NCBI RefSeq assembly: GCF_008728855.1
Contig: NZ_CP042906.1
Location: 5,361,001-5,425,000, forward strand
Length of the DNA stretch: 64,000 nt
Source of the DNA: Hypericibacter terrae
Lineage (GTDB): Bacteria > Pseudomonadota > Alphaproteobacteria > Dongiales > Dongiaceae
Direction of reading: 5' to 3'
Shown: positions 1 to 64,000 of the stretch, piece after piece
Layout of the letters: every line of letters starts with the position of its first letter
Numbering within the stretch: the first letter of the stretch is position 1
Notes under the pieces: generated by a model
Told to the model about the DNA's origin: nothing
Database searches by the model: none
What the model saw: the letters and a program-made list of their open reading frames with translations, nothing else
Position numbers and translations under genes: made by a program

Positions 1-6
1 GAATGC

Positions 7-930
7 TCAGTTCGGAACTGAGAGCAACCTAACCATTCCCGGCATGACGCCAGTCAATGCAGCCGCCGCACGGCTCGCGAGCATCGCTGCCGTCTTACGA
101 CTTCCTCCCGCCCCCTCGCCGTAACTGTGCATCGCGACCGCGCGCCCATCGCTGTCCTTCCAAAGCATCCCGCTATCGCCACCGAAGGTTCCCGGGCTGC
201 TCACATTAATCAAGGCATCACAATAGAGTGTGCCTAGCACGGCATCGGTGATGATCGCGTGCAGGCCCGATACAACGCCGTGGCAGATTCCGTGACTTGC
301 TCCGTGGGCCAACAACTGTTGCCCACCCATCGGCATACCGAATTCCAGGAACGTCGCGTGACTAGCGCGTACAATGAGTTCTGGATGCTCCAGAGCTATG
401 AGGGCGGCATCTACGAATCCATCGGTGTCCGGAGAAATGATGCGCTTGTGTGTCTTGCCAATCGGAATCCAAGTCTTGGATCCCGGAGAGTAGGAGTAAG
501 CGATATTCTCAAAGCTAGCGTTCGGCACGACATGGCCACAAGTAAGAGCAAAGAACTGGCCGCCGACCGAGCAAAGAGCACCGATCGTACCCTGGGAAGC
601 ATCGCCAACTTTGATGGCCACGGGGCCCGGATCGGGAAACACGCTGACTTGAGGTTTCAGTCTTCGCAGCCGAACCACATCGACTGGAATGGTCTTGCCT
701 TCGTGGCGCACGTATCGCGGCAGGCGATCATCAACCTTTAGGTCAGATTTAGCGATCTTGTTGGCGACAAGAACGGTGAGGCAAAGTTCCTCAGGGTCCA
801 TTTTCTCGCCGACCATGCGTGGGCCAATCATGGTGCCCACAACATTAGGATACCGCGCGAGGCGTCGCGACCGCTCCTGGCGCGCCAGTCGGATGCGCCG
901 AACACCCGCTTCGTGATTACGCCTGTTCAA
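7..930 (-). CDS. Trypsin-like serine protease domain protein, unassigned
   Basis: 307 aa, with no clear signal peptide and a basic N-terminus rich in Arg. The second half has the layout of a chymotrypsin-fold protease: a His in TCGHVV (about residue 133), an Asp in FVDAALI (about 174) and a Ser in GGDSG (about 253), in the right order and roughly the right spacing. The first ~100 residues are unassigned. The start is a TTG one base after the TAG stop of the upstream lipoprotein gene (TAG-A-TTG), so translation is probably coupled. GC content is below that of the downstream housekeeping genes, which suggests acquired DNA. The triad is read from the sequence; proteolytic activity is inferred, and it could instead be an inactive regulatory fold. 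Confidence 0.65.
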   Translation of the reverse strand: MNRRNHEAGVRRIRLARQERSRRLARYPNVVGTMIGPRMVGEKMDPEELCLTVLVANKIAKSDLKVDDRLPRYVRHEGKTIPVDVVRLRRLKPQVSVFPDPGPVAIKVGDASQGTIGALCSVGGQFFALTCGHVVPNASFENIAYSYSPGSKTWIPIGKTHKRIISPDTDGFVDAALIALEHPELIVRASHATFLEFGMPMGGQQLLAHGASHGICHGVVSGLHAIITDAVLGTLYCDALINVSSPGTFGGDSGMLWKDSDGRAVAMHSYGEGAGGSRKTAAMLASRAAAALTGVMPGMVRLLSVPN

Positions 931-931
931 T

Positions 932-1804
932 CTACTGAAGTCCCGGAATTTGAACTGGGGTTAGGACAAGTTTGCCGCTGGAGTTGTCAATTTCATAGAG
1001 TTGAACGATTGGCGGTGCCGGCGGCTTCTGATCTCCACCGGTGAGCTTTTTAAGGATAAGTCCGACAACGGTCATGTCGTTCTTCAGTATCGTCCGGACA
1101 TTCTGCGCCTCGCCCGATCCTCCTTCGCCGAGGTCGATTTTGTCGAACTGATCGGCGGCCTGGGTGAGCAGCGTGACGATCTCGTCGCGATGCGCTTCCG
1201 CGCCGGGTGCGTTCAAGAGATCGTAAGCGTCGTCGAGCTGCCTGACCACGCCGCTCTTCTTCGCCGGGTCAAAAATTGCATTAAGTACGTTGACGCTGAA
1301 CAGATTATGAGTCCGCGCGGTGTCGACTTGCCGCTTCATGTCCTCTTTGGTGGTCTGGAGTAACTTGGCCTGCTCGCCCATGTCCGTACCCTGCGCGTGA
1401 TAAACGCCGGAGCCCGTCTCGGCTGCGGACGCCAAGCTCGAAATCATGGAACCGATGGCCGTCATCGTCTCCGGGACCTTGGAGTCCACCGTCTGACCCA
1501 CTGTCGACAGGATGCCGTTCGACAAGGTGATCTGGAGGTTGCTGGTACCGATCCCGCTCCAGGCCTTGGCATAGACAGGGTCCTTCATATCCGGCAAGTA
1601 GATAATCGTGCCCTGGATTGGCGTGTCTTTATTTCCCGTGCGCACGACCATCAAATATGGCTTCGTCTGGTAGATTTTTATGCCGGTTTCGTGGTCGGAA
1701 TTGAATTGCTTTGGATCGTCGTAGAACGCAATCCGCGCACAGCCACTCGCGGCGACAGACCCCACAATGGCAACTGCAATACCCAGCATCCATGAACCGG
1801 ACAT
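932..1804 (-). CDS. Predicted lipoprotein, function unknown
   Basis: 290 aa. An N-terminal hydrophobic stretch ends in AASGC, a good lipobox with Cys at residue 22, so the mature protein is probably a lipid-anchored envelope protein. The rest is mixed alpha/beta with helical, Gln/Asp-rich segments around residues 110-240 and no family I recognise. AAGGA lies about 9 bases before the ATG. It is the first gene of a two-gene unit and is followed after one base by the trypsin-like protein, so the two probably work together at the envelope. The function is not known. Confidence 0.7.
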   Translation of the reverse strand: MSGSWMLGIAVAIVGSVAASGCARIAFYDDPKQFNSDHETGIKIYQTKPYLMVVRTGNKDTPIQGTIIYLPDMKDPVYAKAWSGIGTSNLQITLSNGILSTVGQTVDSKVPETMTAIGSMISSLASAAETGSGVYHAQGTDMGEQAKLLQTTKEDMKRQVDTARTHNLFSVNVLNAIFDPAKKSGVVRQLDDAYDLLNAPGAEAHRDEIVTLLTQAADQFDKIDLGEGGSGEAQNVRTILKNDMTVVGLILKKLTGGDQKPPAPPIVQLYEIDNSSGKLVLTPVQIPGLQ

Positions 1805-2173
1805 TTCAATCCATCCTTGTAGTTTCTCTGATTAATTTCTCAGGAGCATAACCGCCTATTTAGATTCGACATCTTTTATTAGACGCAGCCTAGGTTCAAT
1901 TATATTTTTTACATGCGCATTTGTTTTCTTTCTTATCGAATCAACATCGAGCCCCTTTGCAGACGAACACTTCGTGACTCCGTTATCACGGAGATAGGAA
2001 TCGAGTCAAATTACATATTCGACTTTAGGTTGTGACAATTATTGATTGTTGCGCCAACCATCAACAATGCACCGACAGTGGTGTTGCCCTGTGGAGACTT
2101 GGGACTTTCGCGGCGGCCGGCAGGCGTTCCTCCGCCAGTGGACATGCGCCCACCGCACTGCCATATAACCGAC
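1805..2173. other. AT-rich divergent intergenic region
   Basis: About 370 bases with no convincing gene. The stretch from roughly 1840 to 2040 is markedly AT-rich compared with the rest of the window. It separates the leftward lipoprotein/protease unit from the rightward dapF and probably holds promoters for both. An in-frame ATG at 2042 would extend DapF by 44 residues that match nothing in the family, so I treat that part as non-coding. Confidence 0.5.
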
Positions 2174-3055
2174 ATGACGCTCGCGACCGCCTTCACCAAG
2201 ATGCATGGGCTGGGCAACGACTTCGCCGTGATCGACCTGCGCGGCGGATCGGCCAACGGCACCGCTTCGGCTGGCGCCAACGGCGCCACCCCCCTCACCG
2301 ACATCTCCGACACCCAGGCCCGGGCCATCGCCGACCGGCGGACCGGGGTCGGCTGCGACCAGATCATCCTGATCGAGAAGCCGCGCCAGAAGCTGGCCGA
2401 CGTCTATATGCGGATCCGCAATGCCGACGGCAGCGAGGTCGAGGCCTGCGGCAACGGGGCGCGCTGCGTGGCGGCCCTGGTCATGGCCGAGACCGGCCGC
2501 CGCCATGTGATCATCGAAAGCGTGGTCGGGCTCCTCGATGCCGAGGCGGCGCCGGACGGCCGGATCTCGGTCGATATGGGCGAGGCCCAGCTGGACTGGC
2601 GCGAGATCCCGCTCGCCAAGCCGCTCGACACCCTCCATCTGGGGATCGAACTGGGGCCGCTGTCGGACCCGGTGGGCGTCAATATCGGCAACCCCCATGC
2701 GGTCTTCTTCGTGCCGGACGCCGGGGCGATCGACGTGGCCGCCCTGGGGCCGGTGCTGGAGCGCCACCCGCTCTTCCCCGAGAAGGCGAATATCGAGGTC
2801 GCCCAGGTGCTGTCGCCCACCCGCATCCGGATGCGGGTCTGGGAGCGCGGGGTCGGGATCACGCGCGCCTGCGGCACCGGCGCCTGCGCCACCCTGGTCG
2901 CGGCCCATCGCCGCAAGCTCACCGGCCGCAAGGCCACGATCCAGCTCGATGGCGGCGATCTGGAGATCGAATGGCTGGCGGACGGCCATGTCCGCATGAC
3001 CGGCCCGGCCGAGACCAGCTTCACCGGCAGACTCGACGCGTCGCTGCTGGGCTAA
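2174..3055 (+). CDS. dapF: Diaminopimelate epimerase
   Basis: 293 aa. It converts LL- to meso-diaminopimelate for lysine and peptidoglycan synthesis in the cytoplasm, using two Cys as acid/base. Both are visible: EACGNGARC (Cys92) and RACGTGACA (Cys233). The N-terminal TKMHGLGNDF is the family hallmark. I start at the ATG at 2174, which puts this motif about 8 residues in, as usual. There is an insertion of about 20 small residues (Gly/Ala/Thr) around positions 25-44, after DLRGG, where many homologues have only a short loop. It is followed by mtaB and ftsY, a common alphaproteobacterial order. Confidence 0.95.
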   Translation: MTLATAFTKMHGLGNDFAVIDLRGGSANGTASAGANGATPLTDISDTQARAIADRRTGVGCDQIILIEKPRQKLADVYMRIRNADGSEVEACGNGARCVAALVMAETGRRHVIIESVVGLLDAEAAPDGRISVDMGEAQLDWREIPLAKPLDTLHLGIELGPLSDPVGVNIGNPHAVFFVPDAGAIDVAALGPVLERHPLFPEKANIEVAQVLSPTRIRMRVWERGVGITRACGTGACATLVAAHRRKLTGRKATIQLDGGDLEIEWLADGHVRMTGPAETSFTGRLDASLLG

Positions 3056-3125
3056 TATTGTCTGGCCCGCCGTCGGCCGCGCCCCGGTTTGCGCGGGCCT
3101 TCCCTTGTTTCCCCGCCCCTTCATC

Positions 3126-3204
3126 GTCACCCCCGCGAATGCGGGGGCCCATGGTGGGGCCAGCGCCCTGAACGGGCATGGGTCCCCGCTTTCGCGGGGA
3201 TGAC
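3126..3204. repeat. REP-type palindrome between dapF and mtaB
   Basis: Two 28-base arms (3126-3153 and 3177-3204) form an imperfect inverted repeat. Each arm also holds its own small GC-rich hairpin (CCCCGCGAA-type core facing its complement). It resembles the intergenic palindromes whose spurious translation reads VIPAKAGTHA. The right arm includes the ATG I chose for mtaB, so the repeat supplies the start codon and its upstream GGGG. Confidence 0.75.
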
Positions 3205-4489
3205 ATTAGTGACCGAGCCCCGCGTCCTCACCTTCGGCTGCCGCCTGAACGCTTTCGAATCCGAGGTGATGCGCGGCCATGCCCAGGCGGCGGGGCTCGG
3301 CAACGCCATCCTGGTCAATAGCTGCGCCGTCACGGCCGAGGCCGAGCGGCAGGCGCGCCAGGCGATCCGCAAGGCCCGGCGGGAGAACCCGGAGGCCCGC
3401 ATCGTCGTCACCGGCTGCGCCGCCCAGATCGACCCCGCCCGGTTCGCCGCCATGCCCGAGGTCGACCATGTGATGGGCAACGGCGAGAAGCTCGAGGCCA
3501 AGAGCTGGCAGGCGCTCGCCGGCGGCGAGGCGCCCCGCACCGCCGTCGCCGACATCATGGCCTTGCGCGAAAGCGCGGCCCATCTCATCGCCGGCTTCGG
3601 CGGACGCGCCCGCGTCTTCCTCGAGGTGCAGCAGGGCTGCGACCATCGCTGCACCTTCTGCATCATCCCCTATGGCCGCGGGCCCAGCCGCTCGCTCCCC
3701 GTGGGCGAGATCGTCAACCAAGCGCGGCAGCTCACCGAGAGCGGCGTCGCCGAGTTGGTGCTGACCGGCGTCGATCTCACCTCCTATGGCCAGGATCTCC
3801 CCGGCACGCCGTCGCTCGGCCAGATGGCGCGCCGCCTCCTGAAGCTGGTGCCGGGCCTGAAGCGCCTGCGCATCTCCTCGGTCGATCCGATCGAGGTCGA
3901 CGAGGATCTGGTGGCGCTCGTCGCCGAGGAACCGCGGCTGATGCCGCATCTCCATCTTTCGCTGCAGCATGGCGACGATCTGATCCTGAAGCGGATGAAG
4001 CGCCGTCACAGCCGCGCCGATGCCGTGGCCCTCACCACGCGGCTGCGCGCGCTGCGCCCCGACATCGTCTTCGGCGCCGATCTCATCGCCGGTTTCCCGA
4101 CCGAGAGCGAGGCGGCGCATCGGGCCAATCTCAGCCTGATCGATGACTGCGGCCTCACTTTCCTCCATGTCTTTCCCTATTCGGCGCGCAAGGGCACGCC
4201 CGCCGCGCGCATGCCGCAGCTGCCGATGGCGCTGCGCCGCGCGCGTGCCGCGGAATTGCGGGCGAAGGGCGAGATCGCCAAGGCCGCTTGGTTCACGGGT
4301 GTCGCCGGTCGCAGCACCGCGCTGTTGGTTGAAAAGAACGGCGGGCAGAGTGCGCTCGGCCATACCGAGCATTTCGCGCCGGCGCGCCTTCTCGGTGACG
4401 CGGCGCCGGGCAGCATCGTCATGGCGCGCGTGACCGGCCATGATGAAGACGGGCTCATTCTCGAAGCCCTCGCGCAGCAGGCCGCGTAG
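3200..4489 (+). CDS. mtaB: tRNA (t6A37) methylthiotransferase MtaB
   Basis: 429 aa radical-SAM enzyme that adds a methylthio group to N6-threonylcarbamoyladenosine at tRNA position 37. N-terminal cluster Cys are at about 14 (FGCRLN), 42 (NSCAV) and 73 (TGCAA). The radical-SAM triad Cys147/151/154 lies in GCDHRCTFC. The C-terminal ~60 residues fit a TRAM-like domain. The ATG at 3200 lies inside the preceding REP repeat. A GTG at 3209 gives VTEPRVLTFGC and is nearly as good, so the start is uncertain by three codons. It lies between dapF and ftsY. Confidence 0.93.
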   Translation: MTLVTEPRVLTFGCRLNAFESEVMRGHAQAAGLGNAILVNSCAVTAEAERQARQAIRKARRENPEARIVVTGCAAQIDPARFAAMPEVDHVMGNGEKLEAKSWQALAGGEAPRTAVADIMALRESAAHLIAGFGGRARVFLEVQQGCDHRCTFCIIPYGRGPSRSLPVGEIVNQARQLTESGVAELVLTGVDLTSYGQDLPGTPSLGQMARRLLKLVPGLKRLRISSVDPIEVDEDLVALVAEEPRLMPHLHLSLQHGDDLILKRMKRRHSRADAVALTTRLRALRPDIVFGADLIAGFPTESEAAHRANLSLIDDCGLTFLHVFPYSARKGTPAARMPQLPMALRRARAAELRAKGEIAKAAWFTGVAGRSTALLVEKNGGQSALGHTEHFAPARLLGDAAPGSIVMARVTGHDEDGLILEALAQQAA

Positions 4490-4525
4490 TGCCATCGCCG
4501 TCGACGCCGTCTCTCCCTGCCAAGG

Positions 4526-4724
4526 ATTTACCTCTCCGCCCGCGCAGCGGGGGGAGAGGGTTGCGCAGGGTTAGCCGGAGCGAAGCGGAGGCTTACCCGA
4601 AGCTGGGAGAGGTGGGCCCTTTCCTGCAGCATCCCCCTCTCCCAGCTTCGGCTAGGCTTCGGCTTCGCCTCAGCCAAGCCTGCGCATCCCTCTCCCCCAC
4701 TGCCGTGGGGGCGAGGAGAAATTC
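4526..4724. repeat. Long GC-rich inverted repeat, mtaB-ftsY gap
   Basis: The 258-base gap between mtaB and ftsY is filled by two facing arms: CTCTCC...GGGGAGAGG with a GAAGCGGAGGCTTACC-type segment on the left, and CCTCTCCCAGCTTCGGC...CCCCCAC on the right. The transcript could fold into a long hairpin. It belongs to a family of GC-rich palindromes also seen at 5.7, 7.0, 8.1, 21.1, 24.5 and 35.7 kb. No coding sequence is supported here. Confidence 0.65.
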
Positions 4725-4747
4725 TTCTTGCTACGGATCTCCCCTGA

Positions 4748-5689
4748 ATGGCTGACGAGACGAACGAAAAAGCGAGCGGTGGCTGGCTCGCGAAGCTGAA
4801 GCGCGGCCTCGCCAAGAGCTCGGCCAAGCTCTCCGACGGCATCACCGGCATCTTCACCAAGCGCCGGCTCGACACCGCCTCGCTGGAGGAGCTCGAGGAG
4901 CTGCTGATCGCGGCCGACCTCGGGCCGTCGGTCGCGGCCAAGCTCGCCGAGGCGCTGCGCCGCCGCCGCTTCGAGAAGGACATCGCGCCCGAGGCCGTGC
5001 GCGCGGCGCTGGCCGAGGACATCGCCCAGATCCTGGCGCCGGTGGCCAGGGGCCTCGCGCCCGACCCCGCCGCCCGGCCGCATGTGGTGCTGGTGGTCGG
5101 CGTCAATGGCAGCGGCAAGACCACGACCATCGGCAAGCTCGCCCAATATTGGAAGACCCAGGGCAAGACGGTCTGGCTCGCGGCCGGCGACACCTTCCGC
5201 GCCGCCGCCATCGAGCAGCTCCAGATCTGGGGCCAGCGCGCCGGCGTGCCGGTGGTGGCCCGCGAGAGCGGCTCGGATTCCGCCAGCCTCGCCTTCGAGG
5301 CGCTGGAAGCGGCCAAGGCCGCCGGCGCCGATCTCCTCCTGATCGACACGGCCGGCCGGCTCCACAACAAGGCGAACCTGATGGCCGAGCTCGCCAAGAT
5401 CGCCCGCGTCCTCAAGAAGCTCGATCCCGCGGCGCCCCAGGATTGCCTTTTGGTGCTGGACGCCACCACGGGCCAGAATGCGCTGGCCCAGGTCGAGACC
5501 TTCCGCCAGATCGTGCCTTTGACCGGGCTGGTCGTGACCAAGCTCGACGGCACCGCCCGGGGCGGTGTGGTGGTGGCCCTGGCGGAGAAGTTCGGCCTGC
5601 CGGTGGTGGCGGTCGGCGTCGGCGAAGGGGCCGAGGATCTGCGGCCCTTCGAAGCGGCGGCGTTCGCGCAGTCGCTGGTGGAGGGGTAG
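4748..5689 (+). CDS. ftsY: Signal recognition particle receptor FtsY
   Basis: 313 aa SRP-receptor GTPase that docks ribosome-SRP complexes at the inner membrane for co-translational insertion. The N domain spans residues ~15-100, followed by the G domain: P-loop GVNGSGKTT (~118-126), DTAGRLHNK (~199) and TKLDGTARGG near residue 270. The acidic A domain of the E. coli protein is missing; only ~12 residues precede the amphipathic helix GGWLAKLKRGL, as is usual in alphaproteobacteria. It is the third gene of the conserved dapF-mtaB-ftsY row. Confidence 0.96.
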   Translation: MADETNEKASGGWLAKLKRGLAKSSAKLSDGITGIFTKRRLDTASLEELEELLIAADLGPSVAAKLAEALRRRRFEKDIAPEAVRAALAEDIAQILAPVARGLAPDPAARPHVVLVVGVNGSGKTTTIGKLAQYWKTQGKTVWLAAGDTFRAAAIEQLQIWGQRAGVPVVARESGSDSASLAFEALEAAKAAGADLLLIDTAGRLHNKANLMAELAKIARVLKKLDPAAPQDCLLVLDATTGQNALAQVETFRQIVPLTGLVVTKLDGTARGGVVVALAEKFGLPVVAVGVGEGAEDLRPFEAAAFAQSLVEG

Positions 5690-5726
5690 GGGCTGAGGGC
5701 GAGCGAGCTCGCGCCTTCCTTTCTGC

Positions 5727-5823
5727 ACCTCCCCCCTTGAGGGGGAGGCTGGGGTGGGGGGGTGATCGAAGGTCTCGCTGTTGCTCCACCCCCTCCCTTG
5801 CCCTCCCCCGTTTCGGGGGAGGG
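5727..5823. repeat. GC-rich inverted repeat after ftsY
   Basis: Facing arms CTCCCCCCTTGAGGGGGAGG and CCTCCCTTGCCCTCCCCCG...GGGGGAGGGG lie within the 317-base ftsY to FkbM gap. It is another member of the C/G-block palindrome family and may end ftsY transcription. The remaining bases up to 6006 hold no gene I can support. Confidence 0.6.
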
Positions 5824-6006
5824 GATTCGTCGACTGAAGCAGGAGGGCATCTCCATCAACTATCAATATGTTGCGCCTAAGCTGCGAACCGCCTCGCCGG
5901 CCTCTTACCCCCAGGCCCGGCGCGGAATGGTGATTGATTCGCGACTCAGGCTGGCTAGGATTCGCCGGTTGGAACGCCGAGTCGTTCGCGGGGGCGGACG
6001 GAACCG

Positions 6007-6921
6007 ATGTCAGCTGGTCAAACCTTGAAGCGCGACGATCGCCGCGATGCGCGACCGCCCCTCGACGGGCAGGAGTCCCAGGGAGCGCTGGGCGTCTTCG
6101 GGCGCCTGAAGAAACGTCTTCTCGCCAAGCCCGGCGACCCGCTCGAGCCCGCCGCCGCGGTACCGGCGGCAGGCACCGCAGCCGCCGAAGGCTGGGCCGA
6201 CCACCACACCGAGAATTTCATGCGCCGTTACTTGCGCACCGGCGATGCCGTGCTCGATATCGGCGCGCGCGACGGCAAGTTCGCGGTGGCCGCCGCCGCC
6301 GCCGTCGGCCCCGACGGCCGCGTCGATTCCTTCGAGCCCAGCCCCTCGCTGCGGCGCAAGCTGACCGAGGCCGTGCATCGCAGCCATGCGGTCGCGATCG
6401 TGATCCATCCCAAGCTGGTCGGCACCCAGGCGCAGCTCGGCCGCTTCGTCGACGGCACCGGCAAGAGCGGCCGGCGGCGTCCGCCGCTGCCGGGCGAGCT
6501 CGCGGTCGGCGGCGTCATCGGCGTCGAATGCATCCGCCTCGACCAGGCGATGGCGGCGCGGCGCTATGCACTGATGAAGCTCGACATCGCTGGCGGCGAG
6601 CTGGTGGCGCTCAAGGGCGCGGAAGGAATGCTGCGCGAGGCCAATCCGCCGGCGCTGCTGATCGCGATCGACAGCGCGCTCAACGAATGCGGCAGCTCGC
6701 CCGAGCAGCTCAGCGATTTCCTCACCGCCAGCGGCTATGAATCGATTCTCTATGACGCCGACCGGCACAAGCTCGACTATGTCGGCCGGCCCTGGACCCG
6801 GCGGCGCTACGTCCTCGCCGTCGCCCAGAAAGCCCGCAACTACGTCTCCGCCCGCCTCGCCGGCATGGATCTGCAGAAAGAGCCGGAAACCGAGGACGTG
6901 TTGAGGATCACGACGGAGTAA
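6007..6921 (+). CDS. FkbM-family SAM-dependent methyltransferase
   Basis: 304 aa. Residues ~65-270 carry a class I methyltransferase fold: VLDIGARDGKF (~82-92) is the SAM-binding motif I, FEPSP follows strand 2, and LMKLDIAGGELVALKGAE is the hallmark of the FkbM family. These enzymes usually O-methylate sugars or lipids, but the substrate here is unknown. The first ~60 residues are basic, then Pro/Ala-rich and probably disordered. It is a single gene flanked by GC-rich palindromes. Family is confident, substrate is not. Confidence 0.85.
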   Translation: MSAGQTLKRDDRRDARPPLDGQESQGALGVFGRLKKRLLAKPGDPLEPAAAVPAAGTAAAEGWADHHTENFMRRYLRTGDAVLDIGARDGKFAVAAAAAVGPDGRVDSFEPSPSLRRKLTEAVHRSHAVAIVIHPKLVGTQAQLGRFVDGTGKSGRRRPPLPGELAVGGVIGVECIRLDQAMAARRYALMKLDIAGGELVALKGAEGMLREANPPALLIAIDSALNECGSSPEQLSDFLTASGYESILYDADRHKLDYVGRPWTRRRYVLAVAQKARNYVSARLAGMDLQKEPETEDVLRITTE

Positions 6922-6954
6922 GACGCTCCGTCGTTTCCGAATCTCATCTGCGGC

Positions 6955-7118
6955 CACCCCTCCCCCTACCCCCTCCCGCAAGGGGAGGGGGCTAGGAAGA
7001 ATAGAAACAGCCTCTCCTTCTTCCGGGGAGGCTGTTTGCATTTGGCGACGAAAGAACGCCGCGGACTCAGAAGAAATCCACGCCCCCTCCCCTCGCGGGA
7101 GGGGGTAGGGGAGGGGTC
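6955..7118. repeat. GC-rich inverted repeat pair around a hairpin
   Basis: Left arm CCCTCCCCCTACCCCCTCCC with GCAAGGGGAGGGGG, and right arm CCCCCTCCCCTCGCGGGAGG with GGGTAGGGGAGGGG, lie on either side of a separate hairpin at 7005-7037. The same CTACCCCCTCCC block recurs at 8.1 and 24.5 kb, so this is a true dispersed family. Confidence 0.7.
7005..7037. terminator. Probable bidirectional terminator
   Basis: A 13-bp stem (7005-7017 with 7025-7037, one wobble pair), loop TTCTTCC, with AAA before and TTT after the GC-rich part. It sits 84 bases after the FkbM stop. The short T run makes it a moderate rather than strong intrinsic terminator. Confidence 0.6.
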
Positions 7119-7218
7119 CTTCGCCGCGGCGCTTTGCGCCGGAAACGTAATCGGCAATACTCCGCCGCCGATTATTACCGTTCCGTGACACCTCCTCTCC
7201 CTCCCGAGTTCCCCCTCC

Positions 7219-8067
7219 ATGAGTCTCCATCTGATCGTCGCGCTCCTCATGCTGCTCGCGGCGGCGATGCATGCGGGCTGGAACCTCTTCGTGAAGGGCA
7301 CCGGCGACCGGCTGTCGGCGATCACGGCGGTCATGACGGGCGGCGCCATCCTCTCGGCCTTCGCTCTCCCCTTCGTCGATCCGCCGGCGCGCGAGAGCTG
7401 GATCTTCATCTTCCTCTCGATCGTCATCCATCTGGGCTATTACGCCGGGCTGGTCGGGGCCTATCGCCATGGCGATCTGAGCCACGCCTATCCGATCGCG
7501 CGCGGCACGGCGCCGCTCCTGGTCGCGATCGCGGCCGCACCGGCCGCCGGCGAATGGCTCTCGCCGCTGCAATGCCTCGGCGTCGCCGCGATCTCGCTCG
7601 GCATCGTCAGCCTCGCCTTCGAGCGCGGCATGCCCAAGGGCGATCACGGCCGCTCGGTGCTCTATGCGCTCGCGACCGCGGTCTTCATCATGGGCTACAG
7701 CGTGACCGACGGCCTCGGCGTGCGCCGCTCCGGCAACGCGCTGGGCTACATCCTCTGGCTGTTCGCGCTCGAGGCGATCCCGCTGCTGCTCATCACCATC
7801 GCCATCCGCCGGCGCGCCTTCTTCCAGCATCTCAAGCGCCATTGGCGGAGCTCGAGCGCGGGCGCGGTGCTCTCCTGCGGCGCCTATGGTCTCGCGATCT
7901 GGGGCATGAGCGTGGGCACCCTCGCCGGCATCGTCGGCTTGCGCGAAACCTCGGTCCTCTTCGGCGCCGCCTTCGGCGCGCTGTTCCTGCACGAGAAGTT
8001 CGGCTGGAAACGCGCGGTGGCCGCGGTGGCGGTCGTGGCGGGGAATTTGGTGCTGCAGCTGGCGTGA
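7219..8067 (+). CDS. EamA/DMT-family transporter
   Basis: 282 aa, almost entirely hydrophobic with about 10 predicted membrane helices in two repeated halves of five, as in EamA drug/metabolite transporters. The N-terminus LLLAAAMHAGWN and the mid-protein SHAYPIARGTAPLL are typical EamA positions. The likely role is export of a small metabolite or amino acid; the substrate is not predictable. It stands alone between two GC-rich palindromes. Confidence 0.85.
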   Translation: MSLHLIVALLMLLAAAMHAGWNLFVKGTGDRLSAITAVMTGGAILSAFALPFVDPPARESWIFIFLSIVIHLGYYAGLVGAYRHGDLSHAYPIARGTAPLLVAIAAAPAAGEWLSPLQCLGVAAISLGIVSLAFERGMPKGDHGRSVLYALATAVFIMGYSVTDGLGVRRSGNALGYILWLFALEAIPLLLITIAIRRRAFFQHLKRHWRSSSAGAVLSCGAYGLAIWGMSVGTLAGIVGLRETSVLFGAAFGALFLHEKFGWKRAVAAVAVVAGNLVLQLA

Positions 8068-8090
8068 CGGGCGATCAGCACGCTTGCGGC

Positions 8091-8201
8091 CACCCCTCCC
8101 CCTACCCCTCCCGCAAGGGGCGGGGGCTAGGAAAAAAATCAGGCCTCCTCCTCCGACGGCGAAGCCGTCGAGCGGGAGGGGGGTAGGGGGAGGGTGTTTC
8201 C
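8091..8201. repeat. GC-rich inverted repeat, convergent gap
   Basis: Arms CCCTCCCCCTACCCCTCCCG and GCGGGAGGGGGGTAGGGGGA enclose a GACGGC-GAA-GCCGTC hairpin. It lies between the rightward EamA gene and the leftward VOC gene, where a two-way terminator would be expected. The hairpin-plus-arm unit is nearly identical to the one at 24.5 kb. Confidence 0.7.
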
Positions 8202-8213
8202 GCAACACCTCCC

Positions 8214-8582
8214 TCACCGCCCCTTCCGCTCCATCAGTTCGATCCGGTTGCCGAACGGGTCGTCGACATAGACGCGGATAAAGCCTTCGAGCGGCTCGTC
8301 CTCATTCACGGCGATGCCGGCCGCCCTCAATGTTGCGATCAGCGCCGGCAGGTCCTCCACGGGCAAGCCCGGATGTGCCTTGCGCGCGGGCATGAAATTC
8401 TTCTCGACGCCGAGATGGATCTTGAGCGCGCCGCGCTCGAACCAGGCGCCGCCGCGCGCGGCCAGAGGCGGCGGCTTCGTCATTTCCGGAATGCCGAGCA
8501 GGCCTTCGTAGAAGGCGCGGGCCTCGGCCTCGCGACCGGCGGGCATGGCGAGTTGGATATGATCCAGGCCCGCCACTTTCAT
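8214..8582 (-). CDS. VOC (glyoxalase/bleomycin-resistance) family protein
   Basis: 122 aa, one vicinal-oxygen-chelate module: LDHIQLAMP at the N-terminus (metal-ligand His), HLGVE in the middle and DPFGNRIELME at the C-terminus (Glu ligand). Members are metal-dependent lyases, dioxygenases or binding proteins; no substrate can be assigned. It starts 11 bases after the Nudix stop, so the two form an operon. A longer in-frame ORF upstream only reflects overlap with the Nudix gene. Confidence 0.85.
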   Translation of the reverse strand: MKVAGLDHIQLAMPAGREAEARAFYEGLLGIPEMTKPPPLAARGGAWFERGALKIHLGVEKNFMPARKAHPGLPVEDLPALIATLRAAGIAVNEDEPLEGFIRVYVDDPFGNRIELMERKGR

Positions 8583-8593
8583 CGCCGCGTCCT

Positions 8594-9187
8594 TCAGAAA
8601 TTGCCGAGCTCGCCCGGCGGGTTGGTGCGGGCGGCGAAATGCTCCGCGTCGCCCACCTCGCGATAATGCTCGAGCGCCCAGCGCACCGACGGGAAGGCGA
8701 GATCGTTCCAGGGGATCTCGTCCCAGGCGAACAGGCCGACCTCGAGGCTCTCGGGGCCGGGCTCGATTCCCGGCGCCGCGAACCGGGCGCGGTAGATCAC
8801 CTGGACCTGGCTCAGCCGCGGGATCGAATAGACCGCGATCAGCCCGTCGATCTCGATCTTCGCGCGCGCCTCCTCCCAGGCCTCGCGCCGGGCGCCGTCG
8901 GCCGTGGTCTCGTTGAGCTCGAGATAGCCGGCGGGCAGCGTCCAGAAGCCATGGCGCGGATTGATCGCGCGCCGGCACATGAGGATGCGATCGCCCTCGC
9001 GCACCACGGCGCCGACGACGACCTTCGGATTCTCGTAATTGATGAAGCCGCAATCGCTGCAGACGATGCGCAGGCGGCTGTCGCCCTCCGGAATCTCGCG
9101 CTTGTAGCGGGCCGGCAGATTGACCGGCGCCTCGGTGCGGGAAGTCGGGCGGTCGCTGGTCGCGGGTTTGGGCGGGATATCGGCCAT
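8594..9187 (-). CDS. Nudix hydrolase with zinc-ribbon-like N-terminus
   Basis: 197 aa. The Nudix box spans residues ~87-109: G, five residues, E, seven residues, then REAWEEA, with the metal-binding Glu intact. The usual closing Gly of the box is replaced (EEARAKI). A CSDCGF pair near residue 43 resembles the zinc-ribbon N-domain found in some NADH-pyrophosphatase-like and ADP-ribose-type Nudix enzymes. It probably cleaves a nucleoside diphosphate derivative. I start at MADIPPKP; a start 12 codons upstream is possible but adds low-complexity residues. It is transcribed with the VOC gene. Confidence 0.88.
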   Translation of the reverse strand: MADIPPKPATSDRPTSRTEAPVNLPARYKREIPEGDSRLRIVCSDCGFINYENPKVVVGAVVREGDRILMCRRAINPRHGFWTLPAGYLELNETTADGARREAWEEARAKIEIDGLIAVYSIPRLSQVQVIYRARFAAPGIEPGPESLEVGLFAWDEIPWNDLAFPSVRWALEHYREVGDAEHFAARTNPPGELGNF

Positions 9188-9253
9188 GGCCGGTAATGTG
9201 CCGCCGCCTCCCCGTCGAGACAAGCCCGGCCGCCGCGAACCCCCGCCTTGCGC

Positions 9254-10525
9254 TTATTCCGGGTCCACGCCCTTCCAACTGATGCGCCAGATCGACTGGC
9301 TGGCATCGTCGGCCACGAGCAGGCTGCCATCGGGCGCCACGACCAGGCCGACGGGACGGCCGAAGACCTTGGGCGGATCGTTGCCGCCGATCCAGAACCC
9401 GGTCAGGAACGGCTCGTACCAGCCCTTGGGCCTGCCGTTGGCGAAGGGCACGCGCACCACCATGTAGCCCTGCGGCTTGCCGGCGTTCCAGGAGCCATGC
9501 AGGGCCACGAAGGCATCGCCGCGATACTCGGCGGGAAACTGCTTGCCGTCATAGAAGACGAGGCCCAGCGGCGCCGAATGCGACCGGAACAGCAGGTCCG
9601 GCTCGGTGACCTTGTCACCGCTCACGCCCGCGGGGATCTCGATGTCGGGCTGGCGGTGATTGCCGATATAGAAATAGGGCCAGCCATAGTCGGCGCCCTC
9701 CTGGATCCGGGTCAGATAATCCGGCACGAGCCCGTCGCCCAGCCCGTCGCGCTCGTTCACCACCGCATAGAGATCGTGGCTCCCAGGATAGAACGCCAGG
9801 CCGACCGGATTGCGGATGCCGGTGGCGACGGTCTTCTGATCGCTGCCATCGGCGGCAAAGCTCTGGATCGAGGCCCGCGGCAGGGGCTCGACCGCGACAT
9901 TGGACTCCGAGCCGATCGCGACATAGATGCGCGATCCATCGGGGCTGAAGACGAGATTGCGGGTCCAATGGCCCTGCCCTTCGCCGAACGCGCCCTTCGC
10001 CGTGATGCGCGTGCGCGATGGCTTCGTCAGGGTCCCCTCGGGCTGGTAGGGCAATTTCCAGATGCCTTCGATGTCGGCCACATAGAGCATGCCGTCATGG
10101 AAGGCCATGCCATGCGGCCCGTGAAAACCGGCGGCAAGGATGCGGCTGGAATCGGCGACCCCGTCACCGTCGCTGTCGACGATTCGCGTGATCTGCCCGT
10201 CGCGGCCCTCGGAGAGCAGGACCGCGCCGTCGGGCGCGATCGCCAGCCAGCGCGCGCGATCGAAGCCCTTGGCGAAGAGATTGACGGCGAAGCCCGGCGG
10301 CAGCTGGAAAGGAGGATGATCCGATGCGGTCACCAGCTCCGAAAAATTGCCGACGGCCTCGGTCGCGTCGGGTGCGGGGAGCGTGGACGGGTCGAGCTGG
10401 ATATGGGTGCCGGGCGGCTCCGACGGCGAGGCGGCGAAGGCCGCGCCCGAAAGGGTCAGGCCGGTCGCGAGGCAGAGAGCCCTGAAACCGGCGCCGATCG
10501 ATATCGGGGAGTCCGCTGGCGTCAT
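9254..10525 (-). CDS. Secreted sorbosone/glucose dehydrogenase-like protein
   Basis: 423 aa with a Sec signal peptide (hydrophobic core ending SGAAFAA), then a six-bladed beta-propeller of the soluble-quinoprotein glucose/sorbosone dehydrogenase superfamily. Visible family motifs: PPGFAV, DGDGVAD, HWTRNLVFSPDG, GIRNPVGLAF, DYGWPYFYIG and HGSWNAGKP. Relatives oxidise sugars in the periplasm with PQQ, but many propellers of this type are uncharacterised. AGGAAA precedes the ATG at 10525. It is divergent from azlC, with a 160-base shared promoter region. Confidence 0.85.
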   Translation of the reverse strand: MTPADSPISIGAGFRALCLATGLTLSGAAFAASPSEPPGTHIQLDPSTLPAPDATEAVGNFSELVTASDHPPFQLPPGFAVNLFAKGFDRARWLAIAPDGAVLLSEGRDGQITRIVDSDGDGVADSSRILAAGFHGPHGMAFHDGMLYVADIEGIWKLPYQPEGTLTKPSRTRITAKGAFGEGQGHWTRNLVFSPDGSRIYVAIGSESNVAVEPLPRASIQSFAADGSDQKTVATGIRNPVGLAFYPGSHDLYAVVNERDGLGDGLVPDYLTRIQEGADYGWPYFYIGNHRQPDIEIPAGVSGDKVTEPDLLFRSHSAPLGLVFYDGKQFPAEYRGDAFVALHGSWNAGKPQGYMVVRVPFANGRPKGWYEPFLTGFWIGGNDPPKVFGRPVGLVVAPDGSLLVADDASQSIWRISWKGVDPE

Positions 10526-10685
10526 GTCCGTTTCCTGTCGGGTCGAGGATCCCGCATCCCCGACTATAGCGAGCGACGATCGGAGGCCAACCCGGCTCCG
10601 GCCGTGAAGCCGGGCCCGGTTTGTTGTATCAGAGACGGCAATCGCGACCCAATCCCAGCCAACGCCCCCTTCCCGACCCGGTTCC

Positions 10686-11456
10686 ATGGCGCCGTCCCGC
10701 AAGACCCTGCCCACCGCCTTCGCCAGCCGGCGTGCCGCCTTCATCGGCGGCATGCGCGAATCGGCGAGCACGCCGGCGCTGGTGCTGGGCGCATCCTTTC
10801 TCGGATTCGGCTCGCTCTGCCGGCAGTCGGACTGGACCCTGCCGATGAGCCTGGCCTCCACCACCACCGGCTGGGCCCTGCCGGGCCAGATCACGCTGAT
10901 CGAGCTCTATGGCGTCGGCGCGTCCGCCGCGGCCATCTTGCTCGCGGTATGGCTCTCGGGCCTGCGGCTGTTGCCGATGACGCTGTCGCTCATGCCCTTC
11001 CTGCGCCATCCCGGCACGCCGCGCTGGCGCTATTTCCTCGCCGCCCATTTCATCGCCATCACCGGCTGGGCCAACGGCATGCAGCGCTGTCCGGTGCTGC
11101 CCTCCGACCAGCGCCTGCCCTTCTTCATCGGCTTCGGCCTGGTGCTCTGGAGCTTCTCGCTCGTGGCCACGGCCGGCGGGTTCTTCATGGTCGAGTGGCT
11201 GCCGGCGACGGTCGGGCTCGGGCTCCTGTTCCTGAATCCGATCTATTTCCTGCTGGTGTTCTCGGTCGACCTGGCCCAGCGCGCCCGCGCCCTGCCGCTG
11301 ATTCTCGGCGCCATCGCGGGGCCGCTGTTCCATCTCCTCTCGCCGAACTGGAGCCTGCTGCTGACGGGCCTCGTCGCCGGCAGCGCAAGCTTCCTGCTGG
11401 AGAAACCCGTGGCGCGCTGGATCGAGGCGCGCAAGACGATGCGGGCGACATCATGA
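10686..11456 (+). CDS. azlC: Branched-chain amino acid exporter, large subunit
   Basis: 256 aa AzlC-family membrane protein. The PALVLGASFLGFGSL segment near residues 30-45 is characteristic, and about 6-7 further hydrophobic helices follow. With AzlD it forms an exporter of branched-chain amino acids or their analogues. Its TGA overlaps the azlD ATG (ATGA), so the two subunits are translationally coupled. Confidence 0.9.
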   Translation: MAPSRKTLPTAFASRRAAFIGGMRESASTPALVLGASFLGFGSLCRQSDWTLPMSLASTTTGWALPGQITLIELYGVGASAAAILLAVWLSGLRLLPMTLSLMPFLRHPGTPRWRYFLAAHFIAITGWANGMQRCPVLPSDQRLPFFIGFGLVLWSFSLVATAGGFFMVEWLPATVGLGLLFLNPIYFLLVFSVDLAQRARALPLILGAIAGPLFHLLSPNWSLLLTGLVAGSASFLLEKPVARWIEARKTMRATS

Positions 11457-11785
11457 GCGACAACGCAATCTGGCTGCTGATCGCGGGCGCCTTCGTCGTC
11501 ACTTACATGTGGCGCGGGCTGGGCGTGGCGCTCGGCGGCGGCCTCAGCCTGGACGGACCGCTGTTCCGCTGGATCGCGGCCGTCGCCTACGCGATGCTGG
11601 CCGGGCTGATCGCGCGCATGATCCTGCTGCCGCTGGGCGCGCTGAGCGCGACGCCGATTGCCGAGCGACTGCTCGCGGCGGGCATCGCGCTCGCGGTCTT
11701 CTACTTCAGCCGGCGCAACATGCTGCTGGCGGTGTTTTCCGGCGCCGCCGCCCTGGTGCTGCTGCAGCTGATCGGCCTTTCATAA
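11453..11785 (+). CDS. azlD: Branched-chain amino acid exporter, small subunit
   Basis: 110 aa with four hydrophobic helices. AzlD-family features are the N-terminal LLIAGAFVVTYMWRGLGV and the central FRWIAAVAYAMLAGL. It is the small partner of AzlC and begins within the azlC stop codon. Confidence 0.88.
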   Translation: MSDNAIWLLIAGAFVVTYMWRGLGVALGGGLSLDGPLFRWIAAVAYAMLAGLIARMILLPLGALSATPIAERLLAAGIALAVFYFSRRNMLLAVFSGAAALVLLQLIGLS

Positions 11786-11790
11786 CGTCC

Positions 11791-12126
11791 ATGTGGGAAG
11801 CCGCGAAGGCCTGGGCCCGGTCGATCAAGCGGGACGTCGTCGCGATATGGCTGGCAGCGCGCGACCCGCGCATGCCCTGGTACGCGAAGGCGATCGCCGC
11901 CGCTGTCGCCGCCTATGCGCTGAGCCCGATCGATCTCATCCCGGATTTCATTCCGGTGCTGGGATATCTGGACGATCTCGTCATCGTCCCGCTCGGGATC
12001 CTGCTCGTGATTCGCCTGATACCGGCCGAGGTGATGGCCGAGTTCCGCCGAGAGGCCGAGCGCGCATCGAGCGGCCGGCCAGCCGCGTCGCGGCCGCCGC
12101 GATCTGGCTGGTCGCCGCCGGACTGA
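11791..12126 (+). CDS. DUF1232 (YkvA-like) membrane protein
   Basis: 111 aa. The central ALSPIDLIPDFIPVLGYLDDL is the signature of the YkvA/DUF1232 family, small membrane-associated proteins of unknown function. An amphipathic basic N-terminus (WARSIKRDVVAIWL) precedes it and a polar Arg/Pro-rich tail follows. It starts 5 bases after azlD, so it is probably cotranscribed, but a link to amino acid export is only positional. Confidence 0.85.
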   Translation: MWEAAKAWARSIKRDVVAIWLAARDPRMPWYAKAIAAAVAAYALSPIDLIPDFIPVLGYLDDLVIVPLGILLVIRLIPAEVMAEFRREAERASSGRPAASRPPRSGWSPPD

Positions 12127-12197
12127 TCCTCCGGTGGTCCTGGCCGCATCTCGCCGGATGAGCCGGGCGCAGCGGCGAAGGACATTCCTGCCGAGGG

Positions 12198-13316
12198 TTA
12201 GAACCCCGCCTGGATCTTCTCATAGTCGCGGTTGATGGCCTGCTCGAGTTCCGGCTGTTGCGGCCCTGCGAACTTGCCACGCGCCAGAATCTCCATCGGC
12301 TGCTTGGAGAGGCCACGCGCCACCAGGTCTTCCTCGGCAACGCCGTCGAAGCTCTTCTGGTTCGCATGGCCGTAACCAAACTCTTCGATGAGATACTTGC
12401 CGGCGCGGGGATCGATCATGGCGTCGATCAGATCGAGCGCCTTGTCGGGATGCGGCGCCTTCTTCAGCAGCACCAACCCGCAGCACCAGGTGAGAGCGCC
12501 CTCCTTCGGGTTAGCGAACTTCACCTTCACGCCCTGCTTCGTCAGGCCCAGCGGCGACTGGTTCCAGGTCATCGCCGCCACCACCTCGCCCGAAGCCAGC
12601 GCCTGCTCGACCTGGGTCGAATCGGAAGAATAGAAACGCAGAAGCGGGCGCTGCTTCACCAGAAGCGGATGCACCTTGTCGATGTCCGCCTGCGTGACCT
12701 CTTTCAGCACATCGACGCCGGCATAGATCGCGGCGCACCACCAAGCATCTTCGGCCGCCGCCATGGTGCCGAGCTTGCCCTTGTAGCGCTCGTCCCAGAG
12801 TAGGCCCCAGGATTCCTCCTGGCCTTGCAGATCGATCAGATCGGTGCGGTAGGTGATCGAGGTCTGGCCCCAATCGAACGGGATGAACCATTGCTGACCA
12901 TCGGCGGTCGTGGTGGGCAAGGTCTTGAGCGGCGCGAACAGGTCGCCCCAGTTCGAGAGCTTGGTCGTATCGATGGGCGCCAGCATGCCGGCCTCGCGCC
13001 AGCGCCGGGTCATGGTGCTGCAGGGATGGGTCACATCGGCGATGAAGCCGCTGCGCAGCTTCTGCAGCGCCTCCTCGTTGTCGCCGAACACCGGTGTCTC
13101 CGGCGGCGCCCCATGCTTCTCGACATAAGCAGGAAAGAGATCGGGCGTGTTGTAGTCGGACCAGGTATAATAGATCACCTCGTCCGCCGCCGCAGCGCGG
13201 CGCGGCAGCATGGGAATCGTCACCATCGCCAGCCCGGCGGCCGCCAGAGCCTTGCCGAAGGCACGGCGATTCAGTCCGCGGGCCGTCAGCGTCTCCAGAA
13301 ATGTCCGATCGCTCAT
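12198..13316 (-). CDS. Orphan spermidine/putrescine-type binding protein (Tat signal)
   Basis: 372 aa. The N-terminus NRRAFGKALAAAGLAM is a twin-arginine-like signal, ending near AAAADE. The mature part is a PotD-type periplasmic binding protein: YYTWSDYNTPDLF, FIPFDWGQTSITYRTDL and EVVAAMTWNQSP match polyamine/2-aminoethylphosphonate-type solute-binding proteins. No permease or ATPase lies beside it, unlike the complete pot operon at 31.6-35.5 kb, so it may feed a distant transporter or act as a sensor. The next gene upstream on the same strand is pgk, 125 bases away. Confidence 0.85.
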   Translation of the reverse strand: MSDRTFLETLTARGLNRRAFGKALAAAGLAMVTIPMLPRRAAAADEVIYYTWSDYNTPDLFPAYVEKHGAPPETPVFGDNEEALQKLRSGFIADVTHPCSTMTRRWREAGMLAPIDTTKLSNWGDLFAPLKTLPTTTADGQQWFIPFDWGQTSITYRTDLIDLQGQEESWGLLWDERYKGKLGTMAAAEDAWWCAAIYAGVDVLKEVTQADIDKVHPLLVKQRPLLRFYSSDSTQVEQALASGEVVAAMTWNQSPLGLTKQGVKVKFANPKEGALTWCCGLVLLKKAPHPDKALDLIDAMIDPRAGKYLIEEFGYGHANQKSFDGVAEEDLVARGLSKQPMEILARGKFAGPQQPELEQAINRDYEKIQAGF

Positions 13317-13441
13317 GCTGTCCTCCCAAGATGGCTGTTGTCGATAGCGGGGGCGTGGCGCATAGGAGCGCGCAACGCCAATCTTAGCCCAGCCCCTACC
13401 GGGCGGAGCAAGCCCGGTGATCATGGCGGTGATGGTGGCCG

Positions 13442-14653
13442 CTAGGTCTTCTTCGCCGCGTCCTGCAACGCCTTGACGCCCGGCAGCGTCTTGCCTTCGA
13501 GCCATTCGAGGAAGGCACCGCCGGCGGTCGAGACATAGGTCAGCGCATTGACCACGCCGGCCTTGCCGAGGGCGGCGACCGTGTCGCCGCCGCCCGCGAC
13601 CGAGAGCAGCCGTCCCTGGCGCGTCAGCTCGGCGACCTTCAGGGCGAGGCGCGTGGTCCCTTCGTCGAAGGGCGCCGTCTCGAACGCGCCCAGCGGCCCG
13701 TTCCAGACCAGCGTGCGGCAGCCTTCGAGGCGCCGGGCGATCGCATCGGCGGTGCGCGGGCCCACATCGAGGATCATCTGATCGGCCGGCACGGCGTCGA
13801 TGTCGACGACATGGCTGTCAATGCCGGGCTCGAGCTTCGCCGCCACCGTCGCATCCTCCGGCAGGAGAATGTCGCAGCCGGCATCGCGCGCCTTCTTCAG
13901 CACGGCGCGCGCGGTCTCGGCCATGTCGCGCTCGGCGAGCGACTTGCCGATCGCCATGCCATTGGCGAAGAGGAAGGTGTTGGCCATGCCGCCGCCGATC
14001 ACGAGCAGGTCGACCTTCTGCACCAGGTTGCCGAGGAGATCGAGCTTGGTCGAGACCTTGGCGCCGCCCACGATCGCGGCCACCGGGCGCTGCGGCGTTT
14101 CGAGCGCCTTGGTCAGGTGATCGAGCTCGGCCTGCATCAGGAGGCCGGCCGCGGCCGGCAGCAGATGCGCGATCCCCTCGGTCGAGGCATGGGCGCGATG
14201 GGCGCAGGAGAAGGCGTCGTTCACATAGAGATCGCCGAGCCGGGCGAGGGCCTTGGTGAAATCCGGATCGTTCTTCTCCTCGCCGGAATGGAAGCGGAGA
14301 TTCTCGAGCAGCAGCACCTCGCCGTTCTTCAGGGCCGCGACCGCCTTCTCGGCGACGGGCCCGACGCAATCCTCGGCGAAGCCCACCTTGCGGCCGCCCA
14401 GCGCGGCGCCCAGGGCCTCGGCGATCGGGCGCAGCGACATCGACTCCACGCGCTTGCCGTCGGGCCGGCCGAAATGGGAGAGGATGATCACCTTGGCGGC
14501 GCGATCGATCAGGGCCTGGACCGTGGCCGAGGAGCGATCGATGCGGGTCGGATCGGTCACGCGGCCGTCCTTGACCGGCACATTGAGATCGAGGCGCAGC
14601 AGCACGCGTTTGCCGGCGACGTCGAGCTGATCGAGGGTGCGGAATTGAGCCAT
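13442..14653 (-). CDS. pgk: Phosphoglycerate kinase
   Basis: 403 aa, the normal length. It transfers phosphate between 1,3-bisphosphoglycerate and ADP in glycolysis, gluconeogenesis or carbon fixation. Motifs: RLDLNVP near the N-terminus, [24 protein letters not shown], and the C-terminal nucleotide site [12 protein letters not shown] with [15 protein letters not shown] start at [11 protein letters not shown]. No gap or fba is adjacent. It is divergent from the SDR gene across a ~196-base region. Confidence 0.96.
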
Positions 14654-14849
14654 CGCGGGGGAAATCTCGCGTCTGTTGGGGGGCGCTGGCGGGACGGGGA
14701 CCGGGATCGGGCCGGTGCCGGCGGCGGTGAGCGGCGGCATCATTCCCAAGGCGGCCGACAAATGCAATTGTGCCAGAACAGCTATACCAGAACAGCCTCG
14801 CGGAACGGGATCGGGGCCTGGACATCACGGGGCTGAGGGGAACTTTCGA

Positions 14850-15632
14850 ATGGCCTACCAGACTGCCCTGATCACGGGCGCGTCCAGTGGAATCGGCGAG
14901 GCGATCGCGCGGGCCCTGCCGCCTTCCACCAACCTGCTGCTGACGGGCCGCGACCGGCCGAGGCTGCAGGCCCTCGCGGATTCCCTCGCCAGCAATGGCC
15001 GCTCGGTCGAACTGCAAACGGCCGATATCGGGACGGACGAGGGACTGAGCCGCCTGGTCGAGTGGGCCGAGCCCTATGAGCCCGATCTCCTGGTCAACAA
15101 TGCCGGCTTCGGGCGCTTCGGCAACGCGCTTGCCGAGGCCGAGCCCGGCGAAAACGACGAAAGCATCGTCAAGGTCAATGTCCTGGCGCCGGTCACCCTC
15201 ACCCGCGCCCTTGCCCCGGGCATGCTGAAGCGCGCTCGGGCGAACGGTCACCGCGCCGGTCTGATCTATGTGGCGAGCACGGTCGCGTTCTTCCCCATGC
15301 CCTATCTGGCGACCTATGCCGCCAGCAAGCATTTCCTGCGCGCCTATGTCGAGGCGATCGCGAACGAGCTGCGCCGCGAGCCGGTCGATCTCCTGGCGGT
15401 CTGTCCCGGCGTGACCCGGACGGCCTGGCTCGAGCGTGCCAACATGCCGGTCCCGCGCTTTGCCAGGATCGACGAGCCGGGGGATGTGGCGCGCGTGGCA
15501 CTGGCCGCGATCGGCCGGCGCCCGGTGCAGATGGTGGGCTCGCAAGGCCATCTCGCCGCCTGTTTCGCCCGCTTCCTGCCGCGCCGGTTCGTGGTGGCGA
15601 TGATGGGCCGGATGGCCGAAAACTGGGGCTGA
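14850..15632 (+). CDS. Short-chain dehydrogenase/reductase (SDR)
   Basis: 260 aa classical SDR. The NAD(P) motif GASSGIGEA is near residue 11, NNAGFGRFG near 90, a Ser in the ASTVAFF stretch, and the active-site pair YAASK about 150. The C-terminus is basic and hydrophobic, as in the DltE-type group of short SDRs. Substrate unknown. It is a single gene; the 237-base gap to the next gene contains an AT-rich patch (TATTATTATAAAATAT) that may be a promoter. Confidence 0.88.
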   Translation: MAYQTALITGASSGIGEAIARALPPSTNLLLTGRDRPRLQALADSLASNGRSVELQTADIGTDEGLSRLVEWAEPYEPDLLVNNAGFGRFGNALAEAEPGENDESIVKVNVLAPVTLTRALAPGMLKRARANGHRAGLIYVASTVAFFPMPYLATYAASKHFLRAYVEAIANELRREPVDLLAVCPGVTRTAWLERANMPVPRFARIDEPGDVARVALAAIGRRPVQMVGSQGHLAACFARFLPRRFVVAMMGRMAENWG

Positions 15633-15869
15633 GGCCCGCCGGCAGGCCGGCCGCCACCCTGTAGTATTCTGATATTATTATAAAATATGGATCTCCCCGC
15701 GGCGCCAAGGTCGATCAACCCTGGCGGCCCGATAGATTGCATTTAAGGAAAGCTTTTACGGCCTAGGCGCAAGGATGGACGGTTGCCACATTAGGGGCGG
15801 TGGGGCGCCGAGTCGTTTGGACCGGCGCCGCCCCACCACGGGACCTTTCCAGATCATGGCCACACCCGC

Positions 15870-17588
15870 ATGACCGCTTCTCTGGTCTCGCCGCAAGCCG
15901 AGCCGGCGCCTCGCTGGCTCGCGAGCTATCCCGCGGATGTGGACTGGAATGCCGTGATCGAGCCGAAGCCGGTCTATGCGCTGCTCGATCATGCGGTCGC
16001 CACCTGGCCCCACCGCGTGGCGCTCGATTTCATGGGCCGTCGCACCCTCTATGCCGAGCTCGGCCGCCAGGTCGATCATGCCGCGAAGGGCCTCTCGGCC
16101 CTGGGCCTGGGGCCCGGCATGAAGCTCGGGCTCTTCCTGCCGAACTGCCCCTATTTCGTGGTGCTCTATTTCGCGGCGCTCAAGACCGGCGCCACGGTCG
16201 TCAACTACAATCCGCTCTATACGCCGCCCGAGGTGACGCGCCAGATCGAGGATTCCGAGACCGACATGATGGCGACCCTCGACTTGGCGCAGCTCTACAA
16301 CAAGCTGGACCCGCTCCTCGCCAGCACGCGCCTCAAGCGGCTCATCGTCTGCTCGATGGCGGAGATCCTGCCCGCGCCCAAGCGCTGGCTCTATCAGATC
16401 GCGATGCGCCGCACGCTGGTGGATTGCCCGCGCGACGACCGCCATATCCGCTTCTCCGACCTGATCGCCAATGAGGGCGGGTTCGTCCCGCCGCCGATCG
16501 ATCCGCTCCGGCAATTGGCCTTGCTGCAATATACCGGCGGCACGACCGGCATTCCGAAGGGCGCGATGCTGACCCATTCGAATGTCTATACCAACGCCGA
16601 GCAATGCCGCCTCTGGTTCCCGGTCGGCAATGGCGACAAGCCCGAGCAGGAGATCATGCTGGGCGTGCTGCCGCTGTTCCATGTCTTCGCCATGACCGTG
16701 GTGATGAATTGGAGCATCCGGGTCGGCGCCGAGATCGTGCTGCTGCCGCGCTTCGAGATGAAGGGCATGATGCAGACGATCACCAAGCGCAAGCCGACCG
16801 TCTTCGCCGGCGTGCCGACCCTGTTCAACGCGATCATCAACAATCCCAAGATCGCCAGCTACAAGATGGACTCGCTGCGTTTCTGCATCTCCGGCGGCGC
16901 GCCCCTGCCCGACGAGGTGCGCGCGCGGTTCGAGGGCATGACCCATGCCAAGCTGGTCGAGGGCTACGGCCTGTCCGAGACGTCGCCCGTCGTCTGCTGC
17001 AACCCGCCCTTCAGCGGCGGACGCCCCGGCTCGGTCGGGCTGCCCTATCCGAGAACCATCATCGAGATCCGGGACGCCGAACCGCCGCATCGGCTCCTGC
17101 CGCAGGGCGAGCGCGGCGAGATCTGCGTGCGCGGGCCGCAGGTGATGGCGGGCTATTGGAAGCGGCCGGACGAGACCGCGGCCAACACGGTCGACGGGGC
17201 CTTCCGCACCGGCGATGTCGGCTATATCGACACGGACGGCTATGTCTTCATCACCGACCGTCTCAAGGACATGATCAATGCCAGCGGCTACAAGGTCTAT
17301 CCGCGCCTGATCGAGGAAGCGATCTATCGCCATCCCGATGTCGCGGATTGCGCCGTGATCGGCATGCCCGACCCCTATCGCGGCCAGACCGTGAAGGCTG
17401 TGATCGTGGCCAAGCCCGGCAAGACACTGACGGACAAGATCCTCATCGCGTTCCTCGCCGACAAGCTGTCGCCGATCGAGATGCCGACCGCCTTCGAGTT
17501 CCGCAGCTCCCTGCCCAAGACCGCCGTCGGCAAGATCGACAAGAAGGTCCTTCAAGCCGAGGCCACCGCCGAAAGGAAATCCGCATGA
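15870..17588 (+). CDS. fadD: Long-chain acyl-CoA synthetase
   Basis: 572 aa AMP-forming ligase that activates fatty acids to acyl-CoA, the entry step of beta-oxidation. The AMP-binding P-loop YTGGTTGIPKG lies at residues 221-231. Later motifs include GYGLSETSPV, the hinge TGDVGYIDTDGYVFITDRLKD region, and the catalytic Lys in TAVGKIDKK near the C-terminus. The start has no good ribosome-binding site. A five-codon ORF at 15856-15873 ends in a TGA overlapping this ATG, which could couple translation. The 3' end overlaps the thiolase start by 4 bases. It is the first gene of a four-gene fatty-acid oxidation run. Confidence 0.9.
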   Translation: MTASLVSPQAEPAPRWLASYPADVDWNAVIEPKPVYALLDHAVATWPHRVALDFMGRRTLYAELGRQVDHAAKGLSALGLGPGMKLGLFLPNCPYFVVLYFAALKTGATVVNYNPLYTPPEVTRQIEDSETDMMATLDLAQLYNKLDPLLASTRLKRLIVCSMAEILPAPKRWLYQIAMRRTLVDCPRDDRHIRFSDLIANEGGFVPPPIDPLRQLALLQYTGGTTGIPKGAMLTHSNVYTNAEQCRLWFPVGNGDKPEQEIMLGVLPLFHVFAMTVVMNWSIRVGAEIVLLPRFEMKGMMQTITKRKPTVFAGVPTLFNAIINNPKIASYKMDSLRFCISGGAPLPDEVRARFEGMTHAKLVEGYGLSETSPVVCCNPPFSGGRPGSVGLPYPRTIIEIRDAEPPHRLLPQGERGEICVRGPQVMAGYWKRPDETAANTVDGAFRTGDVGYIDTDGYVFITDRLKDMINASGYKVYPRLIEEAIYRHPDVADCAVIGMPDPYRGQTVKAVIVAKPGKTLTDKILIAFLADKLSPIEMPTAFEFRSSLPKTAVGKIDKKVLQAEATAERKSA

Positions 17589-18724
17589 CCCGCTCCGCCG
17601 TCATCGTCGGTTATGCCCGCACGCCCTTCCATTTCGCGCATAAGGGCGCGCTCGCCAGGGTGCGGCCGGACGATCTCGCCGCCACCGCGGTGAAGGCGCT
17701 CCTCCAGCGCACCGGCGTTCCCGCCGCCGATATCGAGGATCTGCAGATGGGCTGCGCCTTCCCCGAAGGCGAGCAGGGTTTCAACGTCGCGCGCCTCGTG
17801 GTGCTGCTCGCGGGCCTGCCGCAGAGCGTCGCCGGCGCCACGGTCAACCGCTTCTGCGGCTCCTCGATGCAGGGCATCCACACGGCGGCCGGCTCGATCG
17901 CCATGGGAGCGGGCGACGTCTTCATCTGCGCCGGCGTCGAATCGATGAGCCGCGTGCCGATGATGGGCTTCAACCCGATGCCCAACCCGGTTCTCGCGGA
18001 CAAGGTGCCCGGCGCCTATATGGCGATGGGCATCACGGCCGAGAATCTGGTGCGGAAATACAAGATCGGCCGCGACCGCCAGGACGCCTTCTCGCTCTCC
18101 AGCCAGCAGAAGGCGAGCGCGGCGCAGGCCGCGGGCAAGCTCGATGCCGAGATCGTCCCGGTCGGCTCCGGCAACGACATCGTCGCCAAGGACGGCTGCA
18201 TCCGCCCCGACAGCACGCTCGAAGGCCTCAAGGGCCTGAAGCCGGTGTTCGAGGCCGATGGCAGCGTCACCGCCGGCAGTTCCTCGCCTTTGACCGACGG
18301 CGCCTCGGCCGTGATGGTGACCTCGGAAGAATATGCCAAGGCCCATGGGCTGAAGATCCTGGCCCGCATCAAGAGCATCAGCGTCGCCGGTTGCGCACCG
18401 GAGATCATGGGCATCGGCCCGGTCGCCGCGACGAAGAAGGCGCTCGACCGCGCCAAGCTCAAGGTCGGCGATATCGATGTGATCGAGCTCAACGAGGCCT
18501 TCGCGGTGCAGGCGCTGGCCTGCGCCGACGAGCTCAAGCTCGACCTCGCCAAGACCAATATCGATGGCGGCGCCATCGCACTCGGCCATCCGCTGGGCGC
18601 CACGGGCGCGCGCATCACCGGCAAGGCCGCGCAGATCATGGCGCGCGAGGGCAAGAAATTCGCGCTCGCCACCCAATGCATCGGCGGCGGCCAGGGCATC
18701 GCCACCATCCTCGAGGCGGTCTGA
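17585..18724 (+). CDS. fadA: Acetyl-CoA C-acyltransferase (3-ketoacyl-CoA thiolase)
   Basis: 379 aa thiolase that cleaves 3-ketoacyl-CoA with CoA, the last step of each beta-oxidation round. The nucleophilic Cys is at residue 91 in NRFCGSS. Also present are [23 protein letters not shown] (catalytic His) and CIGGGQG (second Cys near the C-terminus). The start codon overlaps the fadD stop (ATGA). The next gene begins 3 bases after its stop. Confidence 0.94.
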
Positions 18725-18727
18725 TCC

Positions 18728-21106
18728 ATGGCGCCGCGCAAACCCGGCCAACCGGCCGAGCTTTCGATCCGCAAGGCGGCCGTCATCGGTGCCGGCGTGA
18801 TGGGCAGCGGCATCGCCGCCCAGATCGCCAATGCCGGCGTCCCCGTGCTGCTGCTCGACATCGTGCCGAAGGACAAGGACGGCAAGCCGGCATCCGACCG
18901 CAGCGTCATCGCCAAGGGCGCGATCGAGAAGCTGCTCAAGACCGACCCGGCACCCCTGATGCTGCCGGCCAACGCCGCCCTCATCACGCCCGGCAACACC
19001 GAGGACGATCTGGGCCTCCTCGCAGATGTCGATTGGGTGGTCGAGGCGGTGCTCGAAAATCCCGAGATCAAGCGCTCGCTCTATCAGAAGATCGAGCCCT
19101 TGCGCAAAAAGGGCTCGGTGATCTCCTCCAACACTTCGACGATTCCGCTGGCGACGCTGATCGAGGGCATGCCCGAGAGCTTCGCGCGCGATTTCGTCAT
19201 CACGCATTTCTTCAATCCGCCGCGCTATATGCGCCTCCTGGAGATCGTGTCGGGGCCGAAGACCAATCCCGATTCGCTGGCGGTGATCGAGGAGTTCGGC
19301 GACCGCGCGCTGGGCAAGGGCGTGGTGCGCTGCAAGGACACGCCGGGCTTCATCGCCAACCGCATCGGCGTCTATTGGATGCAGGCCGCGGTGACGGCGG
19401 CGCTCGATCTGGGGCTGACGGTCGAAGAGGCCGATGCCGTGATGGGCAAGCCGCTCGGCATTCCCAAGACCGGCGTGTTCGGCCTGCTCGACCTGACGGG
19501 CCTCGATCTCCAGCCGCATGTCGACAGCGCCATGGCGAAGTCGCTGCCCAAGGGCGACGACTATCTGCGCATCCGGCGCGACTTCCCCTTGATGACGAAG
19601 CTGATCGCCGACGGCTATACCGGCCGCAAGGGCAAGGGCGGCTTCTATCGCATGCAGCGCGACGAGCATGGCGGCAAGACGCTCGAAGCCATCAATCTCA
19701 AGACCGGCGAGTTCAAGCCCAAGATCGAGGCGCGGCTCGAGAGCGTCGAGGCCGGGCGCCAGGGCCTGCGCGCGGTGGTCGAGCATCCCGATCGCGGCGG
19801 GCAATATGCGTGGAAGGTGCTCTCGCAGCTCCTGCCCTACACCGCCTCGCTGGTGCCTGAGATCGCCGACGATATCGTCGCGGTCGATCGCGCCATGCAG
19901 ATGGGCTATGCCTGGAAATGGGGCCCGTTCGAGCTGATCGACCGCATGGGCGCCGACTGGTTCGCCAAGCGCCTCGCGGCCGAAGGCAAGACGGTGCCGC
20001 CGCTTCTGGCCGCGGCCGCCAAGGCCGGCGGCTTCTACAAGATCGACGGCGGCAAGCTGCTCTATCTCGGCACCGACGGGAAACATCACCCGGTCGAGCG
20101 CCCCGAGGGCGTGCTGCTGCTGGAAGATATCAAGCGCGCGAGTCAGCCGGTGGCCGAGAACAGCTCGGCCAGCCTGTGGGATATCGGCGACGGCGTCGTC
20201 TGTCTCGAGTTCCACAGCAAGATGAACGCGCTCGACGACCAGATCCTGGGCCTGCTCAAGCAGTCGATCGGCATGGTCGCCAAGAAATACAAGGCGCTGG
20301 TGATCTATAACGAGGCCGAGCAGTTCTCGGTCGGCGCCAATCTGGGCTTGGCCTTGTTCGGCGCCAATATCGGCATGTGGCCGCTGATCGAGAATCTGGT
20401 GAGCGAAGGCCTCGCCACCCTGAAGGCGCTGAAATACGCGCCCTTCCCCTCGGTCGCGGCGCCGGCCGGCCTGGCGCTCGGCGGCGGCTGCGAGATCACG
20501 CTCCATGCGCGCGCCGTCGTCGCCCATGCCGAGAGCTATATCGGCCTGGTCGAGGTCGGTGTCGGCCTCATCCCCGGCTGGGGCGGCGCCAACGAGCTGC
20601 TCGAGCGCTACACCGTCGAGAAGGGCCGTCCCGGCGGACCGATGCCGCCCGTGACCAAGGCCTTCGAGACGATCTCGATGGCCAAGGTCTCCAAATCCGC
20701 GGCCGAGGCGCGCGAGCTGGGCTTCCTCCGCCCCACCGACGAGATCGTGATGAACCGCGAGCGGCTGCTGGCGGCGGCCAAGGCCCGCGCCTTGTCGATG
20801 GTCGCCGACTACAAGCCGCCGGAGGTTCCGGTCTTCACGCTCCCCGGCGCCACCGGCCGCACGGCGATCCGCCTCGCGGTCGACAATTTCGTCGCGGCCG
20901 GCAAGGCCATGCCGCATGACCGCGTCGTCGCCGAGGCGCTCGCCGATCTCCTCACCGGCGGCAAGGATGCCGATATCGAGGTCAAGACCGAGGAAGAGAC
21001 CCTGCGCAAGCTCGCGGCCAAGGGCTTCATGAGCCTCATGCACACGGAGCCGACGCTCCAGCGCATGGAGCACATGCTCGAGACCGGCAAGCCGCTGCGG
21101 AATTGA
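18728..21106 (+). CDS. 3-hydroxyacyl-CoA dehydrogenase / enoyl-CoA hydratase
   Basis: 792 aa bifunctional enzyme. Unlike E. coli FadB, the dehydrogenase comes first: the NAD-binding [10 protein letters not shown] is at residues ~20-30, and the central [13 protein letters not shown] and [12 protein letters not shown] mark the 3-hydroxyacyl-CoA dehydrogenase. The C-terminal dehydrogenase domain follows, then the crotonase domain with [14 protein letters not shown] near residue 580 and [12 protein letters not shown]. This is the arrangement of FadN/FadB-like proteins such as B. subtilis FadN. It works with the thiolase and the acyl-CoA dehydrogenase on either side. Confidence 0.93.
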
Positions 21107-21130
21107 CGACGTGAGTTGCGAAATCGCGTC

Positions 21131-21231
21131 ATCCCCCTCCCTAGCCCTCCCCCTCGAGGGGGGAGGGGACAGGCTTGCGACTCTTATCCCCTCCCCCGGC
21201 ACGGGGGAGGGCCAGGGAGGGGGCTGCTCGG
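21131..21231. repeat. GC-rich inverted repeat within the fad cluster
   Basis: Facing blocks CCCTCCCTAGCCCTCCCCC/GGGGGGAGGGG and CCCCTCCCCCGG/GGGGGAGGGCCAGGGAGGG lie in the 166-base gap before the acyl-CoA dehydrogenase. It could attenuate or stabilise transcript ends inside an otherwise continuous cluster. Confidence 0.6.
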
Positions 21232-21272
21232 TGGTTCCACAGCGAAAAGTTCGCCTCTAGAGGAGCGCCTTC

Positions 21273-23057
21273 ATGCCCGCTTACAAAGCCCCGCTTCGCG
21301 ATATCCGCTTCGTGCTGCATGAGCTGCTGGACGACAGCAAGCTGACCGTGCTGCCGGGCTATGCCGAGGCGACGCCCGAGCTGGTCGACAGCGTGCTCGA
21401 TGCCGCGGCCAGCTTCTGCGAGGAGCAGCTGGTGCCGCTGAACCGTCCCGGCGACGAGATCGGCTCGCAGCTCGCCAACGGCGTCGTGACGACGCCGCCC
21501 GGATTCAAGGAGGCCTACAAGGCTTTTGCGGAGGGTGGCTGGATCTCGCTCGCGAGCGATCCCGAATATGGCGGACAGGGCCTGCCCAAGCTGGTGAGCT
21601 TCGCGGTCGAGGAGATCATCTGCTCGGCCAATCTCTCCTTCGGCATGTTCCCCGGCCTCTCGAACGGCGCCTATAACGCGCTGGCGCTGCATGGCTCGGA
21701 CGAGCTCAAGAGCTTCTATCTGCCCAAGCTCACCACCGGCGAATGGTCCGGTACCATGTGCCTGACCGAGCCGCAATGCGGCACCGATCTGGGCCTCGTG
21801 CGCACCAAGGCCGAGCCGCAGAGCGACGGCAGCTTCAAGATCACCGGCAACAAGATATTCATCTCGGCCGGCGAGCACGACCTCACCGACAACATCCTGC
21901 ATCTGGTGCTGGCGCGCCTGCCCGATGCGCCCGCCGGCACGCGCGGCATCAGCCTGTTCCTGGTGCCGAAATTCATGCCCAAGCCCGATGGCAGCCTGGG
22001 ACCCCGCAACGCGGTCTCCTGCATCGCCATCGAGAAGAAGATGGGCATCCATGCCTCGCCCACCTGCCAGATCGCCTTCGACGGCGCCACCGGCTGGCTG
22101 GTCGGCCGCCCGCATAAGGGCATGTCGGCGATGTTCACCATGATGAATGCCGCGCGTCTCGGCGTCGGCGTGCAGGGGCTCGGCATCGCCGAAGCCGCCT
22201 ATCAGGGAGCCCGCGATTACGCGAAGCAGCGCCTCCAGGGCCGCGCACCGCAAGGGGCCCAGGCGCCCGACAAGCCCGCCGATCCGATCATCGTCCACTC
22301 CGACATCCGCCGCATGCTGCTCACCATCCGCAGCAAGACCGAGGCCGCGCGTGCCTTGGCGCTGTGGGTCGGACAGGAGCTCGACATCTCGCTGAAGCAT
22401 CCCGACCCGGCCGCGCGCGCAGCGGCCGACGATCTGGTGGCGCTGCTGACGCCGATCGTGAAGGCGGCGCTGACCGATCTCGGTTTCGAGGCGGCCAATC
22501 TCGGCATGCAGGTCTGGGGCGGTCATGGCTATATCCGCGACAACGGCATGGAGCAGTTCTCGCGCGACGCCCGCATCACCCAGATCTATGAGGGCACCAA
22601 CGGAATCCAGGCGCTCGACCTGGTCGGCCGCAAGCTGGGCCTCTCGATGGGCCGGCTGCTGCGCCGCTTCTTCCATCCGGTCGGCGCCTTCATCGAGACC
22701 TCGATGGCGGAACCGGCGATGGGCGAGTTCGTCCTGCCGCTCGCCAAATGTTTCGCGCGCCTGCAGCAGGCGACCGCCTTCGTCGCCGAGACCGGCATGA
22801 AGGATCCCGAGGCCGCGGCCGCGGTGGCGCCCGACTATCTGAAGCTCTTCAGCTACGCCGTCTTCGCCTATCTCTGGGCACGCATGGCGAAGATCGCGCT
22901 GGCGAAGCAGAGCGGCGAGGAGGCCGAGTTCTACAAGGCCAAGCTCGCCTGCGCCCGCTTCTATCTCGAGCGCATCCTGCCCGAGCATTCGGCGAACTTC
23001 GCCATCATCATGACGGGAAAGGGCGCGCTCGCCGGCATGCCGGCGGAGGCGTTCTGA
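21273..23057 (+). CDS. Acyl-CoA dehydrogenase, long form
   Basis: 594 aa flavoprotein that introduces the 2,3 double bond in acyl-CoA. It is longer than the ~380 aa short forms. The middle has the FAD/acyl-CoA signature CLTEPQCGTDLG, then GNKIFISAGEHD, and the C-terminal part has QVWGGHGYIRDNGMEQFSRDARI-type sequence followed by YEGTNGIQALD. The N-terminal YKAPLRDIRFVLHEL extension and the C-terminal ~140-residue domain are typical of the DmdC/FadE5-like class. GAGG precedes the ATG. It completes the beta-oxidation set. Confidence 0.93.
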   Translation: MPAYKAPLRDIRFVLHELLDDSKLTVLPGYAEATPELVDSVLDAAASFCEEQLVPLNRPGDEIGSQLANGVVTTPPGFKEAYKAFAEGGWISLASDPEYGGQGLPKLVSFAVEEIICSANLSFGMFPGLSNGAYNALALHGSDELKSFYLPKLTTGEWSGTMCLTEPQCGTDLGLVRTKAEPQSDGSFKITGNKIFISAGEHDLTDNILHLVLARLPDAPAGTRGISLFLVPKFMPKPDGSLGPRNAVSCIAIEKKMGIHASPTCQIAFDGATGWLVGRPHKGMSAMFTMMNAARLGVGVQGLGIAEAAYQGARDYAKQRLQGRAPQGAQAPDKPADPIIVHSDIRRMLLTIRSKTEAARALALWVGQELDISLKHPDPAARAAADDLVALLTPIVKAALTDLGFEAANLGMQVWGGHGYIRDNGMEQFSRDARITQIYEGTNGIQALDLVGRKLGLSMGRLLRRFFHPVGAFIETSMAEPAMGEFVLPLAKCFARLQQATAFVAETGMKDPEAAAAVAPDYLKLFSYAVFAYLWARMAKIALAKQSGEEAEFYKAKLACARFYLERILPEHSANFAIIMTGKGALAGMPAEAF

Positions 23058-23086
23058 CGGGCAGAGCGAGAACCACCAGCAGAACC

Positions 23087-23596
23087 CTAGATGACTTCGG
23101 CCCTCTCCAGGATTTCCCGGCGCTCGCTCTCATCGTAGTTTGTGGCAAACCATCCAAGGTCGCGCTGCCCTTTGGCGATCGCCAATACGGCGATGATGCA
23201 GGAGACGAGCGGCTCGGTATTCGCCGCCTTTAGCTCCCTCAGCCCGATCTCAACGAGTTTTTGCCAGGCGGCCTCGTAGGCCGCTCTCAGATTCTCCGGC
23301 AGATCGGGATTACGACCGTTCTGCCGAGCAAGCTCAATCGTCGTGACGAGCGCGTAGGTATTGTAGTGCGGCACGCCTCGCAGTTCGTAGATATGCACGA
23401 GAGCGGGCACGGCGGCGTAGGAAGCGGTGTCGACATCGTTCTGGTGATGAAGCTCGTTCCAGAGCTCTCTCCAGGCTTTTTCAACCTCGACGCCCTGCAG
23501 CAGCATTCTCAATGCTTCTCGTGGGTCATAACGATGGCGATACCCGCCCACCAGGCGAGCCCAATCGTCTTCATCGAGATTTATCCCAAAGCTCAT
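23087..23596 (-). CDS. Uncharacterised helical protein
   Basis: 169 aa from the ATG at 23596 (a GTG 12 codons upstream is also possible). It is predicted mainly helical, with ELWNELHHQNDVDTASYAAVPALV near residues 45-70, a phrase typical of HEAT-like repeat proteins of unknown function. The C-terminal half has a further helix pair (CIIAVLAIAKGQR). Some proteins with this phrase sit in toxin/immunity neighbourhoods, but no toxin gene is beside it here. Codon use is somewhat less GC-biased than in the neighbouring fad genes. The function is not known. Confidence 0.6.
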   Translation of the reverse strand: MSFGINLDEDDWARLVGGYRHRYDPREALRMLLQGVEVEKAWRELWNELHHQNDVDTASYAAVPALVHIYELRGVPHYNTYALVTTIELARQNGRNPDLPENLRAAYEAAWQKLVEIGLRELKAANTEPLVSCIIAVLAIAKGQRDLGWFATNYDESERREILERAEVI

Positions 23597-23681
23597 GCAG
23601 CCAGTTTGCCAGTCCGGCAGAATGGCTGCCACGGCAAAAGCTCTTGGAGCCTGCTCGGCTACGGTGGCGGTGCGTTCAGAC

Positions 23682-24392
23682 CTAACGAGACGGACCGCGC
23701 TTCCACCATCTGGCGGCGACGAGCAGCAGGAAATCGGCGCCGACCCTGAAGCCGAGCTTGCTGCTGCCGGCCTGGCGCGGACGGAAGCGATAGGGGATTT
23801 CGCCGGCGCGCAGCGGCCTGCCGGCGGAGGCCACCAGATCGAGCAGGATCTTGTAGCCGCGCGGCGACAGGCGCGGACCCAGCTCCTCGATCAGCGCGCG
23901 CCGCATCAGAAAGAATCCAGACATCGGATCGGAGAGCGGCGTGTCGCCGGTCAGCGAACGGCTCGCGCGGGCGCCGGCGCGGCTGAGCCAGGCCCGGCCA
24001 AGCCCGGCGAAACCGGCCGCCGACCGTCCCGATGCGAAGCGCGTGCCGACCACCAGCTCGAGCCGGTCGCTCTTGGCCAGGGTCAGCATCGCCGGCAGCT
24101 GGGCTTCGTCATGCTGGAGATCGGCGTCCATGAGCGCCACGAAGGGCGCCGGGCTCGCGAGAAATCCTTCGATCGCCGCCGAGGCCAGCCCACGCCGTCC
24201 CTTCCGCAGCAGGCAGCGGATCCGGGGATGGGCCAGCGCCTCGATGCGCGCCGCAGTCCCGTCGGGCGAATCGTCATCGACCAGGATGGCCTCCCAGTCG
24301 ACATCACCGAGGGCGTCGTCGAGCGCGCTTGCCAGCGGCGCGATGTTGTCGGCCTCGTTGAAGGTCGGGATGACGATGCAGAGCTCGGCCAT
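23682..24392 (-). CDS. DPM1-like family 2 glycosyltransferase
   Basis: 236 aa from MAELCIVIPTFNEAD. GT2 motifs: VDDDSPDGTA near residue 38, DADLQHDE (metal-binding DxD) near 85, and DPMSGFFLMRR near 145, the mark of polyprenyl-phosphate mannose/glucose synthases. It has a single catalytic domain without the C-terminal membrane helices of some relatives. Likely role: transfer of a hexose to a polyprenyl phosphate for envelope glycan synthesis. A start 15 codons upstream adds residues not typical of the family. Confidence 0.88.
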   Translation of the reverse strand: MAELCIVIPTFNEADNIAPLASALDDALGDVDWEAILVDDDSPDGTAARIEALAHPRIRCLLRKGRRGLASAAIEGFLASPAPFVALMDADLQHDEAQLPAMLTLAKSDRLELVVGTRFASGRSAAGFAGLGRAWLSRAGARASRSLTGDTPLSDPMSGFFLMRRALIEELGPRLSPRGYKILLDLVASAGRPLRAGEIPYRFRPRQAGSSKLGFRVGADFLLLVAARWWKRGPSR

Positions 24393-24516
24393 GGTCGCGA
24401 AAGACTCGGGAGAAGAGAACGCATCGAGACGGGTCACGAGTCATAACCCCATTTCCTGGTACGGACCATGACCGGGGATGGATGAGGCACGAATGCTGAT
24501 TTTCGAGAGCGAGCGG

Positions 24517-24625
24517 TCCCCTCCCCCTACCCCCTCCCGCAAGGGAAGAGGGTGAGCATTTTCTTCCACTTCACCCCCTTCCCCGACGGCGGAGCCGTCG
24601 AGCGGGAGGGGGTAGGGGGAGGGGC
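24517..24625. repeat. GC-rich inverted repeat
   Basis: Arms CCCTCCCCCTACCCCCTCCC and GCGGGAGGGGGTAGGGGGAG surround a GACGGCGGAGCCGTC hairpin. It is nearly the same unit as at 8.1 kb, which shows that the repeat moves or is maintained as a block. Confidence 0.7.
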
Positions 24626-24731
24626 TGGTTCAAGAAAGAGCGACGCGGGCCGATCGCCGATCTCGATCGAAGCTCCAAGGAAAGCGCGAGCGAGAAGAGC
24701 GGGAATAGCGATCGGAGTCCCCGCCGACAAC

Positions 24732-24763
24732 AAAACCCCGCCGGGGAGTGACCCCGGTCGGGG
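24732..24763 (-). terminator. Strong rho-independent terminator
   Basis: Read on the minus strand: stem CCCCGaCCGGGG / CCCCGGcGGGG with loop TCACT, followed directly by TTTTGTTGT. It ends leftward transcription about 480 bases beyond the aldehyde dehydrogenase stop. Confidence 0.75.
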
Positions 24764-25197
24764 CTTGTCTTGAGCCGGCCTCTTCGGCCCGCCCATGGGT
24801 TCTTCGGAACCATGTATCGCGCGTGCTCACGCAATCGCGCGTTTCCACTCTCCAGATTGTGTGCGATCCCGCCAGTGCGAGCCGGCAGGGTCCGGCATTC
24901 AGCGGAATCTTGGCCCCGCGTCGCGGCAGGGCCCCGGTTTTATGCCCGGTGGAGTCATGCGGGCTGGCACCCTCCTGCGCTGTTGTTCACACGATGTCCG
25001 CCGCCGTCCGGCTGTGGCCATCGGGTCGTCCCGCAGGGACGGTCCGCTGGTCGTCGCCATCAGGCGATCGACGGGATCAGCGTTGCGCCATCGCGCCTGG
25101 GAGTCAACCCACCCGTCTCGCAGCGCGGTAAATTCCAGTGCACAACTGCGTAATCCGGCGTTCCGCCAGCGCGTTATCGAATACGGTTCGGAGATAC

Positions 25198-25221
25198 GAG
25201 CGACCCCGGCGAAGGTCGCTC
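25198..25221 (-). terminator. Hairpin just after the aldehyde dehydrogenase
   Basis: Perfect 8-bp stem GAGCGACC/GGTCGCTC, 22 bases past the stop codon. There is no T run, so it may be an RNA-stabilising 3' hairpin or a rho-assisted terminator rather than a full intrinsic terminator. Confidence 0.4.
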
Positions 25222-25242
25222 ATATCGGGACGCGATGCGCGG

Positions 25243-26754
25243 TCAGATCTTCTCGCGCTCGGCGAAGAACTCATCGCTGTAGGGATACCACCAGCCCTGC
25301 AGCGCGGGGCTGGGATCGAGCATGATCATCTTCGCGCGCCGGAAACTGTTGAGCCCGATGCGGCTCAAGGAACGGCCGAGGCCCGAGGCCTTCCAGCCGC
25401 CGAACGGCAAGGCTTCGTTGTCGCCCAGCACATTGTTGACCCAGACCATCCCGGCTTCGAGCCGTTCGGTCGCCGCCATCGCCTCGTCGAGCCTGGTGGT
25501 GTAGATCGCGGCTCCGAGGCCGTAGCGGGTCCGGTTGGCGAGCGCGATCGCCTCGTCGAAGCTCGCGACCTTGCAGATCGGCGCCACCGGCCCGAAGCAT
25601 TCCTGCTGCAGGATCGCCATCTCAGGTCCGCAACCGGTGAGAATCGTCGGCTCGTAGAACCAGCCCTTGTTGAATTGCGGCGGCACCCGGCCGCCGCAGG
25701 CGAGGCTGGCGCCCTTGGCGAGCGCGTCGTCGACCAGCGCCATCACCTTGTTGCGCGCGGCCTCGCTCACCAGGGGCCCGATCTCGACCCGCCCCATGCC
25801 GGGCCCGACCTTGAGCGCCCGGGCGCGCGCGGTCATCGCCGCGACGAACTCGTCATGGATCGCCTCATGCACATAGAGCCGTTCGGCCGCGGTGCAGATC
25901 TGCCCAGAGAGATGGAAGGCCGCGGTGACCGCCGCGGCGGCCGCGATATCGACGGGGGCCGAGTCCATCACGATCATCGGATCGCTGCCGCCGCCTTCGA
26001 TCACGCAGGGTTTCATCAGCTCGCCGCAGGCGGCGGCCACGCGGCACCCCACCTCGGCGCTGCCGGTGAAGGCGACGGCGCCGATCTCGGGCGCCTTGAT
26101 CAGGGCCTGCGCGGTCCCGGCCCCGCCGGTGACGCAGGCGACCAGGCCCGCGGGCAGCTGGCGGAAATGGCGCATGAAATGCAGCGTGCAGAGCGAGGTC
26201 GCCTCGGCCGGCTTGACGATCACCGGATTGCCGGCGGCGAGCGAGGCCGCGACGGTGAAGGCCATCAGCACGATCGGAAAATTGAAGGGCAGGATATGGG
26301 CACTCACCCCGATGGGGAACCAGCGCATGATCTGCAGACTGCCGGGCGAGGCCGGTCCCGCCACGTCGCCTCCCTCATCGCGCGCCAGCTCGGCGAAATA
26401 GCGGAAGATCGGCGCCACATTCATGAGCTCGCCCACCGCCTCCGCATAGGGCTTGCCCATCTCCCTGACCATCAGCGTGGCGGTCTCGCGGTGGCTCTCC
26501 GTCTCGATCGAATCGGCGAGGCGATGCAGCAGCCCCGCGCGGGTCTTGGTGTCGAGAGCCGCCCAGTCGCGCTGCGCCGCGACCGCCTTCGCCAGCACCG
26601 GCGCCAGGCTCGCCGCGTCCGCATAGGCGATCTCGCCCACGCGCTCGAGATTGGCGGGATCCAGGACCGGCTTACGTGAGAGCGTCGGCAGGACGCGCCA
26701 TTCGTGATCGACGAACATCGCGCCCGCGAACGGATCGAACTTGGCCTCGGTCAT
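25243..26754 (-). CDS. Aldehyde dehydrogenase family protein
   Basis: 503 aa NAD(P)+-dependent enzyme that oxidises an aldehyde to an acid. Motifs: PFNFPIVLMA, AFTGSAEVG (cofactor loop), the Glu motif written EGGGSDP instead of the usual ELGG, and the catalytic Cys287 in SGQICTAAE, then ECFGPVAPI and LPFGGWKASGLGR. The G-S-D-P after the Glu recalls succinate-semialdehyde-type dehydrogenases, but the substrate cannot be fixed. It is a single gene, and the non-coding stretch downstream may belong to its transcript. Confidence 0.9.
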   Translation of the reverse strand: MTEAKFDPFAGAMFVDHEWRVLPTLSRKPVLDPANLERVGEIAYADAASLAPVLAKAVAAQRDWAALDTKTRAGLLHRLADSIETESHRETATLMVREMGKPYAEAVGELMNVAPIFRYFAELARDEGGDVAGPASPGSLQIMRWFPIGVSAHILPFNFPIVLMAFTVAASLAAGNPVIVKPAEATSLCTLHFMRHFRQLPAGLVACVTGGAGTAQALIKAPEIGAVAFTGSAEVGCRVAAACGELMKPCVIEGGGSDPMIVMDSAPVDIAAAAAVTAAFHLSGQICTAAERLYVHEAIHDEFVAAMTARARALKVGPGMGRVEIGPLVSEAARNKVMALVDDALAKGASLACGGRVPPQFNKGWFYEPTILTGCGPEMAILQQECFGPVAPICKVASFDEAIALANRTRYGLGAAIYTTRLDEAMAATERLEAGMVWVNNVLGDNEALPFGGWKASGLGRSLSRIGLNSFRRAKMIMLDPSPALQGWWYPYSDEFFAEREKI

Positions 26755-26850
26755 GAATCCCCCTCGTCAGGCCTGCCGGATCGGCATCCTCGGGGGGAGA
26801 TTAGACCAAACCATCGACGCCGGGCGAGACGTCCGGCCGGGGCGAAGCTG

Positions 26851-27330
26851 TCAGTTCAGCGCCTTCTTCGCCATGGCCGCCGCGGCGCGCTTCGCGATCT
26901 CGCCGGGCGGCACATCCTCGATATGGGTCGCGACATGCCAGACATGGCCGAACGGATCCTGGAAGCTGCCCGACCGATCGCCATAGAACTGGTTCTGGAC
27001 CGGACGCAGCTCCTTGGCGCCGGCCGCCAGCGCCGATTTCGCGATCGCGTCCACGTCGGGCACATAGAGATGGATATGCACAGGCGAGCCGCCGAAGGCC
27101 TTGGGGCTTTTCGCATTCATCTCGGGATATTCGTCGGCCAGCATGACCCGCGAATCGCCGATCGTAACCTCGGCATGGCCGATGCGGCCGTCGGGCATGG
27201 GCAGACGCAGCGCCTCCTTGGCGCCGAACGCCTTGGCATAGAACTCGATCGCCTTGGCGGCACCGTCGACCATCAGATAGGGCGTGATGCTGTGGTGGTT
27301 GTCGGGAATGGGCTTGGCTTTACCGGCCAT
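26851..27330 (-). CDS. PhnB/glyoxalase-like VOC protein
   Basis: 159 aa from the ATG at 27330, with AAGGAG about 8 bases before it. It is a single VOC module of the PhnB-like type: ITPYLMVDGAAKAIEFYAKAFGA at the start, HAEVTIGDSRVMLADE, HIHLYVPDVDA, and QDPFGHVWHVATHIEDV at the end. Members of this group are widespread and mostly uncharacterised. The C-terminus has a Lys/Ala-rich tail (KRAAAAMAKKALN). Confidence 0.85.
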   Translation of the reverse strand: MAGKAKPIPDNHHSITPYLMVDGAAKAIEFYAKAFGAKEALRLPMPDGRIGHAEVTIGDSRVMLADEYPEMNAKSPKAFGGSPVHIHLYVPDVDAIAKSALAAGAKELRPVQNQFYGDRSGSFQDPFGHVWHVATHIEDVPPGEIAKRAAAAMAKKALN

Positions 27331-27471
27331 GATCCGCTCCTTTGCTTGGGAGAATTTCTCAGGGCCCAAGCATGGTACCGAACCCACGTTGGTGGCTAGT
27401 CCGCGTGGCAGCAACATTCTTGTGACAATGCGGAGAAGCGGGGAGCGCCCAAGTTGCGAAAATCGTCTCGG

Positions 27472-28605
27472 TTACTTCGTTCGTGATTCTTGAGATGCAA
27501 TACCTTGGGCAAGACGATACGAAAAATCTAATGAATTGAGATCGTGACGCACAAGATACTGCAGAGACGCAACCAAAATAGCGGCTCCTAGAAACTGCAT
27601 AATGTAGTAGTCACTTTGGACCTTGTCGATCTCGCTCGTCGCATCACCGGCGTTGAATTTATTGGGTATATTTCTCTGACCGTGAAGGAGACGAGAACGA
27701 AAATTATACAGATCCTTTATCTGCTTCTGGTACTTTTCGGCACCAGGAATTAGAAGGGCGCATTTTCCCACGATTTGATTGACGATCGAATCTTCATTTC
27801 TCGCGTAAAGTGCCTCCAACCCAATCAAACTCCAGACTAACTCTTCGATCTCGCCCCCTGAAAAGGTTTCTCCAAAGAAGTAGGAGTAGGCGTTCAGCGC
27901 GCGACCAATAGGCGTTTGGCTCGTGCCCTCAAGGAAACCTGCATGGCGACTCGCCCATTTCCACGTTTTAACAGGATCAAGCTCGATGAAGTCTGGCCAA
28001 CCTCGTTCAATTGCCTCCCTAAAGACGACATCGATCTCATGCAGAATTGGCTCCATCCTGAGCACGGGATGATCGTCCATGAGACAGATGCCGGCGCCTA
28101 ACTTGAAGACGCCCGGACGAGCGATGTTCATCGCTACGACAAAAAGCTGAATCGCTCTCTCGCAAGACTCAGCAAAGAGGGTCTCGAAGAGCTTTCGACG
28201 TTCGTCTAAAGGCCATTCCTCTAACGTACCATCGCTACGTTCAATCGGTGGCGCGTCGCGGGTCGGAACCGCTTTAGTGCTGAAGCGCAGCCATATCACT
28301 GCATTCGCCAGAAATCTCGACGGGCTCTCCTTCTGGAATTTAACCACATGCTCTGATGCTGGGCGAAGAACTGCGCGAATGCGAAGCTTCGCCGGATGAT
28401 AACCTGGCGATTCGACAGGGATCAGTTCCGAGCATTCGTGGATTACGCTAACAAGTTTTGCGTTTTGGCTCGCGATAGGCGGCCAAATAACGGCGATCTC
28501 TTCGATTGGGTAGTAAATCGTCACGCGCCGACTTACGGTCCAGACTCCGCGGCGCGCGTTATGTTTGGCGACGTCAGAGCTCAACGCCATTTTGTTCCAA
28601 TACAT
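27472..28605 (-). CDS. Apea-type HEPN domain protein (candidate RNase/defence)
   Basis: 377 aa. The C-terminal third has the plan of an Apea-like HEPN domain: LVWSLIGLEALYARNED, then a helix, then LYNFRSRLLHGQ, where R303 and H308 fit the R-x4-6-H active site of HEPN ribonucleases (Arg-Ser-Arg-Leu-Leu-His-Gly). The N-terminal 200 residues are unassigned. The gene is clearly poorer in GC than its flanks and lacks a good Shine-Dalgarno sequence, signs of recent transfer. Related HEPN proteins act in abortive-infection or toxin systems, but many are of unknown role, and no partner nucleotidyltransferase or helicase lies beside it. Confidence 0.6.
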   Translation of the reverse strand: MYWNKMALSSDVAKHNARRGVWTVSRRVTIYYPIEEIAVIWPPIASQNAKLVSVIHECSELIPVESPGYHPAKLRIRAVLRPASEHVVKFQKESPSRFLANAVIWLRFSTKAVPTRDAPPIERSDGTLEEWPLDERRKLFETLFAESCERAIQLFVVAMNIARPGVFKLGAGICLMDDHPVLRMEPILHEIDVVFREAIERGWPDFIELDPVKTWKWASRHAGFLEGTSQTPIGRALNAYSYFFGETFSGGEIEELVWSLIGLEALYARNEDSIVNQIVGKCALLIPGAEKYQKQIKDLYNFRSRLLHGQRNIPNKFNAGDATSEIDKVQSDYYIMQFLGAAILVASLQYLVRHDLNSLDFSYRLAQGIASQESRTK

Positions 28606-28679
28606 TGAAATCGATGAACAATGCCCAGGCCTTTAATGGTGGCGGAGATTTCAAAATGCGTTGCGGAAGATTAGTAGAT

Positions 28680-29414
28680 TTATCGGATCATATAGACCTT
28701 GCGCATGGTCTCCTCGATCCGGCAGGTGCCCTTCCAGTCTTTCGGGAAGAACGCGACCGTGTCGGGGCGGATCTCGATCACCTCGCCCGATTCATGGGTG
28801 TAGGTGCAGCGTCCCGCGATGAAGTGGCAATATTCGTCGCTGGTGACGTGGCAATTCCAAGTGCCCGGCGTGCAGATCCAGATACCGGTCTCGCTGCGCC
28901 CGCCCGGGCCCTTGAAGAGCAGCTTGCCCGAGGTCATGGACTTGCCTTCGATCATGGTCGGCACCGCGCCCCAATCGACCAGCGATCCCTGGTTGAGCGG
29001 ATTGCGCATGATGGGTGCCGCACCGCGATCGAGCGCGGTCGGCGTGCGCGCCAGCATATAGGTGTTGCGCGTGGTCTCGTGCACATCGCAGCGCCCGGTC
29101 CAGCCCGAGGGGAAATGCACCACGGTCTCGGGGCCGACCTCGATGGTCTCGCCATTATGCTCGGTATAGGTGGCGCGGCCCGAAAGGAAATAGCAGATCT
29201 CGTCGCCCGGAATCGAAAGCCGCCAGGAGCCCGGCGTCACGACCCAGAGCCCGCTTTCGACGGCGCGCTCGCCATTCTCGTCGCGCTTCCAGAGGAGGCG
29301 GCCGCTCGAATGAGAGCGGCCCTCGATCGCGTCGGGCTGATCGCCCCAATCCACCAGGTCGTTGTAGCTCTTCGCCGGATGGATATGCGGCGCCGACGAG
29401 CCTTCGAGCTTCAC
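28680..29414 (-). CDS. Bicupin protein (two tandem cupin modules)
   Basis: 244 aa from a GTG at 29414 that overlaps the TGA of the glycosyltransferase gene (GTGA). Two halves repeat the same module: GDEICYFLSGRATYTEHNGE with FPSGWTGRCDVHET, and SDEYCHFIAGRCTYTHESGE with FPKDWKGTCRIEET. Both also share LVDWG and an EG(R/K)S motif upstream. The modules resemble the ethanolamine-utilisation EutQ/DUF861 cupins. A role as an epimerase, isomerase or sugar-binding regulator is possible. It is the last gene of the trio with the H1-like protein and the glycosyltransferase. Confidence 0.82.
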   Translation of the reverse strand: MKLEGSSAPHIHPAKSYNDLVDWGDQPDAIEGRSHSSGRLLWKRDENGERAVESGLWVVTPGSWRLSIPGDEICYFLSGRATYTEHNGETIEVGPETVVHFPSGWTGRCDVHETTRNTYMLARTPTALDRGAAPIMRNPLNQGSLVDWGAVPTMIEGKSMTSGKLLFKGPGGRSETGIWICTPGTWNCHVTSDEYCHFIAGRCTYTHESGEVIEIRPDTVAFFPKDWKGTCRIEETMRKVYMIR

Positions 29415-31042
29415 GACAGGCCCTCCGCCATGCCGGGCCGCTCCGTCACCTGGGCGATGAGACGCGCGGCCTTCTCCGGCCCCTTCTGCGATTGCATGTA
29501 GCGGGCGCAGGCCTCCAGCCGCAGCTTCATCGCGCTGTCGCCCAGGAGCCGGCGGATCGTCGCGGCGAACTGCTCGTCGCTCCAGGCATAGCGCGGCAGC
29601 TTGGCGCCGAAGCCGGTGTCCTGGATGCGCGTCGCATTGTCGAGGCCGTCCCAGCAATAGGGCATGATGATCGCGGGTTTCCCGAAATAGAGCGCCTCGT
29701 TGAAGCTGTTGTTGCCGCCGTGATGGATGAAGAGATCCACATGCGGAATGACCGCCGGCTGCGGATACCATTTCTCCAGATGCACATTGCCGGGAACGTC
29801 CCGGTACTGGTCGATGTAGTCGCCGACATTCATCAGGAAGCGATAGGGCAGCTTGCCGAACAGCGTCAGCATGCGCTTGTAGAGATCGACATCGGCCGCG
29901 CCCAGGCTGCCGAAGCTCACATAGATGAGCGGCTTGCCCTCGTTGGCGGCGAATTTCGGCACCGCGTATTGACCCTCGTCGCGCACGCAGCCATCGAGAT
30001 ACTGGAAGCGCTTGGGATCGAGCTCGTGGCGCCGCTTGAAGCGCAGATGCTTGGGATAGAGCAGCAGGTTCATATAGGGCGAGGTCTCGAAGAACTCGCC
30101 CAGCTCGTAGGCCGGATGGCCGACCTTCGCGAGGAACTTGTTGAAGCGATCGTGGGCCGGCTTCACCTGCTTCAGGAATTCGGATTCGAAGGCATGGAAG
30201 CAGGCCTTGTCGTTCTCGCCGCAGCCGGAGAGATGCGGCGGGATGTCCGGGTCCGCGACCTCGTTCTCCGAGCAGGAGATGATGCGGATCCAGGGCTTGC
30301 CGATCATCTTGATGGCCGGGAACAGGATCACATTGTCGACGCAGACCACGTCGGGCTTGAGGCTCTGCAGATGGGCCAGGAGCATCTCGTGCGAGTTGAT
30401 CGCGGTATCGACGATCATCTCCCAGACCGGCACCACATAGGTCGGGATCTGCTCGATCGGCGAGAGCTTGAAGTGAGGCAGGTGCTGGGCGATGAAGTCC
30501 GACCAGAAGCGGGCCGCTTCCTCGTCGGGCATGCCGCCCGACATGTCGACCAGCTTCTCCTCGAAGCCATAGCCCTCGAACACACTCTTGAAGCCCTTGT
30601 CGCAGACGAAGACCGGGTCATGGCCCATCTGGCGGAGCTGCTGGGCCACGCCCACGCAGTTGAGCGCCGGGCCGAAGGCGGCCTCTGGATAGAGCACCAC
30701 GCGCTTGCCCTTCTTCCCCAGGCGGGGGCGGGACAGCGGTGCCTTGACCGGGTTTGCCTCGGATGCAGGGCCGGCCTTGGAAGAGGAACGGGGCGCCGAA
30801 GCCTTGGCGCGTTTCGGCTTCGGCGCGACCGTCTTTCCGGCTGTCGCTTTCGGCGATCCCGCGGCCTTCCTGGCCTTGGGGGCCGAGGATCGTTTGGGTT
30901 TGGCGCCGGCGGCGGAGTTGCGGGCTGATTTCCTTTTGGCGGCTTTCGGTTTGGCGGCGGCCTTACGCCCTGCCGCCCGCTTCACCGATTTTTTCTTCGC
31001 CGCCTTTGTCTTCGCCTTCTTTCTCGCCGCCTTCGCCATCAT
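29411..31042 (-). CDS. UGT/MGT-type glycosyltransferase with histone-H1-like tail
   Basis: 543 aa. Residues ~1-112 are a Lys/Ala/Pro/Arg-rich, disordered tail of the KAAKKK, KPKAAKRK, PKPKRAK kind, like bacterial H1 homologues. Residues ~113-540 are a GT-B glycosyltransferase of family GT1: KRVVLYPEAAFGPALNC at the start, and HHGGNNSFNEALYFGKP with PYCWDGLDN at ~440-470 as the nucleotide-sugar signature. Relatives glycosylate lipids, sterols or macrolides. GACGAGGAT lies close before the tandem ATG-ATG start. The tail could bind DNA, RNA or acidic lipid membranes; that it is real protein is supported by the ORF continuing unbroken into the enzyme. Confidence 0.85.
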   Translation of the reverse strand: MMAKAARKKAKTKAAKKKSVKRAAGRKAAAKPKAAKRKSARNSAAGAKPKRSSAPKARKAAGSPKATAGKTVAPKPKRAKASAPRSSSKAGPASEANPVKAPLSRPRLGKKGKRVVLYPEAAFGPALNCVGVAQQLRQMGHDPVFVCDKGFKSVFEGYGFEEKLVDMSGGMPDEEAARFWSDFIAQHLPHFKLSPIEQIPTYVVPVWEMIVDTAINSHEMLLAHLQSLKPDVVCVDNVILFPAIKMIGKPWIRIISCSENEVADPDIPPHLSGCGENDKACFHAFESEFLKQVKPAHDRFNKFLAKVGHPAYELGEFFETSPYMNLLLYPKHLRFKRRHELDPKRFQYLDGCVRDEGQYAVPKFAANEGKPLIYVSFGSLGAADVDLYKRMLTLFGKLPYRFLMNVGDYIDQYRDVPGNVHLEKWYPQPAVIPHVDLFIHHGGNNSFNEALYFGKPAIIMPYCWDGLDNATRIQDTGFGAKLPRYAWSDEQFAATIRRLLGDSAMKLRLEACARYMQSQKGPEKAARLIAQVTERPGMAEGLS

Positions 31043-31086
31043 CCATCCTCGTCCGTCATTCCCTCGATCGTCGTCGCCTCAAGCCC

Positions 31087-31467
31087 TTATTGCGGTTTGT
31101 CGGGATCGGGCTTGGGCGTCGGCGCCCAGGCCGAGGGCGCAGCCGGCTTGGGTTCCGAGCCGTGGCTCATCGGTGCCGGAGCCGGCGCGGGTGCCGGCTT
31201 GGGCGCCGGAGCCGGTTTCGGCGCCGCCATGGCGGGCTTGGGTGCCGGGGCGGGCGCCGGCTTGGGAGCCGGGGCGGGCTTCGGTGCCGCGGCCTTCTTC
31301 TTCCGCGCCGCCTTCTTCTTGGCGGCCTTCTTGGCAACCTTCTTCTTGGCGCTGCGCCGGGGCGCTACCTTGCGCTTCGGGGCTTTCCGCTTCGCCGTCT
31401 TCTTGGCGGATTTCTTCTTGGCGGCCTTCTTCTTCGCCGCCTTCTTCTTGACTGATCGTCTGGCCAT
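31087..31467 (-). CDS. Histone-H1-like Lys/Ala/Pro-rich protein
   Basis: 126 aa from ATG 31467, preceded by GGGGGAGGAT. Residues ~5-50 are repeated KKAAKKK, KKSAKK and KRKAPKRK units. Residues ~55-100 are APKPAPAP repeats, and the tail is Pro-rich and polar. It has the composition of bacterial histone-H1-like or PA/KA-tail proteins that bind nucleic acid without sequence preference. It lies 44 bases upstream of the glycosyltransferase whose N-terminus has the same composition, which suggests duplication of the tail or a shared role. Low-complexity sequence could be misjudged, but the ribosome-binding site and the context favour a real gene. Confidence 0.65.
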   Translation of the reverse strand: MARRSVKKKAAKKKAAKKKSAKKTAKRKAPKRKVAPRRSAKKKVAKKAAKKKAARKKKAAAPKPAPAPKPAPAPAPKPAMAAPKPAPAPKPAPAPAPAPMSHGSEPKPAAPSAWAPTPKPDPDKPQ

Positions 31468-31593
31468 AGATCCTCCCCCTAACAAGGTTGGATATCGGAC
31501 GCGCCGGTGGCGCGCTCGCCGGATTCTTCGATCCGAGATTGGGAGTGTTCCGTTTCGGCGCGCGCTTGTCCAGCGCGCCCGTCGCAAGATCGA

Positions 31594-32664
31594 TCAGTTC
31601 GTGAGCAGTCGCGCCCGTTCCTTCGTCCATTCGCACGCGACCGCCGCACCCTCGGTCATCTCGGGCAGCGACTCCTGACCGGCACCGAGACGCGCGACCA
31701 GGGGCCGCGCCAGACCGACGACGCGGACATGGAGAATGAGGTCCTGGCCCAGATAGGCGACGCTCTCGACTCGGCCGGCCAGCCCGTCGCCCGACGCTGT
31801 CGGCGTTCCCGGGCGCACCCGGATTCGCTCCGGTCGGATCGCCAGCGACGCCGGCGTTCCCGCCGGCAGGCCGCCCTCGGCAGCCGGCAGCACCCGGTCC
31901 AGGCCCTGGGCCGCCAGGCCGCCCGGCGCCGCCCTTCCTTCGATCAGATTCATCAGCCCGATGAAGTCGGCGACGAAGCGGTTGGCCGGCTCCTCATAGA
32001 GCGCGCGCGGCGGCCCCAATTGGGCGATCTGGCCCTGATTCATCAGGGCGATCCGGTCCGCCATGACCAGGGCTTCCTCCTGGTCGTGGGTTACGATCAG
32101 GAAGGTGATGCCGGTTTCATGCTGCAGCCGCTTGAGCTCGAGCCGCATCTGGTCGCGCAGCTTCTTGTCGAGGGCGGCCAAGGGCTCGTCCAGCAGCAGG
32201 AGCCGGGGCCGTTTGACCAGGGCCCGGGCGAGCGCCACCCGCTGGCGCTGGCCGCCCGAGAGCAGATGCGGCTTGCGTCGGGCCACATCCTCGAGCTGGA
32301 CCATCGCCAAGGCCTCGGCGGTACGCCGCTTCAGCTCCGGGCCCCGGACGCCTTCCATCTCCAGCCCATAGGCGACATTGCCCTCGACCGTCATATGCGG
32401 GAACAGGGCATAGGACTGGAACATCATATTGATCGGGCGCCGGTTGGCCGGCATGGCGACCAGATCCCGGCCGTCCAGCGCAATCCGTCCGCGATCCGGC
32501 GTCTCGAACCCGGCCAGGATGCGCAGGAGGGTGGTCTTGCCGCAGCCCGACGGCCCCAGCAGGGCGAAGAACTCGTTCTCGCGGATTTCCAGGTCGATCC
32601 CGGCCAGCGCCACGACCGGTCCGAAGGACTTTTCCACAGCGGCGATCTGGATCAGCCCGGTCAT
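31594..32664 (-). CDS. potA: Polyamine ABC transporter ATPase
   Basis: 356 aa. The ATPase domain has Walker A GPSGCGKTT (~37-45), Q-loop MMFQSYALFPHM, signature LSGGQRQR, Walker B LLLLDEPLAALD and switch His in VTHDQEEAL. The C-terminal ~110 residues are a TOBE regulatory domain. It powers uptake of spermidine or putrescine. Its start overlaps the potC stop (ATGA). Confidence 0.94.
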   Translation of the reverse strand: MTGLIQIAAVEKSFGPVVALAGIDLEIRENEFFALLGPSGCGKTTLLRILAGFETPDRGRIALDGRDLVAMPANRRPINMMFQSYALFPHMTVEGNVAYGLEMEGVRGPELKRRTAEALAMVQLEDVARRKPHLLSGGQRQRVALARALVKRPRLLLLDEPLAALDKKLRDQMRLELKRLQHETGITFLIVTHDQEEALVMADRIALMNQGQIAQLGPPRALYEEPANRFVADFIGLMNLIEGRAAPGGLAAQGLDRVLPAAEGGLPAGTPASLAIRPERIRVRPGTPTASGDGLAGRVESVAYLGQDLILHVRVVGLARPLVARLGAGQESLPEMTEGAAVACEWTKERARLLTN

Positions 32665-33482
32665 GCGCCCGGCCCCCGCCCCGACTCGCGGCTGAAGCGC
32701 TGGGCCAGCAGCATCAGGGTGAAGCTCACCAGCAGCAGCAGGGTGGCGATGGCATTGATCTCGGGGGTCACGCCGAAGCGGATCATGGCGTAGATCTTCA
32801 TGGGAAAGGTGGTGGAGCCGCTGCCGGCACCGGCGGAGAAATAGGCGATCACGAAATCGTCGATCGACAGGGTAAAGGACAGGAGGGCCGCCGCGATCAC
32901 GCCCGGCAGGATGATCGGCAGGGTGACGCGCCGGAAGGTGGTCCAGGCCCCGGCTCCCAGATCGATCGAGGCCTCGATCACGGAGCGGTCGAAATTCCTG
33001 AGTCTCGTGCGCACCACGGCCGCCGCGAAGGCGATCACGAACACGCTCTGCGACAGGACAATGGTGTAGAGCCCCAGCGTGAACTGCAGCAGCGTGTAGA
33101 AGGACAGGAGTGCGATCGCCAGAACGATGTCGGGAATAATCATCGGCACCATGACGAAGCTGTCGAGGAGAGTCGAAGGCCGCCCGCGCTCGAGCCCCAG
33201 CGCCAGCAAGGTGCCCCCGGCCGTCGAGATCAGCGTGACGGCCAGAGCCACAGCCAAGCTGTTGGCGACCGACTTCAGGATTTCGGGATTCTGGATCAGC
33301 GCGCCATACCATTTGAAGGAGAAGCCGGTCCAGGCGGTCGGCATGCCCCCCGCATTGAAGGAGAGCACGATCAGGGTGACGATCGGCCCATAGAGGAAGA
33401 GATAGATCACGAGCGCATGCGCCTTGAGCAGGCGGCGCGTGCCGCGGCCCTGCAGCCTGGCGAGGGCGCTGGCATCAGTCAT
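32661..33482 (-). CDS. potC: Polyamine ABC transporter permease PotC
   Basis: 273 aa inner-membrane permease with about six helices. The EAA loop is seen as EASIDLGAGAWTTFRRVTLPIILPG, which contacts PotA. It starts 8 bases inside the end of potB and overlaps potA by 4 bases, so the three genes are translated as a coupled unit. Confidence 0.93.
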   Translation of the reverse strand: MTDASALARLQGRGTRRLLKAHALVIYLFLYGPIVTLIVLSFNAGGMPTAWTGFSFKWYGALIQNPEILKSVANSLAVALAVTLISTAGGTLLALGLERGRPSTLLDSFVMVPMIIPDIVLAIALLSFYTLLQFTLGLYTIVLSQSVFVIAFAAAVVRTRLRNFDRSVIEASIDLGAGAWTTFRRVTLPIILPGVIAAALLSFTLSIDDFVIAYFSAGAGSGSTTFPMKIYAMIRFGVTPEINAIATLLLLVSFTLMLLAQRFSRESGRGPGA

Positions 33483-34377
33483 AGGTGCCCATCCGCCGCG
33501 CGCGGTTGACGAGATAGGCCTGGAGGCTCAGGAGCGCCATCATCACGCCCATCAGGATGAAAGAGAGGGCGGAACCGAAGGGCCAGTCGCGGGCGTTGAG
33601 GAACTGGTCATAGATCAGATTGCCGACCATTACCGTGCGTCCGCCGCCCAGGAGGTCGGGGGTGATGAAATTCCCCATGCTGTAGACGAAGACGAAGATG
33701 GCGCCGGCAGCGGCTCCCGGCACCGTCAGCGGCAGCGTGATGCGCCGGAAGCTGGTGAAGCCGGGCGCGCCCAGATCGGTCGAGGCCTCGATCAGGTCGG
33801 GCGAGAGCCGGCTGATGGCCGCATAGAGCGGCAGGATCATGAAGGGCAGATAGGCATAGACCAGGCCCACCAGGATCGCGAACTCGTTATAGAGCAGATC
33901 GACCGGCTCGCTGGTCAACCCCAGCCAGGAGAGAAGGCCGTTGATCAGCCCCTGCCGGTTCAGGATCACGATCCAGGCATAGGTGCGGATCAGATAGTTG
34001 GTCCAGAAGGGCAAGACCGCCAGCAGCAACAGGATCTTCTGCCAGCGCAAGGGCGCGGTCGCGATCAGATAGGCCATGGGATAGCCCAGGACGAAGGCGA
34101 TCAGCGTGGCGAGGCCGGCGATCTTGAGCGAGGTCAGCAGGATGCCGAGATAGAGGCTGTCGGCGGCGCGGCTGTAGTTCTCAAGCGTGAAGATGTAGTC
34201 GATGCCGCCATAGGTGCCGCGCTCGAAGAAGCTCAGCACCACAACGAGCGCGCAGGGCAGCACCAGGAAGAGCGCGATCCAGCCCAGCGGCAGCGCCAGC
34301 AGGCCGGCCCGCGTCCGGGCGGCCGGCGACCATCGCGGCGGGCGCGGCTTGTCGGCGGACAGGGCGATCGAGCTCAT
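33475..34377 (-). CDS. potB: Polyamine ABC transporter permease PotB
   Basis: 300 aa inner-membrane permease. Motifs include LPFWTNYLIRTYAW, typical of PotB, and the EAA loop EASTDLGAPGFTSFRRITLPLTVPG. It has about six helices. It forms the channel with PotC. It follows potD by 77 bases. Confidence 0.93.
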   Translation of the reverse strand: MSSIALSADKPRPPRWSPAARTRAGLLALPLGWIALFLVLPCALVVVLSFFERGTYGGIDYIFTLENYSRAADSLYLGILLTSLKIAGLATLIAFVLGYPMAYLIATAPLRWQKILLLLAVLPFWTNYLIRTYAWIVILNRQGLINGLLSWLGLTSEPVDLLYNEFAILVGLVYAYLPFMILPLYAAISRLSPDLIEASTDLGAPGFTSFRRITLPLTVPGAAAGAIFVFVYSMGNFITPDLLGGGRTVMVGNLIYDQFLNARDWPFGSALSFILMGVMMALLSLQAYLVNRARRMGTYD

Positions 34378-34454
34378 GGCAGGGGAAAAACCGGCACGAA
34401 ACGAAGACGAGGCTGCCCCGGACTATCGAGGCAGCCCCGACCGTCGTTTCCGGC

Positions 34455-35513
34455 CTACTGCGCCGAGGTGATCTCGGTCACGGCGCGGGTATAGTCCTTC
34501 TGCGCCTTGCCCAGATCGCGCAGCTGTTCCTGCTTCATCAGCTCCGCGGGCGTCATGCCGATATTGGGATATTGCTCGATCAGCTTCGGGTCGAGCCCTT
34601 CCATCGCCTTCTGGTTCGGCACCTTGTAGAGGATGTTCTCCGCCACCCAGCGGTGAATCTCGGGCCGCAGCACATAGTTGATGAAGGCCATGGCCGCGTC
34701 CTTATGTTCCGAGGCCGCCGTCACCACCATGGTGTCGACCCACATGTCGCTGCCTTCCTTCGGCACCACGAACTTGATGGCCGCATTCTCGGCGATGCCG
34801 TAATTGCACCAGCCGTCCCAGGCCTGGACCAGCACCGCCTCGCTCGACACCAGTTTCGAATAGAAGGTGGTGTCGTCATAGGCGAGCAGGTTCTTCTTGG
34901 CCTCGATCAGGAGCGCCTTGGTCTTGGCGATCTCGTCCTCGTTGGTGGTGTTGACCGAATAGCCCAAGGCCTTCTCGCCCGCCGCCATCAGCCAGCGATC
35001 GGTCGCCAGCATGGTGATGCGGCCCTTGATGTCGGCCGAGGGCTGCAGCAGGTCCATCCAGCTGGTGGGCGCGGTCTTGATCAGGTCCGAGCGGTAGCAG
35101 AGGCCGGTCGTGCCCCAGGCATAGGGGACGGAATGCGCGTTGCCCGGGTCATAGGCGAGCGCGCGGGCTTCGGGATAGAGATTGGCGAGATTCGGGATCT
35201 TGGCGGCGTCGAGCGGCGCGATCAGCTGCAGGTTCTGCAGCGCCTCGACGAAGGGGCTGGAGACGAACAGCACGTCATAGCCCTTGCCGCCGCCGGCCAC
35301 GACCTTGCCCATGATCTCTTCATTGGTGGCGTGGACCGACATCTCGGCTTCGATGCCGGTTTCCTTGGTGAAATTGGCCAACAGGTCGGCCGGCATATAG
35401 CCGTCCCAGTTGGAGATGACGATTTTTTCCGCGAACGCCGCGCCGCTGCCGAGCAGCAGGCCGCAGGCGAAAGCAAGGCCGAACGCGGCCCTGCGGGTCA
35501 GGCGCAGTGTCAT
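34455..35513 (-). CDS. potD: Periplasmic polyamine-binding protein PotD
   Basis: 352 aa with a Sec signal peptide ending GAAFAEK. The mature N-terminus KIVISNWDGYMP is characteristic of PotD/PotF, as are TTGLCYRSDLI, LVSSEAVLVQAWDGW and WVAENILYKVPN. It captures spermidine or putrescine for PotBCA. GGGGAGCG precedes the ATG. It is the first gene of the potDBCA operon. Confidence 0.93.
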   Translation of the reverse strand: MTLRLTRRAAFGLAFACGLLLGSGAAFAEKIVISNWDGYMPADLLANFTKETGIEAEMSVHATNEEIMGKVVAGGGKGYDVLFVSSPFVEALQNLQLIAPLDAAKIPNLANLYPEARALAYDPGNAHSVPYAWGTTGLCYRSDLIKTAPTSWMDLLQPSADIKGRITMLATDRWLMAAGEKALGYSVNTTNEDEIAKTKALLIEAKKNLLAYDDTTFYSKLVSSEAVLVQAWDGWCNYGIAENAAIKFVVPKEGSDMWVDTMVVTAASEHKDAAMAFINYVLRPEIHRWVAENILYKVPNQKAMEGLDPKLIEQYPNIGMTPAELMKQEQLRDLGKAQKDYTRAVTEITSAQ

Positions 35514-35892
35514 GAAACGCTCCCCGTTATGCATCCGATCGGGCCAGGTTGCGGACGAACCGGTCCTGAGCCCTTGTGAATTGGCAGTCCTTGCGGGAAC
35601 GATCATCGGGGGCGGATCGCCCCGGGGTCAACCCACCTTGGGGCGCGTGAAAGAATCGAGCCGAATGGCGAGAGGCGCGGGAGCAAGATTTCAAGCCCCC
35701 TCCCCTTGCGGGAGCGGATAGGGGGAGGGGGTGCCGCGCACGAGGTTTTTGCCAACAAACGCGCAACTTGCTCATCGCTTCGCCTGTGGCGGGCGCCCCC
35801 TCCCCGCTCGCCGCCCCTCCCGCCCGCGGACTTCGCCCGCCGACTCCTTCAGATCGCCGGCGAAGCCGGCATGGGAGGGGCCCTGGTTTCTG
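35514..35892. other. Intergenic region with a GC-rich palindrome
   Basis: 379 bases upstream of potD and downstream of the gamma-glutamyltransferase. At about 35693-35735 CCCCCTCCCC faces GGGGGAGGGGG, another member of the C/G-block family. A GCCGGCGAAGCCGGC hairpin near 35854 may end the leftward transferase transcript. Promoter sequences for potD presumably lie between 35514 and 35690. No gene is supported. Confidence 0.5.
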
Positions 35893-37485
35893 TCAGGGTT
35901 CCGCCGCGGCGCCCGACCAGGGTGAGGCGATATCGGCCATGCCGCGATTGAGGCCGCCGCCGGGCTCGCGCATGACGGCGTTGGGCGAGGCGAACAGCAC
36001 CGGATGGACATCGAGCGTGCCGCGGCGCACCGCGAGCGCCGGGTCGATCGCGGCCTTGATCTCGGGCGAGAGGCGATTGTCGAGCGTGACGCCGGCGCCG
36101 CTGGCATCGAGGCGCGGACAATGGAAGGCCGCCTCGAGATCCATGCCGAAATCCACCAGGAAGGACAGGATCTGCGCCACTGCGGGCAGGATGCGCCGGC
36201 CGCCGGAGGCGCCCAGCGCCGCCCAGGGCTGGCCCGACTTGCGCAGGATCGTCGGCACCATGTTGGAAAGCGGGCGCTTGCCGGGCGCCATCGAGTTGGG
36301 CCGGCCCGGCGTCGGATCGAACCACATGATGCCGTTATTGAGCATCACGCCGCTGTCTTCGAGCAGCACCTTGGAGCCGAAGCGCGACAGCAGCGTCTGG
36401 GTCAGCGCCACCATATTGCCCTGCCGGTCCACCACGGAGATATGGGTCGTGCAGGAGGCGCTCGCCGGATTGTTGCGCGCCGTGCCGTCGCCCGCATCGC
36501 CCATGGTCTGAAGCCGCTCGCGATAGGCGCGGTCGAGGGCCGAGGCATAGGCGCGGTAGGCATCGGGCCCGGGCGCGCGGCCGGATCGCTCCTCCATGTC
36601 GGCGGTGAGGAACTCCAGGGTACGGGCGAGCGTCGGGCCCGCCGTCAGGCCGCCCGGCGCGAAGACTTCGACCTCGCGATAGGAGGACGCCGGGGCCGGC
36701 ACCACGCGCGCGCGATAGTCGGCGAGGTCGGCAGCCGAGAGCTTGCCGCCGAGGCGTTGCATCTCGGCCGCGATGGCACGCGCGGTCTCGCCCTCATAGA
36801 ACTCGCGCGCGCCTGCCTTGGCGAGCCGGCGGAGCGTGATGTCGAGCTTGCCCAGCGCCAGGCGCGGCGGCGGACCTTCGGCCGCGGCCGGCGCCGGCGG
36901 CAGTCCACCCGGCAGATAGATCTTGCGGGCGCCGGCATTCTCGGAAAGCTCGCGTGCCGCGACGGCGATCGAGAGCACGGTGTACCAGTCGACCGGCAGG
37001 CCGGCCTGGGCCAGGGCCGCGGCGGGCTCCAGCAGGCGGGCCCAGGGCAGCGTGGCGAAGGTCTCGTGGGCCACGCGCATGCCGTCGACCGTGCCCGGCA
37101 CGGCGACCGAGAGCGGCCCCTTGATGTTGCGATCGCCCTTGACCGAGGGCCATTCGAACAGCGCCTGGGTGGTGCCGCCTGCGAGCGGATAGTCGGCCGG
37201 ATCGAGCGTCTTGGGCGCGATCATGCCGAACTCGACGCATTGCACCTCGGGCGCGCCGGCCATCGCCACCAGCATATAGCCGCCACCGCCGATCCCGCTC
37301 ATCCAGGGCTCGAGCACACCGACCGCGAAGCTGGTCGCGATCGCCGCGTCGACCGCATTGCCGCCGTCCGCCAGCACGGTCGCACCGATCTTGGCCGCCG
37401 CCAGGCTCTGCGAGGTGACGATGCCGCCCTCGGCGGCCACCGCCTTCTTCACGAAACTGCCTTCGGGGCGATAGGGATCGAGCAT
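35893..37485 (-). CDS. ggt: Gamma-glutamyltransferase, no signal peptide
   Basis: 530 aa Ntn-hydrolase-type enzyme that self-cleaves at a Thr and moves or hydrolyses gamma-glutamyl groups. The autoprocessing Thr is T346 in SCTTHISVVD. The N-terminal VTSQSLAAAKIGATVLADGGNAVDAAIA and the GIGGGGYMLV loop are family marks, as are LNNGIMWFDP and KRPLSNMVPT. There is no signal peptide, so it is probably cytoplasmic, unlike secreted E. coli Ggt. It stands next to potDBCA, consistent with polyamine or glutathione-type metabolism, but this is context only. Confidence 0.9.
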   Translation of the reverse strand: MLDPYRPEGSFVKKAVAAEGGIVTSQSLAAAKIGATVLADGGNAVDAAIATSFAVGVLEPWMSGIGGGGYMLVAMAGAPEVQCVEFGMIAPKTLDPADYPLAGGTTQALFEWPSVKGDRNIKGPLSVAVPGTVDGMRVAHETFATLPWARLLEPAAALAQAGLPVDWYTVLSIAVAARELSENAGARKIYLPGGLPPAPAAAEGPPPRLALGKLDITLRRLAKAGAREFYEGETARAIAAEMQRLGGKLSAADLADYRARVVPAPASSYREVEVFAPGGLTAGPTLARTLEFLTADMEERSGRAPGPDAYRAYASALDRAYRERLQTMGDAGDGTARNNPASASCTTHISVVDRQGNMVALTQTLLSRFGSKVLLEDSGVMLNNGIMWFDPTPGRPNSMAPGKRPLSNMVPTILRKSGQPWAALGASGGRRILPAVAQILSFLVDFGMDLEAAFHCPRLDASGAGVTLDNRLSPEIKAAIDPALAVRRGTLDVHPVLFASPNAVMREPGGGLNRGMADIASPWSGAAAEP

Positions 37486-37644
37486 GGGATTTCCTTTGGG
37501 CGCGGGCCAGGGGCCGGCTGGGGATAGGCGGCCGACAGGTTAGCGCCTCGGGGCCCGAAAGACAGCCGCCTACAGGTGACCGACTCCGAAAGTAAAGGTT
37601 AGACTCTAGGCGACCATCACCGCACCCACGGTCCCTTCCCCTTC

Positions 37645-39909
37645 ATGAAGCGCTGGCTCGATCTCCTCATCCCCTTCGCGCTTCTGCTGGCCGCCCTGGT
37701 GTTGCGGGTCGAAGAGGGACCGGGTATCGAACGGCTCCGCAACCTCGTCTTCGACAGCTATCAGCGCTTCCAGCCCCGCCCCTATGCCGATGCCGGGGTC
37801 ACGATCGTCGACATCGACGAGGAGAGTCTCGCCCAGATCGGGCAATGGCCCTGGCCGCGCTCGAAATTGGCGGAGCTGGTGACGAAGCTGGGCCAGCAGG
37901 GCGCCGCAGCCATAGCGCTCGATATTATCTTGGCCGAGCCCGATCGCACGGGCCCTCAGAACCTGATCAAGCTGTGGCCGGGCAATTCCGATCTCGACGC
38001 GGTTAAGGATACGATTCTGAAGCTGCCCGATCCCGATACGGCCCTGGCGCAAGCGCTTGCCAGCGGTCCCACGGTCGTCGGCGTTCTGCTCGTCAACCGA
38101 GAGACCCCGATCAACGACAGCAACCCGCTTCCGGTCATCGCGGGCTTCACCAATGCCGGCGACGATCCGCGCCTGTTTCTCATTCCCTATTCGGGAGCGG
38201 TTCGTCCATTGCCGATCTTCGAGAAGGCTGCCGCCGGCTATGGCAGCGTCAATGTCGAACTCGACGCGGATGGAACCGTGCGGCGCCTGCCGGTGGCAAC
38301 GACCCTGAACGACAAGCTCGTTCCGAGCTTCGCGGCCGAAGTGCTCCGTGTCGCACAGGGCGTGCCGAGCTACGTCATCAAGGCTTCGGGCGCCAGCAGC
38401 GAATACAGCATGGGAAACACGAAGACCGGCATTGTCGCCGTCAAGATCGGGCGGCTCATCGTTCCAACGGATAAGGACGGCACCGTCTTCCTCTATGACA
38501 GCGGCCATCGCCCGGAACGATTTGTGCCGGCATGGCAGGTCCTGGCCGGTACCAACGATGCATCCAAGATCGATGGCCATCTCGTGGTCATCGGTTCGAG
38601 CTCGGAGGGCCTCAAGGATCTGAAACCGACGCCCATTGCCGCGACGATGTCCGGCGTGGAGGTCATTGCTCAGATCCTCGAACAGATGACGACCGGAAAT
38701 TTTCTGAAACGTCCCGATTGGGCCAAAGGGGCGGAGCTTCTCTTCCTCCTCCTCTTCGGCAGCGCGCTCATCGTCATCGCGCGGCGCTTCACGGCCATCG
38801 GCGGTGCCGTCGTCGGCCTCCTCGGCAGTGCCGCCGCCATCGGCGCCTCCTGGTTCGCCTTCACCCGCTATGGCTGGCTGGTCGATCCGATCTTCCCCGT
38901 GGCCGTCGCCACCGTGCTCTATATGACGACGACCTTTCTGGGCTATCTCCGCACCGAGGGTGAGAAGCGCTTCATCCGCGACGTGTTCAGCCAGATGATG
39001 TCGCCGATCCTGGTCGAGAAGCTGGCGAGCCAGCCCGAGCCGCCCAAGCTCGGCGGCGAGCTGCGCGAGCTCACCGTCATGTTCTCCGACCTGCAGGGCT
39101 TTACCAGCATCGCCGAGGGGCTGGCGCCGCAGGACCTCACCCGCCTCATCAACCGCTTCATGACGCCGATGGCGCGCGTGATCCAGGACGACCATGCCGG
39201 CACCATCGACAAGTTCATGGGCGACGCGATCATGGCCTTCTGGAACGCGCCGCTCGACGTGCCCGACCATCCGCGCCGCGCGGTCGAGGCGGCGCTGGGC
39301 ATGCGCGAGGCCCTGGTCGCGATCAATGCCGAGCTGGCGCGCGAGGCGGCCGAGAAGGGCGAGGGTCCGATGGGCCTCGCCTTCGGCATCGGCATCAATA
39401 CCGGCCCCTGCAGCGTCGGCTATATGGGCTCCGAGCAGCGCAAGGCCTACACCACGATCGGCGACGCGGTGAACCTGGCCTCCCGCCTCGAGGGCCTGAC
39501 CCGGCTCTACGGCGTCGATTGCGTGCTGGGCGACAGCACCGCCCAGGCCGTCCAGCCCGCCCCCGGGAACGCCCCCGTCTTCGCGCTGCTCGAGGTCGAC
39601 CTGGTCCGGGTCAAGGGCAAGCAGCGGCCGGAGCCGGTTCATGCCCTGATCGGCGACGGGGCCCTGGCCGCGAGCGAGCCTTTCCGCGGGCTGTCGGCGC
39701 TGCATAAGACGATGATCCAGGCTTACCGGGCCCAGGACTGGGACGGGGCCGCGGCCGCCCTCGCCCAGCTGCATCACGAGACCGAGCGTCATTTCCCCCG
39801 GCTGATGCCGCTTTACGCCCTCTATGAACGCCGGATCGCCGGCTACCGCCAGACGCCGCCGGCGCAGCCCTGGGACGGGGTCTATGACGCCCTGGGCAAA
39901 ACCGGCTGA
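37645..39909 (+). CDS. CHASE2-domain class III adenylate cyclase
   Basis: 754 aa. An N-terminal helix (LLIPFALLLAALVLR) leads to a periplasmic CHASE2 sensor (~25-350), followed by about three membrane helices (~365-440) and a class III cyclase domain (~470-650). Metal-binding Asp are D482 (MFSDLQGFTS) and D527 (KFMGDAIMAF). The Lys before FMGD and the Thr in YTTIGDAVNL indicate ATP rather than GTP as substrate. It should make cAMP in response to an external signal. The next gene downstream encodes an antiporter with a cyclic-nucleotide-binding domain, a natural target. The last ~90 residues are extra helices. Confidence 0.92.
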   Translation: MKRWLDLLIPFALLLAALVLRVEEGPGIERLRNLVFDSYQRFQPRPYADAGVTIVDIDEESLAQIGQWPWPRSKLAELVTKLGQQGAAAIALDIILAEPDRTGPQNLIKLWPGNSDLDAVKDTILKLPDPDTALAQALASGPTVVGVLLVNRETPINDSNPLPVIAGFTNAGDDPRLFLIPYSGAVRPLPIFEKAAAGYGSVNVELDADGTVRRLPVATTLNDKLVPSFAAEVLRVAQGVPSYVIKASGASSEYSMGNTKTGIVAVKIGRLIVPTDKDGTVFLYDSGHRPERFVPAWQVLAGTNDASKIDGHLVVIGSSSEGLKDLKPTPIAATMSGVEVIAQILEQMTTGNFLKRPDWAKGAELLFLLLFGSALIVIARRFTAIGGAVVGLLGSAAAIGASWFAFTRYGWLVDPIFPVAVATVLYMTTTFLGYLRTEGEKRFIRDVFSQMMSPILVEKLASQPEPPKLGGELRELTVMFSDLQGFTSIAEGLAPQDLTRLINRFMTPMARVIQDDHAGTIDKFMGDAIMAFWNAPLDVPDHPRRAVEAALGMREALVAINAELAREAAEKGEGPMGLAFGIGINTGPCSVGYMGSEQRKAYTTIGDAVNLASRLEGLTRLYGVDCVLGDSTAQAVQPAPGNAPVFALLEVDLVRVKGKQRPEPVHALIGDGALAASEPFRGLSALHKTMIQAYRAQDWDGAAAALAQLHHETERHFPRLMPLYALYERRIAGYRQTPPAQPWDGVYDALGKTG

Positions 39910-40082
39910 CGCCCCGGAGCAGGTCCGGCTGATTTGCCGCGTTTTCACTCCTCTGTCCGCGTGACCTTGCCGAGTTTTCCGGGCTAGGGTGGCCGTCCAA
40001 GGCCAAGTCCTGGGGTTTCCGCCTTTGGACCAGGTATGCTCTATGTCCAAAAACCCGCCAGAACGCCGACATAGCTGACGCC

Positions 40083-42605
40083 ATGCAGGGAGTCGTCTCC
40101 ACCGTCTTTGGATTGGCCGGGCTGTTCGTGCTGGTGAGCCTCTTGCCATCGCTCGCCCGCCGCCTGCTGCTGCCCGAGACGGTGCTGCTCGCCATGCTGG
40201 GCGTCGGGCTCGGCGTGGTGATCGAGCTCGGCCAGGCCAACCAAGGCGACATGGCCAACGACTTCCTGACCGCGCTCAGCAATCTCGAGATCCCGGGCGA
40301 CGCCTTCCTCTACATCTTCCTGCCGCCCTTGCTGTTCGAGATGGCGCTCAAACTCGATGTGCGCCGGCTCATGGACGAGATCGTCCCGATCCTGCTGATG
40401 GCAATCGTGGCCGTGATCGTGACGGCGCTCGTGGTGGGCGCGGCCCTGTGGCAGTTCACCGGCGCCGGCCTGCTGGCCGCCCTCCTCCTGGGCGCCGTGA
40501 TCGCCACCACCGACCCCGCCGCCGTCGTCGGCATCTTCCGCGACATCGGTGCGCCGCGACGGCTGACCCTGCTGGTGCAGGGCGAAAGCCTCTTCAACGA
40601 CGCGGCCGCCATCGCGCTCGCCAGCCTCATCGCCGGACTCATCACCGGCCATGGCGAAGGCAGCATGGTCCATACCGTCGTGGATTTCCTGCTGGAATTC
40701 CTGGGCGGCGCCCTCTTCGGCTATCTGGTCTCGCGCGGTGCCGCGCTGATGCTGCCGGCTTTGCGCGGTTTCAAATATGCCGAGATGACCTTCACCGTGG
40801 CGCTGGCTTATCTCAGCTTCATCGTCGGCACCCAATATCTCCATGTGTCGGGTGTCGTCGCCTGCGTCGTCGCCGGGCTGACGCTCGGCACCAACGGCCG
40901 CACCCGGGTCACGCCGACCTCCTGGGAAAGCCTGGTCGAGACCTGGGAGCAGCTGGGCTTCTGGTCGAACTCGCTCATTTTCGTGCTGGCCGCGATGCTG
41001 GTGCCGCAATTGTTGGCGGGGCTGGCGCCGGTCGATTTCCTGCGGCTCGGCGTGTTGGTCGCCGCCGCGTTGGTCGCGCGCGCGGTCGTGGTCTATGGCC
41101 TGCTGCCGCCCCTGGCCGCCATGCGCCTCACCGGCAAGGTCAGCGCCGCCTATCGCGCCGTGATCGTCTGGGGCGGTCTGCGCGGGGCCGTGTCCCTGGC
41201 GCTGGCGCTCGGCGTCGCGGCCGACCCGGAATTGCCGGCGGAAACCCGCCATCTGGTGGGCGTGCTCACCACGGGCTTCGTGCTCTTCACCCTCTTCGTC
41301 AATGCGCCGACCTTAAGGCCGCTGCTGCGGCTGCTGGGACTCGACAAGCTCGGCGCCACCGAACGTGCCTTGCGCGCCGGCGCCCTCGATCTCGCCCATG
41401 CCGAGGCCAAGACCAAGGTCGAGACGGCGGTCGCGGCCGAAGGGCTCGATCCTGCTTTGACCAAGCGCGTGTTCGATCAGATCGAAGCGCCGCTGGGCAC
41501 GGCGCCCCCTGCCGCCGCCGCCGAAGCCGAGATCGCCAAGTCTGCGAGCGCCGCGTCGGGCGAGCGTGAGCTCGACATGGCCGCGGTCGCGCTCTCGATC
41601 ATCACGCAATATGAAGTGGAGCTGGTGCATCAGCGCCTGCGCGAAGGCACCGTCAGCCGGAAGACGACCGAGTCCAAGCTGGCCGATGCCAGCCGCCTGA
41701 TGGACGGCATCAAGCAGGGCGGCGCCGAGGGCTATGTCAAGGCGGTCGACGAGATCTTGAAGTTTCCGCGCCGCATCCGCTGGGGCATGCATCTGCAGCA
41801 ATGGTTCGCGATCGAGCGCCCGCTGGCCGAAATGCTGGGCGATCGTTTCAACAAGCTGTTCGTCAGCTCGCTTCTCCTGATGGATCTGGGCGAGTTCCTG
41901 CGCCGCCGGGTGCGCCCGGTCGTGGGCGAAGGGGCGGCGGCGGCGGCCGGCGCCGTGCTGCAGCGCCGGCGCGAGGGCGTCGCCAAGGCGCTGGGCGCGC
42001 TGCGCCTGCAATATCCCGACTATGCGCATCAGCTCGAGGAGCTCTATGTCAGCCGCCTCGCCTTGCGCTCGATCGAGGACGGCTATATCGCGATGCAAAA
42101 GGAGTCGGTCCTCAGCGAAGAGGTCTATGACAATCTCATCCGCGGCCTGAACCAGCGCCGGCGCAGGGCCTTCCGCCAGTTGCGGCTCGACATCGCCATG
42201 GCGCCCGAGACGCTGCTGCAGCGGGTGCGGCTGTTCCAGGGCCTCTCGAACGACGGCCGCCGGCGCGTCGCCAAGCTGATGCGCCCGCGCCTGGCGCTGC
42301 CGGGCGAGGAGATCGTCAAGGCCGGCGAGCATGGCGATACGATGTTCTTCATCACGACGGGCGCGGTCGAGGTGGTGCTGCCCCATACGCCGGTGCGGCT
42401 CGGCACCGGCGAGTTCTTCGGCGAGGTGGCGCTCGTCACCAACCGCCCGCGCACGGCCGATGTGGTCGCCCTCTCCTATTCGAATCTGCTGGTGCTGAGC
42501 GCCCGCGATCTCGCGCGCCTCAGCGAAGCCGATCCCGAGATCGGCCGCGAGATCGCGGCCGTCGCCCAGGCCCGAATCGCCGCCTTCGATTCCGCCGTCG
42601 GCTGA
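40083..42605 (+). CDS. CPA1 Na+/H+ antiporter with C-terminal cyclic-nucleotide-binding domain
   Basis: 840 aa. Residues ~1-420 form about 12 membrane helices of the NhaP/CPA1 type with ATTDPAAVVGI and the ion-site GESLFNDAAA. A long helical cytoplasmic part (~430-710) follows. Residues ~715-830 are a cyclic-nucleotide-binding fold: LFQGLSNDGRRRV, PGEEIVKAGEHGDTMFFI, GEFFGEVALV and the phosphate-cassette-like NRPRTADVVAL. The layout recalls plant SOS1 and sperm NHE. It lies 173 bases after the CHASE2 cyclase on the same strand. Confidence 0.93.
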   Translation: MQGVVSTVFGLAGLFVLVSLLPSLARRLLLPETVLLAMLGVGLGVVIELGQANQGDMANDFLTALSNLEIPGDAFLYIFLPPLLFEMALKLDVRRLMDEIVPILLMAIVAVIVTALVVGAALWQFTGAGLLAALLLGAVIATTDPAAVVGIFRDIGAPRRLTLLVQGESLFNDAAAIALASLIAGLITGHGEGSMVHTVVDFLLEFLGGALFGYLVSRGAALMLPALRGFKYAEMTFTVALAYLSFIVGTQYLHVSGVVACVVAGLTLGTNGRTRVTPTSWESLVETWEQLGFWSNSLIFVLAAMLVPQLLAGLAPVDFLRLGVLVAAALVARAVVVYGLLPPLAAMRLTGKVSAAYRAVIVWGGLRGAVSLALALGVAADPELPAETRHLVGVLTTGFVLFTLFVNAPTLRPLLRLLGLDKLGATERALRAGALDLAHAEAKTKVETAVAAEGLDPALTKRVFDQIEAPLGTAPPAAAAEAEIAKSASAASGERELDMAAVALSIITQYEVELVHQRLREGTVSRKTTESKLADASRLMDGIKQGGAEGYVKAVDEILKFPRRIRWGMHLQQWFAIERPLAEMLGDRFNKLFVSSLLLMDLGEFLRRRVRPVVGEGAAAAAGAVLQRRREGVAKALGALRLQYPDYAHQLEELYVSRLALRSIEDGYIAMQKESVLSEEVYDNLIRGLNQRRRRAFRQLRLDIAMAPETLLQRVRLFQGLSNDGRRRVAKLMRPRLALPGEEIVKAGEHGDTMFFITTGAVEVVLPHTPVRLGTGEFFGEVALVTNRPRTADVVALSYSNLLVLSARDLARLSEADPEIGREIAAVAQARIAAFDSAVG

Positions 42606-42622
42606 TCCCCGCTTCAAACCCC

Positions 42623-43522
42623 ATGACAGCCCTGCCGCCGGCCCCGGCCCTTCCCACCCTGCGACCTTCGATGAGCGGCGTCGTCTGGATGGTCGCCGCC
42701 GGCCTCGGCTTCGTCATGATGGATTCGACGGCGAAGTTCCTGACCGAGGATTATTCGACGGTCCAGATCACCTGGTGCCGCTATCTCTTTCACATGCTGA
42801 CCGCGCTGCCGATCCTGGTCGCCTGGCGCGGCCGGTCGGTGTTCCACACGCGCCGGCTCGATCTGCAGCTGATCCGCTCGGTCCTCCTGCTGGGCTCGAC
42901 CGTGTTCTATTTCATCGCGCTGCGTTACATCCCGCTCGCGACCGCGGCCTCGATCGGCTTCGTGGCGCCCCTCTTCCTGACCGCGCTCTCGGTCCCCCTC
43001 CTGAAGGAGCGCGTGGGGATGCGGCGCTGGATCGCCGTCGGGATCGGTTTCTTCGCGGTCTTCCTCATCATCCGCCCCGGCTTCGGCCTGATGCATTGGG
43101 CCATGGCCATGCCGCTTCTGGTCGCGGCCTGCTTCGCCCTCTATCAGATCGTGACCCGGCTCCTGGGCCCGATCGATCATTGGTCCGTGACGCTGGTCTA
43201 TTCGGGCGTGGTGGGCCTCGTCGTCATGTCCGCGATGCTGCCGGGATCCTGGCGCGCACCCGATGTCACGGGCTGGTGCCTCCTGATCTTCGTGGGCTTC
43301 ATGGGCGCCGTCTCGCATCTCTGCATGATCCGCGCTTTTACGCTCACGCCCGCCTCGCTGCTGGCCCCCTTCAGCTATCTGCAGCTGGCCTGGGCCGTGG
43401 CCATCGGCTATCTGGTGTTCGGCAACCTGCCCGATCGCTGGACCGCGGTGGGCGCCGCGGTGATCGTCCTGTCGGGCCTCTATATCTGGTATCGCGAGCG
43501 CGTCCAGGCCACCTTGCGCTGA
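42623..43522 (+). CDS. EamA/DMT-family transporter
   Basis: 299 aa with ten predicted helices in two EamA repeats. Motifs include DSTAKFLTEDYSTVQITWCRYLF near the N-terminus and LRYIPLATAASIGFVAPLF, close to RhaT/RarD-like and S-adenosylmethionine-uptake-like groups. It starts 17 bases after the antiporter, so it is probably in the same transcript, although a functional link is not evident. Confidence 0.87.
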   Translation: MTALPPAPALPTLRPSMSGVVWMVAAGLGFVMMDSTAKFLTEDYSTVQITWCRYLFHMLTALPILVAWRGRSVFHTRRLDLQLIRSVLLLGSTVFYFIALRYIPLATAASIGFVAPLFLTALSVPLLKERVGMRRWIAVGIGFFAVFLIIRPGFGLMHWAMAMPLLVAACFALYQIVTRLLGPIDHWSVTLVYSGVVGLVVMSAMLPGSWRAPDVTGWCLLIFVGFMGAVSHLCMIRAFTLTPASLLAPFSYLQLAWAVAIGYLVFGNLPDRWTAVGAAVIVLSGLYIWYRERVQATLR

Positions 43523-43749
43523 ACCTCCCGCCTATCCCCCGGGCGATATGGCTCGGAGGCTATGCCGGTGCTATAAGCGGCGACCATCCTGATCCGAGGC
43601 CCAAGAGGCGAAGACCCCGGACGGCGTTCCTGCCGTTCATGCCACGGATCCAACGCAGTCAGCGACAGTTTCCCCGCTGCGACGAGGCGTTCATCGGGCC
43701 TCGATTCCCGAGTGCCCCCGCCCTTCACGGCGCCGACAAAGGAGGACAC

Positions 43750-45261
43750 ATGGATCTCGAACAGGCCAAGAAGCTCGGCAAGAAGGACTGGCACAAGCTC
43801 GCCGGCAAGATCAAACCCGAGACCCGCAATTTCATCGACGGCAAGTTCGTCCCCGCCAAGAAGGGGAAGACTTTCGAATCGATCAATCCGGTCAATGGCG
43901 ACGTCATTGCCGAGGTCGCCCGCTCCGACGCCTCGGATGTCGATGCCGCCGTCAAATCCGGCCGCAAGGCCTTCAAGAGCGGCGTGTGGAGCCGGATGGC
44001 GCCGCGCGACCGCATGGACGTGCTCTACCGCTTCTCCAGCCTGATCCGCGAACATGCGGTCGATTTCGCGCTGCTGGACGTGCTCAACATGGGCAAGCCC
44101 GTCAGCGACATGCTCAACAGCGACGTGCCCGGCGCGGCGCTCACCTTCCAGTTCATGGGCGAATGCATCGACAAGATCTTCGGCCAGGTCACGGCGACCG
44201 CGGCGTCGGAGTTCCACTACATCGTCCGCGAGCCGCTCGGCGTCGTCGGCTGCATCGTGCCCTGGAACTATCCGCTGATGATGGCCTCCTGGAAGATCGC
44301 GCCGGCGCTCGCGACCGGCAACTCGGTGGTGCTGAAGCCGGCCGAGCAATCGCCGCTCTCCGCCAACCTGATGGCGAAGCTGTTCATGGAAGCCGGCGGC
44401 CCGGCGGGCGTGCTCAACGTCGTCCACGGCTTCGGCGAGGAGGTCGGCAAGCCGCTGGCGCTTCATCTCGACGTCGACAAGATCGCCTTCACCGGCTCGA
44501 CCGAGATCGGCAAGCTGCTGATGATCTATGCTGGCCAGTCGAACATGAAGCGGGTGACCACCGAATGCGGCGGCAAGACCCCGCAGATCATCATGGGCGA
44601 TGCCAATCTGGACACGGCGGTGAACTACGCGATCGCCGGCATCTATGGCAACCAGGGCGAGGTCTGCAATGCAGGCTCGCGCCTCCTGGTCGAGAAGAAG
44701 GTCCATGACGAGTTCCTGGATCTCTTCACCAAGCGCGCCAAGACCGTGTTCCAGCCGGGCGATCCGTTCGATCCCTCGACGCAGATGGGCCCGCTGGTCA
44801 CCAAGGACCAGCAGAAGCGCGTGCTCAACTATATCGACATCGGCAAGAAGGAAGGCGCCAAGCTCTGCTTCGGCGGCGGCGTGCCCAAGGGGCTCGAGAA
44901 GGGCGCCTATGTGCAGCCGACCTTGTTCGCGGGTGTGAAGAACGACATGCGCATCGCCCAGGAGGAGATCTTCGGCCCGGTTGCGGCCGTGCTCCCCTTC
45001 AAGAACATCGACGAGGCGATCGAGATCGCCAACGACTCGCTCTATGGCCTGGCGGCCTCGGTCTGGACCAAGAACATCGACACCGCCCACAAGGCCGCGC
45101 GCGACCTGCAGTCCGGCGTGGTGTGGGTCAACTGCTTCGATCATGGCGACATGACGATGCAGTGGGGCGGCTACAAGCAGTCGGGCCAGGGCCGCGACAA
45201 ATGCTTCGAATCGATGCTGCTGCACACCCAGACCAAGTCGGTCTGGATCCATCTCGACTGA
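43750..45261 (+). CDS. PuuC-like aldehyde dehydrogenase
   Basis: 503 aa NAD(P)+-dependent aldehyde dehydrogenase. The cofactor loop is AFTGSTEIGK, the Glu site TTECGGKTPQ, the catalytic Cys306 in GEVCNAGSR, then EEIFGPV and MQWGGYKQSGQGRDK. The last motif and the SNMKRV phrase resemble gamma-glutamyl-gamma-aminobutyraldehyde dehydrogenase (PuuC) of putrescine degradation. With pot and ggt genes nearby this is plausible, but other amino-aldehydes are possible. The start has an excellent AAAGGAGGA. The 227-base gap before it probably holds its promoter. Confidence 0.88.
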   Translation: MDLEQAKKLGKKDWHKLAGKIKPETRNFIDGKFVPAKKGKTFESINPVNGDVIAEVARSDASDVDAAVKSGRKAFKSGVWSRMAPRDRMDVLYRFSSLIREHAVDFALLDVLNMGKPVSDMLNSDVPGAALTFQFMGECIDKIFGQVTATAASEFHYIVREPLGVVGCIVPWNYPLMMASWKIAPALATGNSVVLKPAEQSPLSANLMAKLFMEAGGPAGVLNVVHGFGEEVGKPLALHLDVDKIAFTGSTEIGKLLMIYAGQSNMKRVTTECGGKTPQIIMGDANLDTAVNYAIAGIYGNQGEVCNAGSRLLVEKKVHDEFLDLFTKRAKTVFQPGDPFDPSTQMGPLVTKDQQKRVLNYIDIGKKEGAKLCFGGGVPKGLEKGAYVQPTLFAGVKNDMRIAQEEIFGPVAAVLPFKNIDEAIEIANDSLYGLAASVWTKNIDTAHKAARDLQSGVVWVNCFDHGDMTMQWGGYKQSGQGRDKCFESMLLHTQTKSVWIHLD

Positions 45262-45312
45262 GAGCGCCCGGGCGCACCGGCGGCGACCCCGCCGGTTCCT
45301 TCGGATCAAACG

Positions 45313-45345
45313 AAAGCCGGCGGGATCGAGCGATCCCGCCGGCTT
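45313..45345. terminator. Bidirectional terminator
   Basis: AAAGCCGGCGGGATC faces GATCCCGCCGGCTT with loop GAGC, a stem of about 14 bp ending in TTCTCT on the plus strand and in TTTCGTTT on the minus strand. It lies between the convergent dehydrogenase and APC permease genes. Confidence 0.85.
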
Positions 45346-45379
45346 CTCTATGCCCGGTTCTTCCGACCGGCTGTCGGTG

Positions 45380-46978
45380 TCACCAGAAGATGAAATAGCC
45401 AAGCGCGCAGGAAGCGGCACCGCCGAGCAAGGCGAGATAAGGCAGCATCCCTGCCTTCTTCGGCCCGAGCTGCGTTTGCCCCGCCAGCAGCAGGTCCGAA
45501 TACATATGCTCAGGGAACTTGCCCTTGTCGGTGACGTAGTGGCGGTAGAGGAAGAACGGCACCACAAGCGCCGCCGAGATGAAGCCTGACAGCAGCGTTC
45601 CGGCGCCCCAGACATTGGCGCCGGCGCCGAGCAGGAAGGCGTTCACATAGCCGAAGATGGTACCCAGCCCGAGCAGCCAGGTCGGGCAGCGCCAGGGGCG
45701 CCGCACATCCGGGTTGTCGATCCGGTGGATCCAGCCGGCATTGAGATTGAGGAAGTTGAAGATCAGGTAGTTACAGTTCGAGACCGCCAGCACGAAGATG
45801 TAGTCCGACATCAGCAGCAGGATCAGGTTGAAGCAGAGGTCGGTCCACATGGCACGGGTGGGGGCGCCATGGCTGTTCACATAGGCCAGGTATTTCGGGA
45901 ACCAGCCGTCATGCCCGCCCTGATTGAGCGTGCGCGAGGAGCCGGCCATGGCCGTCATGATCGCCAGCATGAGGGTGAAGAACAGCAGGATCACCAGCAC
46001 CTTGGTGATGAAGGGCCCGGCCTGGACCATCTCCGCCAGCGCCAGCCCCATGCCGGCGCCGGAATAGATGCCGGGGTCGAGCATCTTCTGGGTCCCGAAG
46101 AAGCCCTGGAACACCACCGGGACCAGCACATAGGCGACGATGCAGATGAGCCCCGAGACGATGATCGCGCGGGGCATGTCGCGGCCCGGGTTCTTGAACT
46201 CGCTCATGTAGCAGACCGAGGTCTCGAAGGCGTAGGCCGACCAGGCGGCGATGAAGAGGCCGCCCATGAAGAATTTCAGGCCTTCGCGGTCCCAGACGCC
46301 GGCGATGACCGAGCCGTTGGCGTCGGTCGCGAGCGGCGTGAAGGGCACGAAGTTCGCGCTATGCACATTGCCCGCGAGCAGCGGGATGATGCAGACGATG
46401 AAGAGCGGCAGCAGCGAGGCGATCGTCAGCAGGGTCTGGATCTGCGCGGTGCGCAGGATGCCCCGATGCTGGATCGCGAACACCACCAGCATGATGGCGG
46501 CACCCAGCAGGAAGGTCGCGTTGAAGCGCAGGGAGAGGCCGTCCGAGATGAAGCCCAGATCGACCAGCGTGACCTGCCAGGTCATGATGCTGGCCTCGGG
46601 CGCATAGAAGATCGAGAGCAGATAGCCCGCGCCCAGCCCCGACCCGATGGCGAGCACCGGGGTCCAGGCCAGCCAGTTCGACCAGAGCGAGAGCGGCGCC
46701 AGGATCTGGCTGTAGCGGATCCAGGCCGTGGCGCCATGGACCGCCGTGCCGCCGGTCTTGGACGGATGCAGGCCGGCGATCTCGGCATAGGTGAAGGCCT
46801 GGGCGAAGCCCAGCAGGACCGAGATGGTCCAGACCAGCCAGGCCGGCGCGCCGACCGTGGCCGAGATGCCGCCCATCGAGAAGAGAACCAGCGCGGGCAC
46901 GCCGGCCGCCACGAAGACGACCTGTTTCCAATCGACGTCCCGCAACATCGTCGGACTCTGAGTGGTAGCGCTTGCCAT
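45380..46978 (-). CDS. APC-family amino acid/amine permease
   Basis: 532 aa with about 12 membrane helices. APC features: VPALVLFSMGGISATVGAPAW at helix 1, AQAFTYAEIAGLHPSKTGG at helix 2, and AAWSAYAFETSVCYMSEFKNPGRDMPRA, the conserved loop after helix 6. The substrate is probably an amino acid or amine. AGGGGGA precedes the ATG. It has a long upstream region (46979-47465) with a terminator-like hairpin and may be regulated there. Confidence 0.87.
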   Translation of the reverse strand: MASATTQSPTMLRDVDWKQVVFVAAGVPALVLFSMGGISATVGAPAWLVWTISVLLGFAQAFTYAEIAGLHPSKTGGTAVHGATAWIRYSQILAPLSLWSNWLAWTPVLAIGSGLGAGYLLSIFYAPEASIMTWQVTLVDLGFISDGLSLRFNATFLLGAAIMLVVFAIQHRGILRTAQIQTLLTIASLLPLFIVCIIPLLAGNVHSANFVPFTPLATDANGSVIAGVWDREGLKFFMGGLFIAAWSAYAFETSVCYMSEFKNPGRDMPRAIIVSGLICIVAYVLVPVVFQGFFGTQKMLDPGIYSGAGMGLALAEMVQAGPFITKVLVILLFFTLMLAIMTAMAGSSRTLNQGGHDGWFPKYLAYVNSHGAPTRAMWTDLCFNLILLLMSDYIFVLAVSNCNYLIFNFLNLNAGWIHRIDNPDVRRPWRCPTWLLGLGTIFGYVNAFLLGAGANVWGAGTLLSGFISAALVVPFFLYRHYVTDKGKFPEHMYSDLLLAGQTQLGPKKAGMLPYLALLGGAASCALGYFIFW

Positions 46979-47220
46979 GAGTGATCCCCCTAAAATGGCC
47001 GTTGGGCCCGTCGAGCCCGATTTGCCTGAAGCGGTGGCGCCGGTTGCCGGTCTTTCCCCGCCGGTCGAAGAATGATCAGGAGACGGCGCGAGGCCGCCTT
47101 CGCAATGGAGGGGGTTGTCGCGGCCACGACGTCGCGGTTCCCGCCCGTCACGGGCCGGTCCCAGAACCGACGATGCCTCGCGCATCCCCTCGACATGGAT
47201 TCCCGCTCCGAAACCCAGCC

Positions 47221-47261
47221 CAAAACAAAACCGCCACGTCCGTTTCCAAGGAACGCGGCGG
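47221..47261 (-). terminator. Terminator-like hairpin in the permease leader
   Basis: On the minus strand an 11-bp stem (CCGCCGCGTTC with GGACGTGGCGG, two G-T wobble pairs) is followed by TTTTGTTTTG. It is 205 bases past the stop of the 122-aa gene and 240 bases before the APC permease start. It may simply end the upstream unit. An upstream CCCGTT that can pair with AACGG of the hairpin would allow an alternative fold, so attenuation is possible. Confidence 0.55.
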
Positions 47262-47465
47262 GCAACGGGATCACCGGGGTGCCGTCGGCACCTTGTGTCC
47301 CCTCGACTCCCAGGGCGTCAGGATCTTTACGTCCGAATTCGCCATGGAATCTGGATATCAGAGTGGCCCCGCCGACGCAACGCGGGCGCTTTCGATTTCT
47401 TCCCGATGAGCCAATTCGATACCGCTTTGGCCGGACCACGCCGGACGCAACGGCCTGACGGGGAA

Positions 47466-47834
47466 TCAGGACTCGGCGTCGGGGATGGCCTGCTCCTGGC
47501 GGCGGCGGAAATGCCAGAGCTCCCAGCGCAGCCGGGCCTGCTTGTAGGCATCCAGGATCGACATCGCATAGACGAAGACGCCGCCGGCATAGCGGCCGAG
47601 GAAGGACTGGTCGGGCGAGGTCAGGTGATAGGTGATCCAGCCCAGGCTCAGCATCGAGAAGGCGAACATGAAGGCGCGTTTAGAATCGCCGTTGAAGATC
47701 TGCCCCACGCCGGGAAAGACCGACATCGCCAGCACGAGATAGGGATGGAAGGGCGGCTTCGCCCCGGGCCCGGCAGGCGCCGGCGGGTTCTTGGATCTTG
47801 CGGTCTGTGGCTTCGCCATGCGGGCTCTCGTCAT
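47466..47834 (-). CDS. Small membrane protein, function unknown
   Basis: 122 aa. A polar Lys/Pro N-terminus (~1-30) is followed by two hydrophobic helices: YLVLAMSVFPGVGQIFNGD and AFMFAFSMLSLGWITY, with a third weaker one (YAGGVFVYAMSIL). The tail is basic and helical. The VFPGVGQIFNGDSKRA phrase resembles the GxGQxxNG motif of TM2-like small proteins. Its ATG overlaps the upstream stop (ATGA), so it is translationally coupled to the 228-aa gene; an ATG five codons later is also possible. Confidence 0.75.
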   Translation of the reverse strand: MTRARMAKPQTARSKNPPAPAGPGAKPPFHPYLVLAMSVFPGVGQIFNGDSKRAFMFAFSMLSLGWITYHLTSPDQSFLGRYAGGVFVYAMSILDAYKQARLRWELWHFRRRQEQAIPDAES

Positions 47835-48517
47835 GTGGAGCGGATCCGATCCGGCGGCGTGTCCCGGCGCAGTTCCTCGACAATGGCGATCGCCCGGTCG
47901 AGCAGGCGGCGGGCGAGCGCCGGTTCGAGACGCAGACGGGTGCCGAACTCCGCCTGGCGCAACACCAGATAATAGGGCCGTTCGGCCTCGGCCAGCTGAT
48001 AGACCAGCCGCACGCCCTTGGGCGCCATCACCAGCTCCTTCATCTTGCTGTCCTCGAACAGCGTGGCCTGGCTGGCGATCACGGTGGCCGAGGGCAGGCC
48101 TTCTGTCCCATCGGCACTCACGCGCAAGCCGGCCGGATATCCCGCCGGCGTGGGCAGGCGATGTTCCATATGGCTGCTGGGCGAATAGAACTCCGTGTTG
48201 AGCGGGCGGGCCAGGAAATCGAGCGCCGATTTCTGCGGCAGCTCGGCCTTGACCGTCGCCAGCAGCCAGAGCGAGGGCAGCTTGCGCACGGCGACATGAT
48301 CGACCAGCGCCTCGAGCTTGATGTCGAAGCCGCGATAGCGGCCGCTCAGGGCCGGATAGTCCACATCGTCCTGCTCCACGCGATAACGCTCGAACAGCGT
48401 CAGCACATTCTCGAACAACGCGCCGCGCTCGGCCTTGACCGCCACGCGATGACGCCGATGCATGACGATCAGGATGAGGAAGAACAGAACCGCCAGCGGG
48501 GCGGCGAGCCATGACAT
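47831..48517 (-). CDS. Membrane-anchored protein, function unknown
   Basis: 228 aa. One N-terminal helix (WLAAPLAVLFFLILIVM), then a basic stop-transfer HRRHR, then a ~200-residue cytoplasmic alpha/beta domain that I do not recognise (YRGFDIKLEALVDHVAV, SLWLLATVKAEL, GVRLVYQLAEAERPYYLVLRQAEF). It is followed by the 122-aa membrane protein with a 4-base overlap. It lies between two permease genes on the same strand. Confidence 0.75.
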   Translation of the reverse strand: MSWLAAPLAVLFFLILIVMHRRHRVAVKAERGALFENVLTLFERYRVEQDDVDYPALSGRYRGFDIKLEALVDHVAVRKLPSLWLLATVKAELPQKSALDFLARPLNTEFYSPSSHMEHRLPTPAGYPAGLRVSADGTEGLPSATVIASQATLFEDSKMKELVMAPKGVRLVYQLAEAERPYYLVLRQAEFGTRLRLEPALARRLLDRAIAIVEELRRDTPPDRIRST

Positions 48518-48603
48518 CGTGCCGGTCCGGAGCCTCAGACATGAAAGACAAAGGGCCGGCGGCAGAATTTCCGACGCCGGCCCCAGTCACAGTGGGAGGT
48601 AAG

Positions 48604-48628
48604 GCGGCCGCCGGCAAGCGGCGGCCGC
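48604..48628 (-). terminator. Terminator after the small-protein/permease operon
   Basis: Perfect 10-bp stem GCGGCCGCCG/CGGCGGCCGC with a five-base loop, 9 bases past the 465-aa permease stop. There is no long T run. A second GC-rich hairpin (GCCGGC...GCCGGC) lies near 48560. Together they separate this operon from the 228-aa gene. Confidence 0.65.
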
Positions 48629-48637
48629 TTGTTGCGC

Positions 48638-50035
48638 TCAATAGCCGAGCGGTTTCGGCCAGGCCATGGTGAACTGGTCACCGCGCCGGACGAACTGATA
48701 GCGGCGGAAATGGAACCAGAGCGAGGCGATGATATAGAAGAACATCATCGCCAGGAGCTGGCGGCCATAGCCCAGATAGACCGCGAAGAAGGTGATGATG
48801 CAGAGCGACAGCAGCACGGCCGCCGGCAAGGGATGGAACGGATGCTCGAACCCGCGCCGGATCGACCCGATCGGCCATTTCTTACGAAAGTTCCACATGT
48901 TGATCGGCATGAAGGTGTAGTTCAGCAGACCGGACAGGATCGAGAAGGTGATGATCTGCGCCAGCGGCACCTTGAGGGCGAAGATCGCCGCAATCGGAAT
49001 CAGGAACACGATGGAGCGGTAGGGCGTGCGATAGCGCGGATGCACGGCGCCGAACCATTGCGGCAGATAGCGATCGCGCCCCATCGAGAACCAGGCCCGG
49101 GCCGCGTCGTTGATGCAGCCATTGGCCGAGGCGATGGCCGAGAACAAGGTGCCCACAAAGAGCGCCACATGCAGGAAGGTGCTGCCCGAGACACGCGCCG
49201 CGTCGAAGAGAGGCGCCAGCGTGTAGTCCCAGCCCAGATACTCCCAAGGCAGCATACCGACGCAGACATACCAGGTGAGGCCGGCCGCGATCAGCAGCGT
49301 GATGATACCCGTCATCGTGCCCAGCGGCAGGGCACGGCCCGGCGAGCGGACCTCTTCCGCCGCCTGGCAGGTGCCCTCGATGCCGAGATAGAACCAGATG
49401 CCGAAATGGAAGGCTGCGATCACACCGAGCCAGCCATAGGGCAGGTCGGTCAACAGCTCGGTATGCCGCATGATTTCATGCGGATTCCAGGGCTTCAGCC
49501 CGATGAAGAGGATGATGATGGTGAGGAAGGCCGCGGCAGTGATGACGAAGTTCACCGTCAGCGTCATGAAGACGCCACGATAATTGAGCCAGGCCAGGAT
49601 GGCCAGGGAGAGCACGGTGAAGGGAATCCAGTCCACCGTACTGCCGAGCTCGCCGATGCCGATCTGGATCAACTGGCCCGCGACCTGGACGTCGCCCGCC
49701 TCGAGCATGGTGTAGGCCAGCACGAGATAGAGGCCGACATTGAACGCCATCAGCGGCCCGATCGTGTGTTTCGCCTGGGCATATTGACCGCCCGCGGCCG
49801 CCACGGTCGAGGTGATCTCGGAATCGATCATGGCGACGCAGGTATAGAGCAGACCGATCACCCAGCAGGCGATGAGGGCGCCGTAGGCGCCGCCCTTGCC
49901 CACCGCGTAGTTCCAGCCCATGAACTCGCCGACCAGCACGATGCCGACGCCCAGCGCCCAGACATGCGCCGGTCCCAGCACCTTCAGCAGCTGAATGCGC
50001 TGCGAGGACGGTGCAGCCATTGTTTGCTCGGCCAT
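48638..50035 (-). CDS. APC permease, ethanolamine-permease-like
   Basis: 465 aa with about 12 helices. EFMGWNYAVGKGGAYGA near the N-terminus, AAAGGQYAQAKHTIGP, and the GIEGTCQAAEEVRSPGRALP loop resemble the Eat/ethanolamine permease branch of the APC superfamily. The likely substrate is an amine or amino acid. It is the last gene of a four-gene run: 95-aa, 143-aa and 56-aa membrane proteins lie just upstream with short gaps, the last ending 3 bases before this start. Confidence 0.87.
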   Translation of the reverse strand: MAEQTMAAPSSQRIQLLKVLGPAHVWALGVGIVLVGEFMGWNYAVGKGGAYGALIACWVIGLLYTCVAMIDSEITSTVAAAGGQYAQAKHTIGPLMAFNVGLYLVLAYTMLEAGDVQVAGQLIQIGIGELGSTVDWIPFTVLSLAILAWLNYRGVFMTLTVNFVITAAAFLTIIILFIGLKPWNPHEIMRHTELLTDLPYGWLGVIAAFHFGIWFYLGIEGTCQAAEEVRSPGRALPLGTMTGIITLLIAAGLTWYVCVGMLPWEYLGWDYTLAPLFDAARVSGSTFLHVALFVGTLFSAIASANGCINDAARAWFSMGRDRYLPQWFGAVHPRYRTPYRSIVFLIPIAAIFALKVPLAQIITFSILSGLLNYTFMPINMWNFRKKWPIGSIRRGFEHPFHPLPAAVLLSLCIITFFAVYLGYGRQLLAMMFFYIIASLWFHFRRYQFVRRGDQFTMAWPKPLGY

Positions 50036-50038
50036 GGC

Positions 50039-50209
50039 TCAGTTCCCCTTCTTGGCTTCGCCGAAGAGATCGTCCACGCCCTCGCGCGAGCTCAGGAGCT
50101 GCGCTTCGCTGTAATTGCGATCCGTCTTCACGAAATCGAACAGCATCCAGGCGAACAACAGCGCCGACACGATCCACGCTGCCCATTCCAAGATTTGCCA
50201 GATATCCAT
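50039..50209 (-). CDS. 56-aa membrane protein in the permease operon
   Basis: MDIWQILEWAAWIVSALLF is an N-terminal membrane helix, followed by a charged tail (DFVKTDRNYSEAQLL...GEAKKGN). The ATG is at 50209 and the TGA ends at 50039, 3 bases before the permease ATG. The uninterrupted frame, the amphipathic composition and the tight spacing in a row of small membrane proteins support it as a real gene. It may be a small accessory subunit of the permease. Confidence 0.72.
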   Translation of the reverse strand: MDIWQILEWAAWIVSALLFAWMLFDFVKTDRNYSEAQLLSSREGVDDLFGEAKKGN

Positions 50210-50233
50210 GATGTTTCCCCCGGGGCTCCTGCG

Positions 50234-50665
50234 CTACTCGAACTTCTCGGCGATGACGTCCTTGTATTCGCGCCTGGACAAGACCAGCACAAAGACGAAA
50301 TAGCCCAGGATGACCACGCCGGTCATGACGATGCCGCCGATATCGAGCGTGTAGTCGAAGGGCTGCGTGACGATGTCCGCGGCCCCCTCGACCGAGTAGC
50401 CCAGGGCCTGCCAGCGTTCCTGCATGGTCGGATTCTGCTTGATCGCTTCCCAGGTGAGTCCTGTCCAGGTCTGGGTGACATTGCCATCGGCATCGGCCGC
50501 TTCGGTGAGTTGCACGCCTTCGGGCAGCACCCGAACCCGCGATGGCACGGCGATGTTGAGCCAGACCGGCACGAACAGCACCGCGAAGACCATGACCAGC
50601 AGGCAGAGGACGTCAAAAATCTGTCCGCCTCGCCCTTGGCTCGGTGGATTGTATTTCTGCGCCAT
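50234..50665 (-). CDS. 143-aa membrane protein in the permease operon
   Basis: Two membrane helices, at ~16-40 (IFDVLCLLVMVFAVLFVPVWL) and ~108-132 (IGGIVMTGVVILGYFVFVLVL), enclose a ~65-residue periplasmic loop containing NVTQTWTGLTWEAIKQNP. A short polar N-terminus and a charged C-terminal tail (SRREYKDVIAEKFE) would be cytoplasmic. I do not recognise the family. It lies 28 bases downstream of the 95-aa gene and 24 bases upstream of the 56-aa gene. Confidence 0.78.
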   Translation of the reverse strand: MAQKYNPPSQGRGGQIFDVLCLLVMVFAVLFVPVWLNIAVPSRVRVLPEGVQLTEAADADGNVTQTWTGLTWEAIKQNPTMQERWQALGYSVEGAADIVTQPFDYTLDIGGIVMTGVVILGYFVFVLVLSRREYKDVIAEKFE

Positions 50666-50693
50666 TGATTTCCCCCCTCGCTCGGTGTCGGCG

Positions 50694-50981
50694 TCAGCGG
50701 CCGGCGTCGAGATGTTTGATGTCGATCCCGTAGATATGTTCCTTGTCGTGGCTGTAATGCCGGACCATCGCGCCGATCGACGCGGTGTTGAACAGCAGCA
50801 GCACCAAGGCGGCGATCCAGGAGGCGATCCGGATGCCGTTCGACGGAATCATCGAGTTGACCGAGAGCAGCACGAAGGCGACCGTGGCCCAAAGCGCCAC
50901 GACCAAGCCCCAAGCGAAGATCTTGTCGCGCCCGAACATGCTTTCGATGCGCGCAGACAGATTCTGAGCGGATTGTGCCAT
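50694..50981 (-). CDS. 95-aa membrane protein, first gene of the permease operon
   Basis: Two membrane helices, at ~21-45 (IFAWGLVVALWATVAFVLL) and ~52-72 (IASWIAALVLLLFNTASI), with a short loop between. The C-terminus KEHIYGIDIKHLDAGR is polar. Unknown family. The start is preceded by AAGGGGGAA. It heads a leftward operon of 95-, 143- and 56-aa membrane proteins and the 465-aa permease, divergent from the hybrid kinase gene. Confidence 0.78.
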   Translation of the reverse strand: MAQSAQNLSARIESMFGRDKIFAWGLVVALWATVAFVLLSVNSMIPSNGIRIASWIAALVLLLFNTASIGAMVRHYSHDKEHIYGIDIKHLDAGR

Positions 50982-51318
50982 TGACGTTCCCCCTTGCGGT
51001 GGACCGGCCGCCCCGTTCGGGGTCGTTCCGGACCTTGTTCGGCACCGCCGGCTGGGGTCGTCGCCCGGCCCGGACTCCCCCGATCGATGGCCGATCGGTT
51101 CGCCGGAAGGCGCAATCTCAGTCCTTGGCGCCAGTCAATTAGGAATCTTCCGTTCCCTATAGGAAACGGTGCCCGCCGCCCCTCCCGATGTCCAAGCGTC
51201 ATTTGGCTGAAGGGTATGCCCGTTTGAGCAAACTCTCCCCCGAATTGGGGAGAAAGCAGGCCCAACTGGACAAGAAGCGCCCGAGCGGTTCCACTGATCG
51301 GGAAGGGAGGGACAGACC
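50982..51318. other. Divergent promoter region
   Basis: 337 bases between the leftward small-protein operon and the rightward histidine kinase. It contains the palindrome at 51150-51169, a nearby AGGAATCTTCC repeat, and a small hairpin TCTCCCC-CGAATT-GGGGAGA at 51234-51253 upstream of the kinase. Both transcription units probably start here. No gene is supported. Confidence 0.5.
51150..51169. promoter_or_regulatory. Palindromic operator candidate
   Basis: The 20-base site (CCGTTCCCTA/TAGGAAACGG) matches its reverse complement at 18 of 20 positions. An adjacent AGGAAT-CTTCC element repeats the same core. It lies in the region shared by the permease operon and the hybrid kinase, and could bind the NarL-type regulator encoded downstream. 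The link to that regulator is inference. Confidence 0.5.
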
Positions 51319-52944
51319 ATGCGGCTGCTTCGATCCAACGGCGATACGCCGCTGGCTGCGGCGTCGGCGGGCAAGCCGCAGAGCGGCCCGGCCGGCGCGG
51401 CCGGAGCCTCGCATCCTGTCCCCCTGTCCGAGACCGACCGGCTCTTCGAAGCCATCGCCAACTACACCTATGACTGGGAAAGCTGGCTCGGCCATGACGG
51501 CCAGCCGCTCTGGATCAACCCGGCGGTCGAGCGCATGACCGGCTACCGCGTCGCCGAATGCCTGGCGATGCAGGACTACCCGCTGCCGCTGGTCCATGAG
51601 GAAGACCGTGCCCTGATCGCAACGGTGATCGATCGCGGCGAACGCGGGGAGAGCGGCAACGACGTCGCCTTCCGCATCCGGCGCAAGGACGGCAAGCTGG
51701 TCTGGGCCGCTGTCAGCTGGCAGACGCTGTTCGACCGAGCCGGCCATTCCCTCGGATTCCGCACCAGCGTGCGCGACATCACCGAACGCAAGCTGTCGGA
51801 AGACGCGCTGCGCGATGCCCATGCCGAGGCGGAACGCGCCAACCGCGCCAAGTCGCGCTTCCTCGCCGCCGCGAGCCACGATCTGCGCCAGCCCCTGCAG
51901 GCGGCACATCTGTTCGCGGCGGCCCTGCGCATCGGCTTGCACGAACGCGGCGATCTGGATCTCCTGGGCTCGATCGAGGACGCGCTCAAGGCGGCCAACG
52001 AGCTGCTCGACGCGCTGCTCGACGTGTCGCGGCTCGATGCCGGCGTGCTGGCGCCGAAGTTCCGCGAGTTCGCCGTCGCCGATCTGCTCGATCAGGTCGA
52101 GACGGAATTCTCGGAAGCGGCGCGGGAGAAGCGGCTGGCCCTGCGCGTCCTGCTGTCGAGCGCCACGATCCACACCGACCCCACTCTGCTGGGCCGGATC
52201 CTGAGGAATCTGGTTTCCAACGCGCTGCGCTACACCGAGCGGGGAAAGGTCCTGGTCGGATGCCGGCGGGCCGGCGACCGGCTCGCGATCGAAGTGCTGG
52301 ATACCGGCATCGGCATCGCGCCCGACAAGATCGAACGCATCTTCGAGGAGTTCTACCAGATCGGGAATCCCGAGCGCGATCGCACGCGCGGTCTGGGGCT
52401 CGGGCTGGCGATCGTGGCCGGCGTCGCCAAGCTGCTGGACCATCCGATCGAGGTGCGCTCCGAGCCCGGCCGCGGCTCGGTCTTCCGCGTGCTGGTGCCG
52501 CTCGCGCAATCGCTGGCGGCGACCGCGGCACCCGCGCCGACGCGTCCGATCCTGCCCGCATCGGCGGCCGCAGGCGCCTTGCTGCTGGCGATCGACGACG
52601 ATCCCGATCAGCTCAAGGCCATGAACGCGCTCTTCGGCCGCTGGGGCTATCAGGTGCTGGTGGCCGATTCCGCGCCGGCCGCACTGGCGAAACTGACCGA
52701 GACCGGCCGCACGCCCAGCGCCATCATCGCCGATTATCGCCTGCGCGACGGGCTCACCGGGGCCGGCGCCATCGGCTATATCCGCGAGAAGCTGGGTCAG
52801 AAGGTGCCGGGGCTGATTCTGACGGGCGACACCGAGCCCGCCCGCCTGGCCGAGGCCAGCGCCTCGGGCTTCGAGCTGCTGCACAAGCCGATCGAGCCCC
52901 ATCGCCTGCAGGACGCGATCGAAAGGCTGTTGTCGAATCGCTAG
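51319..52944 (+). CDS. PAS-domain hybrid histidine kinase
   Basis: 541 aa, apparently soluble. A PAS domain spans ~40-160 (WINPAVERMTGYRVAE, then RDITERKLSEDAL), followed by the dimerisation/phosphoacceptor H-box ASHDLRQPLQAAH with H187, the ATPase domain with NLVSNALRYTERG, DTGIGIAPD and GLGLGLAIV, and a C-terminal receiver domain with acidic pocket DDDPDQ and phosphoacceptor D472 (IIADYRLRDG). The ~30-residue N-terminal part is Ala/Pro-rich. It converges on the NarL-type regulator gene, its likely partner, across a shared terminator. Confidence 0.92.
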   Translation: MRLLRSNGDTPLAAASAGKPQSGPAGAAGASHPVPLSETDRLFEAIANYTYDWESWLGHDGQPLWINPAVERMTGYRVAECLAMQDYPLPLVHEEDRALIATVIDRGERGESGNDVAFRIRRKDGKLVWAAVSWQTLFDRAGHSLGFRTSVRDITERKLSEDALRDAHAEAERANRAKSRFLAAASHDLRQPLQAAHLFAAALRIGLHERGDLDLLGSIEDALKAANELLDALLDVSRLDAGVLAPKFREFAVADLLDQVETEFSEAAREKRLALRVLLSSATIHTDPTLLGRILRNLVSNALRYTERGKVLVGCRRAGDRLAIEVLDTGIGIAPDKIERIFEEFYQIGNPERDRTRGLGLGLAIVAGVAKLLDHPIEVRSEPGRGSVFRVLVPLAQSLAATAAPAPTRPILPASAAAGALLLAIDDDPDQLKAMNALFGRWGYQVLVADSAPAALAKLTETGRTPSAIIADYRLRDGLTGAGAIGYIREKLGQKVPGLILTGDTEPARLAEASASGFELLHKPIEPHRLQDAIERLLSNR

Positions 52945-52952
52945 AGCCTGAT

Positions 52953-52979
52953 CGTCTCAAGTCGAATCGACTTGAGACG
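52953..52979. terminator. Bidirectional hairpin between kinase and regulator
   Basis: Perfect 12-bp arms CGTCTCAAGTCG/CGACTTGAGACG with loop AAT, between two convergent genes. It has no T run. Confidence 0.7.
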
Positions 52980-53019
52980 CGAATCGGCCTCTCGTTGCTT
53001 GAACGGCGCGCGACCGCCG

Positions 53020-53679
53020 TCAATGAACCGGGCGCGCGGGCTGCCAGCCCAGGCCGGCGGCGACCATCGCGGCCTGCGTGCGGTTGGCGACGCTGAGCTT
53101 GTTCAGGATCACCTTGATATGCGCCTTGACCGTGCTTTCGAGCAGGCCCAGATCGCGCGCGATCTCCTTGTTGGATTGCCCGGTCATGAGCAGCCCCAGT
53201 ACGTCGCGCTGACGATCGGTCAGATGGGCGAGTGGATTTTCCGGCCCGCCCTTGCCGATCGGCCCGCCCACGCCCTTGAGTGCCCGCTCCTGCAGCAGCT
53301 CCGCCGGCACATAGGTTTCGCCGGACATCACCAGCGACAAGGCGTGTTTGAGCGCCGCGTCGTTGATCGTCTTCAGCACATAGCCGCGCGCCCCGCGCTC
53401 GAGCGCCTCGCGGATCCGATCCGAATCGCTGATCGCCGAGACGATGACGATCGCAGCGGAGGGTACGGCGGCGCGCAACTGCTCCAGGCCCGACAGGCCC
53501 TCCATGCCCGGCATCCCCAGATCGAGCAGCAGCAGGTCGATGGCCGTTCGCTGCACGACCTCGAGGGCAGAGACGACGTCGCTCGCCTCCTCGATCTCGG
53601 AGTCGGGATAGAGGCGCTGTAGCAGCAGGGAGAAGCCGCGCCGGAACAGGGTGTGATCGTCGGCGATGAGGATGCGCAT
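53020..53679 (-). CDS. NarL/FixJ-family response regulator
   Basis: 219 aa from MRILIADDHTLFRRG. The receiver domain has acidic Asp at 7-8, phosphoacceptor D53 in LLLLDLGMPG and Lys in GYVLKT. A linker follows, then a LuxR-type helix-turn-helix (LTDRQRDVLGLLMTGQSNKEIARDLGLLESTVKAHI). It is the natural partner of the convergent hybrid kinase. Targets are unknown, but the palindrome at 51150 is a candidate. Confidence 0.92.
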   Translation of the reverse strand: MRILIADDHTLFRRGFSLLLQRLYPDSEIEEASDVVSALEVVQRTAIDLLLLDLGMPGMEGLSGLEQLRAAVPSAAIVIVSAISDSDRIREALERGARGYVLKTINDAALKHALSLVMSGETYVPAELLQERALKGVGGPIGKGGPENPLAHLTDRQRDVLGLLMTGQSNKEIARDLGLLESTVKAHIKVILNKLSVANRTQAAMVAAGLGWQPARPVH

Positions 53680-53876
53680 TGAAGATATCCGTTCACAAGC
53701 TGCAGTGCGCCGTTCGATCGCGATCAAGCGGCAAAGTTGCAAGGCCGCGTGCAGCATAGCGCGTGAAAGCCGCGCCGCAACAGAGCGCCTGAATTCGACC
53801 CAGGGGGCATGTCATCGGCAACGTCAGTGACGCTGGCCTTTGCGCCAGCCGTGGGATGAGTTTAGCGAACGACCTC

Positions 53877-53899
53877 GATGTTGCGCTGCACGCAACATC
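53877..53899. terminator. Hairpin downstream of the dehydrogenase cluster
   Basis: Perfect 9-bp inverted repeat GATGTTGCG/CGCAACATC with loop CTGCA, 45 bases past the stop of the leftward dehydrogenase gene. Without a T run it is only a possible terminator. The rest of 53680-53943 shows no gene. Confidence 0.45.
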
Positions 53900-53943
53900 G
53901 ACGGCGTCCGCTAGCGGTACGGAATTGGTCCGGAAGTCCGTTG

Positions 53944-55269
53944 TTATTCGGCGCCGGGTTGCGAGTGGCTCTCGCGAGTCGCGAACTCCTCGAGCAGGCC
54001 CGCATCGCCCGCGAGATCGAGTGCTGTGTAGCGATTGCGGGTCTGGCGCGCGCGGATCAGCGCCGTGCGGTAGAGCACCGCGGACCAGCCGAGATCGAAG
54101 GCGCGCCGCGGCGCGCCCGTGACCACCAGCGCCCGCTCGAGCGCCAGCACCGGGCGCATCACGCTCTGAAGTCGCGCCCGGATCCGGTCCCAGTCCTGCG
54201 CCAGCCGCGCGGTGAGGAGTTCCGCCTTGGTCGTGTCGAGGGCCTTGCCGTCCCATTCCCGGCGGCAGGCCTCGCCGCGTTCGACGCCGAAATGACGCTT
54301 CAGATCGCCCTCGGCGATGGCTGTCGGCCGCAGCACCGGCGGCGGTCCGTCGAGCAGGCGATGCTGCAGCCGCGCGAGGCTGAGCGTGGTGACGCCGATC
54401 TGTTCGCCATGGAAGGTCTCGGGCAGCCGCTCGCCCTCCATCATCTCGACATAATGCGAGACCAGATGCTCGCCCTGGCTCGCGGGATAGCTGCCATTGC
54501 AGATCACCATGCCGAGGCCGGAGAGCACCAGCGTGCGCGCCAGCCGCGTCATGGCCGCGGCATTGCCGGCGATGAGCGCGCCGGCCTCCTCGATCAGCGC
54601 GTTCTCGTCGGCGGCCAGCAGCGCGAAGGGCGCCTCGCGATAGGGTGTCCCCAGGAGCAGATGCGACAGCAGCCAGTCGGCCTGGGCGGTCGAGCGGCAG
54701 AGCGAATCGCCCAGTCCGCTGCGGATCATGCGCCGGGGCGCCGCGGCCAGCACCGAGAGATCGAGAAAGACCCCCACCGGCACCTGCGCCGCCAGGGATT
54801 TCTTGAGGCCGCCGACCGTGATCGCTGCATTGGCCGAGCAGTAACCATTCATCGAGGGCGCGGTGCCGAACACGGCATAGGGCTTGCTGTCGAGGAAGGC
54901 CGCATATTTGCAGAGATCGTTGATCGTGCCGGAACCGACCGCGATCAACGCATCGGCGCCTGTCGTCGCCGCGCGAATCGAGGCCACGGTCGCATCGTCG
55001 GCATGGGGGCGGTCGGGCAGCGCCACGCGCTGCAGATCGGCGATGCTCCCCAGCGCGCGTTCGACCCGGCGGCCGAGGATGTCATGCGTCGTGGGGTCGC
55101 TTACCAGCGCCAGGCGGCGCCCGAGCCCCAAGGGCTTGAGCAGATCGGCTTCCTGGCCCGCGAGGCTCGGCGCGATCGCGACGCTGCGCAGCGGCACCGT
55201 GACCGCGGCGCCGGTCTCGGGATCGCGCCAGCGTCCGGCCAGGAGATCGGCGATGAGGGAATCCGACAT
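53944..55269 (-). CDS. sn-glycerol-1-phosphate dehydrogenase-like (AraM family)
   Basis: 441 aa member of the iron-alcohol-dehydrogenase fold. NAD-site VGSGTINDLCKYAAF and GTAPSMNGYCSANAAI are close to AraM/EgsA-type glycerol-1-phosphate dehydrogenases; metal ligands would include the Asp in LGDSLCRSTAQADW and the His in ASQGEHLVSHY. Known members reduce dihydroxyacetone phosphate, but in a DeoR-controlled cluster with an FGGY kinase it may act on another polyol phosphate. It starts 7 bases after the kinase stop. Confidence 0.85.
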   Translation of the reverse strand: MSDSLIADLLAGRWRDPETGAAVTVPLRSVAIAPSLAGQEADLLKPLGLGRRLALVSDPTTHDILGRRVERALGSIADLQRVALPDRPHADDATVASIRAATTGADALIAVGSGTINDLCKYAAFLDSKPYAVFGTAPSMNGYCSANAAITVGGLKKSLAAQVPVGVFLDLSVLAAAPRRMIRSGLGDSLCRSTAQADWLLSHLLLGTPYREAPFALLAADENALIEEAGALIAGNAAAMTRLARTLVLSGLGMVICNGSYPASQGEHLVSHYVEMMEGERLPETFHGEQIGVTTLSLARLQHRLLDGPPPVLRPTAIAEGDLKRHFGVERGEACRREWDGKALDTTKAELLTARLAQDWDRIRARLQSVMRPVLALERALVVTGAPRRAFDLGWSAVLYRTALIRARQTRNRYTALDLAGDAGLLEEFATRESHSQPGAE

Positions 55270-55276
55270 CGCGATC

Positions 55277-56755
55277 CTACCCGGCCCCGAACATCGGCTT
55301 CAGCGACTGGAAGAGCTGGCGATAGCGGCCATGCGCTTCGCGATAAAGCCGGTTGCGATGCGCATCGGGCTCGATCGCGAACCCGGCGGCGCCCACGAGC
55401 CCGGCCGCGCTGGCAAGGTCGGGCAGGACGCCGGCGGCGACGCCGCCCAGGAGCGCGGCACCGACCGCGCTCGCATCGGCATGGCGCGCCCGTTCCGCCG
55501 GCAGGCCGGTCACGTCGGCGCGGATCTGCGCCCAGAGATCGCTGCGGGCACCCCCGCCCAGAAGCCGCAGCCGGTCGGTCGCGACATTCATCGCCTTCAG
55601 CGCCAGCACCACGTCCTGCAGGCCGAAGGCGTTGCCTTCCAGCACCGCGCGCGCGAGATGGCCCGGGCCATGCGACGGCGTCAGGCCGTAGAAACAGCCG
55701 CGGGCGCCCGCGATCCATTCGGGTGTCATGGCGCCGCTCAGGGCCGGCAGGAACAGGAGCCCGTCGGCACCGGGCGGTACCGCCGCCGCCAGACGATCGA
55801 ATGCGGCGAAATCCGCGATGCCCAGGGTGGCGCGCAGCCATTCGAGCGCGCCGCCCGAAACCCAGCCCGGATTCTCGATGTAGTGGAATCGGGCGCCCAC
55901 ATAGCGATGGGTCTCGGTCAGGGCCGAGGGATCGATGCGCGGCTCGCGATCGAGCGCGCCCACCACCTCGGCGGTGCCCAGCACATCGGCGACGATCCCG
56001 GTCTGCATCACGCCGCCGCCCAAGGGCGTCGAGAAATCGTCGCCGGTTCCGACCGCAACCGGGATCCCCGCCGGCAGCCCCGTCAGCCGCGCGCCTTCGG
56101 CGTTGAGGCAGCCGGCCTTGTCCTCGCTGCGGCGCAAGGGCGGCAGCAGCTTGGCCTGAAGCTCGAACGCCGCCATCAGCTCGGGCAGCCAGTTGCCTTC
56201 CGCCAGGCCATAGACGAGCGAGGTCGAGGCGAGCCCGTGATCGATCGCGCGCGCTCCGGTCAGGCGCTCGACCATGTAGGTCACGGGCTGATGGAACAGG
56301 CTCGCGGCCCTGCCGGCGTCGGTCTCGTCGATCAGCCAGCGCATCTTGGGCGCCATATGCGTCCCGTCGAGATTGGCGCCGGTGAGCGCACGGACGCGTT
56401 TGCTGCCGAGGCGGTGGCGGACGCGGTTCAGCGAGGCGTCGGCGCGCCGGTCCATCCAGATGAGAGCCGGGTGAAGAAGGTGACCCTTGGCGTCCACCGG
56501 TATGCAGCCATCGAGCTGTCCGGCAACGCCAAGGGCCGCGACGTCGCCGGGCTTGCTCCCCACAGCAGCCAGCGCGTCAGCAATGGCGGGCCCGAGAGCA
56601 TCCTCCCAGAGCCGCGGATCCTGTTCGGCCCAGCCGGGCCGAGGGAAGGCGATCGAATAACTCCGTCTTCCGCTGCCGAGCAGGGCCAGACATTCATCGA
56701 GCAGCACCGCCTTGAGGCTCTGGCTGCCGAGATCGATGCCGAGCAAAAGAGCCAT
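55277..56755 (-). CDS. FGGY-family carbohydrate kinase (xylulokinase-like)
   Basis: 492 aa. Ribonuclease-H-fold sugar kinase: LLLGIDLGSQSLKAVLLD at the N-terminus (phosphate-binding loop), GQLDGCIPVDAKG, LIWMDRRAD, the catalytic-type GTGDDFSTPLGGG and the second ATP motif LLGGGARSDLWAQI. It is closest in style to XylB, but the exact ketose or polyol is not predictable. It lies between the TIM-barrel gene (45 bases upstream) and the dehydrogenase. Confidence 0.88.
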   Translation of the reverse strand: MALLLGIDLGSQSLKAVLLDECLALLGSGRRSYSIAFPRPGWAEQDPRLWEDALGPAIADALAAVGSKPGDVAALGVAGQLDGCIPVDAKGHLLHPALIWMDRRADASLNRVRHRLGSKRVRALTGANLDGTHMAPKMRWLIDETDAGRAASLFHQPVTYMVERLTGARAIDHGLASTSLVYGLAEGNWLPELMAAFELQAKLLPPLRRSEDKAGCLNAEGARLTGLPAGIPVAVGTGDDFSTPLGGGVMQTGIVADVLGTAEVVGALDREPRIDPSALTETHRYVGARFHYIENPGWVSGGALEWLRATLGIADFAAFDRLAAAVPPGADGLLFLPALSGAMTPEWIAGARGCFYGLTPSHGPGHLARAVLEGNAFGLQDVVLALKAMNVATDRLRLLGGGARSDLWAQIRADVTGLPAERARHADASAVGAALLGGVAAGVLPDLASAAGLVGAAGFAIEPDAHRNRLYREAHGRYRQLFQSLKPMFGAG

Positions 56756-56800
56756 GGGCGATGAATACCCGTCTTTCCCGCGGGCGATCCTTGTCCGGCG

Positions 56801-57475
56801 TCAGGCGGTCGCCGCGCAGGCCTCGAGAATATGCTTCAACTGATTCGTCAGCAGACCCTGTCGCGGATAGAAGCTGCAATCGAGCGCCGCGGTGCCGATG
56901 GTGAAGAGATCGGCACCGGCGGCCGCGATATCGCGAATGCGCTGCGGCGAATTGATCGAGCCCGCGACGATCACAGGGCGGTCGGTCGCGCCCCGCGCCG
57001 CGCGAATGAGATCGAGCGGATCGGCCTCGGTCGCGCGATAAGCCAGAAGATCGACGCCCGCGCAGCCTTTCGCCACCGCGTTCCTCGTGTCGGCCGCCAC
57101 GCGCGACGGGCTGCCGCCGAGCTTGGTCGGATGACCGATGGGGATACCGGGGAACGGGTAATAGCCGGTGCGCGAGCCTTTGAGCAGCGGCAGGATCAGA
57201 TCGATCTGGGTACCGCCCAGGAGGTAGTCGACACCGAGCTCGACGCCGATGCGCGCCGACCGAAGGCAGCTCTCCTCGCTCGTGCTGACCACTTCCATGT
57301 GGGTGGCCCGGCCGTCGGCCTTGAGCTTGTCATGCAGACGCTTCAGCGTCTCCGGCGCCACGCCGACATCCTTGAAGCCGACATGGCGCAGCGGCAACGC
57401 ACGGATCGTGTCGTAGAGCTCGACGCAGTCCTCGATGGTCTGGTCGTCGCGCGTCAGCATGAAGATGAAGTCCAT
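56801..57475 (-). CDS. Phosphate-binding TIM-barrel protein, unknown substrate
   Basis: 224 aa. A HisA/HisF-like beta/alpha barrel: MDFIFMLTRDDQTIEDC at strand 1, HVGFKDVGV at strand 2, THMEVVSTSEES, and the C-terminal phosphate site RPVIVAGSINSPQRIRDIAAAGADLFTIG. A phosphorylated sugar or polyol substrate is likely. AAGAGGAATTC precedes the ATG. It is the first structural gene after the DeoR regulator and its operator, followed by the kinase and dehydrogenase. It is not PcrB-like in sequence. Confidence 0.78.
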   Translation of the reverse strand: MDFIFMLTRDDQTIEDCVELYDTIRALPLRHVGFKDVGVAPETLKRLHDKLKADGRATHMEVVSTSEESCLRSARIGVELGVDYLLGGTQIDLILPLLKGSRTGYYPFPGIPIGHPTKLGGSPSRVAADTRNAVAKGCAGVDLLAYRATEADPLDLIRAARGATDRPVIVAGSINSPQRIRDIAAAGADLFTIGTAALDCSFYPRQGLLTNQLKHILEACAATA

Positions 57476-57571
57476 GAATTCCTCTTTGTCGGGCCGGCAG
57501 AGGCGCGAGCCTGGGGCGACGGGAAATCATCCCGCCCCACGCGAGCCCCGGGAGACTAGTCGGGCCGGATC

Positions 57572-57589
57572 ATTTTCACAAACGAAAAT
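57572..57589. promoter_or_regulatory. Putative DeoR-family operator
   Basis: ATTTTC-ACAAAC-GAAAAT is a perfect 6-base inverted repeat, 97 bases before the TIM-barrel start and 71 bases after the DeoR stop. Further TCGAAATCGAAC half-sites follow near 57608-57619. TTTCG/CGAAA half-sites are typical of GlpR-type regulators. Confidence 0.6.
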
Positions 57590-57659
57590 ATCAGACCGAG
57601 TTGTGATCGAAATCGAACATGACGGGACGCCGGCAGAAACCCGAGGAAATCCGCGGCCC

Positions 57660-58421
57660 TCAGCGGGCCAGCAGGAGCCTCGTCTTGCCGCGCTTGATCA
57701 GGGCCTTCAAGGCCGGCGGCGGCGCCCGGTCGGTCACCAGCAACTGCGCCTCCTCGAGCCGGCCCAGCCGCGCCATCGCGTTGCGGCCGAATTTGCTGTA
57801 GTCGGCGGCGACGATGGTCTGGCGCGCATGCTGCATCATCGCCTGCGACACCCGCACCTCGCGCACGTCGAAATCGAGCAGCGTGCCATCGCCGTCGATG
57901 CCGCCCACGCCCACGATGCAGTAGTCGGTCTTGAACTGGCCGACGAACTCGACGGTGGCCTCGCCCACCAGGCCGCGCTCGCGGTTGTTCATCACGCCGC
58001 CGGCCACCAGCACCTCGAAATCCGCGTTCTCGGCCAGGATGTTCGCGGCATGGAGATTGTTGGTGATGACCTTGAGGGCGCGGTGATTGAGGAGGGCGCG
58101 CGCCACCTGCTCGGTCGTGGTGCCGATGGTGAGGAAGATCGAGCTACCGTCGGGAATCTCCGCGGCCACGGCATGGGCGATGCGCTTCTTCTCGGCCAGC
58201 TGCATCACCTGGCGCGCCTGGTAGGCGGAGTTCTCGATGCCGGACGGCAGCCCGGCGCCGCCGTGATAGCGGCGCAGCAGCGACTTGGCACAGAGCCGGT
58301 TGACGTCGCGCCGGACGGTCTGCGGCGTGACCGAGAAATGCTCCGCCATGGCATCGATCGAGACGAAGCCGCGCTGATGCACGAGGGCGAGGATCTGCTC
58401 CTGTCGGTCGGCTTCGGTCAT
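57660..58421 (-). CDS. DeoR-family transcriptional regulator
   Basis: 253 aa. The N-terminal helix-turn-helix has VSIDAMAEHFSVTPQTVRRDVNRLC, the DeoR hallmark, followed by YHGGAGLP. The C-terminal ~170 residues are the sugar-phosphate-sensing domain (DGSSIFLTIGTTTEQVARAL, NNLHAANIL, GGVMNNRERGLVG). It should repress the downstream TIM-barrel/kinase/dehydrogenase genes until a phosphorylated sugar is present. The 184-base gap to that operon contains the predicted operator. Confidence 0.92.
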   Translation of the reverse strand: MTEADRQEQILALVHQRGFVSIDAMAEHFSVTPQTVRRDVNRLCAKSLLRRYHGGAGLPSGIENSAYQARQVMQLAEKKRIAHAVAAEIPDGSSIFLTIGTTTEQVARALLNHRALKVITNNLHAANILAENADFEVLVAGGVMNNRERGLVGEATVEFVGQFKTDYCIVGVGGIDGDGTLLDFDVREVRVSQAMMQHARQTIVAADYSKFGRNAMARLGRLEEAQLLVTDRAPPPALKALIKRGKTRLLLAR

Positions 58422-58509
58422 TCGGGGACGCTTTCGGTTGCTCCCGCGAAGGATACAACGCGAGGGGAGGCCGCCGAAAGCCACTCCTGAGCCCGGCTCC
58501 GGGCGCGCC

Positions 58510-59508
58510 TCACCCCAGCAGGAAGCCCTGACCGATTCTGTCGTCAGGCTCATGCGTGAAGCGGGCGCTGCCACTGTAATGGGCGCGGCCGCCCACCTCG
58601 ACCCGCACCGCAGCGAACTCCCCCGCCCGGACCGGCGAGACGGCGCGGCCGGTGAAGACGGAGCCGGTCACGCTTTGGAACTGGCGCCGATCGCCCAGAG
58701 CCGCGACCCCGCGCGCCACCTGCAGCGCCATGCGCGCGGTGACGCCGCTGCCCGTGGGGCTGCGATCGACCTCGCGTTCGGCGAAGATGCAGACATTGAG
58801 CGAGGGGCGATCGATGCCTTCGCCGCCGTCGGTGAAGATGGTGCCATAGAGGAACGCCAGGTCCGGATCGTCGGGATGGCGCAAGGGAACCTGCGCCTTG
58901 ACCGCGGCCGTGACCCGGGCCGCCGCATCCACCAGATCGCGCAGCGGCGAACCCGGCAGCGACAGCCCCAGCCGCGCGGCCGGCAGCACCGCATAGAAGG
59001 CGCCGCCATAGCCGATATCGAGCGCGATCCGGCCGGTTTCGGGCAGATCGACCGCCGCGTCGAGCGCGAAGGCGAAGGCCGGCACGCTCTCGAACCGGAC
59101 GGCGCCGTCCGCCGCCACCCAGGCCCGCACCAGGCCGCAGGGGCATTGGATATTGACCGCGGTCTCGCCCGAGGTGGCGCGCTTGATCCGGCCGCTCTCG
59201 ACCGCCCAGCGGCCGACCGCGATCACGGCATGCCCGCACATGGTCGAATAGCCTTCGTTATGCATGAACAGCACGGCGAGATCGGCGCCCGGCAGATCGG
59301 GCTCGACCGGAATCACGCCATACATGTCGAAATGGCCGCGCGGCTCGAAGATCAGGAGCCGGCGCAGATGATCGAGCCGCTCGCGGGCATAGCGCCGCTT
59401 GGCCAGGATTGTCTCGCCGGGAATGGGCGGATAGCCCTTCACCACCAGGCGCACCGGCTCGCCGCCGGTATGCATCTCGACAGTCTCGATCGCGATCGGA
59501 TCGGCCAT
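58510..59508 (-). CDS. Trans-3-hydroxy-L-proline dehydratase (proline racemase family)
   Basis: 332 aa. Family marks: HTGGEPVRLV near the N-terminus, MCGHAVIAVG with Cys91, and DRSPTGSG with Thr252. The pair Cys + Thr, rather than Cys + Cys, points to trans-3-hydroxy-L-proline dehydratase instead of proline racemase or 4-hydroxyproline epimerase. It makes pyrroline-2-carboxylate from 3-hydroxyproline of collagen or plant wall proteins. The reductase of that pathway is not seen in the window. It lies between the RutR-like regulator and the DeoR gene, on the same strand. Confidence 0.88.
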   Translation of the reverse strand: MADPIAIETVEMHTGGEPVRLVVKGYPPIPGETILAKRRYARERLDHLRRLLIFEPRGHFDMYGVIPVEPDLPGADLAVLFMHNEGYSTMCGHAVIAVGRWAVESGRIKRATSGETAVNIQCPCGLVRAWVAADGAVRFESVPAFAFALDAAVDLPETGRIALDIGYGGAFYAVLPAARLGLSLPGSPLRDLVDAAARVTAAVKAQVPLRHPDDPDLAFLYGTIFTDGGEGIDRPSLNVCIFAEREVDRSPTGSGVTARMALQVARGVAALGDRRQFQSVTGSVFTGRAVSPVRAGEFAAVRVEVGGRAHYSGSARFTHEPDDRIGQGFLLG

Positions 59509-59558
59509 GGGCGTCCCGGTGGAAATGGACGGCTCTGAAATTCAGGGCTGGAGCCCGA

Positions 59559-60227
59559 TCAGCGCGGCGCGCTCGTTTCGAGGCCGAGCGTGGCCAGCAC
59601 CATCCGCGTGATCAACTCGGTCGCGGCACGGTAGTCTTCCGGCCCAATGCTCTCCTTACCGAGCAGCGCCGGCACCTGGATATCGAAATCGGCATAGTGC
59701 TGCGTCGAAGCCCAGAGTACGAAGAAGAGGTGATGCGGGTCGACGGGTGCAATCTTGCCCTCGCGAATCCAACCCTCGATTACCGCGCAATGGCGGTGGA
59801 AGCGCTCGCGAATTCGAGTCTGCAGGACCGACAGGAAATGCGGAGCGCCATGCAGGATCTCGTTGGCAAAGATCTTCGAAGCGCGCGGCCGCCGGCGCGA
59901 GAATTCAATCTTGTCGGCGATATAGAGCCGGAAGGCTTCGGTCGGATCGCTGTCGGCGGTGAACAGGTCCATCGTCTCCTGCCAGCCATCGACGATGGTG
60001 TCCAGCAAGCGAAGATAAAGCTGTTCCTTTGTGCCGAAATAATAATGCAGGTTGGCCTTGGGCAGGCCGGCCCGCTCGGCAATCGCGGCCATGGAGGCCG
60101 CCGCATAGCCCGCTTCGGCAAAGATTTCCTCGGCGGCGGCGAGGATGCGGGCTTCGTTGACCACCCGCTTCGCGCCCGGCCGCCGGCTGGGCTGTGCATC
60201 ATGGGCAGTCGCTTCGGTGAGTTCCAT
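59559..60227 (-). CDS. TetR-family regulator, RutR-like
   Basis: 222 aa. The N-terminal HTH includes AAASMAAIAERAGLPKANLHYYFGTKEQLY. The C-terminal domain has SKIFANEILHGAPHFL and PVDPHHLFFVLWASTQHYADF, closely like E. coli RutR, the uracil/thymine-sensing repressor. Here it probably controls the divergent ABC transporter and perhaps the dehydratase; the ligand may be a pyrimidine or another small ring compound. The 278-base region to dppC should hold its operator. Confidence 0.88.
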   Translation of the reverse strand: MELTEATAHDAQPSRRPGAKRVVNEARILAAAEEIFAEAGYAAASMAAIAERAGLPKANLHYYFGTKEQLYLRLLDTIVDGWQETMDLFTADSDPTEAFRLYIADKIEFSRRRPRASKIFANEILHGAPHFLSVLQTRIRERFHRHCAVIEGWIREGKIAPVDPHHLFFVLWASTQHYADFDIQVPALLGKESIGPEDYRAATELITRMVLATLGLETSAPR

Positions 60228-60505
60228 GCGCCTGTCGGTGTCGACGTCAATTTGCAGGGCGGGCGGATGATTGATTGCCCGACCACTTATGCAAGCCTAA
60301 CCCCATTGTCAGAAGGGTTACAAGGGTCGACGGATCTTGGCGCCAATGCGTCGTCACGAGGCCGGCGCATCCCCCGTCCGGGTATCCACAACCGATTGAC
60401 CTGCGGAACCGAGGGGTTAGCATCGGTCGCCGCGTTGCCGCCGGCCGGTCGTCCTGGTTCGTTCGGCGAAGGCGGGCTTTCGAGGGCGGTCCCGGGTTAA
60501 GCAAC

Positions 60506-61357
60506 ATGAACGAGGCTTGGCGGCGCTTCAGGCGCGATAAACTCGCCCTGGCGGGACTGGTCGTCATTGCCGTCACCGTCCTGGTGGCGGCCCTGGCGCC
60601 CTGGGTGGCGCCGTTCGATCCGGCCGAGCAGTTCTTCGACGGGTTGACGCTCGAGGGGTCGCCGCTGCCCCCCAGCGCCCATTTCCTGCTCGGCACCGAT
60701 CTCCTCGGGCGGGACCTGTTGTCGCGGCTGATCTATGGCGCCCGCACCTCGCTCATCATCGGCGTCGCCGCCAATGGCGTCGCGGTCGTCGTCGGCGCGC
60801 TGCTGGGCGCCACGGCCGGTTTCGTCCAGGGCTGGCTCTCGACCGCGATCATGCGCTTCACCGATCTGATGATGGCGTTCCCGGCCTTGCTGCTGGCGAT
60901 CGCGCTGGCCGCCATCTTCGCGCCCTCGCTCTGGATCGTGGCGATGGTGATCGCGATGGTGAACTGGGTGCAGATCGCGCGCGTGGTCTATACCGAGACC
61001 CGGGCCCTGGTGCAGCGCGACTATATCGAGGCCACGCGCGCGCTGGGGGCGGCACCGGCACGCATCCTCTTCCGCCACATCCTGCCGCATCTGGTGCCGA
61101 CGGTCCTGGTCTATGCCACGCTCGGCATCGCCACCACCGTGCTGCTCGAGGCGACCCTCTCCTTCCTCGGCGTCGGCGTGCGCCCGCCCACGCCGTCCTG
61201 GGGCGGCATCATCTTCGAGAGCCAGTCCTATTTCCTGTCGGCGCCCTGGCTGGTCTTCTTTCCAGGGGCCGCGATCCTGCTGGTGGCGCTCGCCTTCAAT
61301 CTGGTGGGCGATGCCTTGCGCGACGTGCTCGATCCGACGCAGCGGGGGCGCGGCTGA
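60506..61357 (+). CDS. Oligopeptide/nickel-type ABC permease, DppC-like
   Basis: 283 aa with about six helices. DppC features: the N-terminal RRFRRDKLALAGLVVI, FLLGTDLLGRDLLSRLIYGARTSL, and the EAA loop YIEATRALGAAPARILFRHILPH. It is the first gene of the operon, an order (C-B-A) opposite to dppABC. Its TGA shares one base with the next ATG (TGATG). Confidence 0.92.
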   Translation: MNEAWRRFRRDKLALAGLVVIAVTVLVAALAPWVAPFDPAEQFFDGLTLEGSPLPPSAHFLLGTDLLGRDLLSRLIYGARTSLIIGVAANGVAVVVGALLGATAGFVQGWLSTAIMRFTDLMMAFPALLLAIALAAIFAPSLWIVAMVIAMVNWVQIARVVYTETRALVQRDYIEATRALGAAPARILFRHILPHLVPTVLVYATLGIATTVLLEATLSFLGVGVRPPTPSWGGIIFESQSYFLSAPWLVFFPGAAILLVALAFNLVGDALRDVLDPTQRGRG

Positions 61358-62277
61358 TGTGGGGCTATCTCTCGCGCCGCCTGGCCGGATCCTTCGCGAT
61401 CCTGATCGGCATCACCATCGTCACTTTCGGCCTGACCTTTCTCATTCCCGCCGATCCGGTGCGCATGATCGCCGGCCGCAATGCGACCGCGCAGACGGTC
61501 GAGAACATCCGCCAGCAGCTCGGGCTCGACCGCTCGGTGCCGGAGCAATATGCGCGCTATGTGATGCGCCTCGCCCAGGGCGATCTCGGGCGCTCCTATG
61601 TGCAGAAGACGCAAGTCTCCGATTTGGTCTTGAGCCGCCTGCCGGCGACCCTGCTGCTGATGGCGGGCGCCATCTTCTTCGAGCTCCTGATCGGCATTCC
61701 GGCCGGCATCTTCGCGGCCACGAGACGAGGCCGTCCGGCCGACCGCTGGATCATGATGCTGAGCTTCGCCGGCGTGTCCGCGCCGCAATTCGTGGTCGGG
61801 CTGCTGCTGCTCTACATCTTCTCGAACCTGCTCAGCCTCTTTCCCATGGGCGGCTACGGCACGCTGGGCCATCTGATCCTGCCGGCCCTGACGCTGGGGA
61901 TCGCCGGCGGCGGCTGGTATGCGCGCATGATGCGCTCCTCGATGGTGGATGTGCTGCGCCAGGACTATGTGCGCACCGCCAGGGCCAAGGGGCTCGGCCC
62001 CGCCAAGGTCGTGCTGGTCCATGCCTTCCGCAACGCCGTGCTGCCGATCATCGCCATGATCGGGCTCGATGTCGGCATATTCATGAGCGGGGCCGTGGTG
62101 GTGGAATCGGTCTATGGCTGGCCCGGCATCGGACAGCTCGCCTGGATGGGGATCCAGCGCATCGACATCCCCATCATCATGGGCGTCACCCTGGTGGCTG
62201 CGGTGGGGATCGTGATCGGCAATCTTGTCGCGGATTTGATCACGCCGCTGATTGACCCCCGTATCCGGTTGCGCTGA
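61357..62277 (+). CDS. Oligopeptide/nickel-type ABC permease, DppB-like
   Basis: 306 aa with about six helices. DppB features: YLSRRLAGSFAILIGITIVTF at the N-terminus, QLGLDRSVPEQYARYV, and the EAA loop YVRTARAKGLGPAKVVLVHAFRNA. It pairs with the DppC-like permease. The substrate is decided by the binding protein that follows after 122 bases. Confidence 0.93.
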   Translation: MWGYLSRRLAGSFAILIGITIVTFGLTFLIPADPVRMIAGRNATAQTVENIRQQLGLDRSVPEQYARYVMRLAQGDLGRSYVQKTQVSDLVLSRLPATLLLMAGAIFFELLIGIPAGIFAATRRGRPADRWIMMLSFAGVSAPQFVVGLLLLYIFSNLLSLFPMGGYGTLGHLILPALTLGIAGGGWYARMMRSSMVDVLRQDYVRTARAKGLGPAKVVLVHAFRNAVLPIIAMIGLDVGIFMSGAVVVESVYGWPGIGQLAWMGIQRIDIPIIMGVTLVAAVGIVIGNLVADLITPLIDPRIRLR

Positions 62278-62399
62278 CAATGCCCGCCATTGCCGGGGAT
62301 CGGGCGCGCAACGGCGGAATTTCCGCAAGAAACGCGCCAAGGGCTGCAACCAAGAGCCCGACACCGTCGAACATGCACTCAGGGAGGAGAAAACAACCC

Positions 62400-64000
62400 A
62401 TGAAGCGACTTTTCATCGCCGCGGCCGCAGCGCTGCTGCTGTCGAGCCTGCCGGTCCTGGCCGCGCCCAAGCAGGGCGGGGCCATCATCATCACCTACAA
62501 GGACGACATCTCCACGCTCGATCCGGCGGTGGGCTATGACTGGCAGAACTGGTCGATCATCAAGAGCATCTTCGACGGCCTGATGGATTACGAGCCCGGC
62601 ACGACCAAGCTCACCCCCGACCTGGCGGAGAGCTTCGACATCTCGCCCGACGGCCTGACCTACACCTTCAAGCTGCGCGACGGCGTGAAGTTCCATAACG
62701 GCCGCGCCATGACGGCCGGCGACGTCAAATATTCGATCGAGCGCGCGGTCAATCCCGCGACGCAGAGCCCGGGTGCGGGCTATTTCAGCAACATCGCCGG
62801 CTATGACGATGTCGCGGGCGGCAAGGCCACGACGCTCTCGGGCATCACCACGCCCGACGACAAGACCGTCGTCATCAAGCTCACCGCGCCCAACGCCGCC
62901 TTCCTCCATATCGTCGCGATGAACTTCTCCTATGTCGTGCCGAAGGAAGAGGTCGAAAAGTATGGCGCCGATTTCGGCCATCATCCGGTCGGCACCGGCG
63001 CCTTCAAGTTCGTCGAGTGGAATCTGGGCCAGAACCTCACGCTCGAGCGGTTCCAGGACTACAACAAGAAGGGCGTCCCCTATCTCGACAAGATCACCTT
63101 CGAGATCGGCCAGGAGCCGACCGTGAATCTCCTGCGGCTGCAGAAGGGCGAGGTCGACATCCTCGGCGACGGCATCCCGCCGGCGCAGTTCGTGCAGGTG
63201 ACGAGCGATCCCGCCAACAAGGAACTCTTCGTCGCGGGCGAGCAGCTCCATACGGGCTATGTCGCCCTCAACGTCAAAATGAAGCCGCTCGACGATGTGC
63301 GGGTGCGCCAGGCGATCAACATGGCGATCAACAAGGACCGCATCGTTCAGATCCTGAACGGCCGCGCCAAGGTCGCCAATCAGGTGCTGCCGCCGGCCAT
63401 GCCGGGCTATGACCCGAACTACAAGGGCTATCCCTACGATCCGGCGCAGGCCAAGAAGCTGCTGGCCGAAGCCGGCCTCGCCAACGGCTTCTCGACCGAG
63501 CTTTATGTGATGAACACCGACCCGCAGCCGCGCATCGCCCAGGCGATCCAGCAGGATCTGGCGGCGGTCGGCATCAAGGCCGAGATCAAGGCGCTGGCCC
63601 AGGCCGAGGTCATCACCGCGGGCGGCACCGACGGCCAGGCGCCGATGGTCTGGTCGGGCGGTCTCGCCTGGATCGCCGACTTCCCGGATCCGTCCAACTT
63701 CTACAGCGTGATCCTGGGCTGCTCGGGCGCCATCGCCGGCGGCTGGAACTGGTCCTGGTACTGCAACCCGGACCTCGACAAGCGCGCCAGCGCCGCCGAC
63801 GCCATGACCGATCCGGCCAAGGCCGACGACCGCAACAAGGCCTGGGCCGCGATCTTCGCCGACGTGATGAAGGACGCGCCCTGGGTCCCGATCATGAACG
63901 AGACCCGCTACACCATGCACAGCCCGCGGGTGGGCGGCGATCCGCAGCTCTTCGTCGAGCCGATCCACATTCCGGTCAATTACGACTACATCTTCGCGAC
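62400..64000 (+). CDS. ABC transporter binding protein (SBP_bac_5), cut by window end
   Basis: At least 533 residues are visible with no stop before the window edge. A signal peptide (LFIAAAAALLLSSLPVLA) is followed by a family 5 solute-binding protein: TLDPAVGYDW, LAESFDISPDGLTYTFKLRDGVKFHNGR, VGTGAFKFVEW and PLDDVRVRQAINMAIN. Members bind peptides, nickel, opines or other compounds. AGGGAGGAG precedes the ATG. The family usually ends around 500-540 residues, so little is missing. No ATPase gene is seen, presumably beyond the edge. Confidence 0.92.
   Translation, partial: MKRLFIAAAAALLLSSLPVLAAPKQGGAIIITYKDDISTLDPAVGYDWQNWSIIKSIFDGLMDYEPGTTKLTPDLAESFDISPDGLTYTFKLRDGVKFHNGRAMTAGDVKYSIERAVNPATQSPGAGYFSNIAGYDDVAGGKATTLSGITTPDDKTVVIKLTAPNAAFLHIVAMNFSYVVPKEEVEKYGADFGHHPVGTGAFKFVEWNLGQNLTLERFQDYNKKGVPYLDKITFEIGQEPTVNLLRLQKGEVDILGDGIPPAQFVQVTSDPANKELFVAGEQLHTGYVALNVKMKPLDDVRVRQAINMAINKDRIVQILNGRAKVANQVLPPAMPGYDPNYKGYPYDPAQAKKLLAEAGLANGFSTELYVMNTDPQPRIAQAIQQDLAAVGIKAEIKALAQAEVITAGGTDGQAPMVWSGGLAWIADFPDPSNFYSVILGCSGAIAGGWNWSWYCNPDLDKRASAADAMTDPAKADDRNKAWAAIFADVMKDAPWVPIMNETRYTMHSPRVGGDPQLFVEPIHIPVNYDYIFA

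Follow-up and report, generated by a model that had tools for sequence, protein, structure and literature searches.

The genome of Hypericibacter terrae (G000) consists of one contig of 5.89 Mb, and the window analysed here, by which we mean the whole 64-kb stretch of DNA, belongs to it. Three genes, coding for an H1-like protein, a glycosyltransferase-like protein (GT) and a bicupin, form one same-strand run, exactly as the earlier note on this DNA had described: the H1-like gene is separated by 44 bases from the GT gene (P0002, 543 aa, 31042-29411, minus strand), and the bicupin gene, whose GTG start is at 29414, overlaps the GT stop by GTGA. The run and its surroundings comprise the following features.

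25243..26754, minus strand: aldehyde dehydrogenase (ALDH), resembling aminoaldehyde/betaine-aldehyde types (family match)
26851..27417, minus strand: VOC/glyoxalase-fold protein, found at the same place in G014 (family match)
28680..29414, minus strand: bicupin P0001, 244 aa, two EutQ-like Cupin_3 barrels (family match, structure matches)
29411..30709, minus strand: GT1-fold core of the glycosyltransferase-like protein (families, predicted fold, structure matches)
30710..31042, minus strand: basic N-terminal tail of the GT, predicted as disordered, aa 1-111, net +37 (composition; AlphaFold2 pLDDT <50 for 1-109)
31087..31467, minus strand: H1-like Lys/Ala/Pro-rich protein P0003, 126 aa, with a weak HC2 resemblance below the cut-off; a genus-specific insertion
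31594..32664, minus strand: ABC importer ATPase of polyamine type, with TOBE domain (family match)
32661..33482, minus strand: permease, PotC/PotI-like (family match)
33475..34377, minus strand: permease, PotB/PotH-like (family match)
34455..35606, minus strand: substrate-binding protein (SBP), a PotD/PotF family member that carries a conserved signature of its own; its start codon is uncertain
35893..37485, minus strand: gamma-glutamyltransferase-like gene, the next one upstream of the importer and likewise present in G014

These genes would probably be read as a single transcript. Promoter-like sites number 3 (1.8 in shuffles, sd 1.4) and terminator-like sites 8 (8.0 in shuffles), counts that are uninformative beside the shuffled sequences. 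Rfam gave zero matches at gathering score in the region 25000-37600, and PADLOC gave none for the three ORFs. A DUF377 gene was considered as a further member of the unit and rejected, as it is missing at this place in G014 and is low in GC.

The bicupin matches PF05899 (EutQ-like Cupin_3) in two stretches with 103.1 bits against a threshold of 23.5, its model consists of two confident barrels, and its best structural match is 3myx (DUF861). The EutQ-like Cupin_3/DUF861 proteins 3bcw and 3myx share the family and the two-barrel fold, and are themselves listed without known function. Asp193, Glu194 and several Trp and Gly residues are kept across 20 aligned cupin rows, and the His-X-His that belongs to the classical cupin motif is absent from the same alignment. 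The cupin is fused in H. terrae; many relatives have two adjacent cupin genes, and some have a single one.

The conserved unit and its neighbors

The GT core is present in all 17 genomes of the family, in 13 of 385 genomes of the class (E 1e-60) and in 8 of 398 genomes of the phylum (profile search), and the operon is spread over alphaproteobacteria, some gammaproteobacteria and two haloarchaeal plasmids. At 40 of 45 loci, which are partly non-independent (e.g., three Shinella), a cupin lies within 600 bp downstream of the GT on the same strand. Two of the other five (G001, G501) end too early, and three fail, namely a Streptomyces plasmid locus, a P. frederiksbergensis plasmid locus with a GT fragment, and G015, where the cupin is ~750 bp away behind an opposite ORF. 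All four importer genes stand upstream of the GT at 24 of the 45 loci, and an ALDH within 3 kb downstream at 27 (in G210 beyond an opposite-strand gene). Against an amine-operon reading, the importer is missing at about 14 loci where the flank is present; the flank is short in several others.

The conserved unit is the GT with its cupin, often accompanied by a Pot-type importer and an ALDH. The earlier note's view of the trio as a functional system is not supported: the three genes stay together in both genomes of the genus (G000 and G014), and among 114 loci scanned these two alone have a separate H1-like gene next to the GT. The trio as an ancestral unit was rejected. Our verdict is that the trio is an arrangement of the genus, superimposed on a widely distributed operon of probable amine type.

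The order of the importer genes (SBP, two permeases, ATPase) is that of the Pot-type, spermidine/putrescine class, and scores against the NCBIfam equivalogs for PotD, PotF, PotB, PotH, PotC and PotI are all below the curated values (e.g., PotD 161 vs 582). All 19 aligned SBP rows, taken from the 24 importer-bearing loci and including H. terrae, carry the signature (N/I)WD(G/A)YM, TDRWL, AWDGWCN and (M/L)W(V/I)D. Asp168 and Glu171 of PotD align to Thr and Trp at what we take to be the corresponding positions of the H. terrae SBP, and thus the ligand is probably other than spermidine. A polyamine-type SBP may bind a non-polyamine ligand.

The wider neighborhood is varied, and the family names of neighbors are annotations, i.e., predicted functions. 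There is an HTH-cupin regulator with a PuuR match and a DAO-type oxidase in G002, an HTH-cupin gene in G005 (with a DAO-type oxidase) and in G013, and BetI-like TetR genes at two gammaproteobacterial loci. Three family members, Rhizobiaceae, Ruegeria and G444/G448 have a divergent second GT, with GntR-family genes at L102, L104, L105, L106, L108 and L112; in G501 and G644 a GS-family (PuuA-like) gene and a DAO oxidase follow the second GT, a paralogue. The two haloarchaeal plasmids carry GT-cupin-ALDH with a ROK kinase and phosphoglucomutase, and in Natrialba genes for GS, an FAD oxidoreductase, a glutamine amidotransferase and an aminotransferase are near. The PuuR-like regulator, the DAO and GS-family genes and the Natrialba neighbors are partners of amine type and speak for the amine assignment. 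Several results weigh against it. Matches of neighbors to the NCBIfam Pot, PuuR, AmaA and GGputSyn models are below curated cut-offs, the 64-kb window holds no relative of the GS/PuuA or DAO/PuuB genes of the Puu pathway, and the best GS/PuuA-like match in G000 is at 2.20 Mb vs 5.39 Mb for the operon.

The glycosyltransferase core and its active site

The assignment of the GT to family GT1, like that of the bicupin, agrees with the earlier note. Its core scores 60.6 bits with PF06722 (cut-off 31.7) and 44.2 with PF00201 (cut-off 19.5), AlphaFold2 predicts a confident GT-B core, and this fold together with a UDPGT/EryCIII-type C-terminal domain places it in GT1; the score against the macrolide GT model TIGR01426 MGT (123.9 bits) is below the curated 260. 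The nine best solved chains in Foldseek are spider-mite UGTs, several with flavonoids bound. These enzymes, UGT203A2/UGT202A2 (PDB 7lvy, 7mco, 6pnt, 8sfw), match over the whole core with TM-scores up to 0.91 by target length, and the family profile scores them at 255 and 167 bits. As a query, UGT203A2 recovers exactly those 8 phylum genomes (of 398) and those 14 loci that the profile recovers. A bacterial origin of the mite UGTs has reportedly been published by Ahn and colleagues in 2014 (a reference of PMC6288829). Direct descent of the mite UGTs from the operon GT family is weakened by a Streptomyces plasmid homologue, which is closer to the mite enzyme (251 bits against UGT203A2, compared with at most 206 for operon members and 182 for the H. 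terrae GT).

GT1 enzymes have a catalytic His after the first strand and a donor-site Gln. UGT203A2 has both, whereas the operon GT family has Pro/Ala and Gly at these sites. Counted over 64 GT rows with gaps set aside, position 125, which aligns to the mite enzyme His, is Pro in 46, Ala in 16 and His in none of 62 readable rows, and position 466, a Gln in the Streptomyces and mite proteins, has become Gly in 58 of 59. Since both the catalytic His and the donor Gln are missing, sugar transfer by this protein is putative only. Other residues are kept: Glu120, Asn128, Asp236, Cys257 and Glu261 each in 62 of 62 readable rows, Glu259 and Asp264 each in 61 of 62, and His441 of the nucleotide-binding HGG motif in 60 of 60. 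UGT203A2 is without Glu120, Glu259, Glu261 and Asp264, and in the part seen it has no basic tail. In the alignment, Glu259, Glu261 and Asp264 are family-specific, and if such extra acids lined the acceptor site they would fit a cationic acceptor.

Given the catalytic roles that the lost residues have in GT1 enzymes, the protein might no longer be a glycosyltransferase and might instead work as a sensor, or as a chaperone-like partner of the cupins, that binds an amine or a nucleotide sugar. The complete replacement of the His and the near-complete replacement of the Gln are what this idea explains; we nevertheless consider it improbable, as the invariant His441 and Asp236 and the family-specific acids look like a working, altered site. 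In the best reading the GT would be a divergent GT1 acting on a small molecule; its subfamily has lost two hallmark residues. An active enzyme would break two hallmark rules of GT1 chemistry, an inactive one would make the annotation "glycosyltransferase" wrong in many genomes, and for bench work this subfamily deserves attention more than the tail does.

The basic tail and the H1-like gene

The earlier note had attributed to the GT a basic, H1-like tail of ~112 residues. Such a tail exists and its composition is indeed H1-like, as is that of the 126-aa protein; its place, however, is the N terminus of the GT (aa 1-~110), with 24% K, 10% R, 28% A and a net charge of +37, and AlphaFold2 leaves residues 1-109 without structure (pLDDT <50). 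A basic extension precedes the core in five genomes, long in G000, G014, G001 and G016 (111, 111, 88 and 240 aa; net +37, +38, +35 and +92) and short in G015 (36 aa, +13). Of 64 GT rows (duplicates of loci and paralogues included), 59 are tailless and five tailed. A nucleic-acid-type tail on a sugar-transferring enzyme is real and unusual, as had been suspected. Six further rows above the Lys threshold are not tails, their upstream open stretch being only 5-15 codons. A scan of the 114 loci for basic segments (a 60-residue stretch with >=12 Lys and >=45 K/R/A/P/S/T, in open stretches of >=40 codons) is positive for the GT in the four genomes with long tails, for the H1-like genes of G000 and G014 and for one stand-alone H1-like gene of G009, the G015 tail being too short for the criterion. 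Within the 64-kb window segments of this composition occur only in the H1-like gene and the GT.

They are rare in the genome at large. Of the 4 matches to the KKxAKKK codon pattern in 5.89 Mb, the H1-like gene accounts for 3; the remaining one is in no ORF listed for its strand and falls between two that we take to be mdh and sucC. Searched against its own genome, the H1-like protein finds only itself at E 0.01 (150 of 488 candidates scored), and the GT tail finds itself followed by three matches at E ~0.099-0.6 with stops inside (150 of 270 candidates scored). A genome rich in H1-like tails was rejected, as one pattern and two protein queries showed none. A second basic pattern matches once, away from this locus, in each of G000, G014 and G001, and has 0 matches in G016 and G015. 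Against models, P0003 scores 17.4 bits with HC2 PF07382 (curated 40) and 16.1 with histone H1-like NF038053 (curated 80), and its resemblance to these proteins is compositional. A family search with it found matches in 4 of 17 genomes: G000, G014, G009, where the match is at an unrelated place, and G016, where the match is weak, with a stop inside and no Lys-rich frame. The gene beside the GT is a genus-specific insertion between the ABC ATPase and the GT.

In a tree of the family, eleven untailed GTs form a clade (support 99/96) that does not include the five tailed ones, and the branching order among the five has no resolution, with the partial G001 sequence adjoining G014. The seventeenth genome (G011), with its locus split over contigs, was left out of the tree; its N-terminal piece of the GT (L030) has no tail. 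A single gain followed by a loss would fit this distribution, as would repeated gains. The enzyme has thus received its tail in particular lineages only, and because it is absent from the eleven-member clade while the operon is visibly unchanged, it must be dispensable for the core task. The earlier note had allowed that the trio might not be conserved, or that homologues might lack a tail that was misassembled low-complexity sequence. The lack of conservation was borne out, as was the tailless state of most homologues, and misassembly or chance low complexity was rejected: H1-like gene, tailed GT and cupin recur in G014 in identical order and frame and with the same composition, further tails exist in G001, G016 and, in short form, G015, and a second single-contig genome is among the tail carriers.

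The tail and the H1-like gene may also be low-complexity expansions that are tolerated and target nothing, in which case the operon would work equally without them. This is a serious rival to a tether because eleven relatives are untailed, and the tail does drift fast, being 72% identical between G000 and G014 where the core is 91% identical, and varying in length from 36 to 240 aa. Charge is nevertheless retained more than sequence, and none of the five tails has more than one acidic residue; dN/dS between G000 and G014 is 0.395 for the tail (that is, about 0.40), compared with 0.174 for the GT core and 0.089 for the cupin; such composition was found nowhere else in the genome by the searches made; and the separate H1-like gene, with a dN/dS of 0.125, is strongly constrained as far as codon changes tell. 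We thus regard neutral expansion as somewhat unlikely. Translation and constraint thus seem to apply to the two basic regions alike, though constraint is looser on the tail. A partial translation of the tail, in which an internal GTG (codon 115/116 region) after the AAGAAGGG stretch yields untailed enzyme beside the tailed form, is quite doubtful: the in-frame GTG lies near the start of untailed homologues and is present in both G000 and G014, but a GAGG stretch stands just before the upstream ATG and codon constraint runs through the tail.

From its composition, the most likely role of the tail would be that of a tether to a polyanion. One suggestion of the earlier note was that the enzyme glycosylates a target bound to the nucleoid or the membrane, which we take as a macromolecule that the tail would guide it to. 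The H1-like composition of the tail and of the neighboring gene invites this idea, but untailed orthologues sit in the same operon, the fold and the closest solved relatives are those of small-molecule GT1 enzymes, and the neighbors are genes of transport and amine oxidation, so that we hold it to be highly improbable.

A proposed pathway and its comparison with known systems

Our reading of the whole, held tentatively, is an operon for the uptake and oxidation of an amine, of which the trio forms the distal part; its GT would be a divergent small-molecule GT1 that gained a polycationic tether in some lineages. The PotFGHI-type importer would import an amine compound, the GT would glycosylate a small acceptor, which may be the amine itself or an alcohol or aldehyde derived from it, the cupin proteins may assist by some step, and the ALDH would oxidise the aldehyde. 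The basic extension and its H1-like neighbor would serve as a polycationic tether to a polyanion such as nucleoid DNA, RNA or polyphosphate, altering the location of the enzyme and not its product. Because tailed and untailed orthologues both occur naturally, they could show if a metabolic enzyme is moved to another place by an H1-like segment.

A bolder version is rather unlikely to be right as a whole. GT1-cupin-ALDH would be an undescribed amine-catabolic module of proteobacteria and haloarchaea, in which a sugar masks the amine or amino-aldehyde where Puu uses gamma-glutamate, sugar kinases recycle the sugar, once released, into the donor by way of sugar-1-phosphate, and some lineages use an H1-like tail to tether the enzyme at places of high polyamine concentration, the nucleoid or polyphosphate. 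Sugar kinases occur in two unrelated settings, as an AmgK-like kinase in G444 (family search) and G448 (by eye), and as the ROK kinase with phosphoglucomutase of the two haloarchaea. In the literature searched, covering titles and the beginnings of abstracts with subscription papers largely outside, we found no description of the operon, of its GT, cupins or substrate, or of an H1-tailed glycosyltransferase.

Among known systems, the Puu-type (gamma-glutamyl) polyamine operons are alike in the Pot-type importer and the aminoaldehyde-type ALDH, and, in some relatives only, in the PuuR-like regulator and the GS/PuuA-like and DAO genes. The difference lies in the fixed core of the H. terrae-type operon, which consists of a GT1 and EutQ-like cupins. 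For the tail, H1-like domains such as that of AlgP are described as acting on granules in other bacteria (PMC9239181). AlgP and PhaF likewise have a Lys/Ala/Pro-rich disordered basic domain, with whole-protein net charges of +55 and +35 (PMC9239181) vs the +37 of the GT tail alone. In AlgP the H1-like domain follows a helical domain at the C-terminal end and consists of KPAA repeats, whereas the tail described here is N-terminal, irregular and carried by an enzyme.

A low-GC reading frame beside the bicupin

An open reading frame of 377 aa separates the bicupin gene from the gene of the VOC/glyoxalase-fold protein:

27472-28605, (-) strand, 377-aa ORF

Its GC content is about 0.50-0.53 vs 0.61-0.70 in the surroundings, and there is no counterpart at the equivalent place in G014, another genome of the same genus. 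The ORF looks like a recent insertion. Searches of Pfam, NCBIfam and PADLOC with the protein returned no match; it contains an R-x4-H stretch of HEPN-like type.

Second glycosyltransferase paralogues, a Lys-rich extension and an H1-like protein

Several loci of the operon family carry a second paralogue of the glycosyltransferase (GT), namely L101-L106, L108, L109 and L112, and also L046 and L047, and it is transcribed away from the importer. At L102, L104, L105, L106, L108 and L112 a GntR-family gene lies between the two.

In Dasania, a TetR/BetI-like regulator with a Lys-rich N-terminal extension of its own (L004:8288-8965) adjoins the GT-cupin genes. A stand-alone H1-like Lys/Arg/Ala protein is encoded in a genome of the bacterium's own family (L071 in G009), at a location unconnected with the GT operon.

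Homologues on plasmids

The following plasmid loci were found:

L107, Natrialba magadii plasmid pNMAG01, GT-cupin-aldehyde dehydrogenase set
L111, Natronorubrum aibiense plasmid, GT-cupin-aldehyde dehydrogenase set
L110:7001-8257, Streptomyces coeruleorubidus plasmid, GT homologue

The two haloarchaeal sets, with about 50% GT identity and adjoined by ROK kinase and phosphoglucomutase genes, represent an apparent transfer between domains. The Streptomyces homologue, without neighbouring cupin and importer genes, is nearer than the operon family to the spider-mite enzyme UGT203A2; its donor-site residue is Gln, and it may hint at where the mite UGT gene family came from on the donor side.
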